NCBI GenBank assembly: GCA_028707175.1
Contig: JAQTUV010000003.1
Coordinates: forward strand, 372,001 to 436,000
Direction: 5' to 3'
Source: Sideroxydans sp.
Lineage (GTDB): Bacteria; Pseudomonadota; Gammaproteobacteria; Burkholderiales; Gallionellaceae
DNA: 64,000 nucleotides
The notes below the pieces were generated by a model that had not been told where the DNA came from, did not search any database, and was given only the letters and a program-made list of their open reading frames with translations. The number at the start of each line of letters is the position of its first letter. Positions within the stretch are counted from its first letter, which is position 1. Positions 1 to 64,000 of the stretch are shown piece after piece. The position numbers and the translations under genes are program-made.

Positions 1-526
1 CGTTGCAAGCATCTTTCAATGTCTTGGAACCGCTCTCGACTGGCACGACCGTTGCACCCAGCAGTTTCATACGAAACACATTAGGTGCTTGGCGCTGAAT
101 ATCTTCCGCGCCCATGTACACGATACACTCCATACCAAAACGCGCTGCCACGGTCGCAGTCGCCACACCGTGCATGCCCGCGCCCGTCTCGGCGATGACT
201 CGCTTCTTGCCCATGCGCTTCGCCAACAAGGCTTGCCCCATCGCGCTGTTGATCTTGTGCGCACCGGTATGGTTAAGGTCTTCGCGCTTCAGATATATCT
301 GCGCGCCACCGAGGCTCTCGGACAATCGCTTAGCGTGATAGATGGGGCTAGGACGCCCGACATAATGTTTGAGTTCATAAGCCAACTCGGCTTTGAATTC
401 GGGATCGTCTTTGAAACGAAGATACTGCGCGGTCAACTCTTCCACAGCGGGGATCAAGGTCTCCGCCATGTAAGTACCACCGAACTGGCCAAAGTGGCCG
501 GTTGAATCAGGAAAGTTGTACGTCAA
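1..526 (-). CDS. trpB: Tryptophan synthase beta subunit (partial, C-terminal part outside window)
   Basis: Reverse-strand reading from a TTG at 526: (M)[34 protein letters not shown]...[61 protein letters not shown], typical TrpB. The ORF track lists only spurious overlapping frames here. Confidence 0.95.
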
Positions 527-1136
527 TCTGTTTAACCTCTTTGATGAATGCTGCGACCTTCGCCGCATCCTTTATTCCTTTTGCTGACTCTACGCCACTA
601 GAAACATCCACGGCATAAGGTCGCACCTGCTTTATCGCTTCAGCGACATTTCCTGCATGCAAACCGCCAGACAAGATTACCGGCAAGGGTAGGTTCTGCG
701 GAATAAGTGTCCAATCGAACGACTCCCCTGTCCCACCTTGCGCGCCTTCCACAAAGGCATCCAGCAACAAACCTTGTGCCCCAGCGTAACGAGCTGCGCA
801 TTCTACCAAATCCACCCCTGCTTTGACCCGTATCGCCTTCAGATAAGGCTTGCGAAACTGTTGGCAAAATTCGGGCGATTCGTCACCATGAAACTGCAAT
901 ACATCTAATGACACTTCTTTCAGAACCTGCTGCACGTATTCGACAGATGGATTCACAAACAAACCCACAATGGTTACAAATGGTGGCACAACATTCACCA
1001 AAGATGCGGCTTGCCTAACTTCCACATGACGCGGACTTTTCTCGTAGAACACCAAACCGATCGCATCCGTACCGCCGTTAGCCACGGCATGCAAATCTTG
1101 TTCGCGGGTAATGCCACAGATTTTCACTCGGGTCAT
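507..1136 (-). CDS. trpF: Phosphoribosylanthranilate isomerase
   Basis: [38 protein letters not shown]..., internal start at 1136 preferred to 1199; overlaps trpB start. Confidence 0.95.
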
Positions 1137-1149
1137 AAGGGTTGAACAA

Positions 1150-1926
1150 CTATAAACGAGTTGGCATTGTACCTTGAGGCAGGCCCCACTTCGCATCATA
1201 GGTGATATGGCGCAGGTATAAACCGTCTGGCATAAAAGTGGGGGCAGCGACTTTTCGATTTTTTCCAGCCAACACCGTTTCCATCCACTGTGGTGGATAC
1301 TTGCCCTTACCTACATACAACAAGCAGCCCATTATGTTTCTCACCATGTGATGCAAAAAGGCATTCCCCGAAATATTCACAATAATCGTTTCGCCTTGCT
1401 GTTGAATGTCAATTTCGTACAAATGCTTGATGGGGGATTTCGCCTGACATTGAGAGGAACGAAAGGCACTGAAATCGTGCTCTCCCAAAAGATACGAGGC
1501 AGCCTTACGCATCGCCACCACATCTAGGCCTGCATGAAACCATCCAACTTTGCCATGATGAACCCCCATCCTCGATGGGCGATTAAGCAACACATATTGG
1601 TAACTACGAGCTTGCGCGGAAAACCGGGCATGAAACTCTTCCGAGACAGGATGCGCCCACAAGACTGCAATATCTTTTGGCAATAAGGCATTAGTGCCGC
1701 GTACCCATGCAGAGAGTGGCCTGGCGATATTGGTATCGAAATGTACGACTTGCTCCAGCGCATGCACACCTGTATCCGTGCGTCCCGCTGTCAGGATAGC
1801 GATTGGCTCACCTGCCAATTTGCTCAATGCAAGTTGCAACGTGTCCTGAACATTTGGAACATCGGGCTGACTTTGCCATCCGTTATAGGCACTCCCGTCA
1901 TACTCAACCCCCAGTGCGATCCTCAT
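1150..1926 (-). CDS. truA: tRNA pseudouridine(38-40) synthase
   Basis: [34 protein letters not shown]...[19 protein letters not shown] motif. Confidence 0.95.
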
Positions 1927-2552
1927 CTTAAAATCCCTATCAAGATCACTCCTCCCATACCTATCAATGCATAATCAAGCGTCCTATACGATTGGTTAGG
2001 TAAGGCTATTTTTGTTGTTTGAGTAATTTCATACCGCATTGCATCACCAATCGCTAATTTCAAATCCATAGCCGACTCTCGCATAGAGTTCTCTGCATAT
2101 TGCAGGGTCAACGCTAAACGCACCGCAAACTTTTCACGAGAAACTCCCATCCATTTCAATGGAAGCGCCAAGCTATACAAACCACTCATCAATTGCGCGG
2201 AGGAAAGTTGCTGCAACAAAATAGCCAATGCAGACAATACGCCAAGCAAGCGCCCCATCTGCATTGCACCTTCACTCAGACCTTCTACAGTAGGTGACAT
2301 AATGCCTAACGATGAGAATACCGCGCTCCCTGGAATCGAATAGGCATAGACGATTGTTAGGGTTAGTAATATCCAACGCGTGCGCCTCAACAAACTCATT
2401 AACTGACCGGCGCAGAAATAGAGTGCCAAACACATCAGCAGCAGCAAGCTAGCCAGCAACAGCAGACCATGCATGTGCTGAATAAACAATGCCACCAAGC
2501 TCCAATAAAAAATCTTTACAGCGGGATGCAAGTTGAATTTCATCATTTCCAA
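1923..2552 (-). CDS. CbiQ/EcfT-like transmembrane protein
   Basis: Multi-TM 209 aa protein with N-terminal NLHPAVKIFYWSLVALF and C-terminal charged region resembling CbiQ/EcfT; overlaps truA by 4 nt. Confidence 0.5.
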   Translation of the reverse strand: MEMMKFNLHPAVKIFYWSLVALFIQHMHGLLLLASLLLLMCLALYFCAGQLMSLLRRTRWILLTLTIVYAYSIPGSAVFSSLGIMSPTVEGLSEGAMQMGRLLGVLSALAILLQQLSSAQLMSGLYSLALPLKWMGVSREKFAVRLALTLQYAENSMRESAMDLKLAIGDAMRYEITQTTKIALPNQSYRTLDYALIGMGGVILIGILR

Positions 2553-2556
2553 ATGA

Positions 2557-2584
2557 AAACGGCAGCCTAAATTGGCTGCCGTTC
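2557..2584 (-). terminator. Intrinsic terminator-like hairpin downstream of fimV-like gene
   Basis: AACGGCAGCC-TAAAT-TGGCTGCCGTT near-perfect inverted repeat. Confidence 0.65.
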
Positions 2585-2600
2585 ACTCTAGCATGTTGTA

Positions 2601-5369
2601 TTAGATATTTTGCAACATCGCATTTGCGCTCGCACGCTGTTGCTCATCTCCATCACGTAATACCTCTTCAAGAATTTCTTTTGCGCCAGCGTCATCACCC
2701 ATCTCTTGATAAGCCTTCGCCAAATCAAGCTTGGTGGCTACTTCTTGCCAACGCTCATCTTTGACTACACTTTCAGTAGTACTAGGCAACTTCAGACCAT
2801 CCATACTCAAACTGATGTCCGCCAACCCCATATCCGAAGCCAGCTCAGATTTAACTGCTGCCTGCGTTTGCAACGCTTCAGGGAAATCCAAGCTGAAGTG
2901 ATCGGACAAATTATCTTCTTGCTTTGCAGGACTGACTGACTCTGTCGAGCTCAAACCATTGTGATTTGCTGTTATATCAAACACTAAGTCGTCTAAACTA
3001 GACGAGTCGGACTGCAGTGGCGGACTTTTAGCGACGTTAGCTTGTGATGATGTAACATCGAAGATCAAATCATCATTCACATCCTCTTGGATTGCAGTCG
3101 CTGCTGGCGATCCACCCGGATGGGTTCCAGTCACATCAAAATCCATCACTTCATCTTGTGCTGGACGTAATTCATCAGCAGTCAAAATCGCAGTAATTTC
3201 ATTCACCGGCGTATCAAGCACTACTGTACCCAAGAAATCAGAATCCTGATTCGTTGCGCCGCCGAACCCCAAGTCAAAATCAACTGAAGGCGCGCTCACC
3301 TCCATTTTTTGAGCCGTTTCAACTACTGACGTCACATCATCCGTACCACCATATAACGGATTAGTGGGGTCTATCGCACGCCCCAACTCGGCAGCTTTAT
3401 CCCATGCCACCTTATCGCCAGAATCTTTAATGATATTTGCATGAGTGAAAAATTCATCACTATCACTACGATTCGCATAAATGGACAACAATTTCAACCT
3501 AACTTGCGTATTGCTTGGGTTAATTCTGAGTGCTTCTTTTAGCACTTCTTCAGCCTGCGCATCGCGCCCAAATGTCAGGAATAGGTCAGCCTCGCCAATA
3601 GGATCAATTTCATCCCCTCCCGTTGGTGCTAATGCAGTCTGAGTGAAACTTGCCATTTGTGTGAAATCACCCGTTTCAGGTGAAGGTACAACAGGAGAAG
3701 CGATTCGCCCCGTTGCATTACCTATTTCACCATCGAATGTTTTCTCAGATGAAGCCTTACCGTTAACTTCTTCATTGTCAGCAAATGATTTCTTGCCGCC
3801 TTTTTTGCGGCGAGCAAAATAAACTCCCGCTCCGCCAAGCGCCAGCAACGCAACTAGCCCGCCAGCCAAAGTAAGCGGATCTGAAAGTAAATCATCCTCA
3901 ACTTGTGGCTCAACACTTTGAGTGACAGCCGGTTCTGGCGCATGAACAGGGGCTTTAACAACACTTGATTCAGGTGCACTTTCCACAACAGGCGAACTAA
4001 CCACCGCAGCCGATTCGGCAGGTGTTGAAATGCTGTTCTTTAATTCTGCAAGACGCTGCAAATCCTTAACGTTCTTTTCAAGTAGTGCATTGCGTTCCTC
4101 AGCCTCTTTTAACGCTTTCGCCTTTGCAACAGCTTCTTCTTCTTTGGCATTAGATTTTTCTTGGCTTGTTGGTTTACTTGCTCCCACTGCCTTGTCGTTA
4201 GGTGCTTCACCTTTCGATAGTTTTAGAACATCCTTTGCGTCCTCTTTTGCAGCAGCTGCACCATCCTTAACTGCCGATTTCACTTTACCGGAGACGGACT
4301 GACGTTCAGATTTTTGAGCGCTGACAGTTGGTATAGCTGAAAGCTGCTGACGATAGGCATTCCAATCAGCAACCTGAGCACTTATTTCTTGCTCAGCTTC
4401 GGATTGCTGTACAGCCTCAAGCTCTGTAGAAACTGGAACTTTGATGATTTTTCCAGTTTTCAAACGATTCATATTGTCACTGTCAAATGCATCGGGGTTA
4501 GCACGATACATAGCCACCAACATGCGCTCCAAACTCACCTCCGCAGGCTTGGTCTTAGCAGCAATTTTACTGAGTGAGTCACCCTTAACGACTTTGACTG
4601 ATTCGAGCAACGCTGCAATTTGTTGCGCCTCTTTCTTTTTCTCAGGGAGCTTAGAGCTTGCTTTCAACTTACTAGAGGATTTAACCGGCAAAGGAGCTTC
4701 ATCAATATTTTCCTTTACGCCTGCGGCATCATTGGTGGGTTCATTTTTCGTCGCAGCATCATGTGTCATTTCTGATGCAGGCGTAGATGTTGTCTCCTCT
4801 GGTGCAGACTGAGGCTGCTGCTCTGAAACCAGTGCTTGTTGAGCTGTGGCAGGTGAAGACTCAAAAGACTCACGTACTGGAGCGGCGGGCACCACAACAG
4901 CGGGCGCTATAACACTAACAGGAGCAGGCTGTGCCTCTGGAACCTTAAAATCAGCGGGATCAAGTAAGAATGTATATTCGCGCAACAACTTCCCTGAAGA
5001 CCAAGTCACCTCAATCAACAAAGTAACGAAAGGCTCATTAACAGGCTGTGACGATGAAATCCTAATAGCTGGCGACGAATTTAAGTTGACGGCCTCAAAT
5101 TTTAGACGGGGAAGAGCATAGGGATAATCAACACCAGCAGCCTTAAATGATTCTGGTGAGGCTAATCGTGCCGACACGCTAGCTCTATCAGCTTTTTCAA
5201 GGGAAACCAACTCAACCTCAGCTTTAAGGGGTTGCCCTAAATAAGAACTGACATTGATTCCACCCAACCCTGTCGCGCCAACCAAGCCTGAAAAAACTAG
5301 GCCAGTAATGTAGCTAGACGCTTTAATTATTGATTTCAGCACGCTGCCATCCTTTTCTTCACAACACAT
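2601..5369 (-). CDS. fimV: FimV-like pilus assembly/polar protein
   Basis: LGLGGINVSSYLGQPLKAEVELVSL-type N-terminus, LysM-like region (VKGDSLSKIAAKTKPAEVSLERMLVAMYRANPDAF), TM segment, C-terminal TPR (KLDLAKAYQEMGDDAGAKEILEEVLRDGDEQQRASANAML). Confidence 0.85.
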   Translation of the reverse strand: MCCEEKDGSVLKSIIKASSYITGLVFSGLVGATGLGGINVSSYLGQPLKAEVELVSLEKADRASVSARLASPESFKAAGVDYPYALPRLKFEAVNLNSSPAIRISSSQPVNEPFVTLLIEVTWSSGKLLREYTFLLDPADFKVPEAQPAPVSVIAPAVVVPAAPVRESFESSPATAQQALVSEQQPQSAPEETTSTPASEMTHDAATKNEPTNDAAGVKENIDEAPLPVKSSSKLKASSKLPEKKKEAQQIAALLESVKVVKGDSLSKIAAKTKPAEVSLERMLVAMYRANPDAFDSDNMNRLKTGKIIKVPVSTELEAVQQSEAEQEISAQVADWNAYRQQLSAIPTVSAQKSERQSVSGKVKSAVKDGAAAAKEDAKDVLKLSKGEAPNDKAVGASKPTSQEKSNAKEEEAVAKAKALKEAEERNALLEKNVKDLQRLAELKNSISTPAESAAVVSSPVVESAPESSVVKAPVHAPEPAVTQSVEPQVEDDLLSDPLTLAGGLVALLALGGAGVYFARRKKGGKKSFADNEEVNGKASSEKTFDGEIGNATGRIASPVVPSPETGDFTQMASFTQTALAPTGGDEIDPIGEADLFLTFGRDAQAEEVLKEALRINPSNTQVRLKLLSIYANRSDSDEFFTHANIIKDSGDKVAWDKAAELGRAIDPTNPLYGGTDDVTSVVETAQKMEVSAPSVDFDLGFGGATNQDSDFLGTVVLDTPVNEITAILTADELRPAQDEVMDFDVTGTHPGGSPAATAIQEDVNDDLIFDVTSSQANVAKSPPLQSDSSSLDDLVFDITANHNGLSSTESVSPAKQEDNLSDHFSLDFPEALQTQAAVKSELASDMGLADISLSMDGLKLPSTTESVVKDERWQEVATKLDLAKAYQEMGDDAGAKEILEEVLRDGDEQQRASANAMLQNI

Positions 5370-5466
5370 TATTCAGACTAACATCAGAGGGTTAGTGACG
5401 CAAGCTAACTCCCACTCTAACTTTACGTACTAAGCAACGGTAATCAACTAACTTTTATCCCAATCT

Positions 5467-6570
5467 CTATTTTTCTATCAGGATTCTCAACATACGACGC
5501 AAAGGTTCAGCGGCACCCCACAGCAATTGGTCACCACAAACAAATGCACTCACAAACTCTGGGCCTAATTCCATCTTGCGCACACGACCAACTGCGATAT
5601 CCAACTTGCCTGTCACGGCAACTGGGGTCAACTCTTTAACACTGATAGCACGATCATTTGGCACGAACTTGACCCAAGGATTTCCACCCTTGATGAGCGC
5701 TTCGACCTCACTCAACGGCACATCCTTCTTCAACTTGAGTGTCAGCGCCAAGCTGTGGCAACGCATCGCACCGATACGTACACACAATCCATCTACGGGA
5801 ATACGTTGGGACGTACCCAGTATCTTGTTGACCTCGGCCTGCCCCTTCCACTCTTCTTTGGATTGACCGTTGTCGAGTTGCTTATCGATCCATGGGATCA
5901 GACTGCCTGCCAACGGTGCACCAAAGTTCTCGGTCGGCATGTCTGACGAGCGTAATGTCTCTGCAAGGCGACGGTCGATCTCAAGGATGGCCGACTTTGG
6001 ATCAGCCAATAGATCAGCCACACAAGCGTGCGCCACCCCCATCTGATTCAGCAGCTCGCGCATATTCTGCGCACCCGCTCCAGATGCGGCTTGATAAGTC
6101 ATGGAAGATACCCATTCCACCAGCCCAGCATGGAACAAGCCGCCCAAGCCCATCAACAAGATGCTATTGGTGCAATTACCGCCGATGAAGTTCTTGCCAC
6201 CATTCGCCAGCGATGTCTTGATGAGATCAAGATTGACTGGATCAAGGATGATGACCGCGTCATTTTCCATACGCAGTGTAGAAGCCGCATCGATCCAATA
6301 GCCCTGCCACCCTGCCGCACGCAGTTTGGGGAACATCTCGGTCGTATAGTCACCACCTTGGCAAGAGATGATGGCATCCATCGCCATCAATTCTTTTAGG
6401 TCGTAAGCATCCTTGAGCGACGCGCCACGTGCTTCAGCTGGCGCCTCACCGCCAACGTTCGATGTGGTGAAGAACACCGCATCAATGAGGTCAAAATCTT
6501 TTTCTTCGCGCATACGTTGCATGAGCACCGAGCCCACCATTCCGCGCCAACCGATCAAACCAACTTTCAT
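5467..6570 (-). CDS. asd: Aspartate-semialdehyde dehydrogenase
   Basis: [29 protein letters not shown]...[17 protein letters not shown]. Confidence 0.95.
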
Positions 6571-6584
6571 GACTATCCTTTAAT

Positions 6585-7649
6585 TCACAGGGCGGCGACG
6601 ACCGCATCACCCATCTTGGAGCAACCCACCTTCTGCATGCCCGCCTCGAAGATATCTGCCGTGCGCAAACCTTGCTGCAACACTTTGCGCACAGCGCCTT
6701 CGATACGTTGCGCATTCGCTTCATCGTTGAAGGTGTAACGCAACATCATCGCCACCGACAGGATAGTCGCCAATGGATTGGCGATGTCCTTGCCTGCGAT
6801 ATCGGGTGCAGAACCGTGGCTAGGCTCATACAGACCTTTATTGTTCTGATCCAGCGAGGCTGAAGGCAACATGCCGATGGAACCCGTCAGCATCGATGCC
6901 TCATCCGACAAGATGTCGCCAAAAATGTTGCCAGTGACCACCACATCAAACTGCTTGGGTGCTCGCACCAGTTGCATCGCAGTGTTATCCACCAACATGT
7001 GGGTCAAGGCGACCTCAGGATACTCTTTGGAAAGCTCGGTCATCACCTGACGCCATAACTCAGTTGTCTCCAGCACGTTGGCTTTATCAACTGAGCAGAG
7101 CTTTTTGTTGCGCTTCATCGCGATACCAAAAGCGACGTGGCCGATACGGATGATCTCCGACTCAGAGTAGCGCATGGTGTTCACACCTTCGCGCTCGCCA
7201 TTCGGCAACGTCGAGATACCACGCGGCTGACCAAAATACACATCACCGGTAAGCTCACGCACGATCATGATGTCCAGACCGGAGACGACTTCGGGCTTCA
7301 GTGTGGAAGCATTCGCCAATTCCGGATACAGCAATGCAGGACGCAGATTAGCGAACAGATTGAGTTCCTTACGGATGCGCAACAGGCCGCGCTCTGGACG
7401 CATATCACGTGGCAACGTGTCGTATTGATAACCGCCCACCGCTCCTAGCAACACCGCATCGGAGGCTTTTGCCAACTTCTCGGTCGATTGCGGGAAAGGA
7501 TCACCTTCCGCGTCATAAGCCGCACCGCCAAGATGAGCGTATTCCATCTCGATCTTCATACCATCGCTACGCAATGCTTCCAACACCTTCGCTGCCTGAG
7601 CAACGATCTCTGTTCCGATGCCGTCACCCGGCAAGACTGCGATCTTCAT
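6585..7649 (-). CDS. leuB: 3-isopropylmalate dehydrogenase
   Basis: [26 protein letters not shown]...[13 protein letters not shown]...[29 protein letters not shown]. Confidence 0.97.
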
Positions 7650-7667
7650 TTCAGTACCTTTTGAGAA

Positions 7668-8309
7668 TTATGCAAATAACCACGGTTGCGAAGCACGATG
7701 CTTCGTTTCGAATGCGCTGATGTCAGCCTTATGTTGCAAAGTCAGACCGATATCATCCAAGCCGTTCAACAAACAATGCTTGCGGAACTCATCCACCTCG
7801 AACTTGTAGACTGCGCCATCGGGTGTCGTGAGCGTCTGTTGCACCAGATCGACGACCAAAGCGTAGCCACTCTTGGCTTCAACCGCTTTGAATAACTCGT
7901 CGACTTTATCCGCAGCCAACTTGATCGGCAGCATGCCGTTTTTGAAGCAGTTATTGAAGAAGATGTCAGCAAAACTTGGCGCAATGACAACGCGGAAGCC
8001 GTAATCGTCTAGCGCCCATGGCGCATGTTCGCGCGACGAACCGCAGCCGAAGTTCTCGCGCGCCAACAACACTTGCGCACCTTGGTAGCGTGTTTGATTC
8101 AACACGAAATCCTTATTCAGTGGGCGTGTGCTGCAATCCATACCCGGCTCGCCGTGATCCAGATATCGCCACTCATCGAACGCGTAAGGACCGAAGCCTG
8201 AGCGTTTGATGGATTTCAAGAACTGCTTAGGAATGATGGCATCGGTATCCACGTTGGCTCTATCCAACGGTGCCACCAAGCCAGAGAATTTTTCGAATTT
8301 TTGCATCAT
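7668..8309 (-). CDS. leuD: 3-isopropylmalate dehydratase small subunit
   Basis: [34 protein letters not shown]...[32 protein letters not shown]. Confidence 0.97.
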
Positions 8310-8331
8310 CTATCGTCCGTAATTTAAGCGT

Positions 8332-8517
8332 TCATTTGAACGTCTTGTTGAGCGCATCACCGATCTCACCCGCTGCGCGCTCGATGGTCTTACCTGCCAC
8401 TGCCGCATCTTGCTTCACGCCACCCACCACCTTTGAACCTGTCGTATCGCCGCGCGCCGCTTGATAGGTATTACAAGCAGACAACAGCAATACCGACAGG
8501 ATCAACGTGACTCTCAT
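8332..8517 (-). CDS. Entericidin A/B-like small lipoprotein
   Basis: [61 protein letters not shown]; lipobox LLSAC; start at 8517 overlaps leuC stop. Confidence 0.75.
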
Positions 8518-9917
8518 TGTTTGCTGACATCCACAAAATGGCCCGCAATCGCAGCAGCAGCTGCCATCGCTGGGCTCACCAAGTGAGTGCGTCCGCCTTG
8601 GCCTTGGCGCCCTTCGAAGTTGCGGTTGGAAGTAGAAGCGCAACGTTCGCCCGACGACAAACGATCATCATTCATCGCCAAGCACATAGAGCAACCCGGA
8701 TCTCGCCACTCGAATCCTGCTGCGATGAAAATCTTATCCAGACCTTCTTGCTCTGCTTGCGCTTTGACTAATCCAGAACCCGGCACCACCATCGCCAACT
8801 TCACGTTCGCGGCAACCTTGCCGCCTTTGGCAACGGCTGCAGCGGCGCGCATATCTTCGATACGTCCATTGGTGCAAGAACCGATGAACACCTTATCAAT
8901 CTTGATTTCGGTGATCGGCGTATTCGCCTTCAAACCCATGTACTGCAAGGCACGTTCGGTGTCGCTGCGCTTCACCGCATCGGTGATATTTGCAGGATCA
9001 GGCACGATGCCATCCACCGACAACACCATTTCGGGCGAAGTACCCCAAGTTACTTGGGGTTTAATCTTGGCCGCATCCACAGTGATCGTGGTGTCGAATT
9101 TCGCGCCCGCATCACTATGTAAAGTGCGCCAGTAAGTCACCGCCGCATCCCACTGCGATGCTTGTGGTGCGAAGGGTCGCCCCTTGATGTACTCAAACGT
9201 CACCTCATCCGCCGCCACCATACCGGCGCGCGCACCGGCCTCGATGGCCATGTTGCACAAGGTCATGCGACCTTCCATGCTCAAACCACGGATGGTGTCA
9301 CCGCCAAATTCGATGGCGTAGCCCGTGCCACCTGCCGTACCGATCATGCCGATGACTTCCAGCGCGATGTCTTTTGAAGTAACGCCACGCCCCAACTCGC
9401 CATCCACTTTGACCAGCATCGTCTTGGATTTTTTTGCCACCAGACACTGTGTCGCCATCACGTGCTCGACTTCGGAGGTGCCGATACCATGCGCCAATGC
9501 GCCAAAAGCGCCGTGTGTGCTGGTATGCGAATCGCCGCACACCACGGTCATGCCCGGCAAGGTCGCGCCCTGCTCCGGCCCCATCACATGCACCACGCCT
9601 TGACGGATGTCGCCCATCTTGAATTCAGTGATGCCCAATTCAGCACAGTTCGCATCCAGTGTTTCCACTTGCAGACGCGATATAGGATCCGTGATCCCTG
9701 CAGCTAAATTTTTAGTTGGCACATTGTGATCCGGCACAGCCAAGATAGAGCCGACGCGCCAAGGTTTGCGATGCGCCATGCGCATCCCCTCGAAAGCTTG
9801 CGGGCTGGTCACTTCGTGAACCAAATGGCGGTCGATATAGATCAAAGCCGTGCCATCCGCCTCAGTGCGAACCAGATGACTATTCCAAAGTTTGTCGTAA
9901 AGAGTTTGTGCGTTCAT
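8514..9917 (-). CDS. leuC: 3-isopropylmalate dehydratase large subunit
   Basis: [46 protein letters not shown]... Confidence 0.97.
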
Positions 9918-9944
9918 ATTGTTATACCTTTTCAGGGCTGCGGA

Positions 9945-11651
9945 TTATGCCACAGCAGTTGCGCCATCCCAAGCTGCGCCTGACAGGAATGCCACTCTTC
10001 GGTTAAGGCCGCTGACCAGCGCCTTCAGCGTAGCCGTAACGATGTTCGAATCCATTCCCACGCCGTAACATGCGGCGGCACCCTCGACATTCGCTATTTC
10101 AATGAATGCACAAGCTCGAGCATCACCTGCTTTGGGACTGGCAGTCATGGAGCGCTCCTCGTAACTGTGTACCCGCACAGCGATGCCCGCGTTCTGCAAG
10201 GCATGCACCGCCGCATCGACCGGGCCGTTGCCCTCCCCTTCCAGAAAGTGTGCGACTCCGTTTATTTCCACATTCAGACGTATGCCCTGCATCTCGCCGC
10301 GCTCGTAAAGATGGTGCTCGCGGTAATGCACGGGCGCTGCGCTATCGAGATAAGTCGCCGCGAACAACTGCCAAATTTCCGCCGCGCTGATTTCCCCACC
10401 GTGGCTGTCGGTACGTTGCTGCACCACACCGGAAAACTCGACCTGCAAGCGGCGCGGCATCACGATGCCGTATTCCGCTTCCAGCAAATAGGCGATGCCG
10501 CCTTTGCCGGACTGACTGTTGACGCGGATCACCGAATCGTAACTGCGCCCGACATCCTTGGGGTCTACCGGAAGGTAGGGCACATTCCAGCCCGCATCCG
10601 GCCTCACGGCGGCGAAGCCCTTCTTGATCGCATCCTGATGTGACCCGGAAAACGCGGTAAACACCAAGTCGCCCACGTAAGGATGGCGCGGATGGATCGG
10701 CAACTGGTTGCAATACTCAACCGTGCGCGCCACCGCGTTGATGTCGGAAAAATCCAGCCCCGGCGCGATGCCCTGCGTGTAGAGATTCAAAGCCATGGTC
10801 ACGATATCCACATTGCCGGTGCGCTCGCCGTTGCCAAACAAACAGCCCTCGACGCGCTCGGCACCCGCCATCAGCGCAAGCTCCGCCGCCGCAACCGCCG
10901 TGCCCCGGTCGTTGTGCGTATGCACGCTGAGGATGACGCTGTCGCGACGCGCCAGATGGCGGTGCATCCATTCGATCTGGTCGGCATACACATTCGGCGT
11001 GGCGAGTTCCACCGTGGCGGGCAAGTTGAGGATCACCTTGTTGTCCGGCGTGGCGCCCCATGCCGCAGTCACGGCATCACAGATTTCAAGCGCGAATTCG
11101 GTCTCCGCCGCCGAGAATGTTTCCGGACTGTATTCGAGCACCCATTCTGTTTCCGGCTGTTCTGCGGCAAGTTGTTTAATCAAGGTAACCGCCGACACCG
11201 CCATCTCCACCACCTCGCTCTTGCTCATGCCGAAAACAGTGTCGCGAAAATTTTGCGACACCGGATTGTAGACATGCACGATTGCCCGGCGCGCGCCCTT
11301 GAGCGACTCCATCGTGCGGCGGATCAAATGCTCGCGCGCCTGCGTCAACACCTCGATGCTGACATCCTGCGGGATATGCCCGCCCTCGATCAGCTCGCGC
11401 ACAAAATTGAAATCGGTAGCGGAAGCCGACGGAAACGCGACCTCGATTTCCTTGAAGCCGATGTCGCACAACATGCGGAACATGCGCATCTTGCGCTCCG
11501 CATTCATCGGCTCGAACAGCGCCTGATTGCCGTCGCGCAAGTCGGTGCTCATCCAGATCGGCGGCTGAGTGATGGTGCGGCTGGGCCATTGCCGGTCAGC
11601 CAGATGGAACGCGGGAAACGGGCGATATTTGCTTGCGGGATGCTGCAACAT
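9945..11651 (-). CDS. leuA: 2-isopropylmalate synthase (long, about 568 aa form)
   Basis: [77 protein letters not shown]... Confidence 0.95.
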
Positions 11652-11745
11652 GATGGCTACTCCTTAAAAGAAATCAACGAGTGAAATCATAAAGAGAAAT
11701 CACAAGCATTAGCTTGCGTATTCGCCCATGCAAACCACAATATCA

Positions 11746-11777
11746 GCAATAATATTGCGCACATCGCCGCAATATTT
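11746..11777. promoter_or_regulatory. Candidate Lrp/AsnC operator between leuA and its divergent regulator
   Basis: GCAAT-AAT-ATTGC inverted repeat (11746-11758) followed by a related half-site GCAATATTT (11769-11777), close to the 11818 start codon. Confidence 0.4.
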
Positions 11778-11817
11778 GGAATTATCATTAACGCACAAGA
11801 CTTTCTAGGGGAATATT

Positions 11818-12279
11818 ATGGAACTCGACCGCTACGATTTACAGATTTTGCGCGTGCTGCAAGAAGACGGGCGCATCAGCAATCAGGAGTTGGCCGACCG
11901 CATCAGCCTCACGCCCTCACCCTGCCTGCGCCGCCTGCACGCGCTGGAAGAGTCGGGCCTCATCACCGGCTACCGCGCCCTGCTCGACGCCAAGAAACTC
12001 GGCCTCTCGCTGACCGCGCTAATCCTGATTTCGATGGACCAGCACACGCCGGAACGCCTAGGCAACTTCGAAACCAAAGTGGCGGAAATTCCCGATGTGC
12101 TGGAATGCCTGCTGATTACCGGACAAGATGCCGACTACCAGCTCAAGGTGGTGGTGAAAGATATGGATGCTTATCAGGAACTGTTGCTCAATCGCATCAC
12201 CCGCATCAAGGGCGTGACCGGCGTACACACCAGCTTTGTGTTGCGCCGGGTCGTGGACAAAACTGCTTTGCCGCTTTAA
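11818..12279 (+). CDS. Lrp/AsnC family transcriptional regulator
   Basis: MELDRYDLQILRVLQEDGRISNQELADRISLTPSPCLRRLHALEESGLITGYRALLD... Confidence 0.95.
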   Translation: MELDRYDLQILRVLQEDGRISNQELADRISLTPSPCLRRLHALEESGLITGYRALLDAKKLGLSLTALILISMDQHTPERLGNFETKVAEIPDVLECLLITGQDADYQLKVVVKDMDAYQELLLNRITRIKGVTGVHTSFVLRRVVDKTALPL

Positions 12280-12325
12280 CTCCCCCCTGTGTAGCCAGGT
12301 TGCGAGATGCAAGCCCACTCTTGTG

Positions 12326-13882
12326 CTACGCCAACTTCACCAGCGCATACTCCAAGCTATCCGACAACGCATGCCAACTGGCGTCGATGATGTTGGTGCT
12401 GGCGCCGACCGTCGTCCACACATGGCCGCCGCCTTGGAAGGTAATGAGCACGCGGATCTGCGCGGAAGTGCCGTTGGCACTGTCCAAAATACGTACCTTG
12501 TAATCGATCAGACGCACCGTCTTAAGTACGGGATAGGCTGACGACAAAGCGCTACGCAAAGCGGTAGACAGCGCGTTCACTGGACCATTGCCCTCAGCCG
12601 CCATGAACTTCACCTCGTCCCCCACCTTGACCTTGGCCGTCGCTTCCGACAACAAGCCACGACTCTGACGACGCTCGGTAATGACGAAATAATCGATCAA
12701 CTCGAATGGCTTTTTATATTCGGGGCGCAGGCGATGTAGCATCAATTCCATGCTAGCTTCCGCCGCCTCGAAAGTGAAACCTTCATGCTCCAGATGCTTG
12801 ATGTGGTTGAGTACCTTTTGCGCACTCTCGTTATCGAGATCGATGCCTATTGCCTTGGCTTGGAACTGGATGTTGCCGCGCCCTGACAGCTCAGACACGA
12901 CCGAACGCATCTCGTTACCGACCAAAGCGGGGTCGATATGTTGATAGGTATCCGCCGCCTTCAGCATCGCCGCAACATGGATGCCACCCTTGTGCGCAAA
13001 GGCGCTATGACCAATGTAGGGCGCATGGTTGTAATGCTTGAGGTTGACCACTTCGGCCACGTAATGCGAGAGCGAAGTGATCTCACGCAACTGCGCAGCC
13101 GTCACCGCTTGTTTACCCATCTTAAGTTGCAGATTGGGGATGATAGTGGTCAGGTTAGCGTTACCGACGCGCTCGCCGTAACCATTAATGGTGCCTTGAA
13201 CTTGCAAACAGCCTCCACGAACTGCTGCTAGCGAATTTGCGACGCCGCAGCCACTGTCGTTATGGCAATGCGCCCCAAGCGGGGTGCTGATGTGCTTCTT
13301 CACCTCACGCACGATGTCTTCCACTTCCCACGGCAACTTGCCACCGTTGGTCTCGCACAACACCAGCCAGTCCGCACCTGCATCAGCAGCCGCTTTCAAG
13401 GTCGCCAACGCGTAATCTTTGTTCGCGATAAAGCCATCGAAAAAATGCTCGGCATCGAACATCACCTCACGCCCCTTGGATTTCATGTAGGCGACGCTGT
13501 CGCGGATCATGGCGAGGTTCTCTTCTAGCGTGGCGGACAACACCACCTTCACGTGATAGTCGGAACTCTTGCCCACCATGGTGACCACGGGCGTCTGCGC
13601 ATCCAACAAGGCTTGCAGATTGGTGTCTTGCTCGCACTGCAAACTTTTTTGACGTGTACGCCCGAATGCCGCGAGCTTGGCAGCCCCCAGATCCAACTTC
13701 GCCGCACGCGCAAAGAACTCAGCATCTTTGGGATTAGAGCCCGGCCAACCGCCTTCGATGTAGTGGAAACCAAAATCGGCCAAGCGCTTGGCGATTGCCA
13801 GCTTGTCATCAACCGATAGGGAGATGTCCTCGCGCTGCGTACCGTCGCGCAGCGTGGTGTCGTATAGGAATACTTGGCTCAT
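12326..13882 (-). CDS. cimA: Citramalate synthase
   Basis: MSQVFLYDTTLRDGTQREDISLSVDDKLAIAKRLADFGFHYIEGGWPGSNPKDAEFF, CimA/alpha-isopropylmalate synthase-like. Confidence 0.9.
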   Translation of the reverse strand: MSQVFLYDTTLRDGTQREDISLSVDDKLAIAKRLADFGFHYIEGGWPGSNPKDAEFFARAAKLDLGAAKLAAFGRTRQKSLQCEQDTNLQALLDAQTPVVTMVGKSSDYHVKVVLSATLEENLAMIRDSVAYMKSKGREVMFDAEHFFDGFIANKDYALATLKAAADAGADWLVLCETNGGKLPWEVEDIVREVKKHISTPLGAHCHNDSGCGVANSLAAVRGGCLQVQGTINGYGERVGNANLTTIIPNLQLKMGKQAVTAAQLREITSLSHYVAEVVNLKHYNHAPYIGHSAFAHKGGIHVAAMLKAADTYQHIDPALVGNEMRSVVSELSGRGNIQFQAKAIGIDLDNESAQKVLNHIKHLEHEGFTFEAAEASMELMLHRLRPEYKKPFELIDYFVITERRQSRGLLSEATAKVKVGDEVKFMAAEGNGPVNALSTALRSALSSAYPVLKTVRLIDYKVRILDSANGTSAQIRVLITFQGGGHVWTTVGASTNIIDASWHALSDSLEYALVKLA

Positions 13883-14026
13883 AGTGTTATCACTCGTTGA
13901 GAAGGCGCGCAGTTTATCACTCCAACTGATTATTCTGATTCAGGCTCATCGACCTACTTTTCAAAATTCCTCGACCACACTTTCCTCTAAAATAAGCACA
14001 CACCCCACTCAACTGCTGAGACTGCC

Positions 14027-14596
14027 ATGAAGAAAAGCTTGTTTTTCATTTTGCCCCTCTTATCTTTGCTCAACGCCTGCTCCACATTAAGTGAAAAGGA
14101 ATGCCATAACTCCGACTGGCATCAACTCGGCGTACAAGATGGTCGTTCGGGAATGCCTGATAGACGCATAGACGACTACGCCGACTCCTGCAAAGAATAT
14201 GGCATCCGTCCAGATACCCAACAATACCTAGCAGGACGCGAAATTGGTTTGAAGCAATACTGTGTCCCCAGCAATGCTTTTCGTACGGGTTTGAATGGCG
14301 AAGAATATCAAGGCGTTTGCCCCACAGATATCGACATGACTTTCCATATCAACAACACCGCCGCATTGAATGTTTACAAAGCAAGGATACGCATCAAAGA
14401 CCTCGATAGTCGCCTAGACCGTTTGGAGCACGAGCTTTTGGAAAAAGACAAATCGGAGAAAGACCGCTTGCGCTTACGCAAAGAAGCGCGCGATTTAGAT
14501 CGCGACCGTGACCGCCTGAAGGCCGATCTACGCTTCGAAGAACATGAGCTTGAAAAGCGAATGGAAGAGGAGCGTTACCGAACAACCCAGCGTTAA
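14027..14596 (+). CDS. DUF2799-like lipoprotein
   Basis: Lipobox (LLNAC) then WHQLGVQDGRSGMPDRRIDDYADSCKEYGIRPDTQQYLAGREIGLKQYC; charged coiled-coil C-terminus. Confidence 0.7.
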   Translation: MKKSLFFILPLLSLLNACSTLSEKECHNSDWHQLGVQDGRSGMPDRRIDDYADSCKEYGIRPDTQQYLAGREIGLKQYCVPSNAFRTGLNGEEYQGVCPTDIDMTFHINNTAALNVYKARIRIKDLDSRLDRLEHELLEKDKSEKDRLRLRKEARDLDRDRDRLKADLRFEEHELEKRMEEERYRTTQR

Positions 14597-14663
14597 AAAG
14601 GCATGATTAAGGCCGTTCGCCCTGAGCTTATCAAAGGAACTTACTCAGTTGATTAATCACTCA

Positions 14664-15839
14664 TCAACCCTTTCGATAACGGCTTTGCCAAGCCATTAAG
14701 AACAGCCCGAACAATGCCATAGCGGCACTGAACGAGTACAAAGCGCTCGCCCCCCAGTGTTGCCAGATTGGGCCGCTCACCAAGCCACCCAACACCCCAC
14801 CTGCGCCATAGGTGAAACTACCAAACAGTGCCTGACCTTTGGACTGATGCCGGCCTTTGAAGAACTCATGCACCAACCCCACCGAGGCGGCGTGGTAAGC
14901 GCCAAAGGTCAACGCATGCAGCACCTGCGCAAACAGCAACAAACCGACCACATCCACCGTCCATCCAATAAGCATAAAGCGCAGCACTGCCGCGCTGAAG
15001 CTGATGAGCAGGATGCGCGTAAAGCCGAATCGCTTCACCAACGCAGGCATCAGGAAGAACACCCCTATCTCGCAGATGACCCCCAACGCCCACAGAGCAC
15101 CGACTGCGGTCTTGGTATAGCCATGTTCGACCAGATAGATGGAGAAGAAAGTGTAATAAGGACCGTGCGCCACCGACATTAAGAAGCAGGCTCCCAACAA
15201 CGCCAGCACCTGAGGCTGCATCACGATCTGGCGGATCGGTTGATGATCGGTATGGTGCGCCAACACCTCAGTCTTCGGTATTTGCCGCGCAAATATAAGG
15301 ATGCCGATCTCGCACACCAGCCCCGCCCACAGTAGCCAAGCAATGGCGATGTAGTCAAAAGCGAACCCCAAACCAACAACGGCCACAATGAAACCAATTG
15401 ATCCCCAAGAACGGATGCGGCCGTAATGTGCCGTGTTCTTACCTAAGTATGTCAGCGTCGTCGCCTCTACCAGAGGCATAGATGCGCTCCAAAAGAAACT
15501 CATCAAACACAATACAAAGAATAAGCCCCAGAAATCGGTAGTAAAAAACACCCCCAAATAAAACACCGCACTCAAGGTCGCCGCTACCTGAACCACCAGC
15601 AATCGTTTGCCTGTATGGTCAGCCAGCCAACCCCAGATGTTAGGCGCGACCATACGCATCACAGGCGAAATGGACATCAAGATGGAAATCTCAATGGGCG
15701 TGAAATGGATGGATTGCAGATACAAGCTCCAATAGGGCGAGAACATCCCTACGAAGGCGTAATAGAAAAAATAGAAACCGGCGATGCGCCAGTGATAGTT
15801 CTTTGTGGGGTACATAACAGACGGGCTTCGAATCGGCAC
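14664..15839 (-). CDS. MFS transporter
   Basis: 12-TM-like hydrophobic profile; [57 protein letters not shown]. Confidence 0.85.
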
Positions 15840-15876
15840 GCATTATGGCATGCGACGATAAATTTTCACTTTGGCT

Positions 15877-15903
15877 CTTGAAATCTCCAACCCCACCCCA
15901 ATT
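15877..15903 (+). promoter_or_regulatory. Putative sigma-32 promoter upstream of grpE
   Basis: CTTGAAA-N12-CCCCAATT, close to CTTGAAA-N(11-16)-CCCCATNT. Confidence 0.65.
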
Positions 15904-15931
15904 TGGCACAAGTCGAAATCAGGAGAGAAGC

Positions 15932-16447
15932 ATGGAACAGAACGATACACCCCAAACCGAACAAGCCGCCGCACCCGCAGAAACCATGCCCAGCATGGAA
16001 GAGATGCTGAAAGCAGCCGAACTCAAGGCGCAAGAACACTATGACGCTTGGATGTATGCCAAGGCCGAAGGTGAGAACATCCGCCGCCGCGCAGCTGAAG
16101 ATGTAAGCAAAGCGCAGAAATTTGCCGTGGAACGTTTTTCTAACGAAATGTTAGCTGTGATGGATAGCCTGCAAGCGGGTATGTCTGTGCAGACAGAAAA
16201 CATCGAGAGCTTCAAAAGCGGCATGGAATTGACGATGAAGCAGCTAACAAGCGTGTTCGACAAGTTCAACATTAAGGAAATTAACCCAGTCGGCGAAAAG
16301 CTTGATCCGCATAAACACCAAGCGATTGGCATGATTGAAAGCGAGCAAGAAGCGAACACGGTGGTGAGCGTGATGCAGAAGGGCTATAGCCTGAACGATC
16401 GCGTCATGCGCCCTGCTCTGGTGATGGTTGCAAAGGCGAAGGACTGA
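15932..16447 (+). CDS. grpE: Nucleotide exchange factor GrpE
   Basis: [69 protein letters not shown]...; internal ATG with SD (GGAGAG) preferred. Confidence 0.95.
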
Positions 16448-16502
16448 GTCATCCCCATCCTAACCTTCCCCCTCAAAGGGGAAGGAATAAATTAGCGGCA
16501 CA

Positions 16503-16529
16503 CTTGAAATATCCAGCGCCGCCCTGATG
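16503..16529 (+). promoter_or_regulatory. Putative sigma-32 promoter upstream of dnaK
   Basis: CTTGAAA-N12-CCCTGATG, similar to the sigma-32 consensus. Confidence 0.5.
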
Positions 16530-16586
16530 TTAGGCGGCAAGCAACAACATTCATTCTTAAAGCATTTAACTGAAAGGAACAGCATC

Positions 16587-18515
16587 ATGGGAAAAATCAT
16601 TGGTATTGACTTGGGCACCACAAACTCTTGCGTAGCCGTCATGGAAAATGGCAAGACGAAGGTCATTGAGAACGCAGAAGGTACGCGCACAACGCCTTCC
16701 ATCATCGCCTACATGGAAGATGGTGAAGTCTTGGTGGGCGCGCCCGCTAAACGTCAGGCTGTGACCAACCCAAAGAACACCCTATACGGCGTGAAGCGTC
16801 TGATTGGTCGTCGCTTTGAAGAGCCTATGGTTCAAAAAGACATCAGCATGGTTCCTTACTCCATCGTTAAAGCCAAGAACGGCGATGCATGGATCAAGGT
16901 TCGCGATAAAGATATTTCTGCACCAGAAATCTCCGCTGAAATTTTGATGAAGATGAAGAAGACCGCTGAAGACTACTTGGGTGAGACTGTCACCGAAGCC
17001 GTTATCACCGTGCCTGCTTACTTCAACGATGCACAACGCCAAGCCACTAAAGACGCTGGCCGTATCGCCGGTCTAGATGTGAAGCGCATCATCAACGAAC
17101 CAACAGCGGCTGCGCTGGCGTTCGGTATGGACAAACAAGAAGGCGACCGCAAGATCGCGGTGTATGACTTGGGCGGCGGTACGTTCGACGTCTCCATCAT
17201 TGAAATCGCTGAGATCGACGGTGAACACCAGTTCGAAGTGTTGTCCACCAACGGTGACACCTTCCTCGGCGGTGAAGACTTCGACATGCGCATCATCGAC
17301 TTCCTGATCGACGAGTTCAAAAAGGAAAGCGGCGTTGATCTGAAGAAAGACATGCTGGCTCTGCAACGTCTGAAGGACGCTGCTGAAAAAGCGAAGATCG
17401 AATTGTCTTCTGCACAACAAACCGAAGTGAACCTGCCTTACATCACTGCGGATGCCACAGGCCCTAAGCACTTGGCCGTGAAAATCACTCGCGCCAAGTT
17501 GGAAAGCTTGGTGGAAGAACTGATCGCACGCACCATCGAGCCATGCCGTATCGCCATGAAGGATGCGGGCGTAACTAATGCCGACATCGCTGACGTGATT
17601 TTGGTCGGTGGTCAGACTCGTATGCCCAAAGTACAAGACAAGGTCAAAGAGTTCTTTGGCAAAGAGCCACGTAAAGACGTGAATCCTGACGAAGCCGTAG
17701 CGGTTGGCGCGGCCATCCAAGGCGGCGTGTTGCAAGGCGAAGTAAAAGACGTGCTGTTGCTGGACGTGACTCCATTGTCTCTGGGTATTGAGACCATGGG
17801 CGGCGTGATGACAAAACTCATCAAGAAGAACACAACGATCCCTACCAAGGCATCACAAGTGTTCTCCACAGCGGATGACAACCAATCTGCGGTGACCATC
17901 CACGTGCTGCAAGGCGAGCGTGAAGTCACTTCAGGCAATAAGAGCTTGGGCCAATTCAATCTGTCAGACATTCCACCTGCACCACGTGGCATGCCACAGA
18001 TCGAAGTGACCTTCAACATCGATGCTAACGGTATCTTGCATGTGGGCGCGAAAGATAAAGCCACAGGTAAAGAAGCTAACATCACCATCAAAGCAAGTTC
18101 TGGTTTGAGCGAAGAAGAAATTCAACGCATGGTGGCTGATGCTGAAGCCCACGCTGATGACGACAAAAAGTCAGTTGAACTGGTTGGTGCACGTAACCAA
18201 TTAGACGGCCTCATCCACTCCACTAACAAGTCGATGAAGGAATACGGCGAGCAATTGTCTGCTGATGAGAAGGCTGCGATCGAAGCTGCCCTCAAAGAAG
18301 CAGAAGAAGTAGTTAAGGGCGACGATAAGGCGGCCATTGATGCCAAGTCTGAAGCATTGGCAACAGCTGCGCAAAAACTGGGCGAAAAGATGTACGCCGC
18401 AGAACAAGCTAAGGCACAAGCATCTGGTGCTGAAGGTGGCGCGCAAGCTGAACAGCCAAAACACGACGACAACGTAGTGGATGCTGAATTCACCGAAGTG
18501 AAGGATAAGAAGTAA
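16587..18515 (+). CDS. dnaK: Chaperone DnaK (Hsp70)
   Basis: [42 protein letters not shown]...; internal ATG with SD GAAAGGAAC. Confidence 0.98.
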
Positions 18516-18526
18516 GCAATATGTGG

Positions 18527-18560
18527 TTGCGGTTTGAGTTTACTCAAACCGCAATTTTAT
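18527..18560 (+). terminator. Intrinsic terminator after dnaK
   Basis: TTGCGGTTTGAG-TTTA-CTCAAACCGCAA followed by TTTTATTT. Confidence 0.85.
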
Positions 18561-18693
18561 TTAGATGAGTGATTTTAGGCAGATGGGGAGAGAAGGCTGT
18601 TCGAATCAGCAGCATCAACTAGCGAAGCATATCGTGATATTTGATTTTGAAATTTCCAAAAACACTGCCGTAATTGAATCCAAGGAGATAGAT

Positions 18694-18831
18694 ATGAAAA
18701 ATAGCCGATCAAATCGCAGTACTAGCGTTGTAAGCAATACCATGGTTGTCCGTTTTAAAGCAGAACTAATAGCTCTATTCACGGCTGCCTCGCTAGTTAT
18801 GATGCCCGGTATCGGCGACCTCTCTTCCTAA
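18694..18831 (+). CDS. Small hydrophobic protein (45 aa) between dnaK and dnaJ
   Basis: MKNSRSNRSTSVVSNTMVVRFKAELIALFTAASLVMMPGIGDLSS; strong SD AAGGAGA 7 nt before the ATG; inside ORF 18565..18831. Confidence 0.5.
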   Translation: MKNSRSNRSTSVVSNTMVVRFKAELIALFTAASLVMMPGIGDLSS

Positions 18832-18879
18832 AATCATTTTTCAAAAATGAATAAAGAATTACGCTAACAACTCACAATC

Positions 18880-20010
18880 ATGTCAAAAAAAGATTATTAC
18901 GAAGTTCTCGGCGTGAACCGCGATGCCTCTGATGAGGACATCAAAAAATCCTATCGCAAACTGGCGATGAAGTTCCACCCTGACCGCAACCCAGACAATC
19001 CGAAGGCGGAAGAACAGTTTAAAGAAGCGAAAGAAGCCTACGAAACCTTGTCCGACGGACAAAAGCGTGCGGCCTATGATCAGTATGGCCACTCTGCTTT
19101 TGAGGCAGGCGGCATGGGCGGCGGCAATCCTTTTGGTGCGGGTGGTGCAGGTGCGCAAGGTTTCGATTTTGGGGACATTTTCGGTGATATTTTCGGCGGT
19201 GGACGCGGTGGTCGAAGCCAGCAGCAACGCGGCTCTGACTTGCGTTACAACATGGAGATCACGCTAGAAGAAGCAGCACGCGGTGCGGAAAAACAAATTC
19301 GCATCCCTGTGATGGAAGAGTGCGGCACGTGTAGTGGTTCAGGCGCTAAGCCAGGTACAACCGCCTCCACTTGCCAAACTTGCGCAGGCCACGGCCAAGT
19401 GCGTATGCAGCAAGGCTTCTTCTCGGTACAACAGACCTGCCCTCGCTGTCACGGTAGCGGTAAGCAAATCAGCTCACCTTGCAAAGACTGTAGCGGCTCG
19501 GGTCGTCAGAAAAAACAGAAGACGTTGGAGATTAAAATCCCAGCGGGTATCGATACAGGAATGCGTCTGCGTCACAGCGGTCACGGTGAAGCAGGTAGTC
19601 ACGGTGCGCCACATGGTGATTTGTATGTAGAGATTCACATCAAACAACATGCTGTGTTCCAACGCGATGGAGATGATTTGCATTGCGAGATGCCAATTAG
19701 CTTCAGCACGGCTGCGCTCGGTGGCGAAATCGAAATCCCGACGCTAGACGGCAAAGCCAGCATCAAGATTCCCGCCGAAACACAAAGCGGAAAAGTATTC
19801 CGTCTACGCGGAAAAGGGATCAAGGGCATGCGTACCCACCAGCACGGCGACTTACATTGCCATGTGATTGTGGAGACACCAGCTAGTCTGACGGAACGCC
19901 AAAAAGAGCTGCTACGCGAATTCGAAAGCATCAGCCAAGGTGATGCGGCACGTCATAGTCCACGTGCGAAATCTTGGATGGGTAAGGTAAAGGATTTCTT
20001 CGGGCAGTAA
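18880..20010 (+). CDS. dnaJ: Chaperone DnaJ
   Basis: [41 protein letters not shown] region, four CxxCxGxG repeats. Confidence 0.98.
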
Positions 20011-20031
20011 TTGAATGAGGTAGAGGTGTTT

Positions 20032-20472
20032 ATGAAAATTCAATCGCTTGGCCACGTCGTACTCAAAGTGCGCGATCTAGACATCTCTGCCAAGTTCTAC
20101 CGCGATATCCTCGGCATGAAAGAAGTCGCGCGCTACAAAGGCGCGATGGCTTTCTTCTCGTTGGGTAGCAACCATCACGACCTCGGCTTGATGCAACTCG
20201 GCCCTCATGCGCAGAATATCGATCCGGGGGCTATCGGCCTCTATCACGTCGCTTTCAAAGTGGGCGATTCCTTGGATGAGTTGCGCGCCTGCAAAGCTCA
20301 CTTGGAAACCAATGGCATCACCATCTTCGGCATGAGCGACCACGGCGTAAGCCAATCACTCTACCTGCAAGACCCCGACGGAATTGAAATCGAGCTGTAT
20401 GTTGATGCGGATCCTGCAATCTGGAAAGACGATCCCGGTTCCGTGTTGACCACAAAACGCCTCGTGCTGTAA
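20032..20472 (+). CDS. VOC/glyoxalase-family protein
   Basis: MKIQSLGHVVLKVRDLDISAKFYRDILGMKEVARYKGAMAFFSLGSNHHDLGLMQLG... DPDGIEIELYVD. Confidence 0.85.
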   Translation: MKIQSLGHVVLKVRDLDISAKFYRDILGMKEVARYKGAMAFFSLGSNHHDLGLMQLGPHAQNIDPGAIGLYHVAFKVGDSLDELRACKAHLETNGITIFGMSDHGVSQSLYLQDPDGIEIELYVDADPAIWKDDPGSVLTTKRLVL

Positions 20473-20574
20473 TAACGTCTGAATGACTGAAATCGCACAG
20501 CTATGAGCAAACTTAGTAATTGAATGGCCAGCCTGATAACGGTATAGTCTGGGCACTAAAAATCGAGTGAAATC

Positions 20575-22359
20575 ATGGCTGCGTTAGACCTCCCAGAACA
20601 CAAATTAAGACTGCCTGAGGTATTGCAACTGCTGGTCGATGATGGGATGGTCTCCACTCAAGACTCTGCCGCATTGATTGCCGAACGGCACACCCACCAT
20701 AAAGATTCGCATCCACTGGTACTCATTGCTGAAAAGAACTTTAGATCAGCAATCAGTCCTCATCGCTTACTTACATTAGAAGTATTAACCGAATGGTTGG
20801 CTCAAAAAGTAGGCCTCGCCTACTTCCACATTGATCCGCTCAAAATCGACTTTTCAAATCTGACCGATTTGATGTCCATCGAATATGCCAACCGCTTTGC
20901 CATCATGCCGTTGCGCATAGAAGGTGACAATCTGATCGTTGCTACGGCAGAACCGTTTTTGCGGGGCTGGGAAGACACACTCAAGCACACCTCACGTAAG
21001 CAGATTCACCGTGTAGTGTCTTCCCCCTCGGATATTGCACGTTACCTAGTGGAGTTTTACAACCTAGCCCGCTCCGTTAAAAGTGCGACAAAGACAAACA
21101 GCACCTCTCCCAATCTTGCTTCATTTGAACAGTTAGTTGAGCTTGGCAATACCAATAAACAATTCGATGCGAATGATCAACACATCGTGCACATCGTCGA
21201 TTGGTTATGGCAATACGCGTTTGATCAACGTGCATCCGATATTCATGTCGAACCTCGACGAGAATTTGGCCTGATACGCTTCCGCATTGATGGCGTTTTG
21301 CATCAAGTCCATCAATTGCCTGTGTCCGTAGTGACTGCGATGACCAGTCGCATCAAATTATTAGGACGCATGGATCTGATGGAAAAGCGCCGACCACAAG
21401 ATGGTCGAATCAAAACGCGCACGGAAAGCGGGCAAGAGATTGAATTGCGCCTCTCGACTTTGCCCACAGCCTTTGGCGAAAAATTAGTGATGCGCATCTT
21501 TGATCCAGAGGTGTTGATTAGAGATTTTTCTGAACTCGGATTTTCTGAGGATGACCGAGCACGCTGGGAGCAAATGACCCGCAAGCCGAACGGCATCATC
21601 CTCGTCACCGGCCCAACAGGTTCAGGTAAGACCACCACGCTGTACTCAACACTTAAACACTTAGCCACACCAGAAGTGAATGTCTGCACGCTGGAAGATC
21701 CAATTGAAATGATTGAACCCGCCTTCAATCAGATGCAGGTACAACAAGGGATAGATTTAAACTTTGCACAAGGTGTACGAGCGCTGATGCGTCAAGATCC
21801 TGACATCATCATGATAGGTGAAATACGTGACCTCGAAACTGCTGACATGGCGATTCAAGCAGCCTTGACGGGACATCTCGTGCTGTCCACCTTGCATACC
21901 AACGACGCTCCGGCCGCTATCACACGCCTGCTTGATTTGGGCGTGCCATCCTATCTGCTCAACGCAACACTCCTTGGTATCATGGCGCAGCGCTTAGTTC
22001 GCACACTGTGCCCGCATTGCAAACAACCCATGCCAGTACAAGAAGGTGACCATGAGTTGTGGGACAACCTCGTATCTCCTTGGAAAGCCCCCCGCCCTGC
22101 GCAGTTGCAACGCCCGCAAGGGTGTTTGGAATGCCGCATGACGGGCTATTCTGGCCGCATCGGCATTTATGAGATTCTGCTCATGTCGCCAGCATTGCGC
22201 AAAATCATCAATGCTGAAACTGATATTGCTGCAGTACGCGATCAAGCCAGCCGTGAAGGCATGAAACCGTTGCGTATCTCTGGCGCACAAAAAGTTGCGA
22301 GCGGATTAACGACATTAGAAGAAGTCCTTAAGACTGCGCCGCCACCTGACTTAAATTGA
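20575..22359 (+). CDS. GspE/PulE/PilB-family secretion/pilus ATPase
   Basis: Walker A GPTGSGKTTTLYS, EIRDLETADMAIQAALTGHLVLSTLHTNDA, CxxC (LCPHCK) motif. Confidence 0.9.
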   Translation: MAALDLPEHKLRLPEVLQLLVDDGMVSTQDSAALIAERHTHHKDSHPLVLIAEKNFRSAISPHRLLTLEVLTEWLAQKVGLAYFHIDPLKIDFSNLTDLMSIEYANRFAIMPLRIEGDNLIVATAEPFLRGWEDTLKHTSRKQIHRVVSSPSDIARYLVEFYNLARSVKSATKTNSTSPNLASFEQLVELGNTNKQFDANDQHIVHIVDWLWQYAFDQRASDIHVEPRREFGLIRFRIDGVLHQVHQLPVSVVTAMTSRIKLLGRMDLMEKRRPQDGRIKTRTESGQEIELRLSTLPTAFGEKLVMRIFDPEVLIRDFSELGFSEDDRARWEQMTRKPNGIILVTGPTGSGKTTTLYSTLKHLATPEVNVCTLEDPIEMIEPAFNQMQVQQGIDLNFAQGVRALMRQDPDIIMIGEIRDLETADMAIQAALTGHLVLSTLHTNDAPAAITRLLDLGVPSYLLNATLLGIMAQRLVRTLCPHCKQPMPVQEGDHELWDNLVSPWKAPRPAQLQRPQGCLECRMTGYSGRIGIYEILLMSPALRKIINAETDIAAVRDQASREGMKPLRISGAQKVASGLTTLEEVLKTAPPPDLN

Positions 22360-22381
22360 ATTTTTAACTGAAGGAAATACG

Positions 22382-23287
22382 ATGACAACACTGAATGCTC
22401 TCAATCAACAATTCGGCATCGCCGGCCACCTACAATTTATCGAAGTGGATGGCGGCCTCACTTTTGCCGAGATCAGCAACGTACACGCGACGGCTAGCAT
22501 CGCTATTCAAGGTGCACATATCGCCACCTTCCAACCCAAAGGTGAAGAGCCAATCATCTGGTTGTCCAAACTCGCCAAGTTTGTACCGGGCAAATCTATC
22601 CGTGGTGGTGTACCTGTGTGTTGGCCTTGGTTCGGCCCTCACGCAACAGACAGCAAATTGCCCGGCCACGGTTACGCGCGTACCGTGATGTGGGAAGTAC
22701 AAGAAACCAAAGCACTGGCTGATGGCTCAACCTTCATCCGCTTCGGCCTCATTGAGAACGAAACCACAAAAACACAATGGCCGCACGCATCCACCGTGCA
22801 ACTGGAAGCCACTGTCGGCAAGGCATTGAAGGTAGAACTCATCACCAAGAACACGGGCAGCAGCGCATTCCAACTGGGTGAAGCACTGCACACCTACTTC
22901 CACATCAGCGATATCGGCAACATGACCATTCGTGGTTTGGAAGGCTGCGAGTACATCGACAAGGTGGGTGAAACAACCCGCCGTACACAACAAGGTGGCA
23001 TCGTCATTGAGAGCGAAGTAGATCGCGTGTATGTGAACACCACAGCAGATTGCGTCATCGAAGACAAAGGTCTGAAGCGCGCCATCCGTATTGCCAAGAC
23101 TGGCAGCAAATCGGCTGTGGTGTGGAACCCATGGACAGAGAAAGCGGACAAGATGGGCGACTTCGGCCCTCAAGGCCATCGCGGCATGGTGTGTGTGGAA
23201 AGCGGCAATGCCTTCGACAACATCATCACCGTACAAGCAGGTGAGACCCATCGCTTGGTTGCGGTGTATAGCTCAGAAAAGCTTTAA
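22382..23287 (+). CDS. D-hexose-6-phosphate mutarotase-like aldose epimerase
   Basis: GGVPVCWPWFGPHATDSKLPGHGYARTVMWEV; YeaD-like family pattern. Confidence 0.85.
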   Translation: MTTLNALNQQFGIAGHLQFIEVDGGLTFAEISNVHATASIAIQGAHIATFQPKGEEPIIWLSKLAKFVPGKSIRGGVPVCWPWFGPHATDSKLPGHGYARTVMWEVQETKALADGSTFIRFGLIENETTKTQWPHASTVQLEATVGKALKVELITKNTGSSAFQLGEALHTYFHISDIGNMTIRGLEGCEYIDKVGETTRRTQQGGIVIESEVDRVYVNTTADCVIEDKGLKRAIRIAKTGSKSAVVWNPWTEKADKMGDFGPQGHRGMVCVESGNAFDNIITVQAGETHRLVAVYSSEKL

Positions 23288-23311
23288 TCAATCAATTCTC
23301 ATGATGTAAAA

Positions 23312-23359
23312 CCCATCCTGCCCAGATTTTGTGGAACCACATCGAATAGGGCAGATGGG
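23312..23359 (+). other. Nested stem-loop in the region upstream of the amidotransferase gene
   Basis: CCCATCCTGCCC...TGTGG-AA-CCACA...GGGCAGATGGG (one bulged nt in the outer stem). Confidence 0.5.
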
Positions 23360-23453
23360 ATCTGAAATCGATAAGATTCGTCAAAGGTACACAAAAATCG
23401 GCATGTTAAAATCTACCTAACAACGATTCATATTTGGCAGGATCGGCTAAATG

Positions 23454-23526
23454 GGTTTGCTGGCAGATGCTCAAAATCAGTCAGCCAATCAGATAAACCA
23501 AAGCCTCGCATCACTGCGAGGCTTTT
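23454..23526 (+). promoter_or_regulatory. Candidate structured leader plus attenuator of the downstream amidotransferase gene
   Basis: GGTTT/AAACC and GCTGGC/GTCAGC nested pairings (23454-23499), then AAGCCTCGCA-TCAC-TGCGAGGCTT-TTCTC (23500-23526), 21 nt before ATG 23548. Confidence 0.5.
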
Positions 23527-23547
23527 CTCTTTGTGTGAGGCATAGGT

Positions 23548-25332
23548 ATGTGCGGCATCTGCGGCGAATTACGTTTCGACAAACAAACACCTTCGCCTGA
23601 CATCATCAGGCGCATGAGCGACAAATTAGCGCGGCGCGGCCCTGACTCGCATGGACTTTACAACGACGGGCCTCTCGCATTCGGTCATCGACGATTGTCT
23701 ATCATTGACCTCTCCGATCACGCCAAACAACCGATGGTGGACGAAACACTCCATCTGACCTTGGTGTTTAACGGCACCATCTACAACTACAAAGAATTGC
23801 GCGCCGAACTAATGGAGATGGAGTATGAGTTCTTCTCCGAGGGAGATAGCGAGGTCATCCTAAAGGCCTATCACGCTTGGGGGGAACAGTGCGTCGAACG
23901 TTTCTATGGCATGTTTGCATTCGCCATCTGGGATTGGCGCGAACAAAAACTCTTCCTCGCACGCGACCGTTTCGGCATCAAACCTTTGTATTACTCGGTG
24001 GATGGGGCATCGTTACGATTCGCCTCTACCTTGCAGGCTTTGCTGGCAGCAGGCGGTGTGGATACCAGCATCGACCCCGTCGCTTTGCACCACCATCTGA
24101 CTCTGCATTCCTCCGTACCCGCGCCACGCACCTTGCTGAATGGTGTGAAGAAATTACCACCGGCGACCTGCATGACCTTCACTGCCGATGGCGAAGTAAC
24201 GCATCGTCGTTATTGGTCGTTGGATGCAACACGTCCAAGTACCACCTTGAGTGAGCAAGACTGGCTGACCGCTACGCGCCATGTGTTATCCAAAGTAGTG
24301 GAACGCCACCGCCTTGCCGCCGATGTACCTGTGGGCGTATTGCTTTCTGGTGGATTGGATTCCAGCCTCATCGTCGGATTGTTGGCAGACCATGTGTCCG
24401 ACCTGCACACCTTCTCCATCGGCTTCGAAGACATCGGGGGGGATGCAGAAAAAGGCGATGAGTTCGAATATTCAGACCAAGTAGTTGAGCGCTTCCAAAC
24501 CACGCACCACAAATACCTCATTCCCAATAGCGAAGTATTAAAGCGCCTGCCGGAGGCGGTGCGCAGCATGTCCGAGCCGATGGTGAGCCAAGACAACATC
24601 GCCTTCTATCTACTGTCGGAGAAAGTCTCGCAAGATGTGAAGGTAGTGCTCGCAGGGCAAGGGGCTGATGAAGTGTTCGGCGGTTACTTCTGGTATCCCA
24701 AGATGAATACCACACCAGGTTCGACGTTAGAGCGCTTCCGCAGTAACTACTTTGACCGTGATCATGCTGAATATCTAGAAACAGTTACGGCGGCCTATCA
24801 CGTGCATGATGTAAGCAGCGAGTTGGCGCACAACGAATTGACTAAACCCTATGCCGACACTTTCCTAGATGAAGTATTGCGCTTCGATGTAACGACGCTC
24901 ATCGTGGATGATCCAGTGAAACGTATGGACAACATGAGCATGGCGTGGGGATTGGAAGCGCGTGTGCCTTTCCTCGATCACGAACTGGTTGAATTGGCTG
25001 CACGCATGCCGCCCGAGTTACGCCTTAAAGAAGGCGGCAAGTTCCCACTCAAAGCTATCGCACGTGGTTTGATCCCTGATGCGGTTATCGATAGACCCAA
25101 AGGTTACTTCCCCGTCCCTGCGCTCAAATATGTGCGGGGTGAGTTCCTTGAGTTCATGCAACGCATTCTGCTATCCGATGCGTGTATCAAGCGCGGGTTG
25201 TTCAACCGCGCCTACGTAGAAAAACTATTAGCCGCGCCCGAGTCACATTTCACACGTTTGAACGGTAGCAAGTTGTGGCACCTCGCCCTGCTGGAATATT
25301 GGTTACAACTGAACGTAGATAACTCAAAATAA
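23548..25332 (+). CDS. N-acetylglutaminylglutamine amidotransferase-like (asparagine synthase family)
   Basis: MCGICGELRFDKQTPSPDIIRRMSDKLARRGPDSHGLYNDGPLAFGHRRLSIIDLSD...; GGVDTSIDPVALHHHLTLHSSVPAPRTLLNGVKKLPPAT; resembles NAGGN amidotransferases as I recall them. Confidence 0.8.
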   Translation: MCGICGELRFDKQTPSPDIIRRMSDKLARRGPDSHGLYNDGPLAFGHRRLSIIDLSDHAKQPMVDETLHLTLVFNGTIYNYKELRAELMEMEYEFFSEGDSEVILKAYHAWGEQCVERFYGMFAFAIWDWREQKLFLARDRFGIKPLYYSVDGASLRFASTLQALLAAGGVDTSIDPVALHHHLTLHSSVPAPRTLLNGVKKLPPATCMTFTADGEVTHRRYWSLDATRPSTTLSEQDWLTATRHVLSKVVERHRLAADVPVGVLLSGGLDSSLIVGLLADHVSDLHTFSIGFEDIGGDAEKGDEFEYSDQVVERFQTTHHKYLIPNSEVLKRLPEAVRSMSEPMVSQDNIAFYLLSEKVSQDVKVVLAGQGADEVFGGYFWYPKMNTTPGSTLERFRSNYFDRDHAEYLETVTAAYHVHDVSSELAHNELTKPYADTFLDEVLRFDVTTLIVDDPVKRMDNMSMAWGLEARVPFLDHELVELAARMPPELRLKEGGKFPLKAIARGLIPDAVIDRPKGYFPVPALKYVRGEFLEFMQRILLSDACIKRGLFNRAYVEKLLAAPESHFTRLNGSKLWHLALLEYWLQLNVDNSK

Positions 25333-25333
25333 A

Positions 25334-25363
25334 AAACGCCTGATGGGACTCATCAGGCGTTTT
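25334..25363. terminator. Bidirectional terminator between convergent genes
   Basis: AAACGCCTGATG-GGACT-CATCAGGCGTTTT. Confidence 0.85.
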
Positions 25364-25430
25364 AGCAAACCCAAACAGCTTCGAAAGAACTTCCTACTGT
25401 GCAACTTGTGTAGAAAGTTTTTCTAAACTC

Positions 25431-25997
25431 TTAGTTCGCGCGTTTCTTGAACTCGTTGGTGCGTGTGTCGATCTCGATCTTGTCACCGATCTCGATGAAC
25501 GCAGCCACTGGCAATTCGAAACCAGAACCTACCAACTTAGCAGGCTTCATCACCTTGCCGGACGTATCGCCACGTACGGCTGGCTCTGTGTACTCGACTT
25601 CACGTACGATGGTGTTTGGCAACTCAACAGAAATCGCCTTGCCGTCGTAGAACACCACTTCGCAGATGTCTTCCATGCCGTCAGTCAAGTAGTTCACGAC
25701 GTCGCCGACGTTTTCTTTTTCCACTTCGTACTGGTTGTACTCGGTGTCCATGAACACGAACATCGGGTCAGCGAAGTAAGTGTAGGTACATTCTTTCTTG
25801 TCGAGGATGATCTGTTCGAACTTGTCGTCCGCTGCGTAAACTGTTTCCTTAGCGGAATCAGTCAGCAGATTCTTCATCTTCATTTTGACGACAGAACCGT
25901 TACGGCCAGAGCGGCTGTATTCGGCCTTCAGGATAACCATTGGCTCGCCGCCTACATTGATCACGTTACCGGCGCGGAGGTCTTGTGCGATTTTCAT
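25431..25997 (-). CDS. efp: Translation elongation factor P
   Basis: [46 protein letters not shown]; an arginine (SRSGRN loop) at the modifiable position, consistent with EarP. Confidence 0.97.
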
Positions 25998-26036
25998 AAT
26001 ATGTCTGCCTAAAGCTGAATTTTGAAGGCGCGGATT

Positions 26037-27308
26037 CTAGTCAGTTCGGCGCAAAAAATCCAGCAAATTCAATGCAAGACTGTTTTTCGACAACCGCTGC
26101 GCCCACTCCATGCCGTGTTTAGCCAAAACCCTGCGCTGCGCCGCAAAGTCTCGCCACGCCGTGGCAACGCCCTGCCCGCCGTTCCAAGATAGCCACATAG
26201 CCTGGACTACCTGCGCCGTTTCCTCTGGCAACCCCGCCGTATAAAGTAGTCGCAACGCCTCCAATTTCTCCAGATGCACCCCGTCATGCTGCGGGTAGAT
26301 ATGCCAGATGAATGGCTTAGCCGCCCATTGCGCACGCACGCAAGAATCCTCACCGCGCACGAAATTGACGTCACACGCCCATAACAACAGGTCATATTGT
26401 TCCTGCTCAACGAAGGGCAACACATGCACGCGCAGATTGCCGCGCGCATAAACCTGTAGGTCGGGCTTCAGCCCAACTTGTCGGGCTGAAGCCCGACCTA
26501 CATCGTTGAAATACGCCAAGACCTGCGGCAAAGCCCTACCTTCTGGCAACAAGCACGTCACAAGCTGTGAACCATGCTCCCACTCCGCCAGCAACGCCCC
26601 CATCGCCTCGTTCTCATAGCCAAACAAAGACACGCGCAATTCACCTTCGATACGCGGCGGCACACCCAAGCCCTGCCAATACTCAGCCTGTGCCGTAGCA
26701 TCGGACTGGAAGGCATCGCGCCTATCCAACAGACCTCGCTCCAACAACAAGCCGCCCGTCTTTTCGGTGAAGCCGGGGAAGAAGAAATACTTCGTCAGCG
26801 GCAATGTCGGATGCGGCGAAGGCAAACCATGATGAGTCTCCACCCAATCTTCGGCGGAGAGATATTCCAGATTGATCCAGACAGGCTTAATCTCACGCGC
26901 CGCCATCGCCGCAACATAGGCGGGCGGCAACACACAAGCGAACGCACCGATGACTAGGTCGGCCGGTTCGATAGCTGCAAATACAGAACCCCAATGATGG
27001 ATCTCCACCCCACGACAGATCTGCCCCCCCGACACGTTACTGGCGAAGCCAGCCGATTGCGGGAGGGGGGGCATGGCAGTTGCTCCCGCACCGGACGGCT
27101 CCGCCGCACCGTGTCGCAACTGCCCCTCCAACCCCACATCCAACTCAGGACACAACTTGCCGAAGCTACGCAGATCATCCACCCACAGCCGCACCTTCAA
27201 TCCGTGTTCGTTCGCCAACTGCCGAGCCAAACGCCAGCACACACCGATGTCGCCGTAGTTATCGACAACGGTGCAAAAGATGTCACAAGACTTAGGGCTG
27301 GCCATCAC
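26037..27308 (-). CDS. earP: EF-P arginine rhamnosyltransferase EarP
   Basis: CDIFCTVVDNYGDIGVCWRLARQLANEHGLKVRLWVDDL... INLEYLSAEDWVETHHGLPSP...VNFVRGEDSCVRAQWAAKPFIWHIYPQHDGVHLEKL; next to efp. Confidence 0.92.
   Translation of the reverse strand: MMASPKSCDIFCTVVDNYGDIGVCWRLARQLANEHGLKVRLWVDDLRSFGKLCPELDVGLEGQLRHGAAEPSGAGATAMPPLPQSAGFASNVSGGQICRGVEIHHWGSVFAAIEPADLVIGAFACVLPPAYVAAMAAREIKPVWINLEYLSAEDWVETHHGLPSPHPTLPLTKYFFFPGFTEKTGGLLLERGLLDRRDAFQSDATAQAEYWQGLGVPPRIEGELRVSLFGYENEAMGALLAEWEHGSQLVTCLLPEGRALPQVLAYFNDVGRASARQVGLKPDLQVYARGNLRVHVLPFVEQEQYDLLLWACDVNFVRGEDSCVRAQWAAKPFIWHIYPQHDGVHLEKLEALRLLYTAGLPEETAQVVQAMWLSWNGGQGVATAWRDFAAQRRVLAKHGMEWAQRLSKNSLALNLLDFLRRTD
26456..26501. repeat. REP-like palindrome inside earP
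   Basis: GTAGGTCGGGCTTCAGCCCAACTTGTCGGGCTGAAGCCCGACCTAC; arms recur at 29408-29459 and partly at 36940-36961. Confidence 0.8.
27011..27127. repeat. Second palindromic (REP/BIME-like) element inside earP
   Basis: Two short hairpins (TGGC-GAA-GCCA; CGGC-TCC-GCCG), TGCGGGAG/CTCCCGCA pairing, GACACG/CGTGTC ends, G/C homopolymer runs. Confidence 0.5.
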
Positions 27309-27316
27309 AAAACGAC

Positions 27317-28162
27317 TTACGCCGCCTGCTGTTCCAACACAAAACTGCCCTGCCCAAATTCACCTAGTCGTGCTGCCAACACGGGCATCACTTCTTGCAG
27401 GGTGGCGTACAAGGTCCACGGCGGGTTGATGACGAACATGCCGCTGCCGTGCATGCCGAAGCCATCTTCATCGGGGGTGTGCACGGTCAAGGCGACGTGC
27501 AGCCAACTCTTCACGGGGAGTTGTTTCAACTTTTCAGGCAACTCCACGGATTCGCTGCGTTGCAATTGCGGATACCACACGGCGTAAGTGCCGTTGGCAA
27601 AACGTTTCAAGCCTTCTTGCAAGGCTGTCACCACGCGCTGGTAGTCCTGCTTCTCTTCGTAAGGGGGATCGATGAGCACGAGCCCTCTGCGCGGCGGAGG
27701 TGGTAACAGAGCTTTGAGCGCACCGAATCCATCTGCCTTTTGCATCAACACGTGTGTGCCGTGTTCGGCAAAATTCTCTTCGAGGATGGCGTGATCGGTG
27801 GGGTGTAATTCGAACAGGCGCATACGGTCTTGATCGCGCATGGCATGCAGCGTGACCAAGGGAGAACCGGGATACAGTTTCAACACGCCATCTGGGTTGA
27901 AGTGTTTGACCATGCGCACGTACTCCGCCAAGGCTTCTGGCAGGTCATCGGCCTCCCACAGGCGCGCGATGCCGCTCTTGTACTCGGCGTTCTTCTCGGC
28001 GTATTCGCTATCCAATTCATAACACCCCGCACCCGCATGAGTGTCGATGTACCAATAGGGTTTGTCTTTCTGTGCGAGGTAACGCAACAGCTCTAGTTCA
28101 ACAAAATGCTTCAACACATCGGCGTGATTGCCTGCGTGAAAAGCGTGGCGGTAACTCAGCAT
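27317..28162 (-). CDS. rlmJ: 23S rRNA (adenine(2030)-N6)-methyltransferase
   Basis: MLSYRHAFHAGNHADVLKHFVELELLRYLAQKDKPYWYIDTHAGAGCYELDSEYAEKNAEYKSG; LVLIDPPYEEKQDYQ. Confidence 0.95.
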   Translation of the reverse strand: MLSYRHAFHAGNHADVLKHFVELELLRYLAQKDKPYWYIDTHAGAGCYELDSEYAEKNAEYKSGIARLWEADDLPEALAEYVRMVKHFNPDGVLKLYPGSPLVTLHAMRDQDRMRLFELHPTDHAILEENFAEHGTHVLMQKADGFGALKALLPPPPRRGLVLIDPPYEEKQDYQRVVTALQEGLKRFANGTYAVWYPQLQRSESVELPEKLKQLPVKSWLHVALTVHTPDEDGFGMHGSGMFVINPPWTLYATLQEVMPVLAARLGEFGQGSFVLEQQAA

Positions 28163-28183
28163 AAAAACTCCGTTATAGATTCA

Positions 28184-29392
28184 TTATTCAGCATGCAAAG
28201 CTTCTACAGGATCGAGCCTTGCTGCACGCATGGCAGGTGCAACACCTGCCACCAAGCCAATCGTCACTGCCGTCAATTCTGCCAGCACGGCGTACAACCA
28301 AGGCGTATGCACAGGCAATGAAGGGATGAGCAAGTGCAATCCCTGTGCAATGCCGACACCCATGAGCAAGCCCATGATGCCCCCCAAAGCGGAGAGCATG
28401 ATAGCTTCGCCGAGGAATAACATCAGCACTTGATTTTCACGCGCACCTAGTGCTCGCAGCAAACCGATCTCGGCGGTACGTTCGGTCACGGCCATGGTCA
28501 TGATGGTGAGGATGCCAACCGCTCCGACCAAAAGTGAGATGCCACCTAGTGCAGCCACGGCGAAGGTGATGACGTTCAACACAGAACCCAAGACTTCGAG
28601 TGCTTCTTCTTGTGAGATGAGGGTGAAGTCCTCGCGTCCATGGCGTTCGATCATTCGATCTTTGATGAGGCGGATGACCTGCTCCGCTGCCACATCAGCG
28701 CGGTAAGCCACTTGGATCTCCATCAATCCCGGACGGTTCAACAACTCCATCGCACGCGCGGCGGGGATGTACACCGCATCATCCAAGTCCATGCCGAGCA
28801 CTTGCCCCTTGGGCTCCATCACTCCGATGACGCGGTAACGCTGGCCGCCCACGCGTAGATATTCGCCCAAAGGGTTCTGTCCGGCGAACAGTTCTTGCTT
28901 CACTTTCGAACCTAGCACGACGAATGCGCGCGCTTGCTCGTCATCTGCATCAGGCCAGAATGTACCGCTCTGCACCTTCATGGTGAAGGCTTGGGCGAAC
29001 TCACGCCCCTCGCCAAACACCGTCGTACGCCGCGTCTTGCCATTGAACTTCAATTCAGCATTACCCATCACTGAAGGATTCACACTCTCCACATACGGCA
29101 GACGACGTAAGGCATCTGCGTCTTCCAATGAGAGCTGGCGGGACGAACCAAATACGCCGACATTGCTGCCTTGCGTCTGCGTCTTGCCTGGCTGGATAGA
29201 GATGATGTTGGTGCCGAACTGCGAGAACTCTTGCAACACGAACTGGTGTAAACCTTCACCGATGGAGGTGAGCAAGATGACTGCCGCGATGCCGATGGCG
29301 ATTCCCAAACCCGTGAGGAAACTGCGCATCCTTGAGGTGAGGAAGCTGGAGGTGGTGAGCGTTAGGAAGTCGCGGTAGTACATAGTCGTCAT
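28184..29392 (-). CDS. ABC transporter permease (MacB/FtsX type)
   Basis: LTSRMRSFLTGLGIAIGIAAVILLTSIGEGLHQFVLQEFSQFGTNIISIQPGKTQT...; C-terminal FtsX TM region. Confidence 0.92.
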   Translation of the reverse strand: MTTMYYRDFLTLTTSSFLTSRMRSFLTGLGIAIGIAAVILLTSIGEGLHQFVLQEFSQFGTNIISIQPGKTQTQGSNVGVFGSSRQLSLEDADALRRLPYVESVNPSVMGNAELKFNGKTRRTTVFGEGREFAQAFTMKVQSGTFWPDADDEQARAFVVLGSKVKQELFAGQNPLGEYLRVGGQRYRVIGVMEPKGQVLGMDLDDAVYIPAARAMELLNRPGLMEIQVAYRADVAAEQVIRLIKDRMIERHGREDFTLISQEEALEVLGSVLNVITFAVAALGGISLLVGAVGILTIMTMAVTERTAEIGLLRALGARENQVLMLFLGEAIMLSALGGIMGLLMGVGIAQGLHLLIPSLPVHTPWLYAVLAELTAVTIGLVAGVAPAMRAARLDPVEALHAE

Positions 29393-29407
29393 TCCCCGCG
29401 AAGCAAT

Positions 29408-29459
29408 GTAGGTCGGGCTTCAGCCCGATGCTGAATTGTCGGGCTGAAGCCCGACCTAC
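29408..29459. repeat. REP-like palindrome between two permease genes
   Basis: GTAGGTCGGGCTTCAGCCCGATGCTGAATTGTCGGGCTGAAGCCCGACCTAC. Confidence 0.85.
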
Positions 29460-29543
29460 TCACTCCCGTCTGCCCGCAGGGCGGTTTATCCAGAGCCTGT
29501 CGAAGGACGGGAATAACGAAATTTATAAATTGGAGATTCATCC

Positions 29544-30752
29544 TCATCTCCCTGCTAACGCCGCCACGGGATCGAGCCGCGCCGCACGTCGTGCTGGCCA
29601 CACGCTGAACAAGATGCCCGTACCGAGCGCCGTACCACATGCCGCGATGACGGCCCACCATGGTGGCGAGACTGGCAAGCTGGGATATATCTGACCGATG
29701 ATGGTGCTGCCCACATAGCCAAGCACCAAACCTGCGATGCTGCCGATGGTCGACAGTAAAGCCGCTTCCGCAAAGAACAAATCGCGTATCTGTTTAGGTG
29801 GTGCACCCAATGCCTTGAGCAGACCGATCTCTTTCACGCGCTGCGCCACCGCGATGAGCATGACGTTCATGATGAGCACACCGGCCACAGCCAAACTGAT
29901 GGCGGCGATGCCTCCTACTGCCATGGTGAGTGCTGTGAGGATGCGATCGAAGGTGGCAAGTACCGCATCTTGCGTGATGACGGTGACATCTTTTTCTCCT
30001 GCATGGCGCTGGAACATGATGGCTTCGGCGTCGCTCTTGGCTTGCTCGATGAAGTCTCGATTCTTGGCTTCAATAAGGACACGGAACAAGCCTGAGGTAT
30101 TGAACAACTGATGCGCAGAAGCGACAGGGATGATGACCAACTCATCAGTGCGCATCCCCATGGATTCGCCTTGTGATGACAACACGCCGATGACGCGGAA
30201 ACGCCTATCTCCTAAACGTACCCACTGCCCCACAGCTTGCTCGTTGCCGAACAGTTCCTGTTTCATCTGGTTACCCAGCACGCACACCGAGGTGCTTTCG
30301 TGGATGTCGCCTGCGGGCAAAAACTTTCCCGCACCGATGCTCATCTTACGAACTTCAAGTAGCTCAGCGGTCGAACCTAACACCACCACTTCGCGGTTCA
30401 AGGCATCGCGCGACAAGGTAGCAGACCCCACCGAGAGCGGCGCGATGAGCTTGACGGCGCGACTCCCCCTAATGGCTTGCGCATCGTCCAAGGTGATCTC
30501 TTTGGGGACCTGGCCGACCAACATGCCCGGCCCTAATCCAGCCGTTTCGGTGCGTCCCGGCAGGACGATGACAAGATTGGTACCCAGAGAAGCAAACTGA
30601 TTCACAACATAACGACGTGCGCCCTCTCCCAAGGCGGTAAGCACCACCACGGATGCCACGCCGATAGACATGGCGAGGATCATCAGCAAAGTACGTGTAG
30701 GACTGCCGCGCAGACTGCCATATGCGAATTGCAGGGTGTCGGTGAGTTTCAT
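29544..30752 (-). CDS. ABC transporter permease (MacB/FtsX type)
   Basis: TRTLLMILAMSIGVASVVVLTALGEGARRYVVNQFASLGTNLVIVLPGRTETAG... Confidence 0.92.
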   Translation of the reverse strand: MKLTDTLQFAYGSLRGSPTRTLLMILAMSIGVASVVVLTALGEGARRYVVNQFASLGTNLVIVLPGRTETAGLGPGMLVGQVPKEITLDDAQAIRGSRAVKLIAPLSVGSATLSRDALNREVVVLGSTAELLEVRKMSIGAGKFLPAGDIHESTSVCVLGNQMKQELFGNEQAVGQWVRLGDRRFRVIGVLSSQGESMGMRTDELVIIPVASAHQLFNTSGLFRVLIEAKNRDFIEQAKSDAEAIMFQRHAGEKDVTVITQDAVLATFDRILTALTMAVGGIAAISLAVAGVLIMNVMLIAVAQRVKEIGLLKALGAPPKQIRDLFFAEAALLSTIGSIAGLVLGYVGSTIIGQIYPSLPVSPPWWAVIAACGTALGTGILFSVWPARRAARLDPVAALAGR

Positions 30753-30821
30753 ATCAACCGCACAGTTCCTTCCCCCTCACAGGGGGAGGGGATGTTGGGC
30801 GCATTGAGTCAATGTAGTTTT

Positions 30822-31502
30822 TCATACAACATGCTTCTCATCGGAACGGATGGCGCCATCCAGCATGTGGATCTGCCGATGGGCACGTGCGCCGATCTCG
30901 GCGTCATGCGTCACCACCACCAAGGTGATGCCCTGCTCTAGCAACCCTTCCAACAACTTGAGCACTTCCCATCCCGTGGCGCGGTCGAGATTACCGGTCG
31001 GTTCATCCGCCAACAACACGGTGGGCTTCATCACCGTGGCGCGAGCAATGGCGACGCGCTGACGCTGACCACCGGAAAGTTGATCTGGCCTATGGTCTGC
31101 GCGTGCACTCAAGCCATAGTTCTGCATCAACACTTCGACACGCTGCTTGCGCTCTTCCGGCGCGATGCCTGCAAGGATCATCGGCAACTCGACGTTCTGT
31201 GCCGCAGTGAGGCGCGGCACTAGATGGAAGGACTGAAATACGAAGCCGATTTTCTCGCGGCGCACTTGAGCTTGCTGCTCATCGGTCAGATCAGTGACGT
31301 TACCGCCATCCAAAAGATACGTACCTGACGTCGGCCTATCTAGCAGACCGAGCAGATTAAGCATTGTGGATTTGCCGGAGCCGGACGGCCCCATGATGGA
31401 GATGTACTCGCCCGCATCCAGTCGCAAGTTAATGTCGCGCAACGCAGAGACCTGCTGGTCACCGACAGTGAAGCTACGGCTGACGTTTTGCAGTTCGATC
31501 AT
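30822..31502 (-). CDS. ABC transporter ATP-binding protein (MacB/LolD type)
   Basis: MGPSGSGKSTMLNLLGLLDRPTSGTYLLDG; LSGGQRQRVAIARA; ADEPTGNLD. Confidence 0.95.
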   Translation of the reverse strand: MIELQNVSRSFTVGDQQVSALRDINLRLDAGEYISIMGPSGSGKSTMLNLLGLLDRPTSGTYLLDGGNVTDLTDEQQAQVRREKIGFVFQSFHLVPRLTAAQNVELPMILAGIAPEERKQRVEVLMQNYGLSARADHRPDQLSGGQRQRVAIARATVMKPTVLLADEPTGNLDRATGWEVLKLLEGLLEQGITLVVVTHDAEIGARAHRQIHMLDGAIRSDEKHVV

Positions 31503-32677
31503 TTCGCAGGTTTAACTTCTTCTTGGATGACCTTGGCATCCGCCTTAACGCCCGCTCTATCTAAAGACGATACCACCTGATCGCCTTCCGACAAGCCAGT
31601 CAACACTTCTGCAAATTCCCAGTTGGACAGTCCGGTAGTCACTTTGCGCTCTTCCAGCACTCCGTCATTGACTAGGAATACACGATTGCCTTCGAGCAAA
31701 GTCTGTGTCGGAACACGCAACACTTGAGGACGTGCGTCATACACGATCTCGACATCGGCGCTGTAACCCACCAACAGATTCTCGTCCTGCGCCAACTTAT
31801 CGAACTCGACTTCGACTTCCACCGTGCGCGCCTGTTTCTCTAGGTCGAGCACATACGGCGCGATACGGCGCACCTTGCCGCTGAAGCTACGCCCTTTGAT
31901 GGCATCCAAGGTGATGCGACTGCGTTGGCCTATCTTGAGTTTGGCGGCATCCACCTCGTCGATGGGGGCGCTGACGTAGAGACAGCTATCGTCGATGAGG
32001 TCGATAGCGGGGATGGTCAGAATGCCGGGAGGCGACGGCGTGGCGTATTCGCCCAATTCACCACTGATGTCGGCGACCACTCCATCGAACGGTGCGCGCA
32101 AAGTCATGCGTTGCAAGGTAGCTTGCGCCATCGTGATGCGCGACTTGCTTTGGTCGATATCACCCTTCGCAGAATTACACGATGCTTTGCGCGCTGATGC
32201 TTCGCTCACCGCCTTGTCCAACATCTGCACCGAGATGAAACCCTTGTCGCGCAACTCTTGTGAGCGCACAGCCTCACGCTCAGCCGCCTCGGCCAAGCCG
32301 CATACTTCCTGCACACGGCTCTGCGAAACCTTCAGTTGTTCATGCGCCAAACCTTCCTGCGCATGCAGGTCGTCGTCCCACAGTTCCAGCAAAATCTGCC
32401 CCTTGCTAACACGCTCACCTTTTTTCACGCGCAACTTGGCGATCTGTCCACCTGCGGGTGGCGACATCTTGGCGCGACGACACGCCTTCACCGTGCCCGC
32501 GCGCGTGTTGCTGACGGAAGCCTCGACGTCACCGCGCACTATTTTTTGCAAAGTAACCGGAATGGGTTTTGCGCCACCAAAGATAAGGAATGCAATGGCA
32601 ACTAGCGCGACTGCAACGATAGCGATAGCAATCTTTTTGTATTTGGAGAAGGTGTTGCTGAGTTGCGGTGAAGTCAT
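31499..32677 (-). CDS. Periplasmic adaptor (MacA/HlyD-like) of efflux system
   Basis: N-terminal TM, RVKKGERVSKGQILLELWDDD, coiled-coil hairpin, LRAPFDGVVADISGELGEY; overlaps ATPase gene by 4 nt. Confidence 0.9.
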   Translation of the reverse strand: MTSPQLSNTFSKYKKIAIAIVAVALVAIAFLIFGGAKPIPVTLQKIVRGDVEASVSNTRAGTVKACRRAKMSPPAGGQIAKLRVKKGERVSKGQILLELWDDDLHAQEGLAHEQLKVSQSRVQEVCGLAEAAEREAVRSQELRDKGFISVQMLDKAVSEASARKASCNSAKGDIDQSKSRITMAQATLQRMTLRAPFDGVVADISGELGEYATPSPPGILTIPAIDLIDDSCLYVSAPIDEVDAAKLKIGQRSRITLDAIKGRSFSGKVRRIAPYVLDLEKQARTVEVEVEFDKLAQDENLLVGYSADVEIVYDARPQVLRVPTQTLLEGNRVFLVNDGVLEERKVTTGLSNWEFAEVLTGLSEGDQVVSSLDRAGVKADAKVIQEEVKPAK

Positions 32678-32915
32678 TGTTGCTCCTGACTGTGCGCGAT
32701 TGATGATACAAATAATAACGGGGCAAAGACTAAAGTCGAGGAGACAAACCTATTCCATAAATGAACGCATTTAAAACTTCAGCATCCTTAATGGATTTTA
32801 GAGAATGTCTCGCTCACAACTAGGATTCTGGCACATCAAAAAGTTAACGTGAAGCATTATAGGTTAACGATTAAGCAAAGGTGCGACACACAGGATAGAC
32901 CACTAAAAATGTGAC

Positions 32916-33863
32916 TCACTTCGCATCTTCACCACCTAAGGCATCAGTCAAGGAGTTGATCATCTTGCTCAATTCACCCGTCATCAAGGTAAAGTCAAGC
33001 TCAAACATCTCGTCGTCATCATTCGCAACCTTATGTGATTGTTCTTTGATGATTTCGAGAAAGTCGATACGCTTGATTTGCAGGTGTTCGTTGAGCACGA
33101 ATGAGATGCGATCATTCCATGTCATACCCAAACGCGTCACACGCTTGCCGCCCGATATGTGCCCGAGGATTTCAGCCCCTTCCAGCACATGATTCGCATA
33201 ACGTACCGTTGCTTTGTTTTCATCACTGGCACGTAGCTCTAGTTCGCGGTCAATCGTAAAGCCAGCGGGGACATTTTCTGCTGCCACCCAGTCGGTCATT
33301 GCGGCGACTGGCGACAGTTCGGTTTGCAATAGCGCAGCGGGGAAGTTGTCGACAGTCTTACCCAGAAACGCTAGAAACTCATCAGCTTTGGCTGACGAGG
33401 CTGCTTCAACAATTAGTCGTCCACTGGCTAAGTCTAGCCACGCATAAATCGTGCGCTGAACTGAGAAAGCCCTAGGCAGTAGTTCATCCGTAACGGCCTG
33501 TTTGAGATCCTTCATCGCTTTTCGACCTGGCTTAAATCCTTGCTGGGCTTCGATGTCGGCGGCGCGTTCTTTGGTAAAACGATTGATGATGCTTGCAGGT
33601 AATAGCTTTTGCTCAATACCCAGTGCGAACAATATTTGTTTGTTGGCCGAATGCACCAAGCGGTCATCACCACGGCAAGAAACCCATCCGCAACTTTGCT
33701 TATCCAAGCCACTGCATGGCATCAACGGTTTAAGTGCTAGTTTTGTTTGAAGCGTGTCCGCTGTTATTTTGAAATCGGCGGGGAGACGGTAAATGAATAT
33801 GTTCTTAAACCACATGGCAAGCCACCCAAAAAGTCGCGGATTATACTGTTCCGCAAATCTCAA
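32916..33863 (-). CDS. rdgC: Recombination-associated protein RdgC
   Basis: MWFKNIFIYRLPADFKITADTLQTKLALKPLMPCSGLDKQSCGWVSC...; internal start MWFKN likely. Confidence 0.93.
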   Translation of the reverse strand: MRFAEQYNPRLFGWLAMWFKNIFIYRLPADFKITADTLQTKLALKPLMPCSGLDKQSCGWVSCRGDDRLVHSANKQILFALGIEQKLLPASIINRFTKERAADIEAQQGFKPGRKAMKDLKQAVTDELLPRAFSVQRTIYAWLDLASGRLIVEAASSAKADEFLAFLGKTVDNFPAALLQTELSPVAAMTDWVAAENVPAGFTIDRELELRASDENKATVRYANHVLEGAEILGHISGGKRVTRLGMTWNDRISFVLNEHLQIKRIDFLEIIKEQSHKVANDDDEMFELDFTLMTGELSKMINSLTDALGGEDAK

Positions 33864-33918
33864 TTCGCCTTCATTTTCGCTGTTACTACGTAGATAAATT
33901 TATGAATGCCACAGGTGC

Positions 33919-33953
33919 AGGGGATTGGCTCACGGCCATTGAACCAATCCCCT
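33919..33953. other. Stable inverted repeat downstream of small lipoprotein gene
   Basis: AGGGGATTGG-N15-CCAATCCCCT; no T-run on the expected side. Confidence 0.5.
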
Positions 33954-33962
33954 TCATGCAGA

Positions 33963-34304
33963 CTATTTCTTACGGTGCAGACGGAGCTTCACAAAACCCA
34001 TGTCTTGCTCAATCGTATCGGTATCCACCAAGTTATAGGTCATCGTCACAGTCGCCCCTTCTTGCTCAAGCACAACACCCACTTTGTCTTTCTCGATCTT
34101 GTAGTCTTTCACCTTAACCTCAGCAGAGTTGGTCATCCCGCCAATCGAACCACTGTTGATCATTGAGCCACTTTTAAACTCGACCAAACTGACGATCCCC
34201 ATCATCGGCTCTGATTCCCACTGTCCAATCAAAGGATTGCTTGGGCCACAAGCGGCCAGCAACAATACAACGGGTAGTGCAACCACATAGATCAATCTTT
34301 TCAT
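33963..34304 (-). CDS. Small putative lipoprotein of unknown function
   Basis: MKRLIYVVALPVVLLLAACGPSNPLIGQWESEPMMGIVSLVEF...; lipobox LLAAC, SD AAAGGAAT. Confidence 0.7.
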   Translation of the reverse strand: MKRLIYVVALPVVLLLAACGPSNPLIGQWESEPMMGIVSLVEFKSGSMINSGSIGGMTNSAEVKVKDYKIEKDKVGVVLEQEGATVTMTYNLVDTDTIEQDMGFVKLRLHRKK

Positions 34305-34322
34305 TTTCGATTCCTTTTTTTC

Positions 34323-34385
34323 ATGATCCGCTAATTAAATATCCCTTGTGAGTAGCGGAAACTCATTCAGGTAGAAATGAAACGG
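34323..34385 (-). promoter_or_regulatory. Conserved upstream hairpin/promoter-like element, copy A
   Basis: Minus strand: CCGTTTCATTTCTACCTGAATGAGTTTCCGCTACTCACAAGGGATATTTAATTAGCGGATCA; CCGCTA/TAGCGG pairing; closely similar to copy B. Confidence 0.55.
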
Positions 34386-34454
34386 ATTGCCATCCCAGAT
34401 TTTTAAATATTCCTTAAAATTTTAACGATCAACATCGAATCAGAATTTACATTC

Positions 34455-34901
34455 TCAAGTCCCTGTGACCGCATATTGCTCCAAAACCTTAAGCATCTTG
34501 GCCAAGCCCTGATCCGTTTCTTCGTACGGGTAGTCAAAGAGGTCGATTTTAAGCCAGCGAGATTCCTGTCCGGGATGCACATACTGTTCGAAGTCGTCGA
34601 CCAAGCATACGTCCTGCGGATCAACATTTGGAATGAACTTGAGGTCTTTCGTTTCCCCATGCCATGCAATGTATTCGATGGAGGCAAACCATGCAGGCGC
34701 TACGCCTTCTTCAACCAATAGCGTTGCGATCTGGCGAAACCGCCCCTCTTTCACGGTGGTGAACATGACAACGCGAGGGAATAGTTGAGCGCACCGAGAC
34801 AGAAATTCAAACAGACCCGGCCGAGGAATCTGACTCATGGCGTTCGATATCAACGTTCCTTCAAGATCGAGTGCAAGAACGTTGGCTTTAGTGTTGTTCA
34901 T
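34455..34901 (-). CDS. HAD-like phosphatase superfamily protein
   Basis: VLALDLEGTLISNAM...VVMFTTVKEGRFRQIATLL...VCLVDDFEQYVHPGQESRWLKIDLF; DxxGT and C-terminal D motifs. Confidence 0.6.
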   Translation of the reverse strand: MNNTKANVLALDLEGTLISNAMSQIPRPGLFEFLSRCAQLFPRVVMFTTVKEGRFRQIATLLVEEGVAPAWFASIEYIAWHGETKDLKFIPNVDPQDVCLVDDFEQYVHPGQESRWLKIDLFDYPYEETDQGLAKMLKVLEQYAVTGT

Positions 34902-34916
34902 GGCTACTCCTTTCAG

Positions 34917-35411
34917 TTAAAGACCACCACCATGCTTACTGCTACCGCTCAAGGGGAGTGCCTCACCTTTAACGATGCCTTTCTCGATACTGATTAATAG
35001 TTCGTTATCGTAGTTACTGCCATAGCCCATATGAACATAATTCACGATGTCTCCCTGCCCACAACGTAAGACACCACTGAACCAGTCCGCAAAGATCGGC
35101 AAAGTTTTCCCTGGAAAAATCTCTTCAAGAGTCGGCGTATTCGCCATATTCCCCAATGCTTCCCACACCCCCCTCTCCTCGTCGCTCATATTGACATGCC
35201 ATCTACGCCCCACCTCTACGTCTAACCCAACGAGATAGAGCTGGCCATCCGCAATCTCCCACTCGCCGATGTATCCTCTCCAACAATTAGATCTCATCCA
35301 AGGGAAAGTAGGCTTCATACCATTCGCCTCGAAATATGCCGCCAATGGCTCTGAACAAAGCTTGACCAACTTGCCTTCATGTCTAAATCGTTCTGGTATC
35401 TGTGCAGTCAT
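34917..35411 (-). CDS. Conserved-looking hypothetical protein
   Basis: MTAQIPERFRHEGKLVKLCSEPLAAYFEANGMKPTFPWMRSNCWRGYIGEWEI...; start moved to 35411 because the upstream part of the ORF overlaps a terminator-like hairpin. Confidence 0.55.
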   Translation of the reverse strand: MTAQIPERFRHEGKLVKLCSEPLAAYFEANGMKPTFPWMRSNCWRGYIGEWEIADGQLYLVGLDVEVGRRWHVNMSDEERGVWEALGNMANTPTLEEIFPGKTLPIFADWFSGVLRCGQGDIVNYVHMGYGSNYDNELLISIEKGIVKGEALPLSGSSKHGGGL

Positions 35412-35423
35412 CAACCTCTCCAA

Positions 35424-35456
35424 TGAACAGCCCATCACAAGGATGGGCTGCTTTAG
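35424..35456 (-). terminator. Terminator-like hairpin between two small genes
   Basis: AACAGCCCATC-ACAAG-GATGGGCTG inverted repeat. Confidence 0.5.
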
Positions 35457-35459
35457 TTC

Positions 35460-35963
35460 TTAGATTGCAATCGCATTGGGCAGTCCACGCAAGATCTTCT
35501 CCAGATCAGCGCTGCCCTCCTTGTTCATTTTGTACATCTTCCACATCATCCAGTCGAGGTACAAAAACAGAAATCCGATGAAGACCAACATGGTCACAAC
35601 ACCCAAAATAGCAAGTGCGATCATGAAGGGCACCATCCAGATTTGAGGCTTGGTGACAGCATTGTCACAATAATATGCACGACCATCCCCTCGCTTCAGC
35701 GCCACCAACATTAGGAACTTTGAATTCTTCACACGAAGACAGTGCATCTCAACCACTTCACCCGCTTCAAATGCCGCTTCCAGAATGCCATTGATTCCGA
35801 TTGGTGCGCTGACTGCACGAATGACCGTGCCATCAGCCATCTCGATATGGCTGTATTCCTTGTAACTGACGCTCACATTGCTATTGGTTGCCTTGTTATT
35901 GCTAACGCTAGTCACACCTGCGCCCAAGAACTTGATTGTTCCTTTGAAAGTTTCAACGCTCAT
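35460..35963 (-). CDS. Hypothetical membrane protein (167 aa)
   Basis: Long hydrophobic segment MVPFMIALAILGVVTMLVFIGFLFLYLDWMMWKMY; N-terminal soluble domain. Confidence 0.6.
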   Translation of the reverse strand: MSVETFKGTIKFLGAGVTSVSNNKATNSNVSVSYKEYSHIEMADGTVIRAVSAPIGINGILEAAFEAGEVVEMHCLRVKNSKFLMLVALKRGDGRAYYCDNAVTKPQIWMVPFMIALAILGVVTMLVFIGFLFLYLDWMMWKMYKMNKEGSADLEKILRGLPNAIAI

Positions 35964-35984
35964 TTGTATTCCCCATTCTTGTTA

Positions 35985-36047
35985 ATGACCCGCTATTCGA
36001 CATTACCTTTGAGCAGCGGAAAACTCATTCAGGTAATGTAGAAACGG
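35985..36047 (-). promoter_or_regulatory. Conserved upstream hairpin/promoter-like element, copy B
   Basis: Minus strand: CCGTTTCTACATTACCTGAATGAGTTTTCCGCTGCTCAAAGGTAATGTCGAATAGCGGGTCA; CCGCT/AGCGG pairing; similar to copy A. Confidence 0.55.
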
Positions 36048-36076
36048 GAGCTAGATGGGAATTTTGAAACGAGGCG

Positions 36077-36835
36077 TTAAATTTCAATCACCAGATTGGG
36101 ATCGAATGTTGGATTCTCCGGTGGCTGCCCCAGCTTGCAATATCCACGCGGATTACAAACGACACGTGTGCCATTCAACTCATAGTCAAAACTATCGTGC
36201 GTATGACCGTGAATCCAAAGTTTGCTGTAGCCCATCAGGTTATCAAAGTCAGAAGCAAAACAGGCAGACAACAATTCCTTGCGATAACGTTCAGCGACCG
36301 AATGCGATGAAGGTAAATGATGTGTCACAACAACCGTGGCGCCATCGAATCTCTCATGCTTTAACTTGTTTTCCAACCAAGCGACATCCTCCGCATTGAT
36401 CTCGGCAGAGTCTTGCGGCATGAACGTGTTCACGCCAAAATCGATCACTCGAAAATCACGCAAACCATTCAAGCCAGCTGCATACGCCCAAGGGCGCTCA
36501 GCCTCACCGAATAATTTGAAGTCCGTCCATAACGTCGCACCTAAAAAACGCACACCATCGATCACCACCTCGCCCCGGTTGAGCACATGTACGCCATACA
36601 CCTTGGCGGCCATCTCCATCTGCTCATTCTCGATACCCATCTCAGAGCGGTAATACTCGTGATTACCCGGAACGAACACGATCTCCTTATCAGGCCAAGC
36701 CATCCTTGCCCACGCGATGCCGCGCGTGCTCAGGCAGATGTCGCCTGCCAGCACGATGACATCCGCCTCCACCGCAGCCGGCTCATAAACCGTGTACTCG
36801 ATGTGCAGATCACTAAGGATGTGTATTTTCATCAC
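36077..36835 (-). CDS. Calcineurin-like metallophosphoesterase
   Basis: MKIHILSDLHIEY, VLAGDI, VPGNHEYY, VVVTHHLPS, WIHGHTHDSFDYE. Confidence 0.88.
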   Translation of the reverse strand: MMKIHILSDLHIEYTVYEPAAVEADVIVLAGDICLSTRGIAWARMAWPDKEIVFVPGNHEYYRSEMGIENEQMEMAAKVYGVHVLNRGEVVIDGVRFLGATLWTDFKLFGEAERPWAYAAGLNGLRDFRVIDFGVNTFMPQDSAEINAEDVAWLENKLKHERFDGATVVVTHHLPSSHSVAERYRKELLSACFASDFDNLMGYSKLWIHGHTHDSFDYELNGTRVVCNPRGYCKLGQPPENPTFDPNLVIEI

Positions 36836-36868
36836 TGAGGGGTCGCTGATTTATTTGCATATTTTTCA

Positions 36869-36961
36869 GGTCGGATTCCCTGCGGGGTTCTCGTCCCCTC
36901 TGAGGGGCACCCGACAATTCATTCAGAATCAACCCTCGCTGTCGGGTTGAAACCCGACCTA
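36869..36961. repeat. Diverged/extended REP-like element
   Basis: AGGTCGG... to ...TGTCGGGTTGAAACCCGACCTAC; same arm architecture as 26456 and 29408 copies with compensating changes in the inner stem. Confidence 0.6.
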
Positions 36962-36994
36962 CAAAAGTTGGCGTGGCAATACATAAACACTTTC

Positions 36995-37765
36995 CTAATT
37001 TTCCTTTCGGTACGCGCGTCGCTCATCCAGTTCACCTGCTTTGATGATCGCGCCATTTATATCTTTGATACCACGCAGCCCAACGCCATACGCCTTGAAT
37101 CCCATCCTCTCCCATTTGGGCTGGTAGTCGAGATTGTCATGTTGGTGACCATGAAAACTTTTCAGCACACCCATACTGGTCGCCAATTCATCAATCGCCA
37201 TGAAGCCGTGCGGATGGCAGGATGGTGCTTCGTGCGTCACCAAGATGTCGGCTTCTTGCGCGGCGAGTTGGTAGTAGTCGTTACTGAATATCGTGGAGCG
37301 ATGCTTGAGCTGCTTGCCTCGCGCTTTAGCGAGTTGGCTTTGCACTGCGCTACTTGGATTACTCGCCATCGCAAGCATGCGCCCTACTTCTGAGCGCACC
37401 ATGTAGTCGTCATAGCTTTCGTAGTTTGGATAATTATCGAGCGGATTGGGCCACCAAACCTCTTGCCGAAACACCCCGCCCAGCCCCGCCACCCGCACCC
37501 CGTCGATCTCTACGACTTTGCCATGTAGGTTGCGTTGCGCCAATTTAGACTCAGTCAGGTACGCGAGATGCGCTTCGCTGTCTGCATCGTGGTTGCCGTG
37601 GATATACCAGACCTCGGTCTTACCCACGACCTTGTGCAACTCCTCATGCAATGGGCGCTGCGCTTCGATATCACCCAGCAAGATGATGGCGGCAGGACGA
37701 TGCTCGTCCACGGCACGTTCAACGTGCGCGAACTTTCCATGAACATCACCAAAAAATAGGATCAT
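36995..37765 (-). CDS. Calcineurin-like metallophosphoesterase
   Basis: MILFFGDVHGKFAHVERAVDEH, ILLGDIE, IHGNHDADSE, LVTHEAPSCHP, FHGHQHDNLDY. Confidence 0.85.
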   Translation of the reverse strand: MILFFGDVHGKFAHVERAVDEHRPAAIILLGDIEAQRPLHEELHKVVGKTEVWYIHGNHDADSEAHLAYLTESKLAQRNLHGKVVEIDGVRVAGLGGVFRQEVWWPNPLDNYPNYESYDDYMVRSEVGRMLAMASNPSSAVQSQLAKARGKQLKHRSTIFSNDYYQLAAQEADILVTHEAPSCHPHGFMAIDELATSMGVLKSFHGHQHDNLDYQPKWERMGFKAYGVGLRGIKDINGAIIKAGELDERRAYRKEN

Positions 37766-37777
37766 CTCAACCGCCCT

Positions 37778-38320
37778 CTACCAGCACGAACTATGCAACA
37801 AGCGAATCGGTTTCCCTTCCCGCTCCCCACCTGTCTCACGTAGACGCAACAACTTCGTCTGCAACTCCCGCTGCGTCGTTTCTACCCCAAGCCCTAACCA
37901 GTGATCGGTATGTACCAAAGCATCACGTCCCGATTCAGGCCAACGCTCATCGTCGTCATCAATCGCCAACCAGTTGATGATTTGGTGACGGCTAACGTAC
38001 TCAGCGATTTGCTCATAACGTGTCAGGCTACCCCAGCGATATTGCTCTTTAGCACTATGCCAAGTCGAGCCAGCGACACGTTCTTGCAATGCTTTAGGAA
38101 GATACGCCTTTACATCATCGAAGCGCTTCAAGCTCGAACACCACGATGTGCTCAGCACGATATTCACCTCAGGGAATGGCTCAAGCAAAGTGGCCAGCAA
38201 CTCTGCATGCTCGAACAATTGATGTTCAGGCCCAGCTTCCAGCACGATGCCGCGCCCGTGGTATTTATAAACCTCGGAGGGGTGAAGTACACCGTCAAAA
38301 TCTAAGAAAAGAATCGTCAT
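37778..38320 (-). CDS. HAD-domain protein (resembles HAD domains of RNA-repair-associated proteins)
   Basis: MTILFLDFDGVLHPSEVYKYHG...VNIVLSTSWCSSLKRFDDVKAYLP...INWLAIDDDDERWPES. Confidence 0.7.
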   Translation of the reverse strand: MTILFLDFDGVLHPSEVYKYHGRGIVLEAGPEHQLFEHAELLATLLEPFPEVNIVLSTSWCSSLKRFDDVKAYLPKALQERVAGSTWHSAKEQYRWGSLTRYEQIAEYVSRHQIINWLAIDDDDERWPESGRDALVHTDHWLGLGVETTQRELQTKLLRLRETGGEREGKPIRLLHSSCW

Positions 38321-38428
38321 GTCTCAACTCGCATCAACTAACCAAGCGCAAGATTGCCTTGGGTATTGATGAAACGATTAAGGCGATGAGATTTTGAAAT
38401 TGCCTGAACGATAAAGCAATTTCGATGT

Positions 38429-39490
38429 TCATCGAACGCTTGGCTCCAGCGCAGTGACTGAATCTACCAGCCCACTGGCTTGTATATTTTTGAGCACATC
38501 TTGCTCAAGATTTTCATTCACCCTCACCCGATACTGACCAAACTCCCCTGGCCCATCCACGATGCTGGCATTGAGCTGAGTGAGTAATTTGCGGATGTCG
38601 ACTGCTTTGGCATCTGGCTTGAAATACACTTCAAGATAGGCGTAGTTCACTGGAGCTTGAGGTACGGCGCGATATTCCTGAGAGTGTTCATATCTCAATT
38701 CATCCTTGGACTGCCCCCCCATCATGTTGGCGATGATGACGGTCTGCACCAACATCACACTCGCCGCTATCGCCCAACCTACATTGGTATTAAAGCGGCT
38801 GCGTTGCGGAAGTTGAACCACATTGCTAGTTGAATGCTGTTGTTCCAAGGTTTGTGCGGCAGTGCGATAAAGGGTTTGGTATTGCCTACGCGAATCTTCT
38901 GGGTGAGTGATACAGGTTCCAGAAAGTACCACTGCTCCGCTATGCGTTTTAAGTGGAGCAACGAACCCAGCACGAGCCCCCCCTCCTTCTTCGCACTCTC
39001 CATTGGCGACTTCGCGCATCGCTGCCATTCGGTCAGAAGCTAGCAGTGCTAATACTTTGCTGCCCTTGCTGATATCTACTGATACAGGATTCCATGTCTG
39101 CACCATGGCAGCGATTGGGTCGAACGGTTCATCCTTAGGTTCAAGCAATACATCTCGGTTAGACGCATAGTCAGTTTCAGGTGATACAAACCAGCCAGAC
39201 CAAACTTTCCCAACCTTGGGATGATCGAGTAACACGCACGATGGGGCTAGGTTGTTCTGCAGTCCATCAAAGCGCCATATCTGCCCTGCTTTTGGCTGGG
39301 TATCAAAGTGCGCTTCGCGAGTGGCGATGCGCTTGCGCACCTTGTCGCGGATGAAAGCGGGCATCTCACTATCGACTATATCGACAGATTCACTCGACGT
39401 CTCCGATCTGTCGGGGAAATGCAGCACACTCCCCGAACCATTTTGTAGCTTACTTGCGATCACTTCTATTGGCGGCCAGAGACTTCTCAT
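38429..39490 (-). CDS. Putative membrane anti-sigma-factor-like protein
   Basis: Single TM (VGWAIAASVMLVQTVIIANMMG) plus C-terminal domain VYFKPDAKAVDIRKLLTQLNASIVDGPGEFGQYRVRVNENL typical of anti-sigma/ZAS-type C-termini; ATGA overlap with the sigma-like gene. Confidence 0.55.
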   Translation of the reverse strand: MRSLWPPIEVIASKLQNGSGSVLHFPDRSETSSESVDIVDSEMPAFIRDKVRKRIATREAHFDTQPKAGQIWRFDGLQNNLAPSCVLLDHPKVGKVWSGWFVSPETDYASNRDVLLEPKDEPFDPIAAMVQTWNPVSVDISKGSKVLALLASDRMAAMREVANGECEEGGGARAGFVAPLKTHSGAVVLSGTCITHPEDSRRQYQTLYRTAAQTLEQQHSTSNVVQLPQRSRFNTNVGWAIAASVMLVQTVIIANMMGGQSKDELRYEHSQEYRAVPQAPVNYAYLEVYFKPDAKAVDIRKLLTQLNASIVDGPGEFGQYRVRVNENLEQDVLKNIQASGLVDSVTALEPSVR

Positions 39491-40212
39491 CTCAAGCTCC
39501 GTTTCTGTTGATGCTGATGTAACGATTCATGACACAAGATTTTTAAAGCCGAGATGACAGCAGGGTTCGGACTGAGCTCCAAACCGAGTTCTTTTGATAA
39601 CCAGCTCCCGATTTGGGTAGATTCGTAGCCATCCCCAAACTCCCCTTTCTTGCGCGTGATGCCCAGTTGATTGGCGCGATAGTGATAGGAGGGAATGCGG
39701 TATTGCTCGGCTAACTTATAGAGTGGCTCGGGTGCATCCGCACAGGCATGCAGCGCCAGATAGATGCGGCCGACATCATCCAGTTGTTCGAGGAATGCTT
39801 GGGCTTGGGTCTGCACGGCTTGATGCGTAAGTTTGTAATCCACGAATTCAGAATCTGCAGGAGAAAGTGCGTTAGCTGACTCTCCGCAGCTTCGTTCCAC
39901 CTCACTCCAATCTTCAATCAGATCGGTCGTGCGCAATCCTGCGCTGCGATACACATCGGTGAGATAGTTATTGAAGTAGCTGCACAGTTCATTCGCACCA
40001 TACGGGCAGGCGCTATTGTGTTTGGCTGGCTCAAACACCTTGAGCAGGAAGAAATCTTGGATGTAATACTCTTTCTTCTCAGGAAGTGAGTTGAGGATGT
40101 GTGGATTGCTACGTTTGAGAATACTGACGACGAACTGGTACAACTCACCCCATTCAGCTTCGGTCAGTTCATCACGGCTTTTCCAAAGCTGAAGGAGACG
40201 GTCTGTTTGCAT
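39487..40212 (-). CDS. Sigma-70-like (ECF-related) protein
   Basis: N-terminal sigma2-like helix region (EYYIQDFFLLKVFEPAKH...ELCSYFNNYLTDVYR) and C-terminal HTH-like region (EPLYKLAEQYRIPSYHYRANQLGITRKK); coupled to a TM anti-sigma-like gene. Confidence 0.5.
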   Translation of the reverse strand: MQTDRLLQLWKSRDELTEAEWGELYQFVVSILKRSNPHILNSLPEKKEYYIQDFFLLKVFEPAKHNSACPYGANELCSYFNNYLTDVYRSAGLRTTDLIEDWSEVERSCGESANALSPADSEFVDYKLTHQAVQTQAQAFLEQLDDVGRIYLALHACADAPEPLYKLAEQYRIPSYHYRANQLGITRKKGEFGDGYESTQIGSWLSKELGLELSPNPAVISALKILCHESLHQHQQKRSLR

Positions 40213-40258
40213 AGATTAGGCTGTTATTTTTTTAAGGAATATACCATAGGGAATACAC

Positions 40259-41605
40259 CTATTTGGCTGCCTGACCAATGTCCCGTTGAAAACCTTTTAG
40301 CATCCCGCTAACCGTATTCATATCAAGCTTCTCGCCTAACATCACAGACACTTCAAGCAAGTTTCGTTGTGCCGAAAGATATCCCTGATCTGCCGCCAAC
40401 TTGAAATAGCGCTGCGCCTGCGGATAGTCCGATTTGACACCGATGCCATCCATATAGATCGCACCTAAGTTGTTCTGCGCCACGGGGTAACCCTGCTTAG
40501 CAGCCGCCTTGGTCCAACTCAACATCTTGGGGTTACTGCGCGGTATGCCTCTGCCATCTTGCTGCCCTTTACCCAGTAGATACGCCCAACCTAATGTGGT
40601 TTGAGCGACAACATCACCACGCTTGGCTTTGGCTTCCAACGCGGGCAATTCGTCTAGCGTGAGATTGCGTGCATTGATCTCGATTTCGTAACCTTCACGG
40701 TTGTAATCACGCGCGGTGTGTGTCGGCTTTGCGGGTTTGCTCTCAAGCAATGAAGGTTTTGACGCAACAGCGGAAGGCGGTTGGGGGATGCTGGGGACTG
40801 GCACCAAGGCGGGTGCGCTGACGGGTTTGATTACATCGCTCGGCGGCACAAAATAAAAATCGCCCATGAGTGATGAACTCTCCCACGGAATCTGACGATC
40901 ATTGGTTTCTTTGGTGACCGCGATACGCACTTCCTTAAAAAGTTGTTCAACTGGCATGGCAGGTATCGACAACTTATCGACTAGGTGGCGGGTATAAACG
41001 CTATTCGAACCGTCACCATCTTTAGCCAATGATCCAGGCTCTGTTGAGAAAGCGATGAGTGTTCCTTTGGGGGCTCCCATCTGAGCCAGACCAACATTGC
41101 CTGAGCGTGTCACTCGTGCGAAGGGATTATTACGGCACGCATCTAACACGAGCAAATTCACCCGAGTCTTCGCACTATCCATACGCGACAGAACAAGATT
41201 GGCATCTATGCCGCGAAACTCGATGTCATCTTCATGCTGGATATCCGCATCCACTGGGATCAAGAAGTTTCTTCCTTTGATCTGCATGCCGTGACCAGCG
41301 TAGTAGAACAAACCAACCCCGCCCTCTTTGAGTAGTTTGCGGAACTCTCCGATGGATTGATGCATGCCTTCACGGTTCATGTTCTCGCGCAAGATGACTT
41401 GGAAGCCTAACTTCTCAAGCTTGGCTGCAACAGCTCTGGCATCGTTCACAGGATTGCGCAGCGCACCGTTCTGATAGTTTCCGTTGCCAATGACTAACGC
41501 CGCACGCGACTCTTCCACATTCGGGCTAGCTGCCTGAACGGTTGAAGAAACTATCGCGAAGATAACCAATAGAGTTGTGCTAAAGCGGTTCAATGTAATT
41601 CTCAT
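40259..41605 (-). CDS. Caspase-like (C14) peptidase with Sel1 repeats, secreted N-terminus
   Basis: Signal-like MRITLNRFSTTLLVIFAIVSSTVQA; AALVIGNGNYQNGALRNPVNDARAVAAKLEKLGF; FYYAGHGMQIKG (His); LLVLDACRNNPF (Cys); Sel1-like repeats. Start (about 41605) is approximate. Confidence 0.88.
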   Translation of the reverse strand: MRITLNRFSTTLLVIFAIVSSTVQAASPNVEESRAALVIGNGNYQNGALRNPVNDARAVAAKLEKLGFQVILRENMNREGMHQSIGEFRKLLKEGGVGLFYYAGHGMQIKGRNFLIPVDADIQHEDDIEFRGIDANLVLSRMDSAKTRVNLLVLDACRNNPFARVTRSGNVGLAQMGAPKGTLIAFSTEPGSLAKDGDGSNSVYTRHLVDKLSIPAMPVEQLFKEVRIAVTKETNDRQIPWESSSLMGDFYFVPPSDVIKPVSAPALVPVPSIPQPPSAVASKPSLLESKPAKPTHTARDYNREGYEIEINARNLTLDELPALEAKAKRGDVVAQTTLGWAYLLGKGQQDGRGIPRSNPKMLSWTKAAAKQGYPVAQNNLGAIYMDGIGVKSDYPQAQRYFKLAADQGYLSAQRNLLEVSVMLGEKLDMNTVSGMLKGFQRDIGQAAK

Positions 41606-41645
41606 CAGTATCGGATTTATAGCGTCCCGCAGAGTATCAAGGTCT

Positions 41646-41813
41646 TTATTGATCTGCCACAAATATCAGCTTGGCATCCAGATCATGACGTAACCACAAG
41701 AACATATCCCTTGCCGCCGCCTCGACCTTGGTCAGAGAGAAGCACTCATCGACCAATCCAGTCTGGCACTCGATGAAGGACTCCCTCTGATTCACTCTTT
41801 CGCTTTCAGACAT
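41646..41813 (-). CDS. Small ORF (55 aa) not in the supplied track
   Basis: Read by hand: MSESERVNQRESFIECQTGLVDECFSLTKVEAAARDMFLWLRHDLDAKLIFVADQ; its ATG directly follows the TAG of the AAA gene (TAGATG). Confidence 0.55.
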   Translation of the reverse strand: MSESERVNQRESFIECQTGLVDECFSLTKVEAAARDMFLWLRHDLDAKLIFVADQ

Positions 41814-43796
41814 CTAAACAAACCCCATTGGGCGAGGCACCTTCACCTCCGGTAGTCTCAAGTGTTGAGCCCTCAAGGGAACTGAGACTTTCTGTTGCCC
41901 CACCTTGAGTTCACGACACGCGCGTTGCATCGCGAGCAATATCTCGCGCTTCAGCTCGCGGCCGTTCAACTCTTCGCAGCCCGCCAGCGCCTCAAGCATA
42001 CCTGGAGCGAGCTCGGGTGACAGAAAGCCCTGAAACCCCTCTTGCTCTAGCAATTCCTGATAGGTCGTCTTTACCATCATGCAACGCCCCGCGTAATCCA
42101 ATGGTTGGACTTCGATGTGATGAAAGCGGGACACCAAAGGTTCAGGTAGCTCACTGATGTCATTCGCTGTCGCGATGAACGATGCATGGGATATGTCCAA
42201 TGGAATGTCAATGAACGAATCCTTAAAGCACTTCGACGATTCCTTCTCAAGCAACAGCAAGATAACGGACAAAGGATCGCTCTTCTCGTCCTTCTTCGTC
42301 TTGTCGATCTCATCCAACAGGAAAATCGGATTGGCGATGTCTTGCGTTGCAAACAGATGTGCCACCGTCCCCTCGCCAGCCGTTCCCCAGTAGCGGCTCA
42401 GGCCACAGATTCTGAAAGCATCAGGCACGCCAGCCAATTGAATATCCGCAAACGCAACGCCCAATATCTTGGCGATGCGCTTGATGTAGCGAGTCTTGCC
42501 CACGCCAGGGGCACCAGATAAAAGCAAGGGAGGCAATTGTGCAGAACGCCCAGTGATCATCTGCGCATGCAGCGTATTGATGATCAGCTCGGTCACTTCT
42601 GCAAAGTTGGGTTGCTCTTCCCCCAGCCTTTCGATTTCGGCCAGCGCTTGGGCCGGCACGTGCATCACCTTCTTGGGCTTAGTGATGCCCTTCAGACCAC
42701 CTAACCTTTTCTCATTATCTTTGTCCGACTCCTGCCCCAATCGCTCATGGAACAACTTGGAGTCGCAGACGGTGATGAAGGATTCAAGAGCGGTCTCTTG
42801 CTTTTGATCAGGTTCGATGTTTTGGATCGATTCACTCACCTCTGCCTCCACTTTGTCTGGATGGTTTTTTAGAACATTGTCTAGCTCAGCTCCGAGCTTG
42901 ATCGATAGAACATGTTTTTGACCAAGATAGGTATTCGACTTAGTCATCGCAGATCTTAGAATCGTCTTTGAGCGATCTGCCATTCCCATCTTGAAACACG
43001 CCCTTGCCAAACGTCCATGAGCCATCAGCGTCTCTTCGTGATATTCCCCATGAATACTTGTCAATGCAGAAACGTTGAACTCAAGTAGTGACAGTGCCTT
43101 TTGGTTTTCCCCTGCTTGCAGTAGGCAGGCAGCAGTTTGGTGATTTGCCTCCAAAGTCGATGGATGCGTATCACCCAATATCCCTTTGCGAATCTGGCGA
43201 ACCTCTTCCATGTAACCTACCGAACCAGAGACATCGCACGCAAAATATCCTTTTGCCAATTCGGACGCAGACGTATCGTCCTGATATCCGCCTTCTGGAC
43301 GACAATCAAGAGCACCCTCAAGTGCCTGCTTATAGAAAGCTTCGTACAGCGGATCAACGGAGCAGAGATTTCCAATCAATTCCAATGAATCGACAATCCG
43401 AACGATCGAATCACTGATCCTTAGAATAGCTTCGCAATCGAATGCGTCGCCCTCAAGTCTTATAGAAACCTCAGCCAACGCCTTCGGCTCAGGCACCGTA
43501 TACCACTTGAATCCAGGAGCGATCTCATCGAGCCGATCATTGATAGCGTTAAAGAAGATCAGTAGCAAACCATTCACCCCAAAGGCCTCATCCACATCGA
43601 GATTCTTGCCTTGGATAGTGAACTGAATGTCCTGCGCGCCGAAATGATCCTGCAACTTCTGCGAGAGCGCAGTCACCACATCAAACCTCAGCGGCTTTTT
43701 GCAACTAATTTCCATCCTTCTAAGCAGATCCTCGATATCTCTCTGCCTTTGCATATCTTGAGTATCAGAAAATACTTTTGTGTTTTGCTGTGACAT
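41814..43796 (-). CDS. TPR-containing AAA+ ATPase with Lon-like ATPase module
   Basis: Walker A LLLSGAPGVGKTRYIKRIAKILG, Walker B NPIFLLDEIDKTKK, FIATANDISELPEPLVSRFHHIEVQPLD; N-terminal TPR-like segment GDTHPSTLEANHQTAACLLQAGENQKALSLLE. Confidence 0.8.
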   Translation of the reverse strand: MSQQNTKVFSDTQDMQRQRDIEDLLRRMEISCKKPLRFDVVTALSQKLQDHFGAQDIQFTIQGKNLDVDEAFGVNGLLLIFFNAINDRLDEIAPGFKWYTVPEPKALAEVSIRLEGDAFDCEAILRISDSIVRIVDSLELIGNLCSVDPLYEAFYKQALEGALDCRPEGGYQDDTSASELAKGYFACDVSGSVGYMEEVRQIRKGILGDTHPSTLEANHQTAACLLQAGENQKALSLLEFNVSALTSIHGEYHEETLMAHGRLARACFKMGMADRSKTILRSAMTKSNTYLGQKHVLSIKLGAELDNVLKNHPDKVEAEVSESIQNIEPDQKQETALESFITVCDSKLFHERLGQESDKDNEKRLGGLKGITKPKKVMHVPAQALAEIERLGEEQPNFAEVTELIINTLHAQMITGRSAQLPPLLLSGAPGVGKTRYIKRIAKILGVAFADIQLAGVPDAFRICGLSRYWGTAGEGTVAHLFATQDIANPIFLLDEIDKTKKDEKSDPLSVILLLLEKESSKCFKDSFIDIPLDISHASFIATANDISELPEPLVSRFHHIEVQPLDYAGRCMMVKTTYQELLEQEGFQGFLSPELAPGMLEALAGCEELNGRELKREILLAMQRACRELKVGQQKVSVPLRAQHLRLPEVKVPRPMGFV

Positions 43797-43899
43797 GTCT
43801 TGCCTCCAATTGCTGAGTTACACAATGGAAACGACAAATAGGGCTGGATTTTTAAAGCGAGGGAGAAATACTTAAGAATGTGGCTTATTCAGAACAGAG

Positions 43900-43922
43900 G
43901 GCTCCAATAGTTGGAGCCCTCC
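43900..43922 (-). terminator. Hairpin downstream of the coiled-coil/AsmA-like gene
   Basis: AGGGCTCCAA-TAG-TTGGAGCCCT perfect stem. Confidence 0.65.
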
Positions 43923-43972
43923 TAAACAAATACATAACGTTTAAATCTTGCGGACAAATTAATAATTCACAT

Positions 43973-46900
43973 TCACTTCGCTTGCAGTCTAGGTTCAACC
44001 GACGTTCCTGATAAGGCAAGAGCAGAACTACCCGCACGCATCTTAATTTCAGCGTTCAAGCTGCCAGATAGTTGATCGTTGGGGGCAACATCCATAGATC
44101 CACTGGCGCTCAACATACCTGATGCAATTTTTAGCTGGCGATAACGCTGATGATGATTCTCAATTTGTAAGGTACCAGTGAATTCATCAAAGTGAGTTCG
44201 TCCCCCTAACAGGTGGGTTCGACTCCCCAAACGCGCCGTTTCGACCACGTCCACACCATTGATGCTCCCCTTCTTGGCAGTGAAAGTCACTTCGACTTTC
44301 GGTGTCTCACCTAACTGCGCCAAATTAGCACTTTGCAAATTGTAGGAGCCATCTGCGAACACCTCCCCTGTCACACCATATTGCGGCAAAATTTTCACGA
44401 GTTCCATTGTCTTGGCTTGAAACCTTCCTTGGACTTGCCACCCTTTTAGCCAGCTCACCTTGCCATTCCCAGACAATATTCCATCGTAAGCATGCCCATC
44501 GATTTGATTGATGACAACCTCACCATGAGACAGATTTCCTTTGGCTGTAAAGTCACTAAATATGATCTGCGGCACAAAGGGTAATGAACGCTCTTTTATT
44601 CCAAAAGATATTTGCCAGTTACTATTTCCGCGCAACAGTTCGATGTTCATCTTCTCATCTTCACTGTGTAAGACAACCCTTGAAACTAGCTGGTCAGACA
44701 GCTCCACCCCGCCTCTTAGAACAGGCAATTTAAACCCCTCTGTCGCGACGGTTACGGAGGAAAGCGTCATATGCCTAATTGGATAGTGCTCATCCGCAGC
44801 CACATGGCTTAACCACTCTAAAGACTGCTCGAATGTCTTTCCATCTAACACCAAACTACTCAATTCCGCTTCACTAATAGCTTTTTGACTAGCAAAGATT
44901 TTTGTTACATCAAACTTCAACAACACGCTGTCAACTTTGACTTCTTCACCTTGACCAATCACTACATTTTTTAAGGACAGTGATGGGGTCGGCAACAGTG
45001 ATGCAGAGATACCGCCGACCTTAACCACTTGCGTAAATTGGTTAGAAAGACGCTTCTCAATGACGGGAATATAGTTCTGCATCGGCCACACCAAGGGAAG
45101 CACGAATAACGCAATCAAACTAACGAAAATTAGCCCGACGAATATCTTGCCGAGCGGAATCGAAGATGAACGCGACCTCGAACGAGTTGCTCTTCCTTGA
45201 GTAAGCGGCGCCTGCTGCACAACTTTCTCCGTTTGTACATTAGCTTGAAGCTTGGCACGTTGCTCGGCCTCGGCCCAAGCCTGCGCTTGCGCTGAGGATA
45301 AGGCCTGTTCTTCTATATCTATTTGAGCTTCTTGTGCTGCGTTGCTCTTGGCAAGCGCTAGTTCTGACTTTAATTTTTCTTTCGTCTCAGCCGCTTCTCG
45401 CTTAGCCGCTTCAGCTTCAGCTAACTTACTCTGCTCAGCCAAAAGTCTCTCTTCCTCTTTTTGCTTTAACTGCGCATTCTCCGATTTAATTTCATCTACT
45501 TTAGGTGCAGTGCTAAGCGCATTGATATGCAAAGCACTCAAATCAATTTTGAAGCTACCGGAACGTGTTGCAAAGGTATCCTTGTTAGCCACTTTCTTTT
45601 CAGGCGTTGGTTGATTCTCAGAATCCAACCGATCTGCAACTTCATTCACCAATACTCGGCTCTTTTCTTCCTCCACCTTTGCTTTAGCTGCATCAAATTC
45701 CGCTTTTTGACGCGCAGCCTCAGCCTCCTGCTTCACACGCACCTCCGCCAACGCCTTTGCGTCCAATTGCGCTTTTACTTTCACAGCTTCCAGCTCTGCT
45801 TTCACATTGATAGCATCTTGCTCTGCTTTCTGACGAAGTGCCTCTTGCTGTTTTTTTAGCAATAGTGCTTCTGCATCCCTAGCAGCTCGCTCTGCTGATT
45901 CTTGCTCCTGTTTGATGCGGGCAGCCTCAAGTTCTGTTTTTTGACGGGCTGTCTCCGCTTCCTGTTTAATACGTGCAGCCTCAAGCTCTGCTTTTTGACG
46001 GGCTGTCTCAGCTTCCTGTTTAATGCGTGCTGCCTCATGCTCTGCTTTTTGACGGGCTGTCTCAGCTTCCTGTTTAATGCGTGCTGCCTCATGCTCCGCT
46101 TTTTGACGGGCTGTCTCAGCCTCTTGTTTAGCGCGTGCCTCGGCCAGTTTTTTTGCCTCGACTTCAGCCTTTGCCTTAGCCTCTTCCAATTCAGCTCTAA
46201 TTTTTTCAGCCTCTTGCACCGCTTTAATTCGGGCTTGCTCTTGCTGCTCTTTTACTCGCGCGGCTTCAGCCTCTTTTTTGATTTTTTCTTCAGCTTCGGC
46301 TTTTGCGCGGGATATCGCTTCTTGCTCTGCCTTGACGCGCGCAGCCTCCTGCTCGACCTTTTGACGAGCAGCTTCAGCCTCATGCCTAGCGCGCTCTTCA
46401 GCCAAACTCTTCGCCTCAGCCTCCATACGTGCTTTGACCAGCTCTAACTCGGCCTTCGCCTTGGCAGCCTCTTCTATCGCTTTTAAGCGCTCAACTTCTA
46501 TTTGCTTCTTAATACGAGCAGCCTCTACCTCTCGCTTGACTCGCTCAGCCTCTTCAGCCTTTAAACGCAGCACAGCTTCTTGCTCAATCTTTAGACGTGC
46601 AGCCTCCTGTTCGGCCTTCAGACGAGCAGTTTCAGCTTCATGTTTGGCCCGAGCCTCAGCCAAAATTTTAGCCTCAGCCTCAATTCGTGCTTTAGCGGCT
46701 TCTAGATCGGCTTTGGTCTTACTCGCTTCTTGTTCCGATTTAACTTTGGCCGCTTCCAACTCAGCCTTGATCCGTGCAGCCTCTTGGGTTGCCCTCTGCA
46801 TTGCTTCATGCTCAAGCTTTTTAGCTTGTAACTCTTTTTCAACTCTTAACTTCTCAGCTGCTTCCTGAATGTTTTTTTGTTTACTAGCTTCAGCAGCCAA

Positions 46901-47212
46901 CACTGCAGCACTGGGAACAGCGACCATACTAGTAAAATCCAGCTCTTCATTCATCAGTGGTGCGAGAGGTTTCGGCACCACCAACTTAGGCGCAATAATC
47001 AACTTATCCTTATCACGCACCAATTCAGCTTCTAGCAATCGTTGAATAATTTCGGGCAGTTCGCTTCGCAAACTAGGAGGAGCGCGCTTTCCAACTTCGT
47101 CCAACGTAGCTTTATCGTCGATTAACAACATGACTCGCTTCATGTCCCCAGACATACTGGACATTTCGCTTTCGCCTTTTGGGGTTTTAATCAATACAGT
47201 TTTTTTATCCAT
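43973..47212 (-). CDS. Giant coiled-coil protein with single TM and AsmA-like C-terminal domain
   Basis: About 500 aa of Ala/Glu/Lys/Arg-rich heptads, TM (IFVGLIFVSLIALFVLPLVW), C-terminal YIPVIEKRLSNQFTQVVKVGGISASLLPTPSLSLKNVVIGQG AsmA-like pattern. Confidence 0.7.
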   Translation of the reverse strand: MDKKTVLIKTPKGESEMSSMSGDMKRVMLLIDDKATLDEVGKRAPPSLRSELPEIIQRLLEAELVRDKDKLIIAPKLVVPKPLAPLMNEELDFTSMVAVPSAAVLAAEASKQKNIQEAAEKLRVEKELQAKKLEHEAMQRATQEAARIKAELEAAKVKSEQEASKTKADLEAAKARIEAEAKILAEARAKHEAETARLKAEQEAARLKIEQEAVLRLKAEEAERVKREVEAARIKKQIEVERLKAIEEAAKAKAELELVKARMEAEAKSLAEERARHEAEAARQKVEQEAARVKAEQEAISRAKAEAEEKIKKEAEAARVKEQQEQARIKAVQEAEKIRAELEEAKAKAEVEAKKLAEARAKQEAETARQKAEHEAARIKQEAETARQKAEHEAARIKQEAETARQKAELEAARIKQEAETARQKTELEAARIKQEQESAERAARDAEALLLKKQQEALRQKAEQDAINVKAELEAVKVKAQLDAKALAEVRVKQEAEAARQKAEFDAAKAKVEEEKSRVLVNEVADRLDSENQPTPEKKVANKDTFATRSGSFKIDLSALHINALSTAPKVDEIKSENAQLKQKEEERLLAEQSKLAEAEAAKREAAETKEKLKSELALAKSNAAQEAQIDIEEQALSSAQAQAWAEAEQRAKLQANVQTEKVVQQAPLTQGRATRSRSRSSSIPLGKIFVGLIFVSLIALFVLPLVWPMQNYIPVIEKRLSNQFTQVVKVGGISASLLPTPSLSLKNVVIGQGEEVKVDSVLLKFDVTKIFASQKAISEAELSSLVLDGKTFEQSLEWLSHVAADEHYPIRHMTLSSVTVATEGFKLPVLRGGVELSDQLVSRVVLHSEDEKMNIELLRGNSNWQISFGIKERSLPFVPQIIFSDFTAKGNLSHGEVVINQIDGHAYDGILSGNGKVSWLKGWQVQGRFQAKTMELVKILPQYGVTGEVFADGSYNLQSANLAQLGETPKVEVTFTAKKGSINGVDVVETARLGSRTHLLGGRTHFDEFTGTLQIENHHQRYRQLKIASGMLSASGSMDVAPNDQLSGSLNAEIKMRAGSSALALSGTSVEPRLQAK
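45905..46125. repeat. 54-bp tandem repeat encoding KAE(H/L)EAARIKQEAETARQ
   Basis: GACGGG(CTGTCTC) recurs at 45943, 45997, 46051, 46105, exactly 54 bp apart; the two central units are nearly identical. Confidence 0.9.
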
Positions 47213-47327
47213 AATCGTGATTGTAGACTAGTTATCTTTTCACCACATGCAACACGAAAAGCATTATAAAAAGCACGTAGCGGTTGACCAAAATAGCTTC
47301 TGCCGTTAGTATAGCGACCTCATCAAT

Positions 47328-47403
47328 TCCCTGATAGCTCAGTCGGTAGAGCGACGGACTGTTAATCCGCAGGTCCCTGGTTCGAGTCCAGGTCGGGGAG
47401 CCA
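47328..47403 (+). tRNA. tRNA-Asn (GTT)
   Basis: TCCCTGATAGCTCAGTCGGTAGAGCGACGGACTGTTAATCCGCAGGTCCCTGGTTCGAGTCCAGGTCGGGGAGCCA; cloverleaf, encoded CCA. Confidence 0.97.
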
Positions 47404-47411
47404 GATAATAG

Positions 47412-47445
47412 AAGGCCATCTTTCGGGATGGCCTTTTTATTTTTG
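47412..47445 (+). terminator. Intrinsic terminator after tRNA-Asn
   Basis: AAGGCCATC-TTTCGG-GATGGCCTT followed by TTTATTTTT. Confidence 0.85.
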
Positions 47446-47521
47446 GATTGGATTTGATATATCCGCAGCCCGTATAAAAGCTGCCTAGCCACAAAAAAAA
47501 GATACGAATGGAGCCATACCT

Positions 47522-48058
47522 GTGACCAACGCACAACGCAAAGCACTTAGCCGCATGGCTGAAATGAATTCATCCAGTAACGGCAGCAAGCCTGCACCAA
47601 CACACAGTAGTGCGTTCTGTCCGCATGAGGCAGGCGCGTATTACCTGGCAACGGTAGGGACTGTCCGCAAGGTCATCAATCTATTCGCCAAGGAAATCGA
47701 GCCGATCACTTATACCTACTCCATCACTATCGTTCATTTTGAACAAGACCCTGATACTGGAAAATGGGTCTGGTTTGACGGTAAGGAAATGCAATCTCCA
47801 CGCAAAAATCAGGATGGTTGGCGTCTTGGTAGCAAAAAGTTATATGACTCTCGCGAAGATGCAGAGGCTGAACTGCAGCGCGTGATGGTCAAAAATGGTG
47901 ACCGAGTGACCAAAGTACATGACCTGCCAGACTGCATGACTCAACTTAGAAAGATCCGTAGTGCCCATCATCCAGACCGCAACAACCCAGATTCAGACCA
48001 TGATCTCTATCAGGCTGTTATAGAGAAAATGGACAGGATGCGTGCGGTGAGTGCATAA
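47522..48058 (+). CDS. Hypothetical protein with C-terminal degenerate J-domain-like segment
   Basis: MTQLRKIRSAHHPDRNNPDSDHDLYQAVIEKMDRMRA contains an HPD motif in a J-like context; GTG start at 47522. Confidence 0.6.
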   Translation: MTNAQRKALSRMAEMNSSSNGSKPAPTHSSAFCPHEAGAYYLATVGTVRKVINLFAKEIEPITYTYSITIVHFEQDPDTGKWVWFDGKEMQSPRKNQDGWRLGSKKLYDSREDAEAELQRVMVKNGDRVTKVHDLPDCMTQLRKIRSAHHPDRNNPDSDHDLYQAVIEKMDRMRAVSA

Positions 48059-48087
48059 ACTCTGCCGTAGCCTGATCACTGAATAGT

Positions 48088-48315
48088 ATGAATCACTTGA
48101 TCTCTCGCATCTTTAGTTGGTTACGACCTGCAGATCACACACCTGCCGAGATCCAACGTGCCAAACAACTTATCGCATCTCTGGATGCTGGGGGCATACC
48201 ACTCGATCCATCCATCATTGTGAGAATTGCGGAAGACCTAGGGCTAGAGGTATCTAGGAAAGCGCGAATGGAAGACACGATTGAGCGTATTCGGATGGCG
48301 ATTAATCGATACTGA
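48088..48315 (+). CDS. Small hypothetical protein (75 aa)
   Basis: MNHLISRIFSWLRPADHTPAEIQRAKQLIASLDAGGIPLDPSIIVRIAEDLGLEV... Confidence 0.5.
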   Translation: MNHLISRIFSWLRPADHTPAEIQRAKQLIASLDAGGIPLDPSIIVRIAEDLGLEVSRKARMEDTIERIRMAINRY

Positions 48316-48491
48316 TTTAACCTTCAACTTCCACCTCGCCCTTAATTAATTTGCTGGAAATCTTAAGACTTCACCCTCTTCAATAGAAACATACTCGAGG
48401 GGAGAATGAAGTAAATAAATGAATTTCACCTACAGTTGCGATTGCATCGCCGCCCATTTTTATCAGCCCGATTTTAGGAACGCTTCCGTCC

Positions 48492-49757
48492 ATGTCTGTT
48501 GAAACTCCCGCCCGCGCTTGCGGCATCGATTTTGGTACATCTAATTCCACGGCAGGTTGGCTGCGCCCCGGACAATCACCATTACTCGCCTTGGAAGATG
48601 ACAAGGTCACCTTGCCTTCCGTGATTTTTTTTAATGCTGACGAAAATACCGTAAGCGTTGGGCGAGCAGGTCCTGGCGAATATTTGGAAGGCTACGAAGG
48701 GCGTCTAATGCGCGCCTTAAAGAGCCTGTTAGGCAGCAATCTGATGGAAGGAAAAACCGAAGTTCAAGGACGTTCGCGAACCTACATGGAATTGTTGACA
48801 CAGTTCATTGCCGAACTCAAAAATCGAACTGAAGTGGCGGCAGATAGATCTTTTGAGCAAGCCGTGTTCGGCCGCCCGGTGTTTTTCGTTGATGACGATA
48901 CAGCGGCTGACCGCAAGGCGGAGACGACCCTCGAAGCTATCGCCCACGCCACTGGCTTCCGTGAGGTAAGCTTTCAGTACGAACCCATCGCTGCGGCATA
49001 TCACTACGAACGCCAAATTGACCGCGAGGAACTCGTACTAATTGCCGACATCGGCGGCGGCACCTCAGATTTTTCATTGATCCGCCTCTCGCCACAACGT
49101 GCCCAACTCGTCGATCGGCGCGATGATTTACTGGCCAATGGCGGCGTACACATCGGTGGCACCAACTTCGACCAACAATTAAGTCTGGCTAGCGTTATGC
49201 CTTTGCTAGGCTATCGTAGCCAACTCAAACGGGGCTTAGAAATGCCCGCTAGCTGCTACATCAATCTAGCCACTTGGCACACTATCAATCAAGTGTATAC
49301 CCGCCGAACTTGGGCTGAACTACAGGAGCTGTATTTGGACACCCAATCGCCTGAAGCCATGGATCGGCTATTCAAATTGATTCGCGAACGCTCTGGTCAT
49401 TGGCTGGCCATGCAGGTAGAAGAAGCCAAGATCGCATTATCCGCCGGAGACAGCACAATCCTACATCTTGATCGGCTCGCCCCAGACCTGCGCCATACGC
49501 TAACTCGGATCGAATTCGAACAGGCTTCGACGCAGTTGGTAGAAAAAATCGGAACCACCCTAAATGTATTGCTGAAAAAAGCTGGGGTGCGTTACGAGGC
49601 AGTGGATACTGTTTTTTTCACTGGCGGCGCTAGCGGCGTACCCATGCTGCGCGAACGCATCTCAGCCATGTTGCCTCATGCACGGCGCGTAGAAGGTGAT
49701 TTATTCGGCAGTATCGGTACAGGCCTAGCAGTAGAAGCACAACGTCGCTTCGGCTGA
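48492..49757 (+). CDS. Hsp70-family protein (YegD-like, short form without substrate-binding lid)
   Basis: ACGIDFGTSNSTAGWLRPG; LIADIGGGTSDFSLIRL; VFFTGGASGVPMLRERI. Confidence 0.88.
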   Translation: MSVETPARACGIDFGTSNSTAGWLRPGQSPLLALEDDKVTLPSVIFFNADENTVSVGRAGPGEYLEGYEGRLMRALKSLLGSNLMEGKTEVQGRSRTYMELLTQFIAELKNRTEVAADRSFEQAVFGRPVFFVDDDTAADRKAETTLEAIAHATGFREVSFQYEPIAAAYHYERQIDREELVLIADIGGGTSDFSLIRLSPQRAQLVDRRDDLLANGGVHIGGTNFDQQLSLASVMPLLGYRSQLKRGLEMPASCYINLATWHTINQVYTRRTWAELQELYLDTQSPEAMDRLFKLIRERSGHWLAMQVEEAKIALSAGDSTILHLDRLAPDLRHTLTRIEFEQASTQLVEKIGTTLNVLLKKAGVRYEAVDTVFFTGGASGVPMLRERISAMLPHARRVEGDLFGSIGTGLAVEAQRRFG

Positions 49758-50309
49758 CGACACCTACAACAACGTTCTTCTTGATCTATCGTAATGCTTC
49801 AGAAAAGATAAGGCCTATTTCCGCACCAACACACTGAGCTGAAAAATATATTTCGATTGCTTAAAGTTGCCCACAATACACGTGGACTCTTCTGTAGATA
49901 CTTTGTGGATAAGCTAAAAATCTCCCACTAGGTCATATCACTACCTTCGCTGCCTAAAACATACACTACTCAGCTTCATCATGCCCCATTTGCCAAATTG
50001 CAAGAAGGCATCTCGCATAACGAATTCCACAATAAGCATCTACCGATTGGCCTACATGCTCTCGGGTTCAGTGTGCATGTGTCACTAGGATAGCTGGGCA
50101 TACTACGTAATTAAATATCGCGAAGGCATAGTCACACCTAATCAAATTTCAAAGAGTTGAAATATTACTTAGACACGGAATAATCATTCCGCAATTTTTT
50201 AATTCAGCCAACACCGTTGCTACGGTGTTCGTATTTTGCAAAACCATTATGTAAATAATAGTTCTACAAGGCACACGCTTATAGCCACTCAGTGTCGAGA
50301 CCTGAAAAA

Positions 50310-50346
50310 TGAAAAAGGAGCTAGGCTTTTAGCCTAGCTCCTTTTT
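50310..50346 (-). terminator. Terminator of the tRNA-Ser/tRNA-Arg transcript
   Basis: AAAAAGGAGCTAGGC-TTTT-AGCCTAGCTCCTTTTT perfect stem with flanking A/T runs. Confidence 0.9.
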
Positions 50347-50350
50347 ATAT

Positions 50351-50427
50351 TGGTGCGCCCGAAGAGATTCGAACTCCTGACCCCTTGGTTCGTAGCCAAG
50401 TACTCTATCCAGCTGAGCTACGGGCGC
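50351..50427 (-). tRNA. tRNA-Arg (ACG)
   Basis: GCGCCCGTAGCTCAGCTGGATAGAGTACTTGGCTACGAACCAAGGGGTCAGGAGTTCGAATCTCTTCGGGCGCACCA. Confidence 0.97.
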
Positions 50428-50464
50428 AATTTAAACACTTACAACACTTACAAAAATCAACTAC

Positions 50465-50557
50465 TGGCGGAGAAGGAGGGATTCGAACCCTCGATCCGGG
50501 TTTTGCCCAGATGCGCCCTTAGCAGGGGCGTGCCTTCGACCACTCGGCCACCTCTCC
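50465..50557 (-). tRNA. tRNA-Ser (GCT)
   Basis: GGAGAGGTGGCCGAGTGGTCGAAGGCACGCCCCTGCTAAGGGCGCATCTGGGCAAAACCCGGATCGAGGGTTCGAATCCCTCCTTCTCCGCCA; long variable arm. Confidence 0.97.
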
Positions 50558-50608
50558 GAAGGCCGCGAATAATACTGATTACGGGCTCTTCGGTCAAATC
50601 ATTTATTA

Positions 50609-51835
50609 CTATTCTTGATCTAAATTGAACGCTTTGTGCAAAACACGCACTGCGAGCTCCAAATATTTCTCGTCAATCACCACAGAAATCTTGATTTCAG
50701 AAGTAGAAATCATTTGGATGTTGATACCCTCTTCCGCCAAGGTGCGGAACATCTGGCTCGCGATACCCACATGAGAACGCATACCTACGCCGACAACAGA
50801 AACCTTTGCCGTTTTATTGTCGCCGATGACGTCACGTGCGCCGATATGCGGTTGCACCTTGTTCTTCAGAATATCCATCGCATTGTTAAATTCGTTGCGA
50901 TGCACGGTGAATGAAAAATCGGTAGAACCATCAATACCGACGTTCTGGATAATCATGTCCACATCAATGTTGGACTCGCTCACTGGCCCCAGAATCTGAT
51001 ACGCGATACCAGGTTTATCCGGCACGCCACGTACGGTGATTTTTGCCTCATCGCGATTGAAGGCGATGCCTGAAATGATGGCCTGTTCCATTTTATTTTC
51101 TTCCTCAAAAGTGATCAGCGTGCCCTCGCCTTCATCGGTAAAGCTTGAGAGCACACGCAATTTAACTTTGTATTTCCCTGCGAATTCCACTGAACGTATC
51201 TGCAAAACCTTGGAACCCAAGCTGGCCATTTCCAACATTTCTTCGAAGGTGATGCTCTTCAGGCGGCGTGCTTCGGGCACCATGCGCGGATCAGTGGTGT
51301 AGACACCATCCACGTCGGTATAAATCTGGCATTCATCCGCCCCCAATGCGGCTGCGATTGCAACACCTGTCGTATCCGAACCACCACGACCTAATGTAGT
51401 AATGTTGCCTTCGTCATCCATCCCTTGAAAGCCAGCGACGACAACCACATAGTCATTTGCCAAGTCGGCGCGAATGTTCTGTTCATCGATACTTACGATG
51501 CGCGCTTTATTGAATGCACTATCAGTTTGGATTTTGACTTGCGCGCCGGTATAGCTCTTTGCAGACATTCCCGCTTCTTTAAGTGCCATTGCCAATAAGC
51601 CAATGGTTACTTGCTCACCCGTCGAGATGATCACGTCAAGTTCGCGAGGATCAGGATGTTGCTGAATCTCTTTTGCGAGCGCGATCAGACGGTTCGTCTC
51701 TCCACTCATGGCTGAAACCACCACCACGACTTGATGACCTTGCGCCTTATATCTTGCTACTCGCTGCGCCACATTTTTGATGCGCTCGGGACTTCCCATC
51801 GAAGTGCCGCCGTATTTTTGAACGATTAATGCCAC
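50609..51835 (-). CDS. lysC: Aspartate kinase
   Basis: MALIVQKYGGTSMGSPERIKNVAQRVARYKAQGHQVVVVVSAMSGETNRL...; two ACT regions. Confidence 0.97.
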   Translation of the reverse strand: MALIVQKYGGTSMGSPERIKNVAQRVARYKAQGHQVVVVVSAMSGETNRLIALAKEIQQHPDPRELDVIISTGEQVTIGLLAMALKEAGMSAKSYTGAQVKIQTDSAFNKARIVSIDEQNIRADLANDYVVVVAGFQGMDDEGNITTLGRGGSDTTGVAIAAALGADECQIYTDVDGVYTTDPRMVPEARRLKSITFEEMLEMASLGSKVLQIRSVEFAGKYKVKLRVLSSFTDEGEGTLITFEEENKMEQAIISGIAFNRDEAKITVRGVPDKPGIAYQILGPVSESNIDVDMIIQNVGIDGSTDFSFTVHRNEFNNAMDILKNKVQPHIGARDVIGDNKTAKVSVVGVGMRSHVGIASQMFRTLAEEGINIQMISTSEIKISVVIDEKYLELAVRVLHKAFNLDQE

Positions 51836-51946
51836 GATTAATGCCTGCGCTGTTAATAAAAAGTGGGCGGCATTCTACCCGAAGTGATATTAAAAAACGA
51901 TCACCCCCTCTGCTACACTGCACTCAAACAAAATTTTGCAAAATCC

Positions 51947-53632
51947 ATGAACAAAATCACTCAGCGCTCTTACTCAACGACTATCTCGGCGCAACTCACC
52001 GAGGCTGGCATCACGCCCTTAATGGCACGCATCTATGCCGCGAGAGGGATTGATGCTGCGACACAACTGAATACGGACATTAAGCGCCTGCTTCCCTTTG
52101 ATACCCTGCTGAATGCAACAAAAATAGCTGGGCTACTCGTTGATGCCATTCAGGCTCAAAAAAAATTACTCATCGTCGCCGATTACGATGCAGATGGTGC
52201 GACGGCCTGTGCTGTCGCGGTGCGCGGACTCAGCATATTAGGCGCACAAGTCGATTTCATCGTGCCCAATCGTTTTGAATATGGCTACGGATTAACGCCC
52301 GAAATCGTTAGGTTGGCAAAACAGTCTGCTCCCGACATCATCGTCACTGTAGATAATGGCATCGCCAGTGTAGAGGGGGTGGCTGAGGCCCATCGACTCG
52401 GCATGCAAGTATTGGTCACAGATCATCACTTACCTGGCGATACGCTTCCTGATGCTGAGTGCATCGTTAATCCGAATCAACCAGACTGCCAATTCCCCAG
52501 CAAAAATTTGGCCGGTGTGGGCGTGATGTTCTACACACTCATGGCGTTGCGCGCCGAGTTACGCCAGCGTGGTGCATTCAAAGACTGTTCCGAACCCAAT
52601 CTTGGCAAGCTGCTTGATCTTGTCGCACTCGGCACCGTAGCCGATGTGGTCAAACTAGATGAAAACAATCGCATCCTTGTGCAGCAAGGACTGCAACGTA
52701 TTCGCGCTGGACGCTGCTGTGCAGGTATCCAAGCCCTGTTGCAAATTGCACGCCGCCCTATCGCCCAAGCGACGACCTACGAATTAGGCTTCATCGTTGG
52801 GCCGCGACTGAATGCGGCCGGTCGATTGGAAGACATGAGCTTGGGCATTCGCTGCTTGCTCACTGACGATGCGGCAGAAGCCAACGAAATAGCCGCCAAG
52901 TTGGATGCGCTCAACCATGAACGACGCAGCATTGAAGCCGACATGCAAGACAGTGCGCTCTCCGCACTCGACACCTTTGATCCTGCGGCTAGCTTCTCCC
53001 TCGCCCTATTTAATGAAGATTGGCATCAAGGCGTGATTGGCATCTTGGCATCCCGCCTTAAAGATAAGTTTCATCGCCCTGTGATTGCCTTTGCTCATTC
53101 AAAAAATGGCGAGCTAAAAGGGTCTGGCCGCAGCATTCTCGGCCTGCACCTGCGCGATGCGCTAGACCTCGTCTCAAAACGCCACCCGCATTTAATATTA
53201 AAATTCGGCGGACATGCAATGGCGGCCGGACTCAGCATCCTAGATGAACATCTAGCCGATTTTCGCATCGCTTTCGAATCAGTCTGCGCTGAATTGCTTG
53301 ATGCAGAGTCTTTGGTTAAAACCATCACCACAGACGGCTCGCTCGATACGAATGAATTCTCTCTCGATACCGCTCGTGAGTTGCAAAATCAAGTGTGGGG
53401 GCAAGGGTTTCCAGAGCCTCTATTCACGGGCGATTTTGAAGTGGAAAGCCAGCGTATCGTGGGAGAGAAGCACCTCAAACTCAAGCTACGTTCAGCCGCA
53501 GGCAGCCTTGATGCCATTCATTTTTTCTCAACCGAACCTGCGCTCAAAACAACACAGGTTGTATTTAGTTTAGGCATCAACGAATACAATGGAAGCCAAA
53601 CTTTGCAGCTCATTGTGCGCCATCGCACCTAG
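51947..53632 (+). CDS. recJ: Single-stranded-DNA-specific exonuclease RecJ
   Basis: LLIVADYDADGATACAVAVRGL, VTVDNGIAS, VLVTDHHLPGDTLPDAECIVNPNQ; internal ATG MNKITQ. Confidence 0.95.
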   Translation: MNKITQRSYSTTISAQLTEAGITPLMARIYAARGIDAATQLNTDIKRLLPFDTLLNATKIAGLLVDAIQAQKKLLIVADYDADGATACAVAVRGLSILGAQVDFIVPNRFEYGYGLTPEIVRLAKQSAPDIIVTVDNGIASVEGVAEAHRLGMQVLVTDHHLPGDTLPDAECIVNPNQPDCQFPSKNLAGVGVMFYTLMALRAELRQRGAFKDCSEPNLGKLLDLVALGTVADVVKLDENNRILVQQGLQRIRAGRCCAGIQALLQIARRPIAQATTYELGFIVGPRLNAAGRLEDMSLGIRCLLTDDAAEANEIAAKLDALNHERRSIEADMQDSALSALDTFDPAASFSLALFNEDWHQGVIGILASRLKDKFHRPVIAFAHSKNGELKGSGRSILGLHLRDALDLVSKRHPHLILKFGGHAMAAGLSILDEHLADFRIAFESVCAELLDAESLVKTITTDGSLDTNEFSLDTARELQNQVWGQGFPEPLFTGDFEVESQRIVGEKHLKLKLRSAAGSLDAIHFFSTEPALKTTQVVFSLGINEYNGSQTLQLIVRHRT

Positions 53633-53640
53633 GAGCCAAT

Positions 53641-54903
53641 ATGGATATCAGTACGTTACAAAATAATGGGATTGATGCGCTACCTCAGTTTTTGACCAGC
53701 CTCTCCATCGGCTTGCTCATTGGTATGGAACGAGAGCGCAACCCCTCTGCCAAAGCAGGACTGCGCACCTTCGCCTTGGTATCCATACTAGGCACACTCA
53801 TCGCCTTGATTGCCGAAAAAATAGGGGCTCCGTGGCTATTGATTGCCGGACTATTAGCTATCGCCGGCATGATCATCACCTCCTACATTCACTCGCCCAC
53901 AGAAAACAATGACCCCGGTACTACCACAGTCACCGCTCTACTCATCGCTTATGCACTGGGGGTTTTGGTGTGGATAGGCTACTCAAAACTTGCCGTGATT
54001 CTGGCGATTGCCACAACCACCTTGCTTTACTTCAAACCTGAATTGCAGGGCATCACCCAAAGGCTCACCCGTCGCGATTTGGTTTCCATCTTGCAGTTCT
54101 CAGTATTAACCTTCGTCATCCTGCCCATCCTGCCCAACCAGAGTTATGGCCCGTATGGCTTCTTCAATCCCTACCAAGCGTGGATGATGGTGGTGCTCAT
54201 TTCTGGCTTGAGTCTCGCGGGCTATGTCGCTTTGCGCATCACAGGACAACGCTACGGCGCGCCCTTACTTGGCTTTCTTGGCGGTCTAGTGTCAAGCACC
54301 GCCACGACCTTGCTCTATGCAAAACACAGCAAACTTAACGATGGCATGTTGCGCCTATCCGCTGTCGTTATCCTCATCGCCAGCCAAGTGGTGTTGGTTC
54401 GACTCATCGTCGTCAGCGGCATCATCTCCCCCGCGATCGTCATGCAACTCGCGCCGGTCATGGGGTTGGGCTTGTTATTTGGTTTAGTCGCAACCGCATA
54501 CAACTGGAAGCGTTTGCAGAACATCGGCGAATTACCCATGCCAGAAACGTCCAACCCCACCGAGATCCATGCAGCACTGGGCTTTGGTGTGTTGTTCGTG
54601 ATTGTGCTGTTGTGTGCCGCTTGGCTGACTGACATCGCAGGCAGTGGAGGCCTGTATGTGGTCGCGATTATTTCGGGACTGACTGATGTCGACGCTATCG
54701 CACTCTCTAGCCTGCGCTTATTTCAAATCGAAAAACTAACGAGCGAGCAAGCCGTTATCTCCATCTGCCTCGCTTTCCTAGCCAACATGCTTTTCAAGTT
54801 CGGCATGGCAGCCTCCATTGGCGGGGTGGTATTAGCCAAACACATCGCGGTCGGCTTCATTGCCATTGCTTCTGGTGTGTTGCTGGGCTTGCTTTTCCTT
54901 TAA
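53641..54903 (+). CDS. MgtC/SapB-like and DUF4010-like membrane protein
   Basis: LTSLSIGLLIGMERERNPSAKAGLRTFALVSILGTLIAL, many TM segments. Confidence 0.8.
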   Translation: MDISTLQNNGIDALPQFLTSLSIGLLIGMERERNPSAKAGLRTFALVSILGTLIALIAEKIGAPWLLIAGLLAIAGMIITSYIHSPTENNDPGTTTVTALLIAYALGVLVWIGYSKLAVILAIATTTLLYFKPELQGITQRLTRRDLVSILQFSVLTFVILPILPNQSYGPYGFFNPYQAWMMVVLISGLSLAGYVALRITGQRYGAPLLGFLGGLVSSTATTLLYAKHSKLNDGMLRLSAVVILIASQVVLVRLIVVSGIISPAIVMQLAPVMGLGLLFGLVATAYNWKRLQNIGELPMPETSNPTEIHAALGFGVLFVIVLLCAAWLTDIAGSGGLYVVAIISGLTDVDAIALSSLRLFQIEKLTSEQAVISICLAFLANMLFKFGMAASIGGVVLAKHIAVGFIAIASGVLLGLLFL

Positions 54904-54974
54904 GTCAGCCTCCAGATGCGGGGGGCGAGCATGTATAATCGCCCCCTTTCCAAGTAGCCATAGAAACCAAGAAA

Positions 54975-56079
54975 ATGGAAGCCGAACAGCTCAACGCCCT
55001 CACCAACAAGATTCAAGACCTGCAAGCCCGCAACCTCGAACTTCGGAGGTATCTTTGACTACGATGGCAAGCAAGACCGCCTCGCCGAAGTCGTCGTATT
55101 AGCCGAAGATCCTGCCGTGTGGCAGGACAGTAAACGCTCCCAAGAATTGGGCAAGGAACGCAAGATGCTGGAAGGCGTCGTGCTCAATTTGCAAAAAGTA
55201 GCGCAATCCCTCAGTGACAATACCGAGCTCATCGAAATGGCGCTCGCAGAAAATGACGACGAGAGCTTGCACAGCATCGTTGACGACATTGCAATCACGG
55301 AGAAAATCGTGGCTGACATGGAGTTCCGCCGCATGTTCTCTGGCGAACTTGATTCCGCAAACTGCTTCCTTGATATTCAAGCCGGTTCTGGCGGCACAGA
55401 GGCTCAAGATTGGGGATCGATGCTGTTGCGCATGTATCTTCGCTATGCCGAACGCAAAGGTTACCAAGTTGAAGTGTTGGAACAATCCGATGGTGAAGTC
55501 GCGGGGATTAAAGGCGCTTCCATCAAGATTACGGGCGAGTATGCCTACGGCCATTTGCGCACCGAAACAGGCGTGCATCGTCTGGTACGTAAATCTCCAT
55601 TCGACTCGGGTAACCGTCGCCACACTTCATTCTCCAGTGTGTTCGTCTATCCTGAAGTAGATGACTCCATCGAAGTGGACATCAACCCTGCCGACTTGCG
55701 CATCGACACCTATCGCGCGTCTGGTGCGGGTGGTCAGCACATCAACAAAACCGATTCCGCCGTGCGTATCACCCACATCCCGACCAACATCGTGGTGCAG
55801 TGTCAAAGCGACCGTTCGCAACACAAGAACCGCGCTGAAGCGATGTCTATGTTGAAGTCGCGCATGTATGAAGAAGAACTACGCAAACGCAACGAAGCAA
55901 AACAAGAATTGGAAGATGGCAAATCGGATATCGGATGGGGCCATCAGATTCGCAGCTATGTTTTGGATCAATCACGCATCAAAGACTTGCGTACCAACCA
56001 CGAAGTCGGCAATACCCAAGCCGTGCTGGACGGCGACCTCGACGACTTCATCGCAGCCAGCTTGAAACAAGGCGTTTAA
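54975..56079 (+). CDS. prfB: Peptide chain release factor 2 with programmed +1 frameshift
   Basis: ATG at 54975 opens 27 codons ending ...CTTCGGAGGTATCTT TGA C (in-frame TGA 55056-55058); +1 frame continues [22 protein letters not shown]... to 56079. SD-like GGAGG precedes CUU UGA C. The ORF track shows only 55117..56079. Confidence 0.95.
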
Positions 56080-56094
56080 CTCTAGAGAACTATC

Positions 56095-57597
56095 ATGACT
56101 ACTGAACAGACACTTCCCGCAGTTGATGAAAACCAGATCGTTGCAGAACGTCGCACCAAGCTAAAAGCCATCCGTGAAAAAGGCGTCGCCTTTCCTAACG
56201 ACTTCAAACGCGAACATCTCTCCGATGATCTACATAAGTTGTACGGCCACCTAACGCACGATGAGCTGGAAGCCAATCCCATCCACGTATCCGTCGCAGG
56301 CCGAATGATGTTGAAGCGCGTGATGGGTAAGGCGAGCTTCGCCACCGTGCAGGACATGAGCGGACGCATCCAACTGTTTTTAAGCAACGACAACATCGGC
56401 GAAGCCTCCCATGGCGAGTTCAAGCACTATGACTTGGGCGATATCCTTGGTGCAGTTGGCGTACTATTCAGAACCAAGACGAATGAGTTGTCGGTGCGTG
56501 TCACACAAATTCGTCTGCTGACTAAATCTTTGCGTCCTCTGCCAGAGAAGTTCCACGGCCTGACCGACCAAGAACAGAAGTATCGCCAACGTTATCTCGA
56601 CCTCATCACCAATGATGATTCGCGCAATGTCTTCCTTGCACGCACCAAGATCATTCAAGCGATACGCGAATTTTTCATTCGCCACGGCTACCTAGAAGTC
56701 GAAACACCGATGATGCACCCTATCCCCGGTGGCGCATCGGCCAAGCCATTTGAGACACACCACAATGCGCTGGATATGAAGATGTATCTGCGCATCGCAC
56801 CTGAGCTGTATTTGAAACGTCTTGTCGTGGGCGGGTTCGAGAGGGTGTTCGAGATCAACCGTAACTTCCGCAACGAGGGGGTCTCCACGCGCCACAACCC
56901 AGAGTTCACCATGATCGAGTTCTACGAGGCCTATCGCGATTACAAATATCTGATGGGATTCACCGAAAAGTTGTTTGCCGAAGTGGCGCTCAAGGTGCTC
57001 GGCACGACCGTCATCAGCTATCAAGGCAAAGAACTCGACTTGGGTAAACCTTTCCATCGCTTGACGATGGTGCAAGCTGTGCAAAAATTCCATCCGCAAT
57101 TCACAGATGCGCAGCTGAATGACCGCACCTTCTTGGTCAATCAACTAAAAGACTTGAAAGCCAAGTACAACCCCAAAGATGCAGTAGGAGGTTTGCAGTT
57201 GTCGTTGTTTGAAGAATTGGCCGAAGGCCATTTGTTTGAGCCGACATTCATCATCGACTACCCCGTAGAAGTGTCACCGCTGGCACGTAGCAGTGACGCG
57301 AATCCAGAAATCACAGAGCGCTTCGAGTTGTTCATCGTTGGGCGTGAGATCGCCAACGGATTCTCCGAATTGAACGATGCTGAAGACCAAGAAGCGCGTT
57401 TTGATGCACAAGTTGCCGCGAAGGATGCGGGTGATGAAGAAGCGATGTTCAAAGATAGTGCTTTCGTGCGTGCACTGGAATACGGCTTACCTCCAACCGC
57501 AGGTCAAGGTATCGGTATTGACCGTCTTGTGATGTTACTCACGGATAGTGCCAACATCCGCGATGTGATTTTGTTCCCACACATGCGCCCTGAATAA
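56095..57597 (+). CDS. lysS: Lysyl-tRNA synthetase
   Basis: [71 protein letters not shown]. Confidence 0.97.
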
Positions 57598-57598
57598 C

Positions 57599-58264
57599 GT
57601 GCTCACCAGCGACACTCGCCAACGTCTATTGCAACACTATCCAATGCTGGCTGAACTGCCTGCATCCAAATTGGATGAGTTGCTCGCACAAGCGATGGTA
57701 ATGTCGCTACCAATGGGCACGACCGTATTCGATGAGGATCAAGCCTGCCAAGGTTTTCCGTTGATATTGTCAGGCAGCCTGCGCGTCATCAAAGCGGCTG
57801 CAAACGGACGTGAGTTACAACTCTACCGTGTCGTGCCCGGCGAAAGCTGCATCCTGACTAGCAGCTGCCTACTTGGTCATACACGATATCAAGCAAGGGG
57901 GATTTGCGAAGCCGATATCGAAATGCTGTTACTCCCTGCCAGCGCTTTCCATGCTTTGCTTGAAAGCCAATCCAGTTTCCGCACTTATGTGTTCCACCTT
58001 TTCTCGGATCGACTCACCGACCTGATGCAGCTCGTCACTGCTGTGGCATTTCAAAAGCTTGATCAACGCCTCGCTGCGCTATTACTCAACAAAGCCCCCC
58101 CAATTCAAAGTACGCATCAGGCTTTAGCGGATGAACTAGGGAGTGCGAGAGAGATGGTGAGTCGCCTATTAAAAGGGTTCGCTGATCAAGGATGGTTGGT
58201 GTTAGGGCGAGAACATATTGAGATTCTCGACAAGCTAGCCCTTAGAAAACTGGCTTCAAACTGA
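57599..58264 (+). CDS. Crp/Fnr family transcriptional regulator
   Basis: cNMP-binding-like N-terminus; C-terminal HTH THQALADELGSAREMVSRLLKGFADQGWLVLGREHIEILD. Confidence 0.88.
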   Translation: MLTSDTRQRLLQHYPMLAELPASKLDELLAQAMVMSLPMGTTVFDEDQACQGFPLILSGSLRVIKAAANGRELQLYRVVPGESCILTSSCLLGHTRYQARGICEADIEMLLLPASAFHALLESQSSFRTYVFHLFSDRLTDLMQLVTAVAFQKLDQRLAALLLNKAPPIQSTHQALADELGSAREMVSRLLKGFADQGWLVLGREHIEILDKLALRKLASN

Positions 58265-58265
58265 A

Positions 58266-60170
58266 CTAGCTTGTCTTTGACTTCAGCACAAAAGACACCA
58301 TAGAGCGAAGCTTTGCTGGCCTGACCGGTTTGTGTAACAGATGAAGACCTTGGGCGATAACTTTTTGCAAGATTTCGGGGGAGGTATCTCCGCTAATTAG
58401 GATAAAGGCCGGCTTACGCTCATCCTGTTGCTTGATGCTATCCGCCAACTCCAATCCGTCACCATCTGGTAAACGATAGTCAGACACGACCAAATCAAAA
58501 TGGGCGCCCACCGACAGCTGCCGCCCCTCGGCCAAGCTACCAGCCATGCTTATCTGACATCCCCAAGATGTAAGTAACCCAGCAGTCCCGTTGCGCACCA
58601 GCTCATCGTCATCCACCACCAAAACTCGCAACCCTGCATACTCATCTGACACAGTGTTTGCTTCGGGACGAACTCCGCATTCTGCAGCTAATAACTCGTG
58701 CACATTAGGAACACGGGGCACCTGAACAGCAAAAATAGAACCTCGATTAGGCGCAGACTTAAGTGTGAGAGGATGCCCCAATAGTTTGGACAGCCGATCC
58801 ACGATAGCCAATCCCAAACCCAAGCCTTTACTACGATCTCTCGCTTTATTGGTCAGCTGAACGAATTCTTTAAAGATGTTCTGCTGCTCGACTACGGGTA
58901 TACCTGGTCCATTGTCTCTGACCTCGATACGTATGTTTTCACCGCACTTGCGGCAAACCACCATAACAGTGCCCTGCAATGGAACATATCGAATAGCATT
59001 ACTAATAAAGTTGACGAGAATACGCTCCAACAATATCGGATCGCTCTCAACGAGAGCATCAATGGGGTGAACTCTGAGTGTGATACCGCGCTTCACAGCG
59101 ATTGGAGAAAAATCTTGCTCCAATCGATTCAGTAAAGCGGCAATGCTAAATTCTTGCACTTGCGGCACGATGACGCCGGCATCCAACTTTGAGATATCCA
59201 ACAAAGAATCCAGTAGCCCAGACATCGCATCAACGGACTCCTCGACTTTTTCTACGATTTTCTTTTGTTCCGGCGTATCGATACGATTTCTCAACTCTCC
59301 TATGAACAAGCCCATCGCATGCATAGGCTGGCGCAAGTCATGACTAGCTGCTGCGAGAAATCGTGTCTTATCGAAGTTGGCTCTTTCCGCCTCCTCTTTC
59401 TGTTCACGCATTTCTTGTGTCGCTTCATTAATACGTTGCTGCAAAGTCCCTCGTTGAATATCCAACTGTTGAGCCATCTCGTTAATACCTTGCGCAAGCT
59501 CATGCAACTCTTGCACATGTGTCTCACTGATGCGCGTACCCAAATTTCCCGCACCGATCTGATTCACTGCAGTACGCATCCCCATGATTGGCTGCGTAAT
59601 ACGACGTGAGACTCGCTGGGCTGCCCACACTGCCACCCCAGCCACCAAAATGGTGAGCAGAATATTCAATATCAACATCTGCGACTTTTCGTATCTAAGC
59701 CTACCTTTACTCATCACAAGGATGACAGATCCTAGAGGCTTACTCATCGTCTTTTCAACACCAAGCGCATCATCCAGCTCGATCTGAGTAGCGATAATAG
59801 GTTGTCGCACAGTCAATATCAGCTGATCTTCAACTGCTTCAGCCTGTTTTAGAATCGCGTTGTAGTCTTTAGAATTCCCCGAACCAGCCAAAAAACCGCC
59901 AGACTCATCTAAAACGATGACTGCGTTCACATCGGGTTGCGAAAGAGCGACATCAACCTGCTGTTGTAGCAAGCTTAAATTGCCTGAAAATACCGAATAC
60001 TCACTGGATGAGGCTAGTTGTCGTACGATCAACTTCGCTCGATCGAATAGAGCTCGATCCATCTCACCGATGCGGGTGTAGATAAAATAGCCCTCTAGCA
60101 ACAATGAAAATATCAATACAGGAATCAGCGCAACCATGAGTGCCTGATTTTCTATCCCTTGTTTCTTCAT
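58266..60170 (-). CDS. Hybrid sensor histidine kinase/response regulator
   Basis: HAMP, ASHDLRQPMHAMG (H box), EVRDNGPGIP, GLGLGLAIV, C-terminal receiver VLVVDDDELVRNG...LVVSDYRLPDGDGLEL. Confidence 0.95.
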   Translation of the reverse strand: MKKQGIENQALMVALIPVLIFSLLLEGYFIYTRIGEMDRALFDRAKLIVRQLASSSEYSVFSGNLSLLQQQVDVALSQPDVNAVIVLDESGGFLAGSGNSKDYNAILKQAEAVEDQLILTVRQPIIATQIELDDALGVEKTMSKPLGSVILVMSKGRLRYEKSQMLILNILLTILVAGVAVWAAQRVSRRITQPIMGMRTAVNQIGAGNLGTRISETHVQELHELAQGINEMAQQLDIQRGTLQQRINEATQEMREQKEEAERANFDKTRFLAAASHDLRQPMHAMGLFIGELRNRIDTPEQKKIVEKVEESVDAMSGLLDSLLDISKLDAGVIVPQVQEFSIAALLNRLEQDFSPIAVKRGITLRVHPIDALVESDPILLERILVNFISNAIRYVPLQGTVMVVCRKCGENIRIEVRDNGPGIPVVEQQNIFKEFVQLTNKARDRSKGLGLGLAIVDRLSKLLGHPLTLKSAPNRGSIFAVQVPRVPNVHELLAAECGVRPEANTVSDEYAGLRVLVVDDDELVRNGTAGLLTSWGCQISMAGSLAEGRQLSVGAHFDLVVSDYRLPDGDGLELADSIKQQDERKPAFILISGDTSPEILQKVIAQGLHLLHKPVRPAKLRSMVSFVLKSKTS

Positions 60171-61051
60171 TGCCGTCTCCCGACTTCTACGCGCAGTTGA
60201 TCTGCATCTTTGACTTGCACACCAAGCGAACGAGCGACTTGGTTATTGACCGATATTTCGAATTCTCTGGTGTATTGAGATATGGGCAATCTACCCGTAT
60301 TAGCAAATATTTCGATTGCTTCTGCGGCTTGATAGGCAATCTGCTGCGGTGTGCTGTAGATTGCGCACAATGCTCCAGCGCGAACATAGTTTGCAGAGAG
60401 TCCCACCATGGGTACATGGGCACGATACGTCTCCAACAAGATATTGCGTATGGTGTCTGAGCGGTAAATATTGTTATCCGGCAGAACCAATATCACATCA
60501 CTCACTTGCAATAAATCTGACAATGCACCAGCAAGAAGATGTTCCTGATCAACTTTTTGCTCTTGTAAATCAAAGTGCATCACCCCAGCCTGCTTTCTTA
60601 AACTTTCGAGCTCTGATGGCGGAGTATCGTACAACACGCCAACAGAAGTGGCGTTAGGCAATATCGAGGCGATGAGTGCCAAGTGCCGCCGCATCGGTTG
60701 ATCCATAAAGATTGCTGAATAACTCGATGATGGAATTCGCTTCAACTTCTCGAAACCCGCTCGCGGAATCAAGATATTGAGGGTGGGCTTGGCACTATGC
60801 GCAAGAGTCTCGGCTGCTTTCATGCCCATAGCGATATATAACTCGGCATCGGCCATACCTTCATCAACGCCGATCACTTTTAAGTCATATTCTTTAGGTA
60901 GAACGCTTCTTATCTCGCTCCCGAGTTCTTTATAGGCAGGTGTGTTATCGCTCAGAACAAGCGTGACTCGTAAAGGATTGGCACATGCCAACGTTTGACA
61001 CACGAAAAATATCCCCAGCGTAGCAAAAACTTGCCGACCGGTACAAACCAT
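60167..61051 (-). CDS. ABC-type substrate-binding-like periplasmic protein
   Basis: Signal-like N-terminus; KPTLNILIPRAGFEKL, IFMDQPMRRHLALIASILPNATSVGVLYDTPPSEL; overlaps kinase gene by 4 nt. Confidence 0.75.
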   Translation of the reverse strand: MVCTGRQVFATLGIFFVCQTLACANPLRVTLVLSDNTPAYKELGSEIRSVLPKEYDLKVIGVDEGMADAELYIAMGMKAAETLAHSAKPTLNILIPRAGFEKLKRIPSSSYSAIFMDQPMRRHLALIASILPNATSVGVLYDTPPSELESLRKQAGVMHFDLQEQKVDQEHLLAGALSDLLQVSDVILVLPDNNIYRSDTIRNILLETYRAHVPMVGLSANYVRAGALCAIYSTPQQIAYQAAEAIEIFANTGRLPISQYTREFEISVNNQVARSLGVQVKDADQLRVEVGRRQ

Positions 61052-61076
61052 CGCTTGGCAAAAATACGCTGCCCAG

Positions 61077-63135
61077 CTAAAAATAAATGTTCGCTGTAAG
61101 ATAAGCCCGCCGCTTGAATAAGAGATTCGCCATCTGCGCTACATTGCCGTATCCCGTATAGTTGTCTTGGAATACATTTTTCAATATAACTGCGACCTCC
61201 CCTCCTCCTGGTCTTTCTTCTTTCCCGAATTTTTTGGCCAAACGAAAATCAACTCTGTGCATTGACGATTCGGCAGGTAATGCAGAGTAAACATCCATCA
61301 CTCTAACGCTATCTCTGAAATAGTAGCCCGTGCTGAAATCAAATGTCTCACTCATTTTTTGAGTTAGCAATACGCTCGCACTATTTGTGGGGACTGTTTC
61401 ACGACAAAGATTCAGGAAGTCAGATTGATATATTGCTCCTAAGTACTGCCCAAGCGTAATAGGGTTCGTATAGTTCGTATTAGAACTAAAGTATTGAGTC
61501 GGGTAGGAACTAAAGTAGCAGCTGGCTTCCTGTCTTGCATAATTCAAATTCATTCTGCCTGTATCCCAGCGATAATCAGCAGAGATTTCCAATCCCTTAA
61601 AATTTCCATCTGTTAGATTTTTAAAACTGCTCGATGGCTTTGTGGGATCGCTTAGATCGGCATAAAAATCCAACCCAATGATATCCCTTACATTTTCATG
61701 ATAAAGGCGGCCATCAAGTGTCAATTCACCGAAGTGCCCGACATATCCAAGCTCTCTAGTTGTTATCTTCTCTGGACGCAATTCCATAATTGGAGGTACA
61801 TATGCTCTGCTCCAATATTGATTTTTTTCTGCCATCAGATACATTTCAGCCATCACTGGATTCCGAGTCGCAGTCGCATAAGAAACACGCAAAGTATGCT
61901 GTGGTTGGATGTGATAATTAAGCGAAATTCGAGGCGAACTATTTTTATGCCCCGCCCCATCATCTTCGAACATGGTGCCAATATTTACTACCGTCGCCTC
62001 CACCGGTCTCCATTCATCGTGTACGAATACTCTAGCCTGATTCAGGCCGTGAGTAGATGAGAAGATCAATGGTTGCTCCGCAAAGTCATACCTAATCCCG
62101 CCCCCCCAAACGATTCGATTTTCCTGCCAAAGCTGGGTAGTATTTTGAATCTCAATATCTTGACGGGTGCTTTGGGAAATATCAGCCCCCAATAAGCTTG
62201 GGCCGACGTTCCAATTAATAGGCTTTGGTGAATCTGTTGCATTTCGACCAATTCGATAATATGCAAACTTTGATTCATCTCCAGAATCCCAAGCGTGTCT
62301 CCAGGCCACCATCTGAAAATCATTCAGGGTCTTTACAGTTCGAAATGGATCTTTATCAGACTGTCCTTTTGTGCCTTTTCCTAAAATTCCGGCATTTACT
62401 CCAAATTGAAATTCAACGTTGTCAGTTGAGTTGATCCGAAAATTGGAACGCATAGTAAAAACACGATTGATAGTTGAATCATTTAAGATTTCCGGATTGT
62501 CGCCATCATCCGCACGATAAGAATATGAAAGGCGATAGTCAAATCTCTCGTTCGCACCACTGTGTTGAACAGCGGCATCTACAACACCCATTTCTCCACT
62601 ACTCAGCGAGATGCTATCTGGTTCTAAGAATGCGGAATCTTTTGTGATGATATTGATGACCCCGTAAAAGGAGTTTGTGCCATGAGAGGCCGCAGAAGGA
62701 CCTCGCACCACCTCTATGCGCTCAATGTCTTCAACTCGCAAAGGTAACCCACTCCAATCAACTCCGCCGAATGGGGGTAGATAGACACTTCGACCATCTA
62801 CCAAGACTTGCATTCGACGTGAGTATTGATCTGTCACGCCATTAAGTGAGACAAAAGGTTGATTGGCACCTGCGTTCCCAACGTACATGCCCGGTACAAG
62901 CCTAAATAAATCCACAACAGATCTAAAGCCAGATGCTTTTATCATCTGGCGCTCGATGATTGTCATTGAGTTAGGAGATTCAGAGAGCGGCTGAGAAAGC
63001 CGCGAGGCAGTCAGAACAACGGGGAACTCTTGGAGATAGGACTGCATCGGTGATGCTTTCGGCAAAAGCTGACGATGAAATCAGAATTGCTATCGCAAAT
63101 CGAAAACTTCGGATGAAGATCAAATCGCGATACAT
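61077..63135 (-). pseudogene. TonB-dependent receptor, apparently frameshifted after its signal peptide
   Basis: Plug/barrel in ORF 61077..63065 (VVLTASRLSQPLSESPNSMTIIERQMIKASGFRSVVDLFRLVPGMYVGN...); signal peptide MYRDLIFIRSFRFAIAILISSSAFAES from ATG 63135 lies in a different frame. Could be sequencing error. Confidence 0.65.
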
Positions 63136-63225
63136 CAAACCTCGCAAATAGATTGAGTGGAAACTGAAGCCCGCGACTCACCTCTACAAACAGAGGTGAC
63201 TCATAAGGATTAACACAAAAAATAT

Positions 63226-63302
<77 letters not shown>

Positions 63303-63364
63303 AAGTGCAGAATTATAGCAGAGCAAGCCTCCTTTTGAGAGAGCTTTTGAGGCAACTTGATGCT

Positions 63365-63739
63365 TCAGGAGCGCAACAAATGCAAGATATCCTGCAACTC
63401 CTGTCGTACGTGAATCTCTTTAGATACAGCTTGCGTAGCAGACACCTTTTCAACTTGACGACCGTCTAAATGTTGATGATCTAGTCGTCCACGCGCTCCG
63501 CTAATAGTGAAACCCTCTTCATACAAAAGCTCGCGAATACGACGAATCAACAGAACTTCGTGATGTTGATAATAACGACGATTTCCACCACGTTTAACCG
63601 GTTTAAGCTGAGTGAACTCTTGCTCCCAATAACGCAGCACGTGAGCCTTCACGCCACACAAATCACTCACTTCACCAATCGTGAAATAGCGTTTAGCCGG
63701 TATAGCCGGCAAGTCTGCATTAATGATGTGGGGTTCCAT
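63365..63739 (-). CDS. MerR-family transcriptional regulator
   Basis: [71 protein letters not shown]. Confidence 0.95.
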
Positions 63740-64000
63740 GATAGGTCTTCTCTACCATGCTTTTTAATTTTTGACTCGGATGAAAAGTAACCACGCGACG
63801 TGCAGTGATGGGAATCTCTTCCCCAGTCTTTGGATTACGTCCGGGACGCTGTGGTTTTTCTCGTAATTGAAAATTACCGAAACCCGATAGCTTCACACTA
63901 TCGCCTTGTTCCAATTGAATTCGAATCTCTTCAAAAAACGCTTCAACCATATCTTTGGATTCACGCTTATTCAAGCCCACTTTCTCGAATAGCAAATCCG
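63720..64000 (-). CDS. ihfA: Integration host factor subunit alpha (N-terminus beyond window end)
   Basis: [78 protein letters not shown]. Confidence 0.93.

What the first reader, a model, noticed from the sequence alone, without database searches (positions are those of the whole stretch)
37778..43796. Compact cluster: TPR-AAA+ (Lon-like), 55-aa ORF, caspase-like/Sel1, sigma-like, anti-sigma-like, HAD
All genes are on the minus strand and tightly spaced. TAG/ATG adjacency joins the AAA and 55-aa ORFs, and ATGA overlap joins the sigma-like and TM anti-sigma-like genes. Components: an ATPase with Lon-type AAA module but no recognisable Lon protease domain, a caspase-fold protease with His (YYAGHG) and Cys (DACRN) motifs, and a sigma/anti-sigma pair. 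Established analogy: bacterial caspase-like proteases and sigma factors occur together in some signalling/defence systems. Inference: a stress or defence pathway in which proteolysis releases a sigma-like factor. The protease has a predicted signal peptide, so its compartment relative to the cytosolic ATPase is an open question.
Basis: partly seen in the sequence, partly recalled or inferred. Interest (0 to 1): 0.65.

Follow-up and report, generated by a model that had tools for sequence, protein, structure and literature searches.

The report
Membrane sigma switch with periplasmic caspase
Three adjacent genes look like a switch that carries a signal across the bacterial inner membrane (a highly divergent sigma factor, a membrane-spanning anti-sigma factor and a secreted caspase-type protease); in Variovorax relatives the same three kinds of gene sit inside the gene cluster for a type VI secretion weapon, but the protein families of the sigma/anti-sigma pair have no existing annotation.

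Summary
The core is smaller than claimed: sigma-like 39487-40212, membrane anti-sigma 38429-39490 and, with less certainty, the caspase 40259-41605. The sigma-like protein has no Pfam, NCBIfam or PADLOC hit, but profile-profile comparison aligns it along sigma2-sigma4 with ECF sigma factors (E 2e-4; no shuffle of 60 comes close). The neighbour has three parts: a cytosolic domain predicted to have a MazF-like fold, one transmembrane helix, and a periplasmic domain homologous to the fervidolysin-prodomain-like domain of a true zinc-finger anti-sigma factor. That factor lies in an ECF sigma / anti-sigma / subtilase operon. The pair is adjacent in all 32 loci of a genome-collection scan. In 26 of 26 sufficiently long Variovorax loci a secreted caspase follows; 25 of them continue into T6SS genes. 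Best reading: a transmembrane sigma switch gated by a periplasmic protease. Cleavage of the anti-sigma factor, or its release, is inferred and not shown. The Lon-like AAA, the 55-aa ORF and the HAD gene are not part of the conserved unit. A defence role is not supported. New variant of a known kind, with an unannotated protein-family pair.

The parts
39487..40212 (-). Divergent ECF-type sigma factor (241 aa): sigma2-like helices about 18-90, HTH (sigma4-like) about 130-183, C-terminal extension 190-241
   Evidence: hhalign of its family (A5) to 41 diverse ECF sigma factors: score 32.65, E 2.4e-4, 161 columns; 60 column shuffles at most 17.8; reversed 13-14. AF2 all-helical, pLDDT 75.8. No curated family hit.
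38429..39490 (-). Transmembrane anti-sigma factor (353 aa): cytosolic 45-221 with MazF/PemK-like predicted fold, TM 237-257, periplasmic fervidolysin-prodomain-like domain 275-347
   Evidence: AF2; Foldseek PDB 36 hits E<=1e-3, all of them MazF-type toxins by their descriptions; BLASTP 39% over 67 aa, E 4e-10, to the periplasmic domain of a zf-HC2 anti-sigma factor, which matches PF22148 E 8e-9
40259..41605 (-). Secreted caspase-fold protease (Peptidase_C14, His YYAGHG, Cys DACRN, signal peptide, C-terminal Sel1 repeat); candidate activating protease
   Evidence: Pfam C14 E 1e-38; signal peptide and dyad; 46 nt upstream of the sigma gene
40236..40259 (-). Two copies of GGTRTATTCC, 14 bp apart, just upstream of the sigma start: candidate autoregulatory or operator element (weak)
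   Evidence: The only two exact copies in the 64 kb window; a GGTATATTTCC lies about 20 nt upstream of the 68%-identical relative's sigma gene in L016
41814..43796 (-). TPR plus Lon-like AAA ATPase without peptidase domain; neighbour, possibly co-transcribed, not part of the conserved module
   Evidence: absent beside the pair elsewhere

Best explanation
The genes encode a membrane-spanning sigma/anti-sigma switch with a periplasmic protease. The anti-sigma protein holds a divergent ECF sigma factor through its cytosolic MazF-fold domain and exposes a protease-prodomain-like domain in the periplasm. An envelope signal activates, or changes the binding of, the secreted caspase. The caspase acts on the periplasmic domain; further proteolysis frees the sigma factor, which transcribes its regulon (in Variovorax probably the surrounding T6SS cluster; here unknown, since this genome has no TssF). 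Shown computationally: the genes, their conserved pairing, sigma homology at profile level, homology of the periplasmic domain to that of a true anti-sigma factor, and signal peptide and catalytic dyad of the caspase. Inferred: sigma binding, cleavage, signal and regulon.
For: Sigma and anti-sigma adjacent in 32 of 32 loci. Three deep sigma lineages carry the pair: window plus JA1.bin11, Sulfuritalea, Variovorax. Sigma homology; the only NCBIfam hits of 14 family members are two sigma-factor models; the top viral-structure match and 5 of the 50 listed are sigma factors, none significant alone. Periplasmic domain: Pfam Fervidolysin_NPro-like as top hit, E 0.018, under the cut-off; BLASTP E 4e-10 and HMM E 2e-12 to an anti-sigma factor with zf-HC2 (E 1e-6) lying between an ECF sigma gene and an S8 subtilase gene. 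A caspase adjoins the pair in 26 of 26 long enough Variovorax loci, often overlapping by ATGA; both active-site motifs were found in 23 and a hydrophobic N-terminal segment in 20.
Against: The closest relative (68%, L016) has no caspase on its 7.7-kb contig, whose 5' end lies 756 bp before the sigma gene. The caspases of the window and Variovorax are only distantly related (E 0.005) and lie on opposite sides of the pair, so the protease seems swapped or recruited twice. In Sulfuritalea the periplasmic tail differs and Sel1 proteins, not a caspase, follow. Burkholderiaceae keep the sigma gene without the anti-sigma gene. The MazF fold rests on one AF2 prediction (mean pLDDT 68.5) and is not supported by profile comparison. 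The sigma model found no significant PDB match.
Confidence: 0.6

Rival explanations
1. A sigma/anti-sigma pair controlled by another protease or by ligand binding to the periplasmic domain. The caspase is an output or a chance neighbour rather than the trigger.
For: No caspase beside the pair in the closest relative or in Sulfuritalea. The periplasmic domain resembles a subtilase prodomain, and in the zf-HC2 analogue the neighbour is a subtilase, so the natural partner could be a serine protease. Different caspase architectures: Sel1 here, DUF4384 in Variovorax.
Against: Caspase genes are expected to be a small share of a genome (not counted here), yet one adjoins the pair in two of the three pair-bearing lineages; in both it is predicted to be secreted, with active-site motifs.
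Confidence: 0.27
2. A cytosolic stress or antiviral pathway: the Lon-like AAA and caspase degrade a regulator on phage infection.
For: Caspase-fold and Lon-type proteases release sigma factors in CRISPR systems (Craspase, PMC10028731; CalpL/T/S, PMC11417357). AAA and caspase lie in tandem here.
Against: The caspase carries a signal peptide; the AAA lacks a peptidase domain and is not conserved with the pair; PADLOC gives no system, only domain-level matches; the conserved context elsewhere is T6SS.
Confidence: 0.06
3. The sigma-like protein is a degenerate sigma homologue that acts as an adaptor or transcription co-factor (for example of T6SS assembly), not as a sigma factor.
For: Extreme divergence, no curated sigma hit; stand-alone copies in Burkholderiaceae without the anti-sigma gene.
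Against: Segments that align to region 2.2-2.4 and to the HTH are among the conserved ones (F54, Y79-F80, L84, D86, R89, SYHYRA 175-180). In three lineages coupled to a membrane partner, and in two of these its periplasmic domain is one otherwise found on an anti-sigma factor.
Confidence: 0.12

Closest known systems
ECF sigma / zf-HC2 anti-sigma with C-terminal prodomain / S8 subtilase operon (L167, genome G165 of the same order)
   Same: Gene trio of sigma, single-TM anti-sigma and secreted protease; homologous periplasmic domain (39% over 67 aa)
   Different: Cytosolic domain is a zinc-finger anti-sigma domain, not a MazF-like fold; protease is a subtilase, not a caspase; the sigma factor is recognised by Pfam
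CalpL/CalpT/CalpS (type III CRISPR Lon protease, anti-sigma, ECF sigma; PMC11417357)
   Same: A protease-cleaved anti-sigma factor holding an ECF sigma factor; CalpT is described as a MazF homologue (own knowledge of Rouillon et al., Nature 2023, a paper not held here)
   Different: Cytosolic, activated by cyclic oligoadenylate through SAVED, Lon protease; here transmembrane, secreted caspase, no SAVED domain
Craspase (Csx29 TPR-CHAT, Csx30, CASP-sigma; PMC10028731)
   Same: Caspase-fold protease relieving inhibition of an ECF-like sigma factor
   Different: RNA-guided and cytosolic; no Csx30 homologue was looked for or seen here; CASP-sigma is readily recognised as ECF
E. coli sigmaE/RseA/DegS-RseP
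   Same: Transmembrane anti-sigma with a periplasmic sensing domain, proposed periplasmic first cut (established knowledge)
   Different: Different cytosolic and periplasmic domains and a serine site-1 protease
EcfK/PknS of the Xanthomonas T6SS (ECF43; PMC8999054, PMC13147305)
   Same: ECF-type sigma gene inside a T6SS locus with a Ser/Thr kinase gene nearby (in Variovorax)
   Different: EcfK is activated by phosphorylation, not co-encoded with an anti-sigma factor; the window genome has no TssF
Metacaspase operons with sigma-70 factors (PMC3501461: Myxococcus, Ralstonia and others)
   Same: Caspase gene co-located with a sigma gene
   Different: Those are reported as sigma-70 factors; no anti-sigma factor is described in the passages read

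Membership tests
ECF sigma-70 factor | sigma2 plus sigma4 domains detectable by curated models (Sigma70_r2, r4) | tested here: not met
   No Pfam or NCBIfam match for the window protein; no Pfam sigma match in any of 14 members
ECF sigma-70 factor | Co-linear profile similarity over sigma2-sigma4 | tested here: met
   E 2.4e-4, 161 columns, 0 of 60 shuffles reach it; a less diverse ECF set gave no significant score
ECF sigma-70 factor | Binds core RNA polymerase and directs transcription | not testable with these tools
   Needs experiment
Transmembrane anti-sigma factor | Encoded next to its sigma gene, cytosolic domain, one TM, periplasmic domain | tested here: met
   Adjacency; predicted domains and TM (topology predicted, not measured)
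Class I anti-sigma domain / zf-HC2 | Anti-sigma-domain fold or zinc-finger motif | tested here: not met
   No Pfam match; predicted MazF-like barrel
MazF/PemK fold | SH3-like barrel similar to MazF | tested here: inconclusive
   Structure yes (E 6e-5, TMt 0.70); profile comparison no
Caspase (Peptidase C14) | C14 domain with His-Cys dyad | tested here: met
   133.7 bits; GHG and DACRN
CalpL/T/S | Lon-SAVED protease | tested here: not met
   AAA protein has no Lon peptidase or SAVED domain
CalpL/T/S | Type III CRISPR context | not tested
   No search for Cas10 was made
Known anti-phage defence system | Matches to a full set of defence genes | tested here: not met
   Only domain-level matches: caspase 44 bits, AAA under 18 bits

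The most novel reading that the evidence does not exclude
A caspase acting in the periplasm as the trigger protease of a transmembrane sigma/anti-sigma switch, with a MazF-fold sigma-holding domain outside CRISPR, used by Variovorax to control a type VI secretion system.
Probability: 0.35. Interest if true: 0.78.

Novelty: new variant of a known kind. Interest (0 to 1): 0.6.

Why it matters
Bacterial caspase homologues are common, but few have known substrates (own knowledge). Here a secreted caspase has a concrete candidate substrate, the periplasmic domain of the neighbouring anti-sigma factor, which can be tested in cultivable Variovorax. The pair is also an unannotated sigma/anti-sigma family that standard searches miss. 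If the predicted fold is right, it suggests that MazF-type folds serve as sigma inhibitors outside CRISPR too, and it offers a candidate regulator for a set of Variovorax T6SS clusters.

Tried and rejected
AAA as functional partner: not conserved beside the pair. Phage-borne: no match in phage records. Defence filing: PADLOC domain-level only. Sigma identity by HMMER against solved structures: nothing relevant. First hhalign against an RpoE-dominated ECF set: not above shuffles; a diverse set gave the signal. MazF relation by profiles: no better than shuffles. Conserved promoter or terminator: consensus scans at chance level. T6SS in this genome: no TssF. Fold search of the sigma model in PDB: not significant; sigmaE (1or7_A) had the highest target-normalised TM of the 50 listed, 0.33. 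Literature: no paper found on this trio.
Full report
Observation. The six ORFs are present at the stated positions, with TAG/ATG adjacency between AAA and the 55-aa ORF and an ATGA overlap between the sigma-like and anti-sigma-like genes. Domain searches give AAA plus TPR_12 for the 660-aa protein, with a Lon-type AAA module but no Lon peptidase; Peptidase_C14 plus Sel1 for the caspase; HAD_SAK_2 for the HAD; and nothing usable for the sigma-like and anti-sigma-like proteins. The caspase most likely starts at ATG 41605 with a Sec signal peptide.

Which genes belong together. The sigma-like gene is missing from the other 149 sampled genomes of the family. In the order, 5 of 399 genomes including this one have it. 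Among plasmid records, tblastn found it in five Caballeronia/Paraburkholderia records, and none among phages. A genome-collection scan with the anti-sigma alignment gave 32 loci. A sigma-like gene lies directly before the anti-sigma gene in all 32. The AAA, 55-aa and HAD genes are not near the pair in any of them. The scan used patterns from conserved motifs, so more distant members may be missed.

Variovorax context. Of the 29 Variovorax loci, the 26 with enough downstream sequence carry a caspase gene right after the anti-sigma gene. 25 loci continue into ImpE, TssE and TssF genes. One locus read in detail gives TssM, TagF, a Ser/Thr kinase, MltA, sigma, anti-sigma, caspase with DUF4384, Hcp-like, ImpE and TssF. 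A His motif (YFSGHG) was found in 26 of 26 of these caspases and both motifs in 23; a hydrophobic N-terminal segment was found in 20 (others may have wrongly called starts). The window genome has no TssF and so presumably no T6SS. In Sulfuritalea two loci carry the pair followed by Sel1-repeat proteins, with a trypsin-like protease near one. Burkholderiaceae carry only the sigma gene: no anti-sigma homologue within about 8 kb. Two of those loci also hold T6SS-associated genes. A tree places the window protein with the JA1.bin11 MAG protein (100/98), apart from Sulfuritalea and from a Variovorax plus Burkholderiaceae group.

What the sigma-like protein is. HMMER finds no relevant relative in Pfam or the PDB for the family. 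Two members, from different subgroups, weakly match sigma-factor models in NCBIfam, E 0.003 and 0.1, and these are the only NCBIfam families hit. hhalign of the family profile against 41 diverse ECF sigma factors gives score 32.65, E 2.4e-4, over 161 columns in the right order: region 2.2, region 2.3-2.4, then the HTH of region 4. 60 column shuffles reach at most 17.8 and reversed controls 13-14. The AF2 model is all-helical, mean pLDDT 75.8. Foldseek finds no significant match, but sigma factors are first and 5 of the 50 listed in the viral library. I take it as a divergent ECF-type sigma factor, about 85% likely.

What the anti-sigma-like protein is. The AF2 model shows a cytosolic barrel-plus-helix domain, one TM helix (237-257) and a confident beta-alpha-beta-beta-alpha-beta domain, 281-347, pLDDT about 93. 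Foldseek matches the first domain to MazF toxins: 36 hits at E<=1e-3, TM-score to target about 0.7. Profile comparison with PemK does not support this, so the fold is likely but common descent is not shown. The C-terminal domain has Pfam Fervidolysin_NPro-like as best hit, E 0.018, below the cut-off. A search for that family led to L167: a standard ECF sigma gene, an anti-sigma gene with zf-HC2, TM and the same C-terminal domain, and an S8 subtilase gene in a row. BLASTP between the two periplasmic domains gives E 4e-10 for the single comparison, and the domain HMM gives 2e-12. This ties the window protein to anti-sigma factors through the membrane-distal part. The place of the cytosolic zinc finger is taken by a different domain.

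Mechanism. With an N-in/C-out topology the C-terminal domain lies in the periplasm, where the secreted caspase would also be. In the L167 operon the anti-sigma factor carries a domain of the type that serves as a protease prodomain, next to the gene of a secreted protease. By analogy the periplasmic domain of the window protein may be bound or cut by the caspase, after which intramembrane and cytosolic proteolysis frees the sigma factor, as known for RseA (established knowledge). Caspase-fold and Lon proteases releasing ECF-like sigma factors are established in Craspase (PMC10028731) and CalpL/T/S (PMC11417357), both cytosolic. That CalpT is a MazF homologue is from my own knowledge; the primary paper was not held. 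Cleavage, binding, signal and regulon are inference.

Weak points. The nearest relative lacks an adjacent caspase on its short contig, and the two caspase types are only distantly related, so the protease may be exchangeable or the link partly coincidental. The number of caspase genes per genome was not counted, so no formal probability is given. GGTRTATTCC occurs exactly only twice in the window, both copies between caspase and sigma, with one similar site upstream of the sigma gene in the nearest relative. This is a lead, not a result.

Known or new. Metacaspase operons with sigma-70 factors were noted in 2012 (PMC3501461). ECF43 factors regulate T6SS through a kinase (PMC8999054; PMC13147305). 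ECF54 was proposed to be controlled by proteolysis, with subtilase and CHAT neighbours (PMC8999054). I found no report of this sigma/anti-sigma family or of its T6SS context (open-licence papers only). I rate it a new variant of a known kind.

Noticed in passing
34455-38320: Four phosphatase-like genes in one minus-strand stretch: NIF/HAD-like 34455-34901, two metallophosphoesterases 36077-36835 and 36995-37765, HAD_SAK_2 37778-38320.
   Followed up: no
L167 229-2989: Canonical ECF sigma, zf-HC2 anti-sigma with a C-terminal fervidolysin-prodomain-like domain, and S8 subtilase in a row: an anti-sigma factor carrying a protease-prodomain-like sensor. I found no description of it in the papers searched.
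   Followed up: partly
L007-L011, L013, L015: Burkholderiaceae encode the sigma-like protein alone, without the anti-sigma gene; in L008, L013 and L015 beside a hybrid histidine kinase, in others near T6SS, TOMM bacteriocin or adenylate cyclase genes.
   Followed up: partly
L008, L013, L015 upstream of the sigma gene: Shared upstream sequence (TTTACCC ... CCATAT ... AACCATACT) in three Burkholderiaceae loci, a possible regulatory site.
   Followed up: no
L017, L018: One Sulfuritalea MAG carries two pair loci whose anti-sigma N-terminal regions are 88% identical, each followed by different Sel1-repeat proteins.
   Followed up: no
43973-47212: 1079-aa protein with long K/E/A-rich near-repeats and no Pfam hit at E<=1, directly upstream of the cluster.
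   Followed up: no
48492-49757: Second, divergent HSP70-like protein of 421 aa, besides full-length HSP70 at 16527-18515.
   Followed up: no
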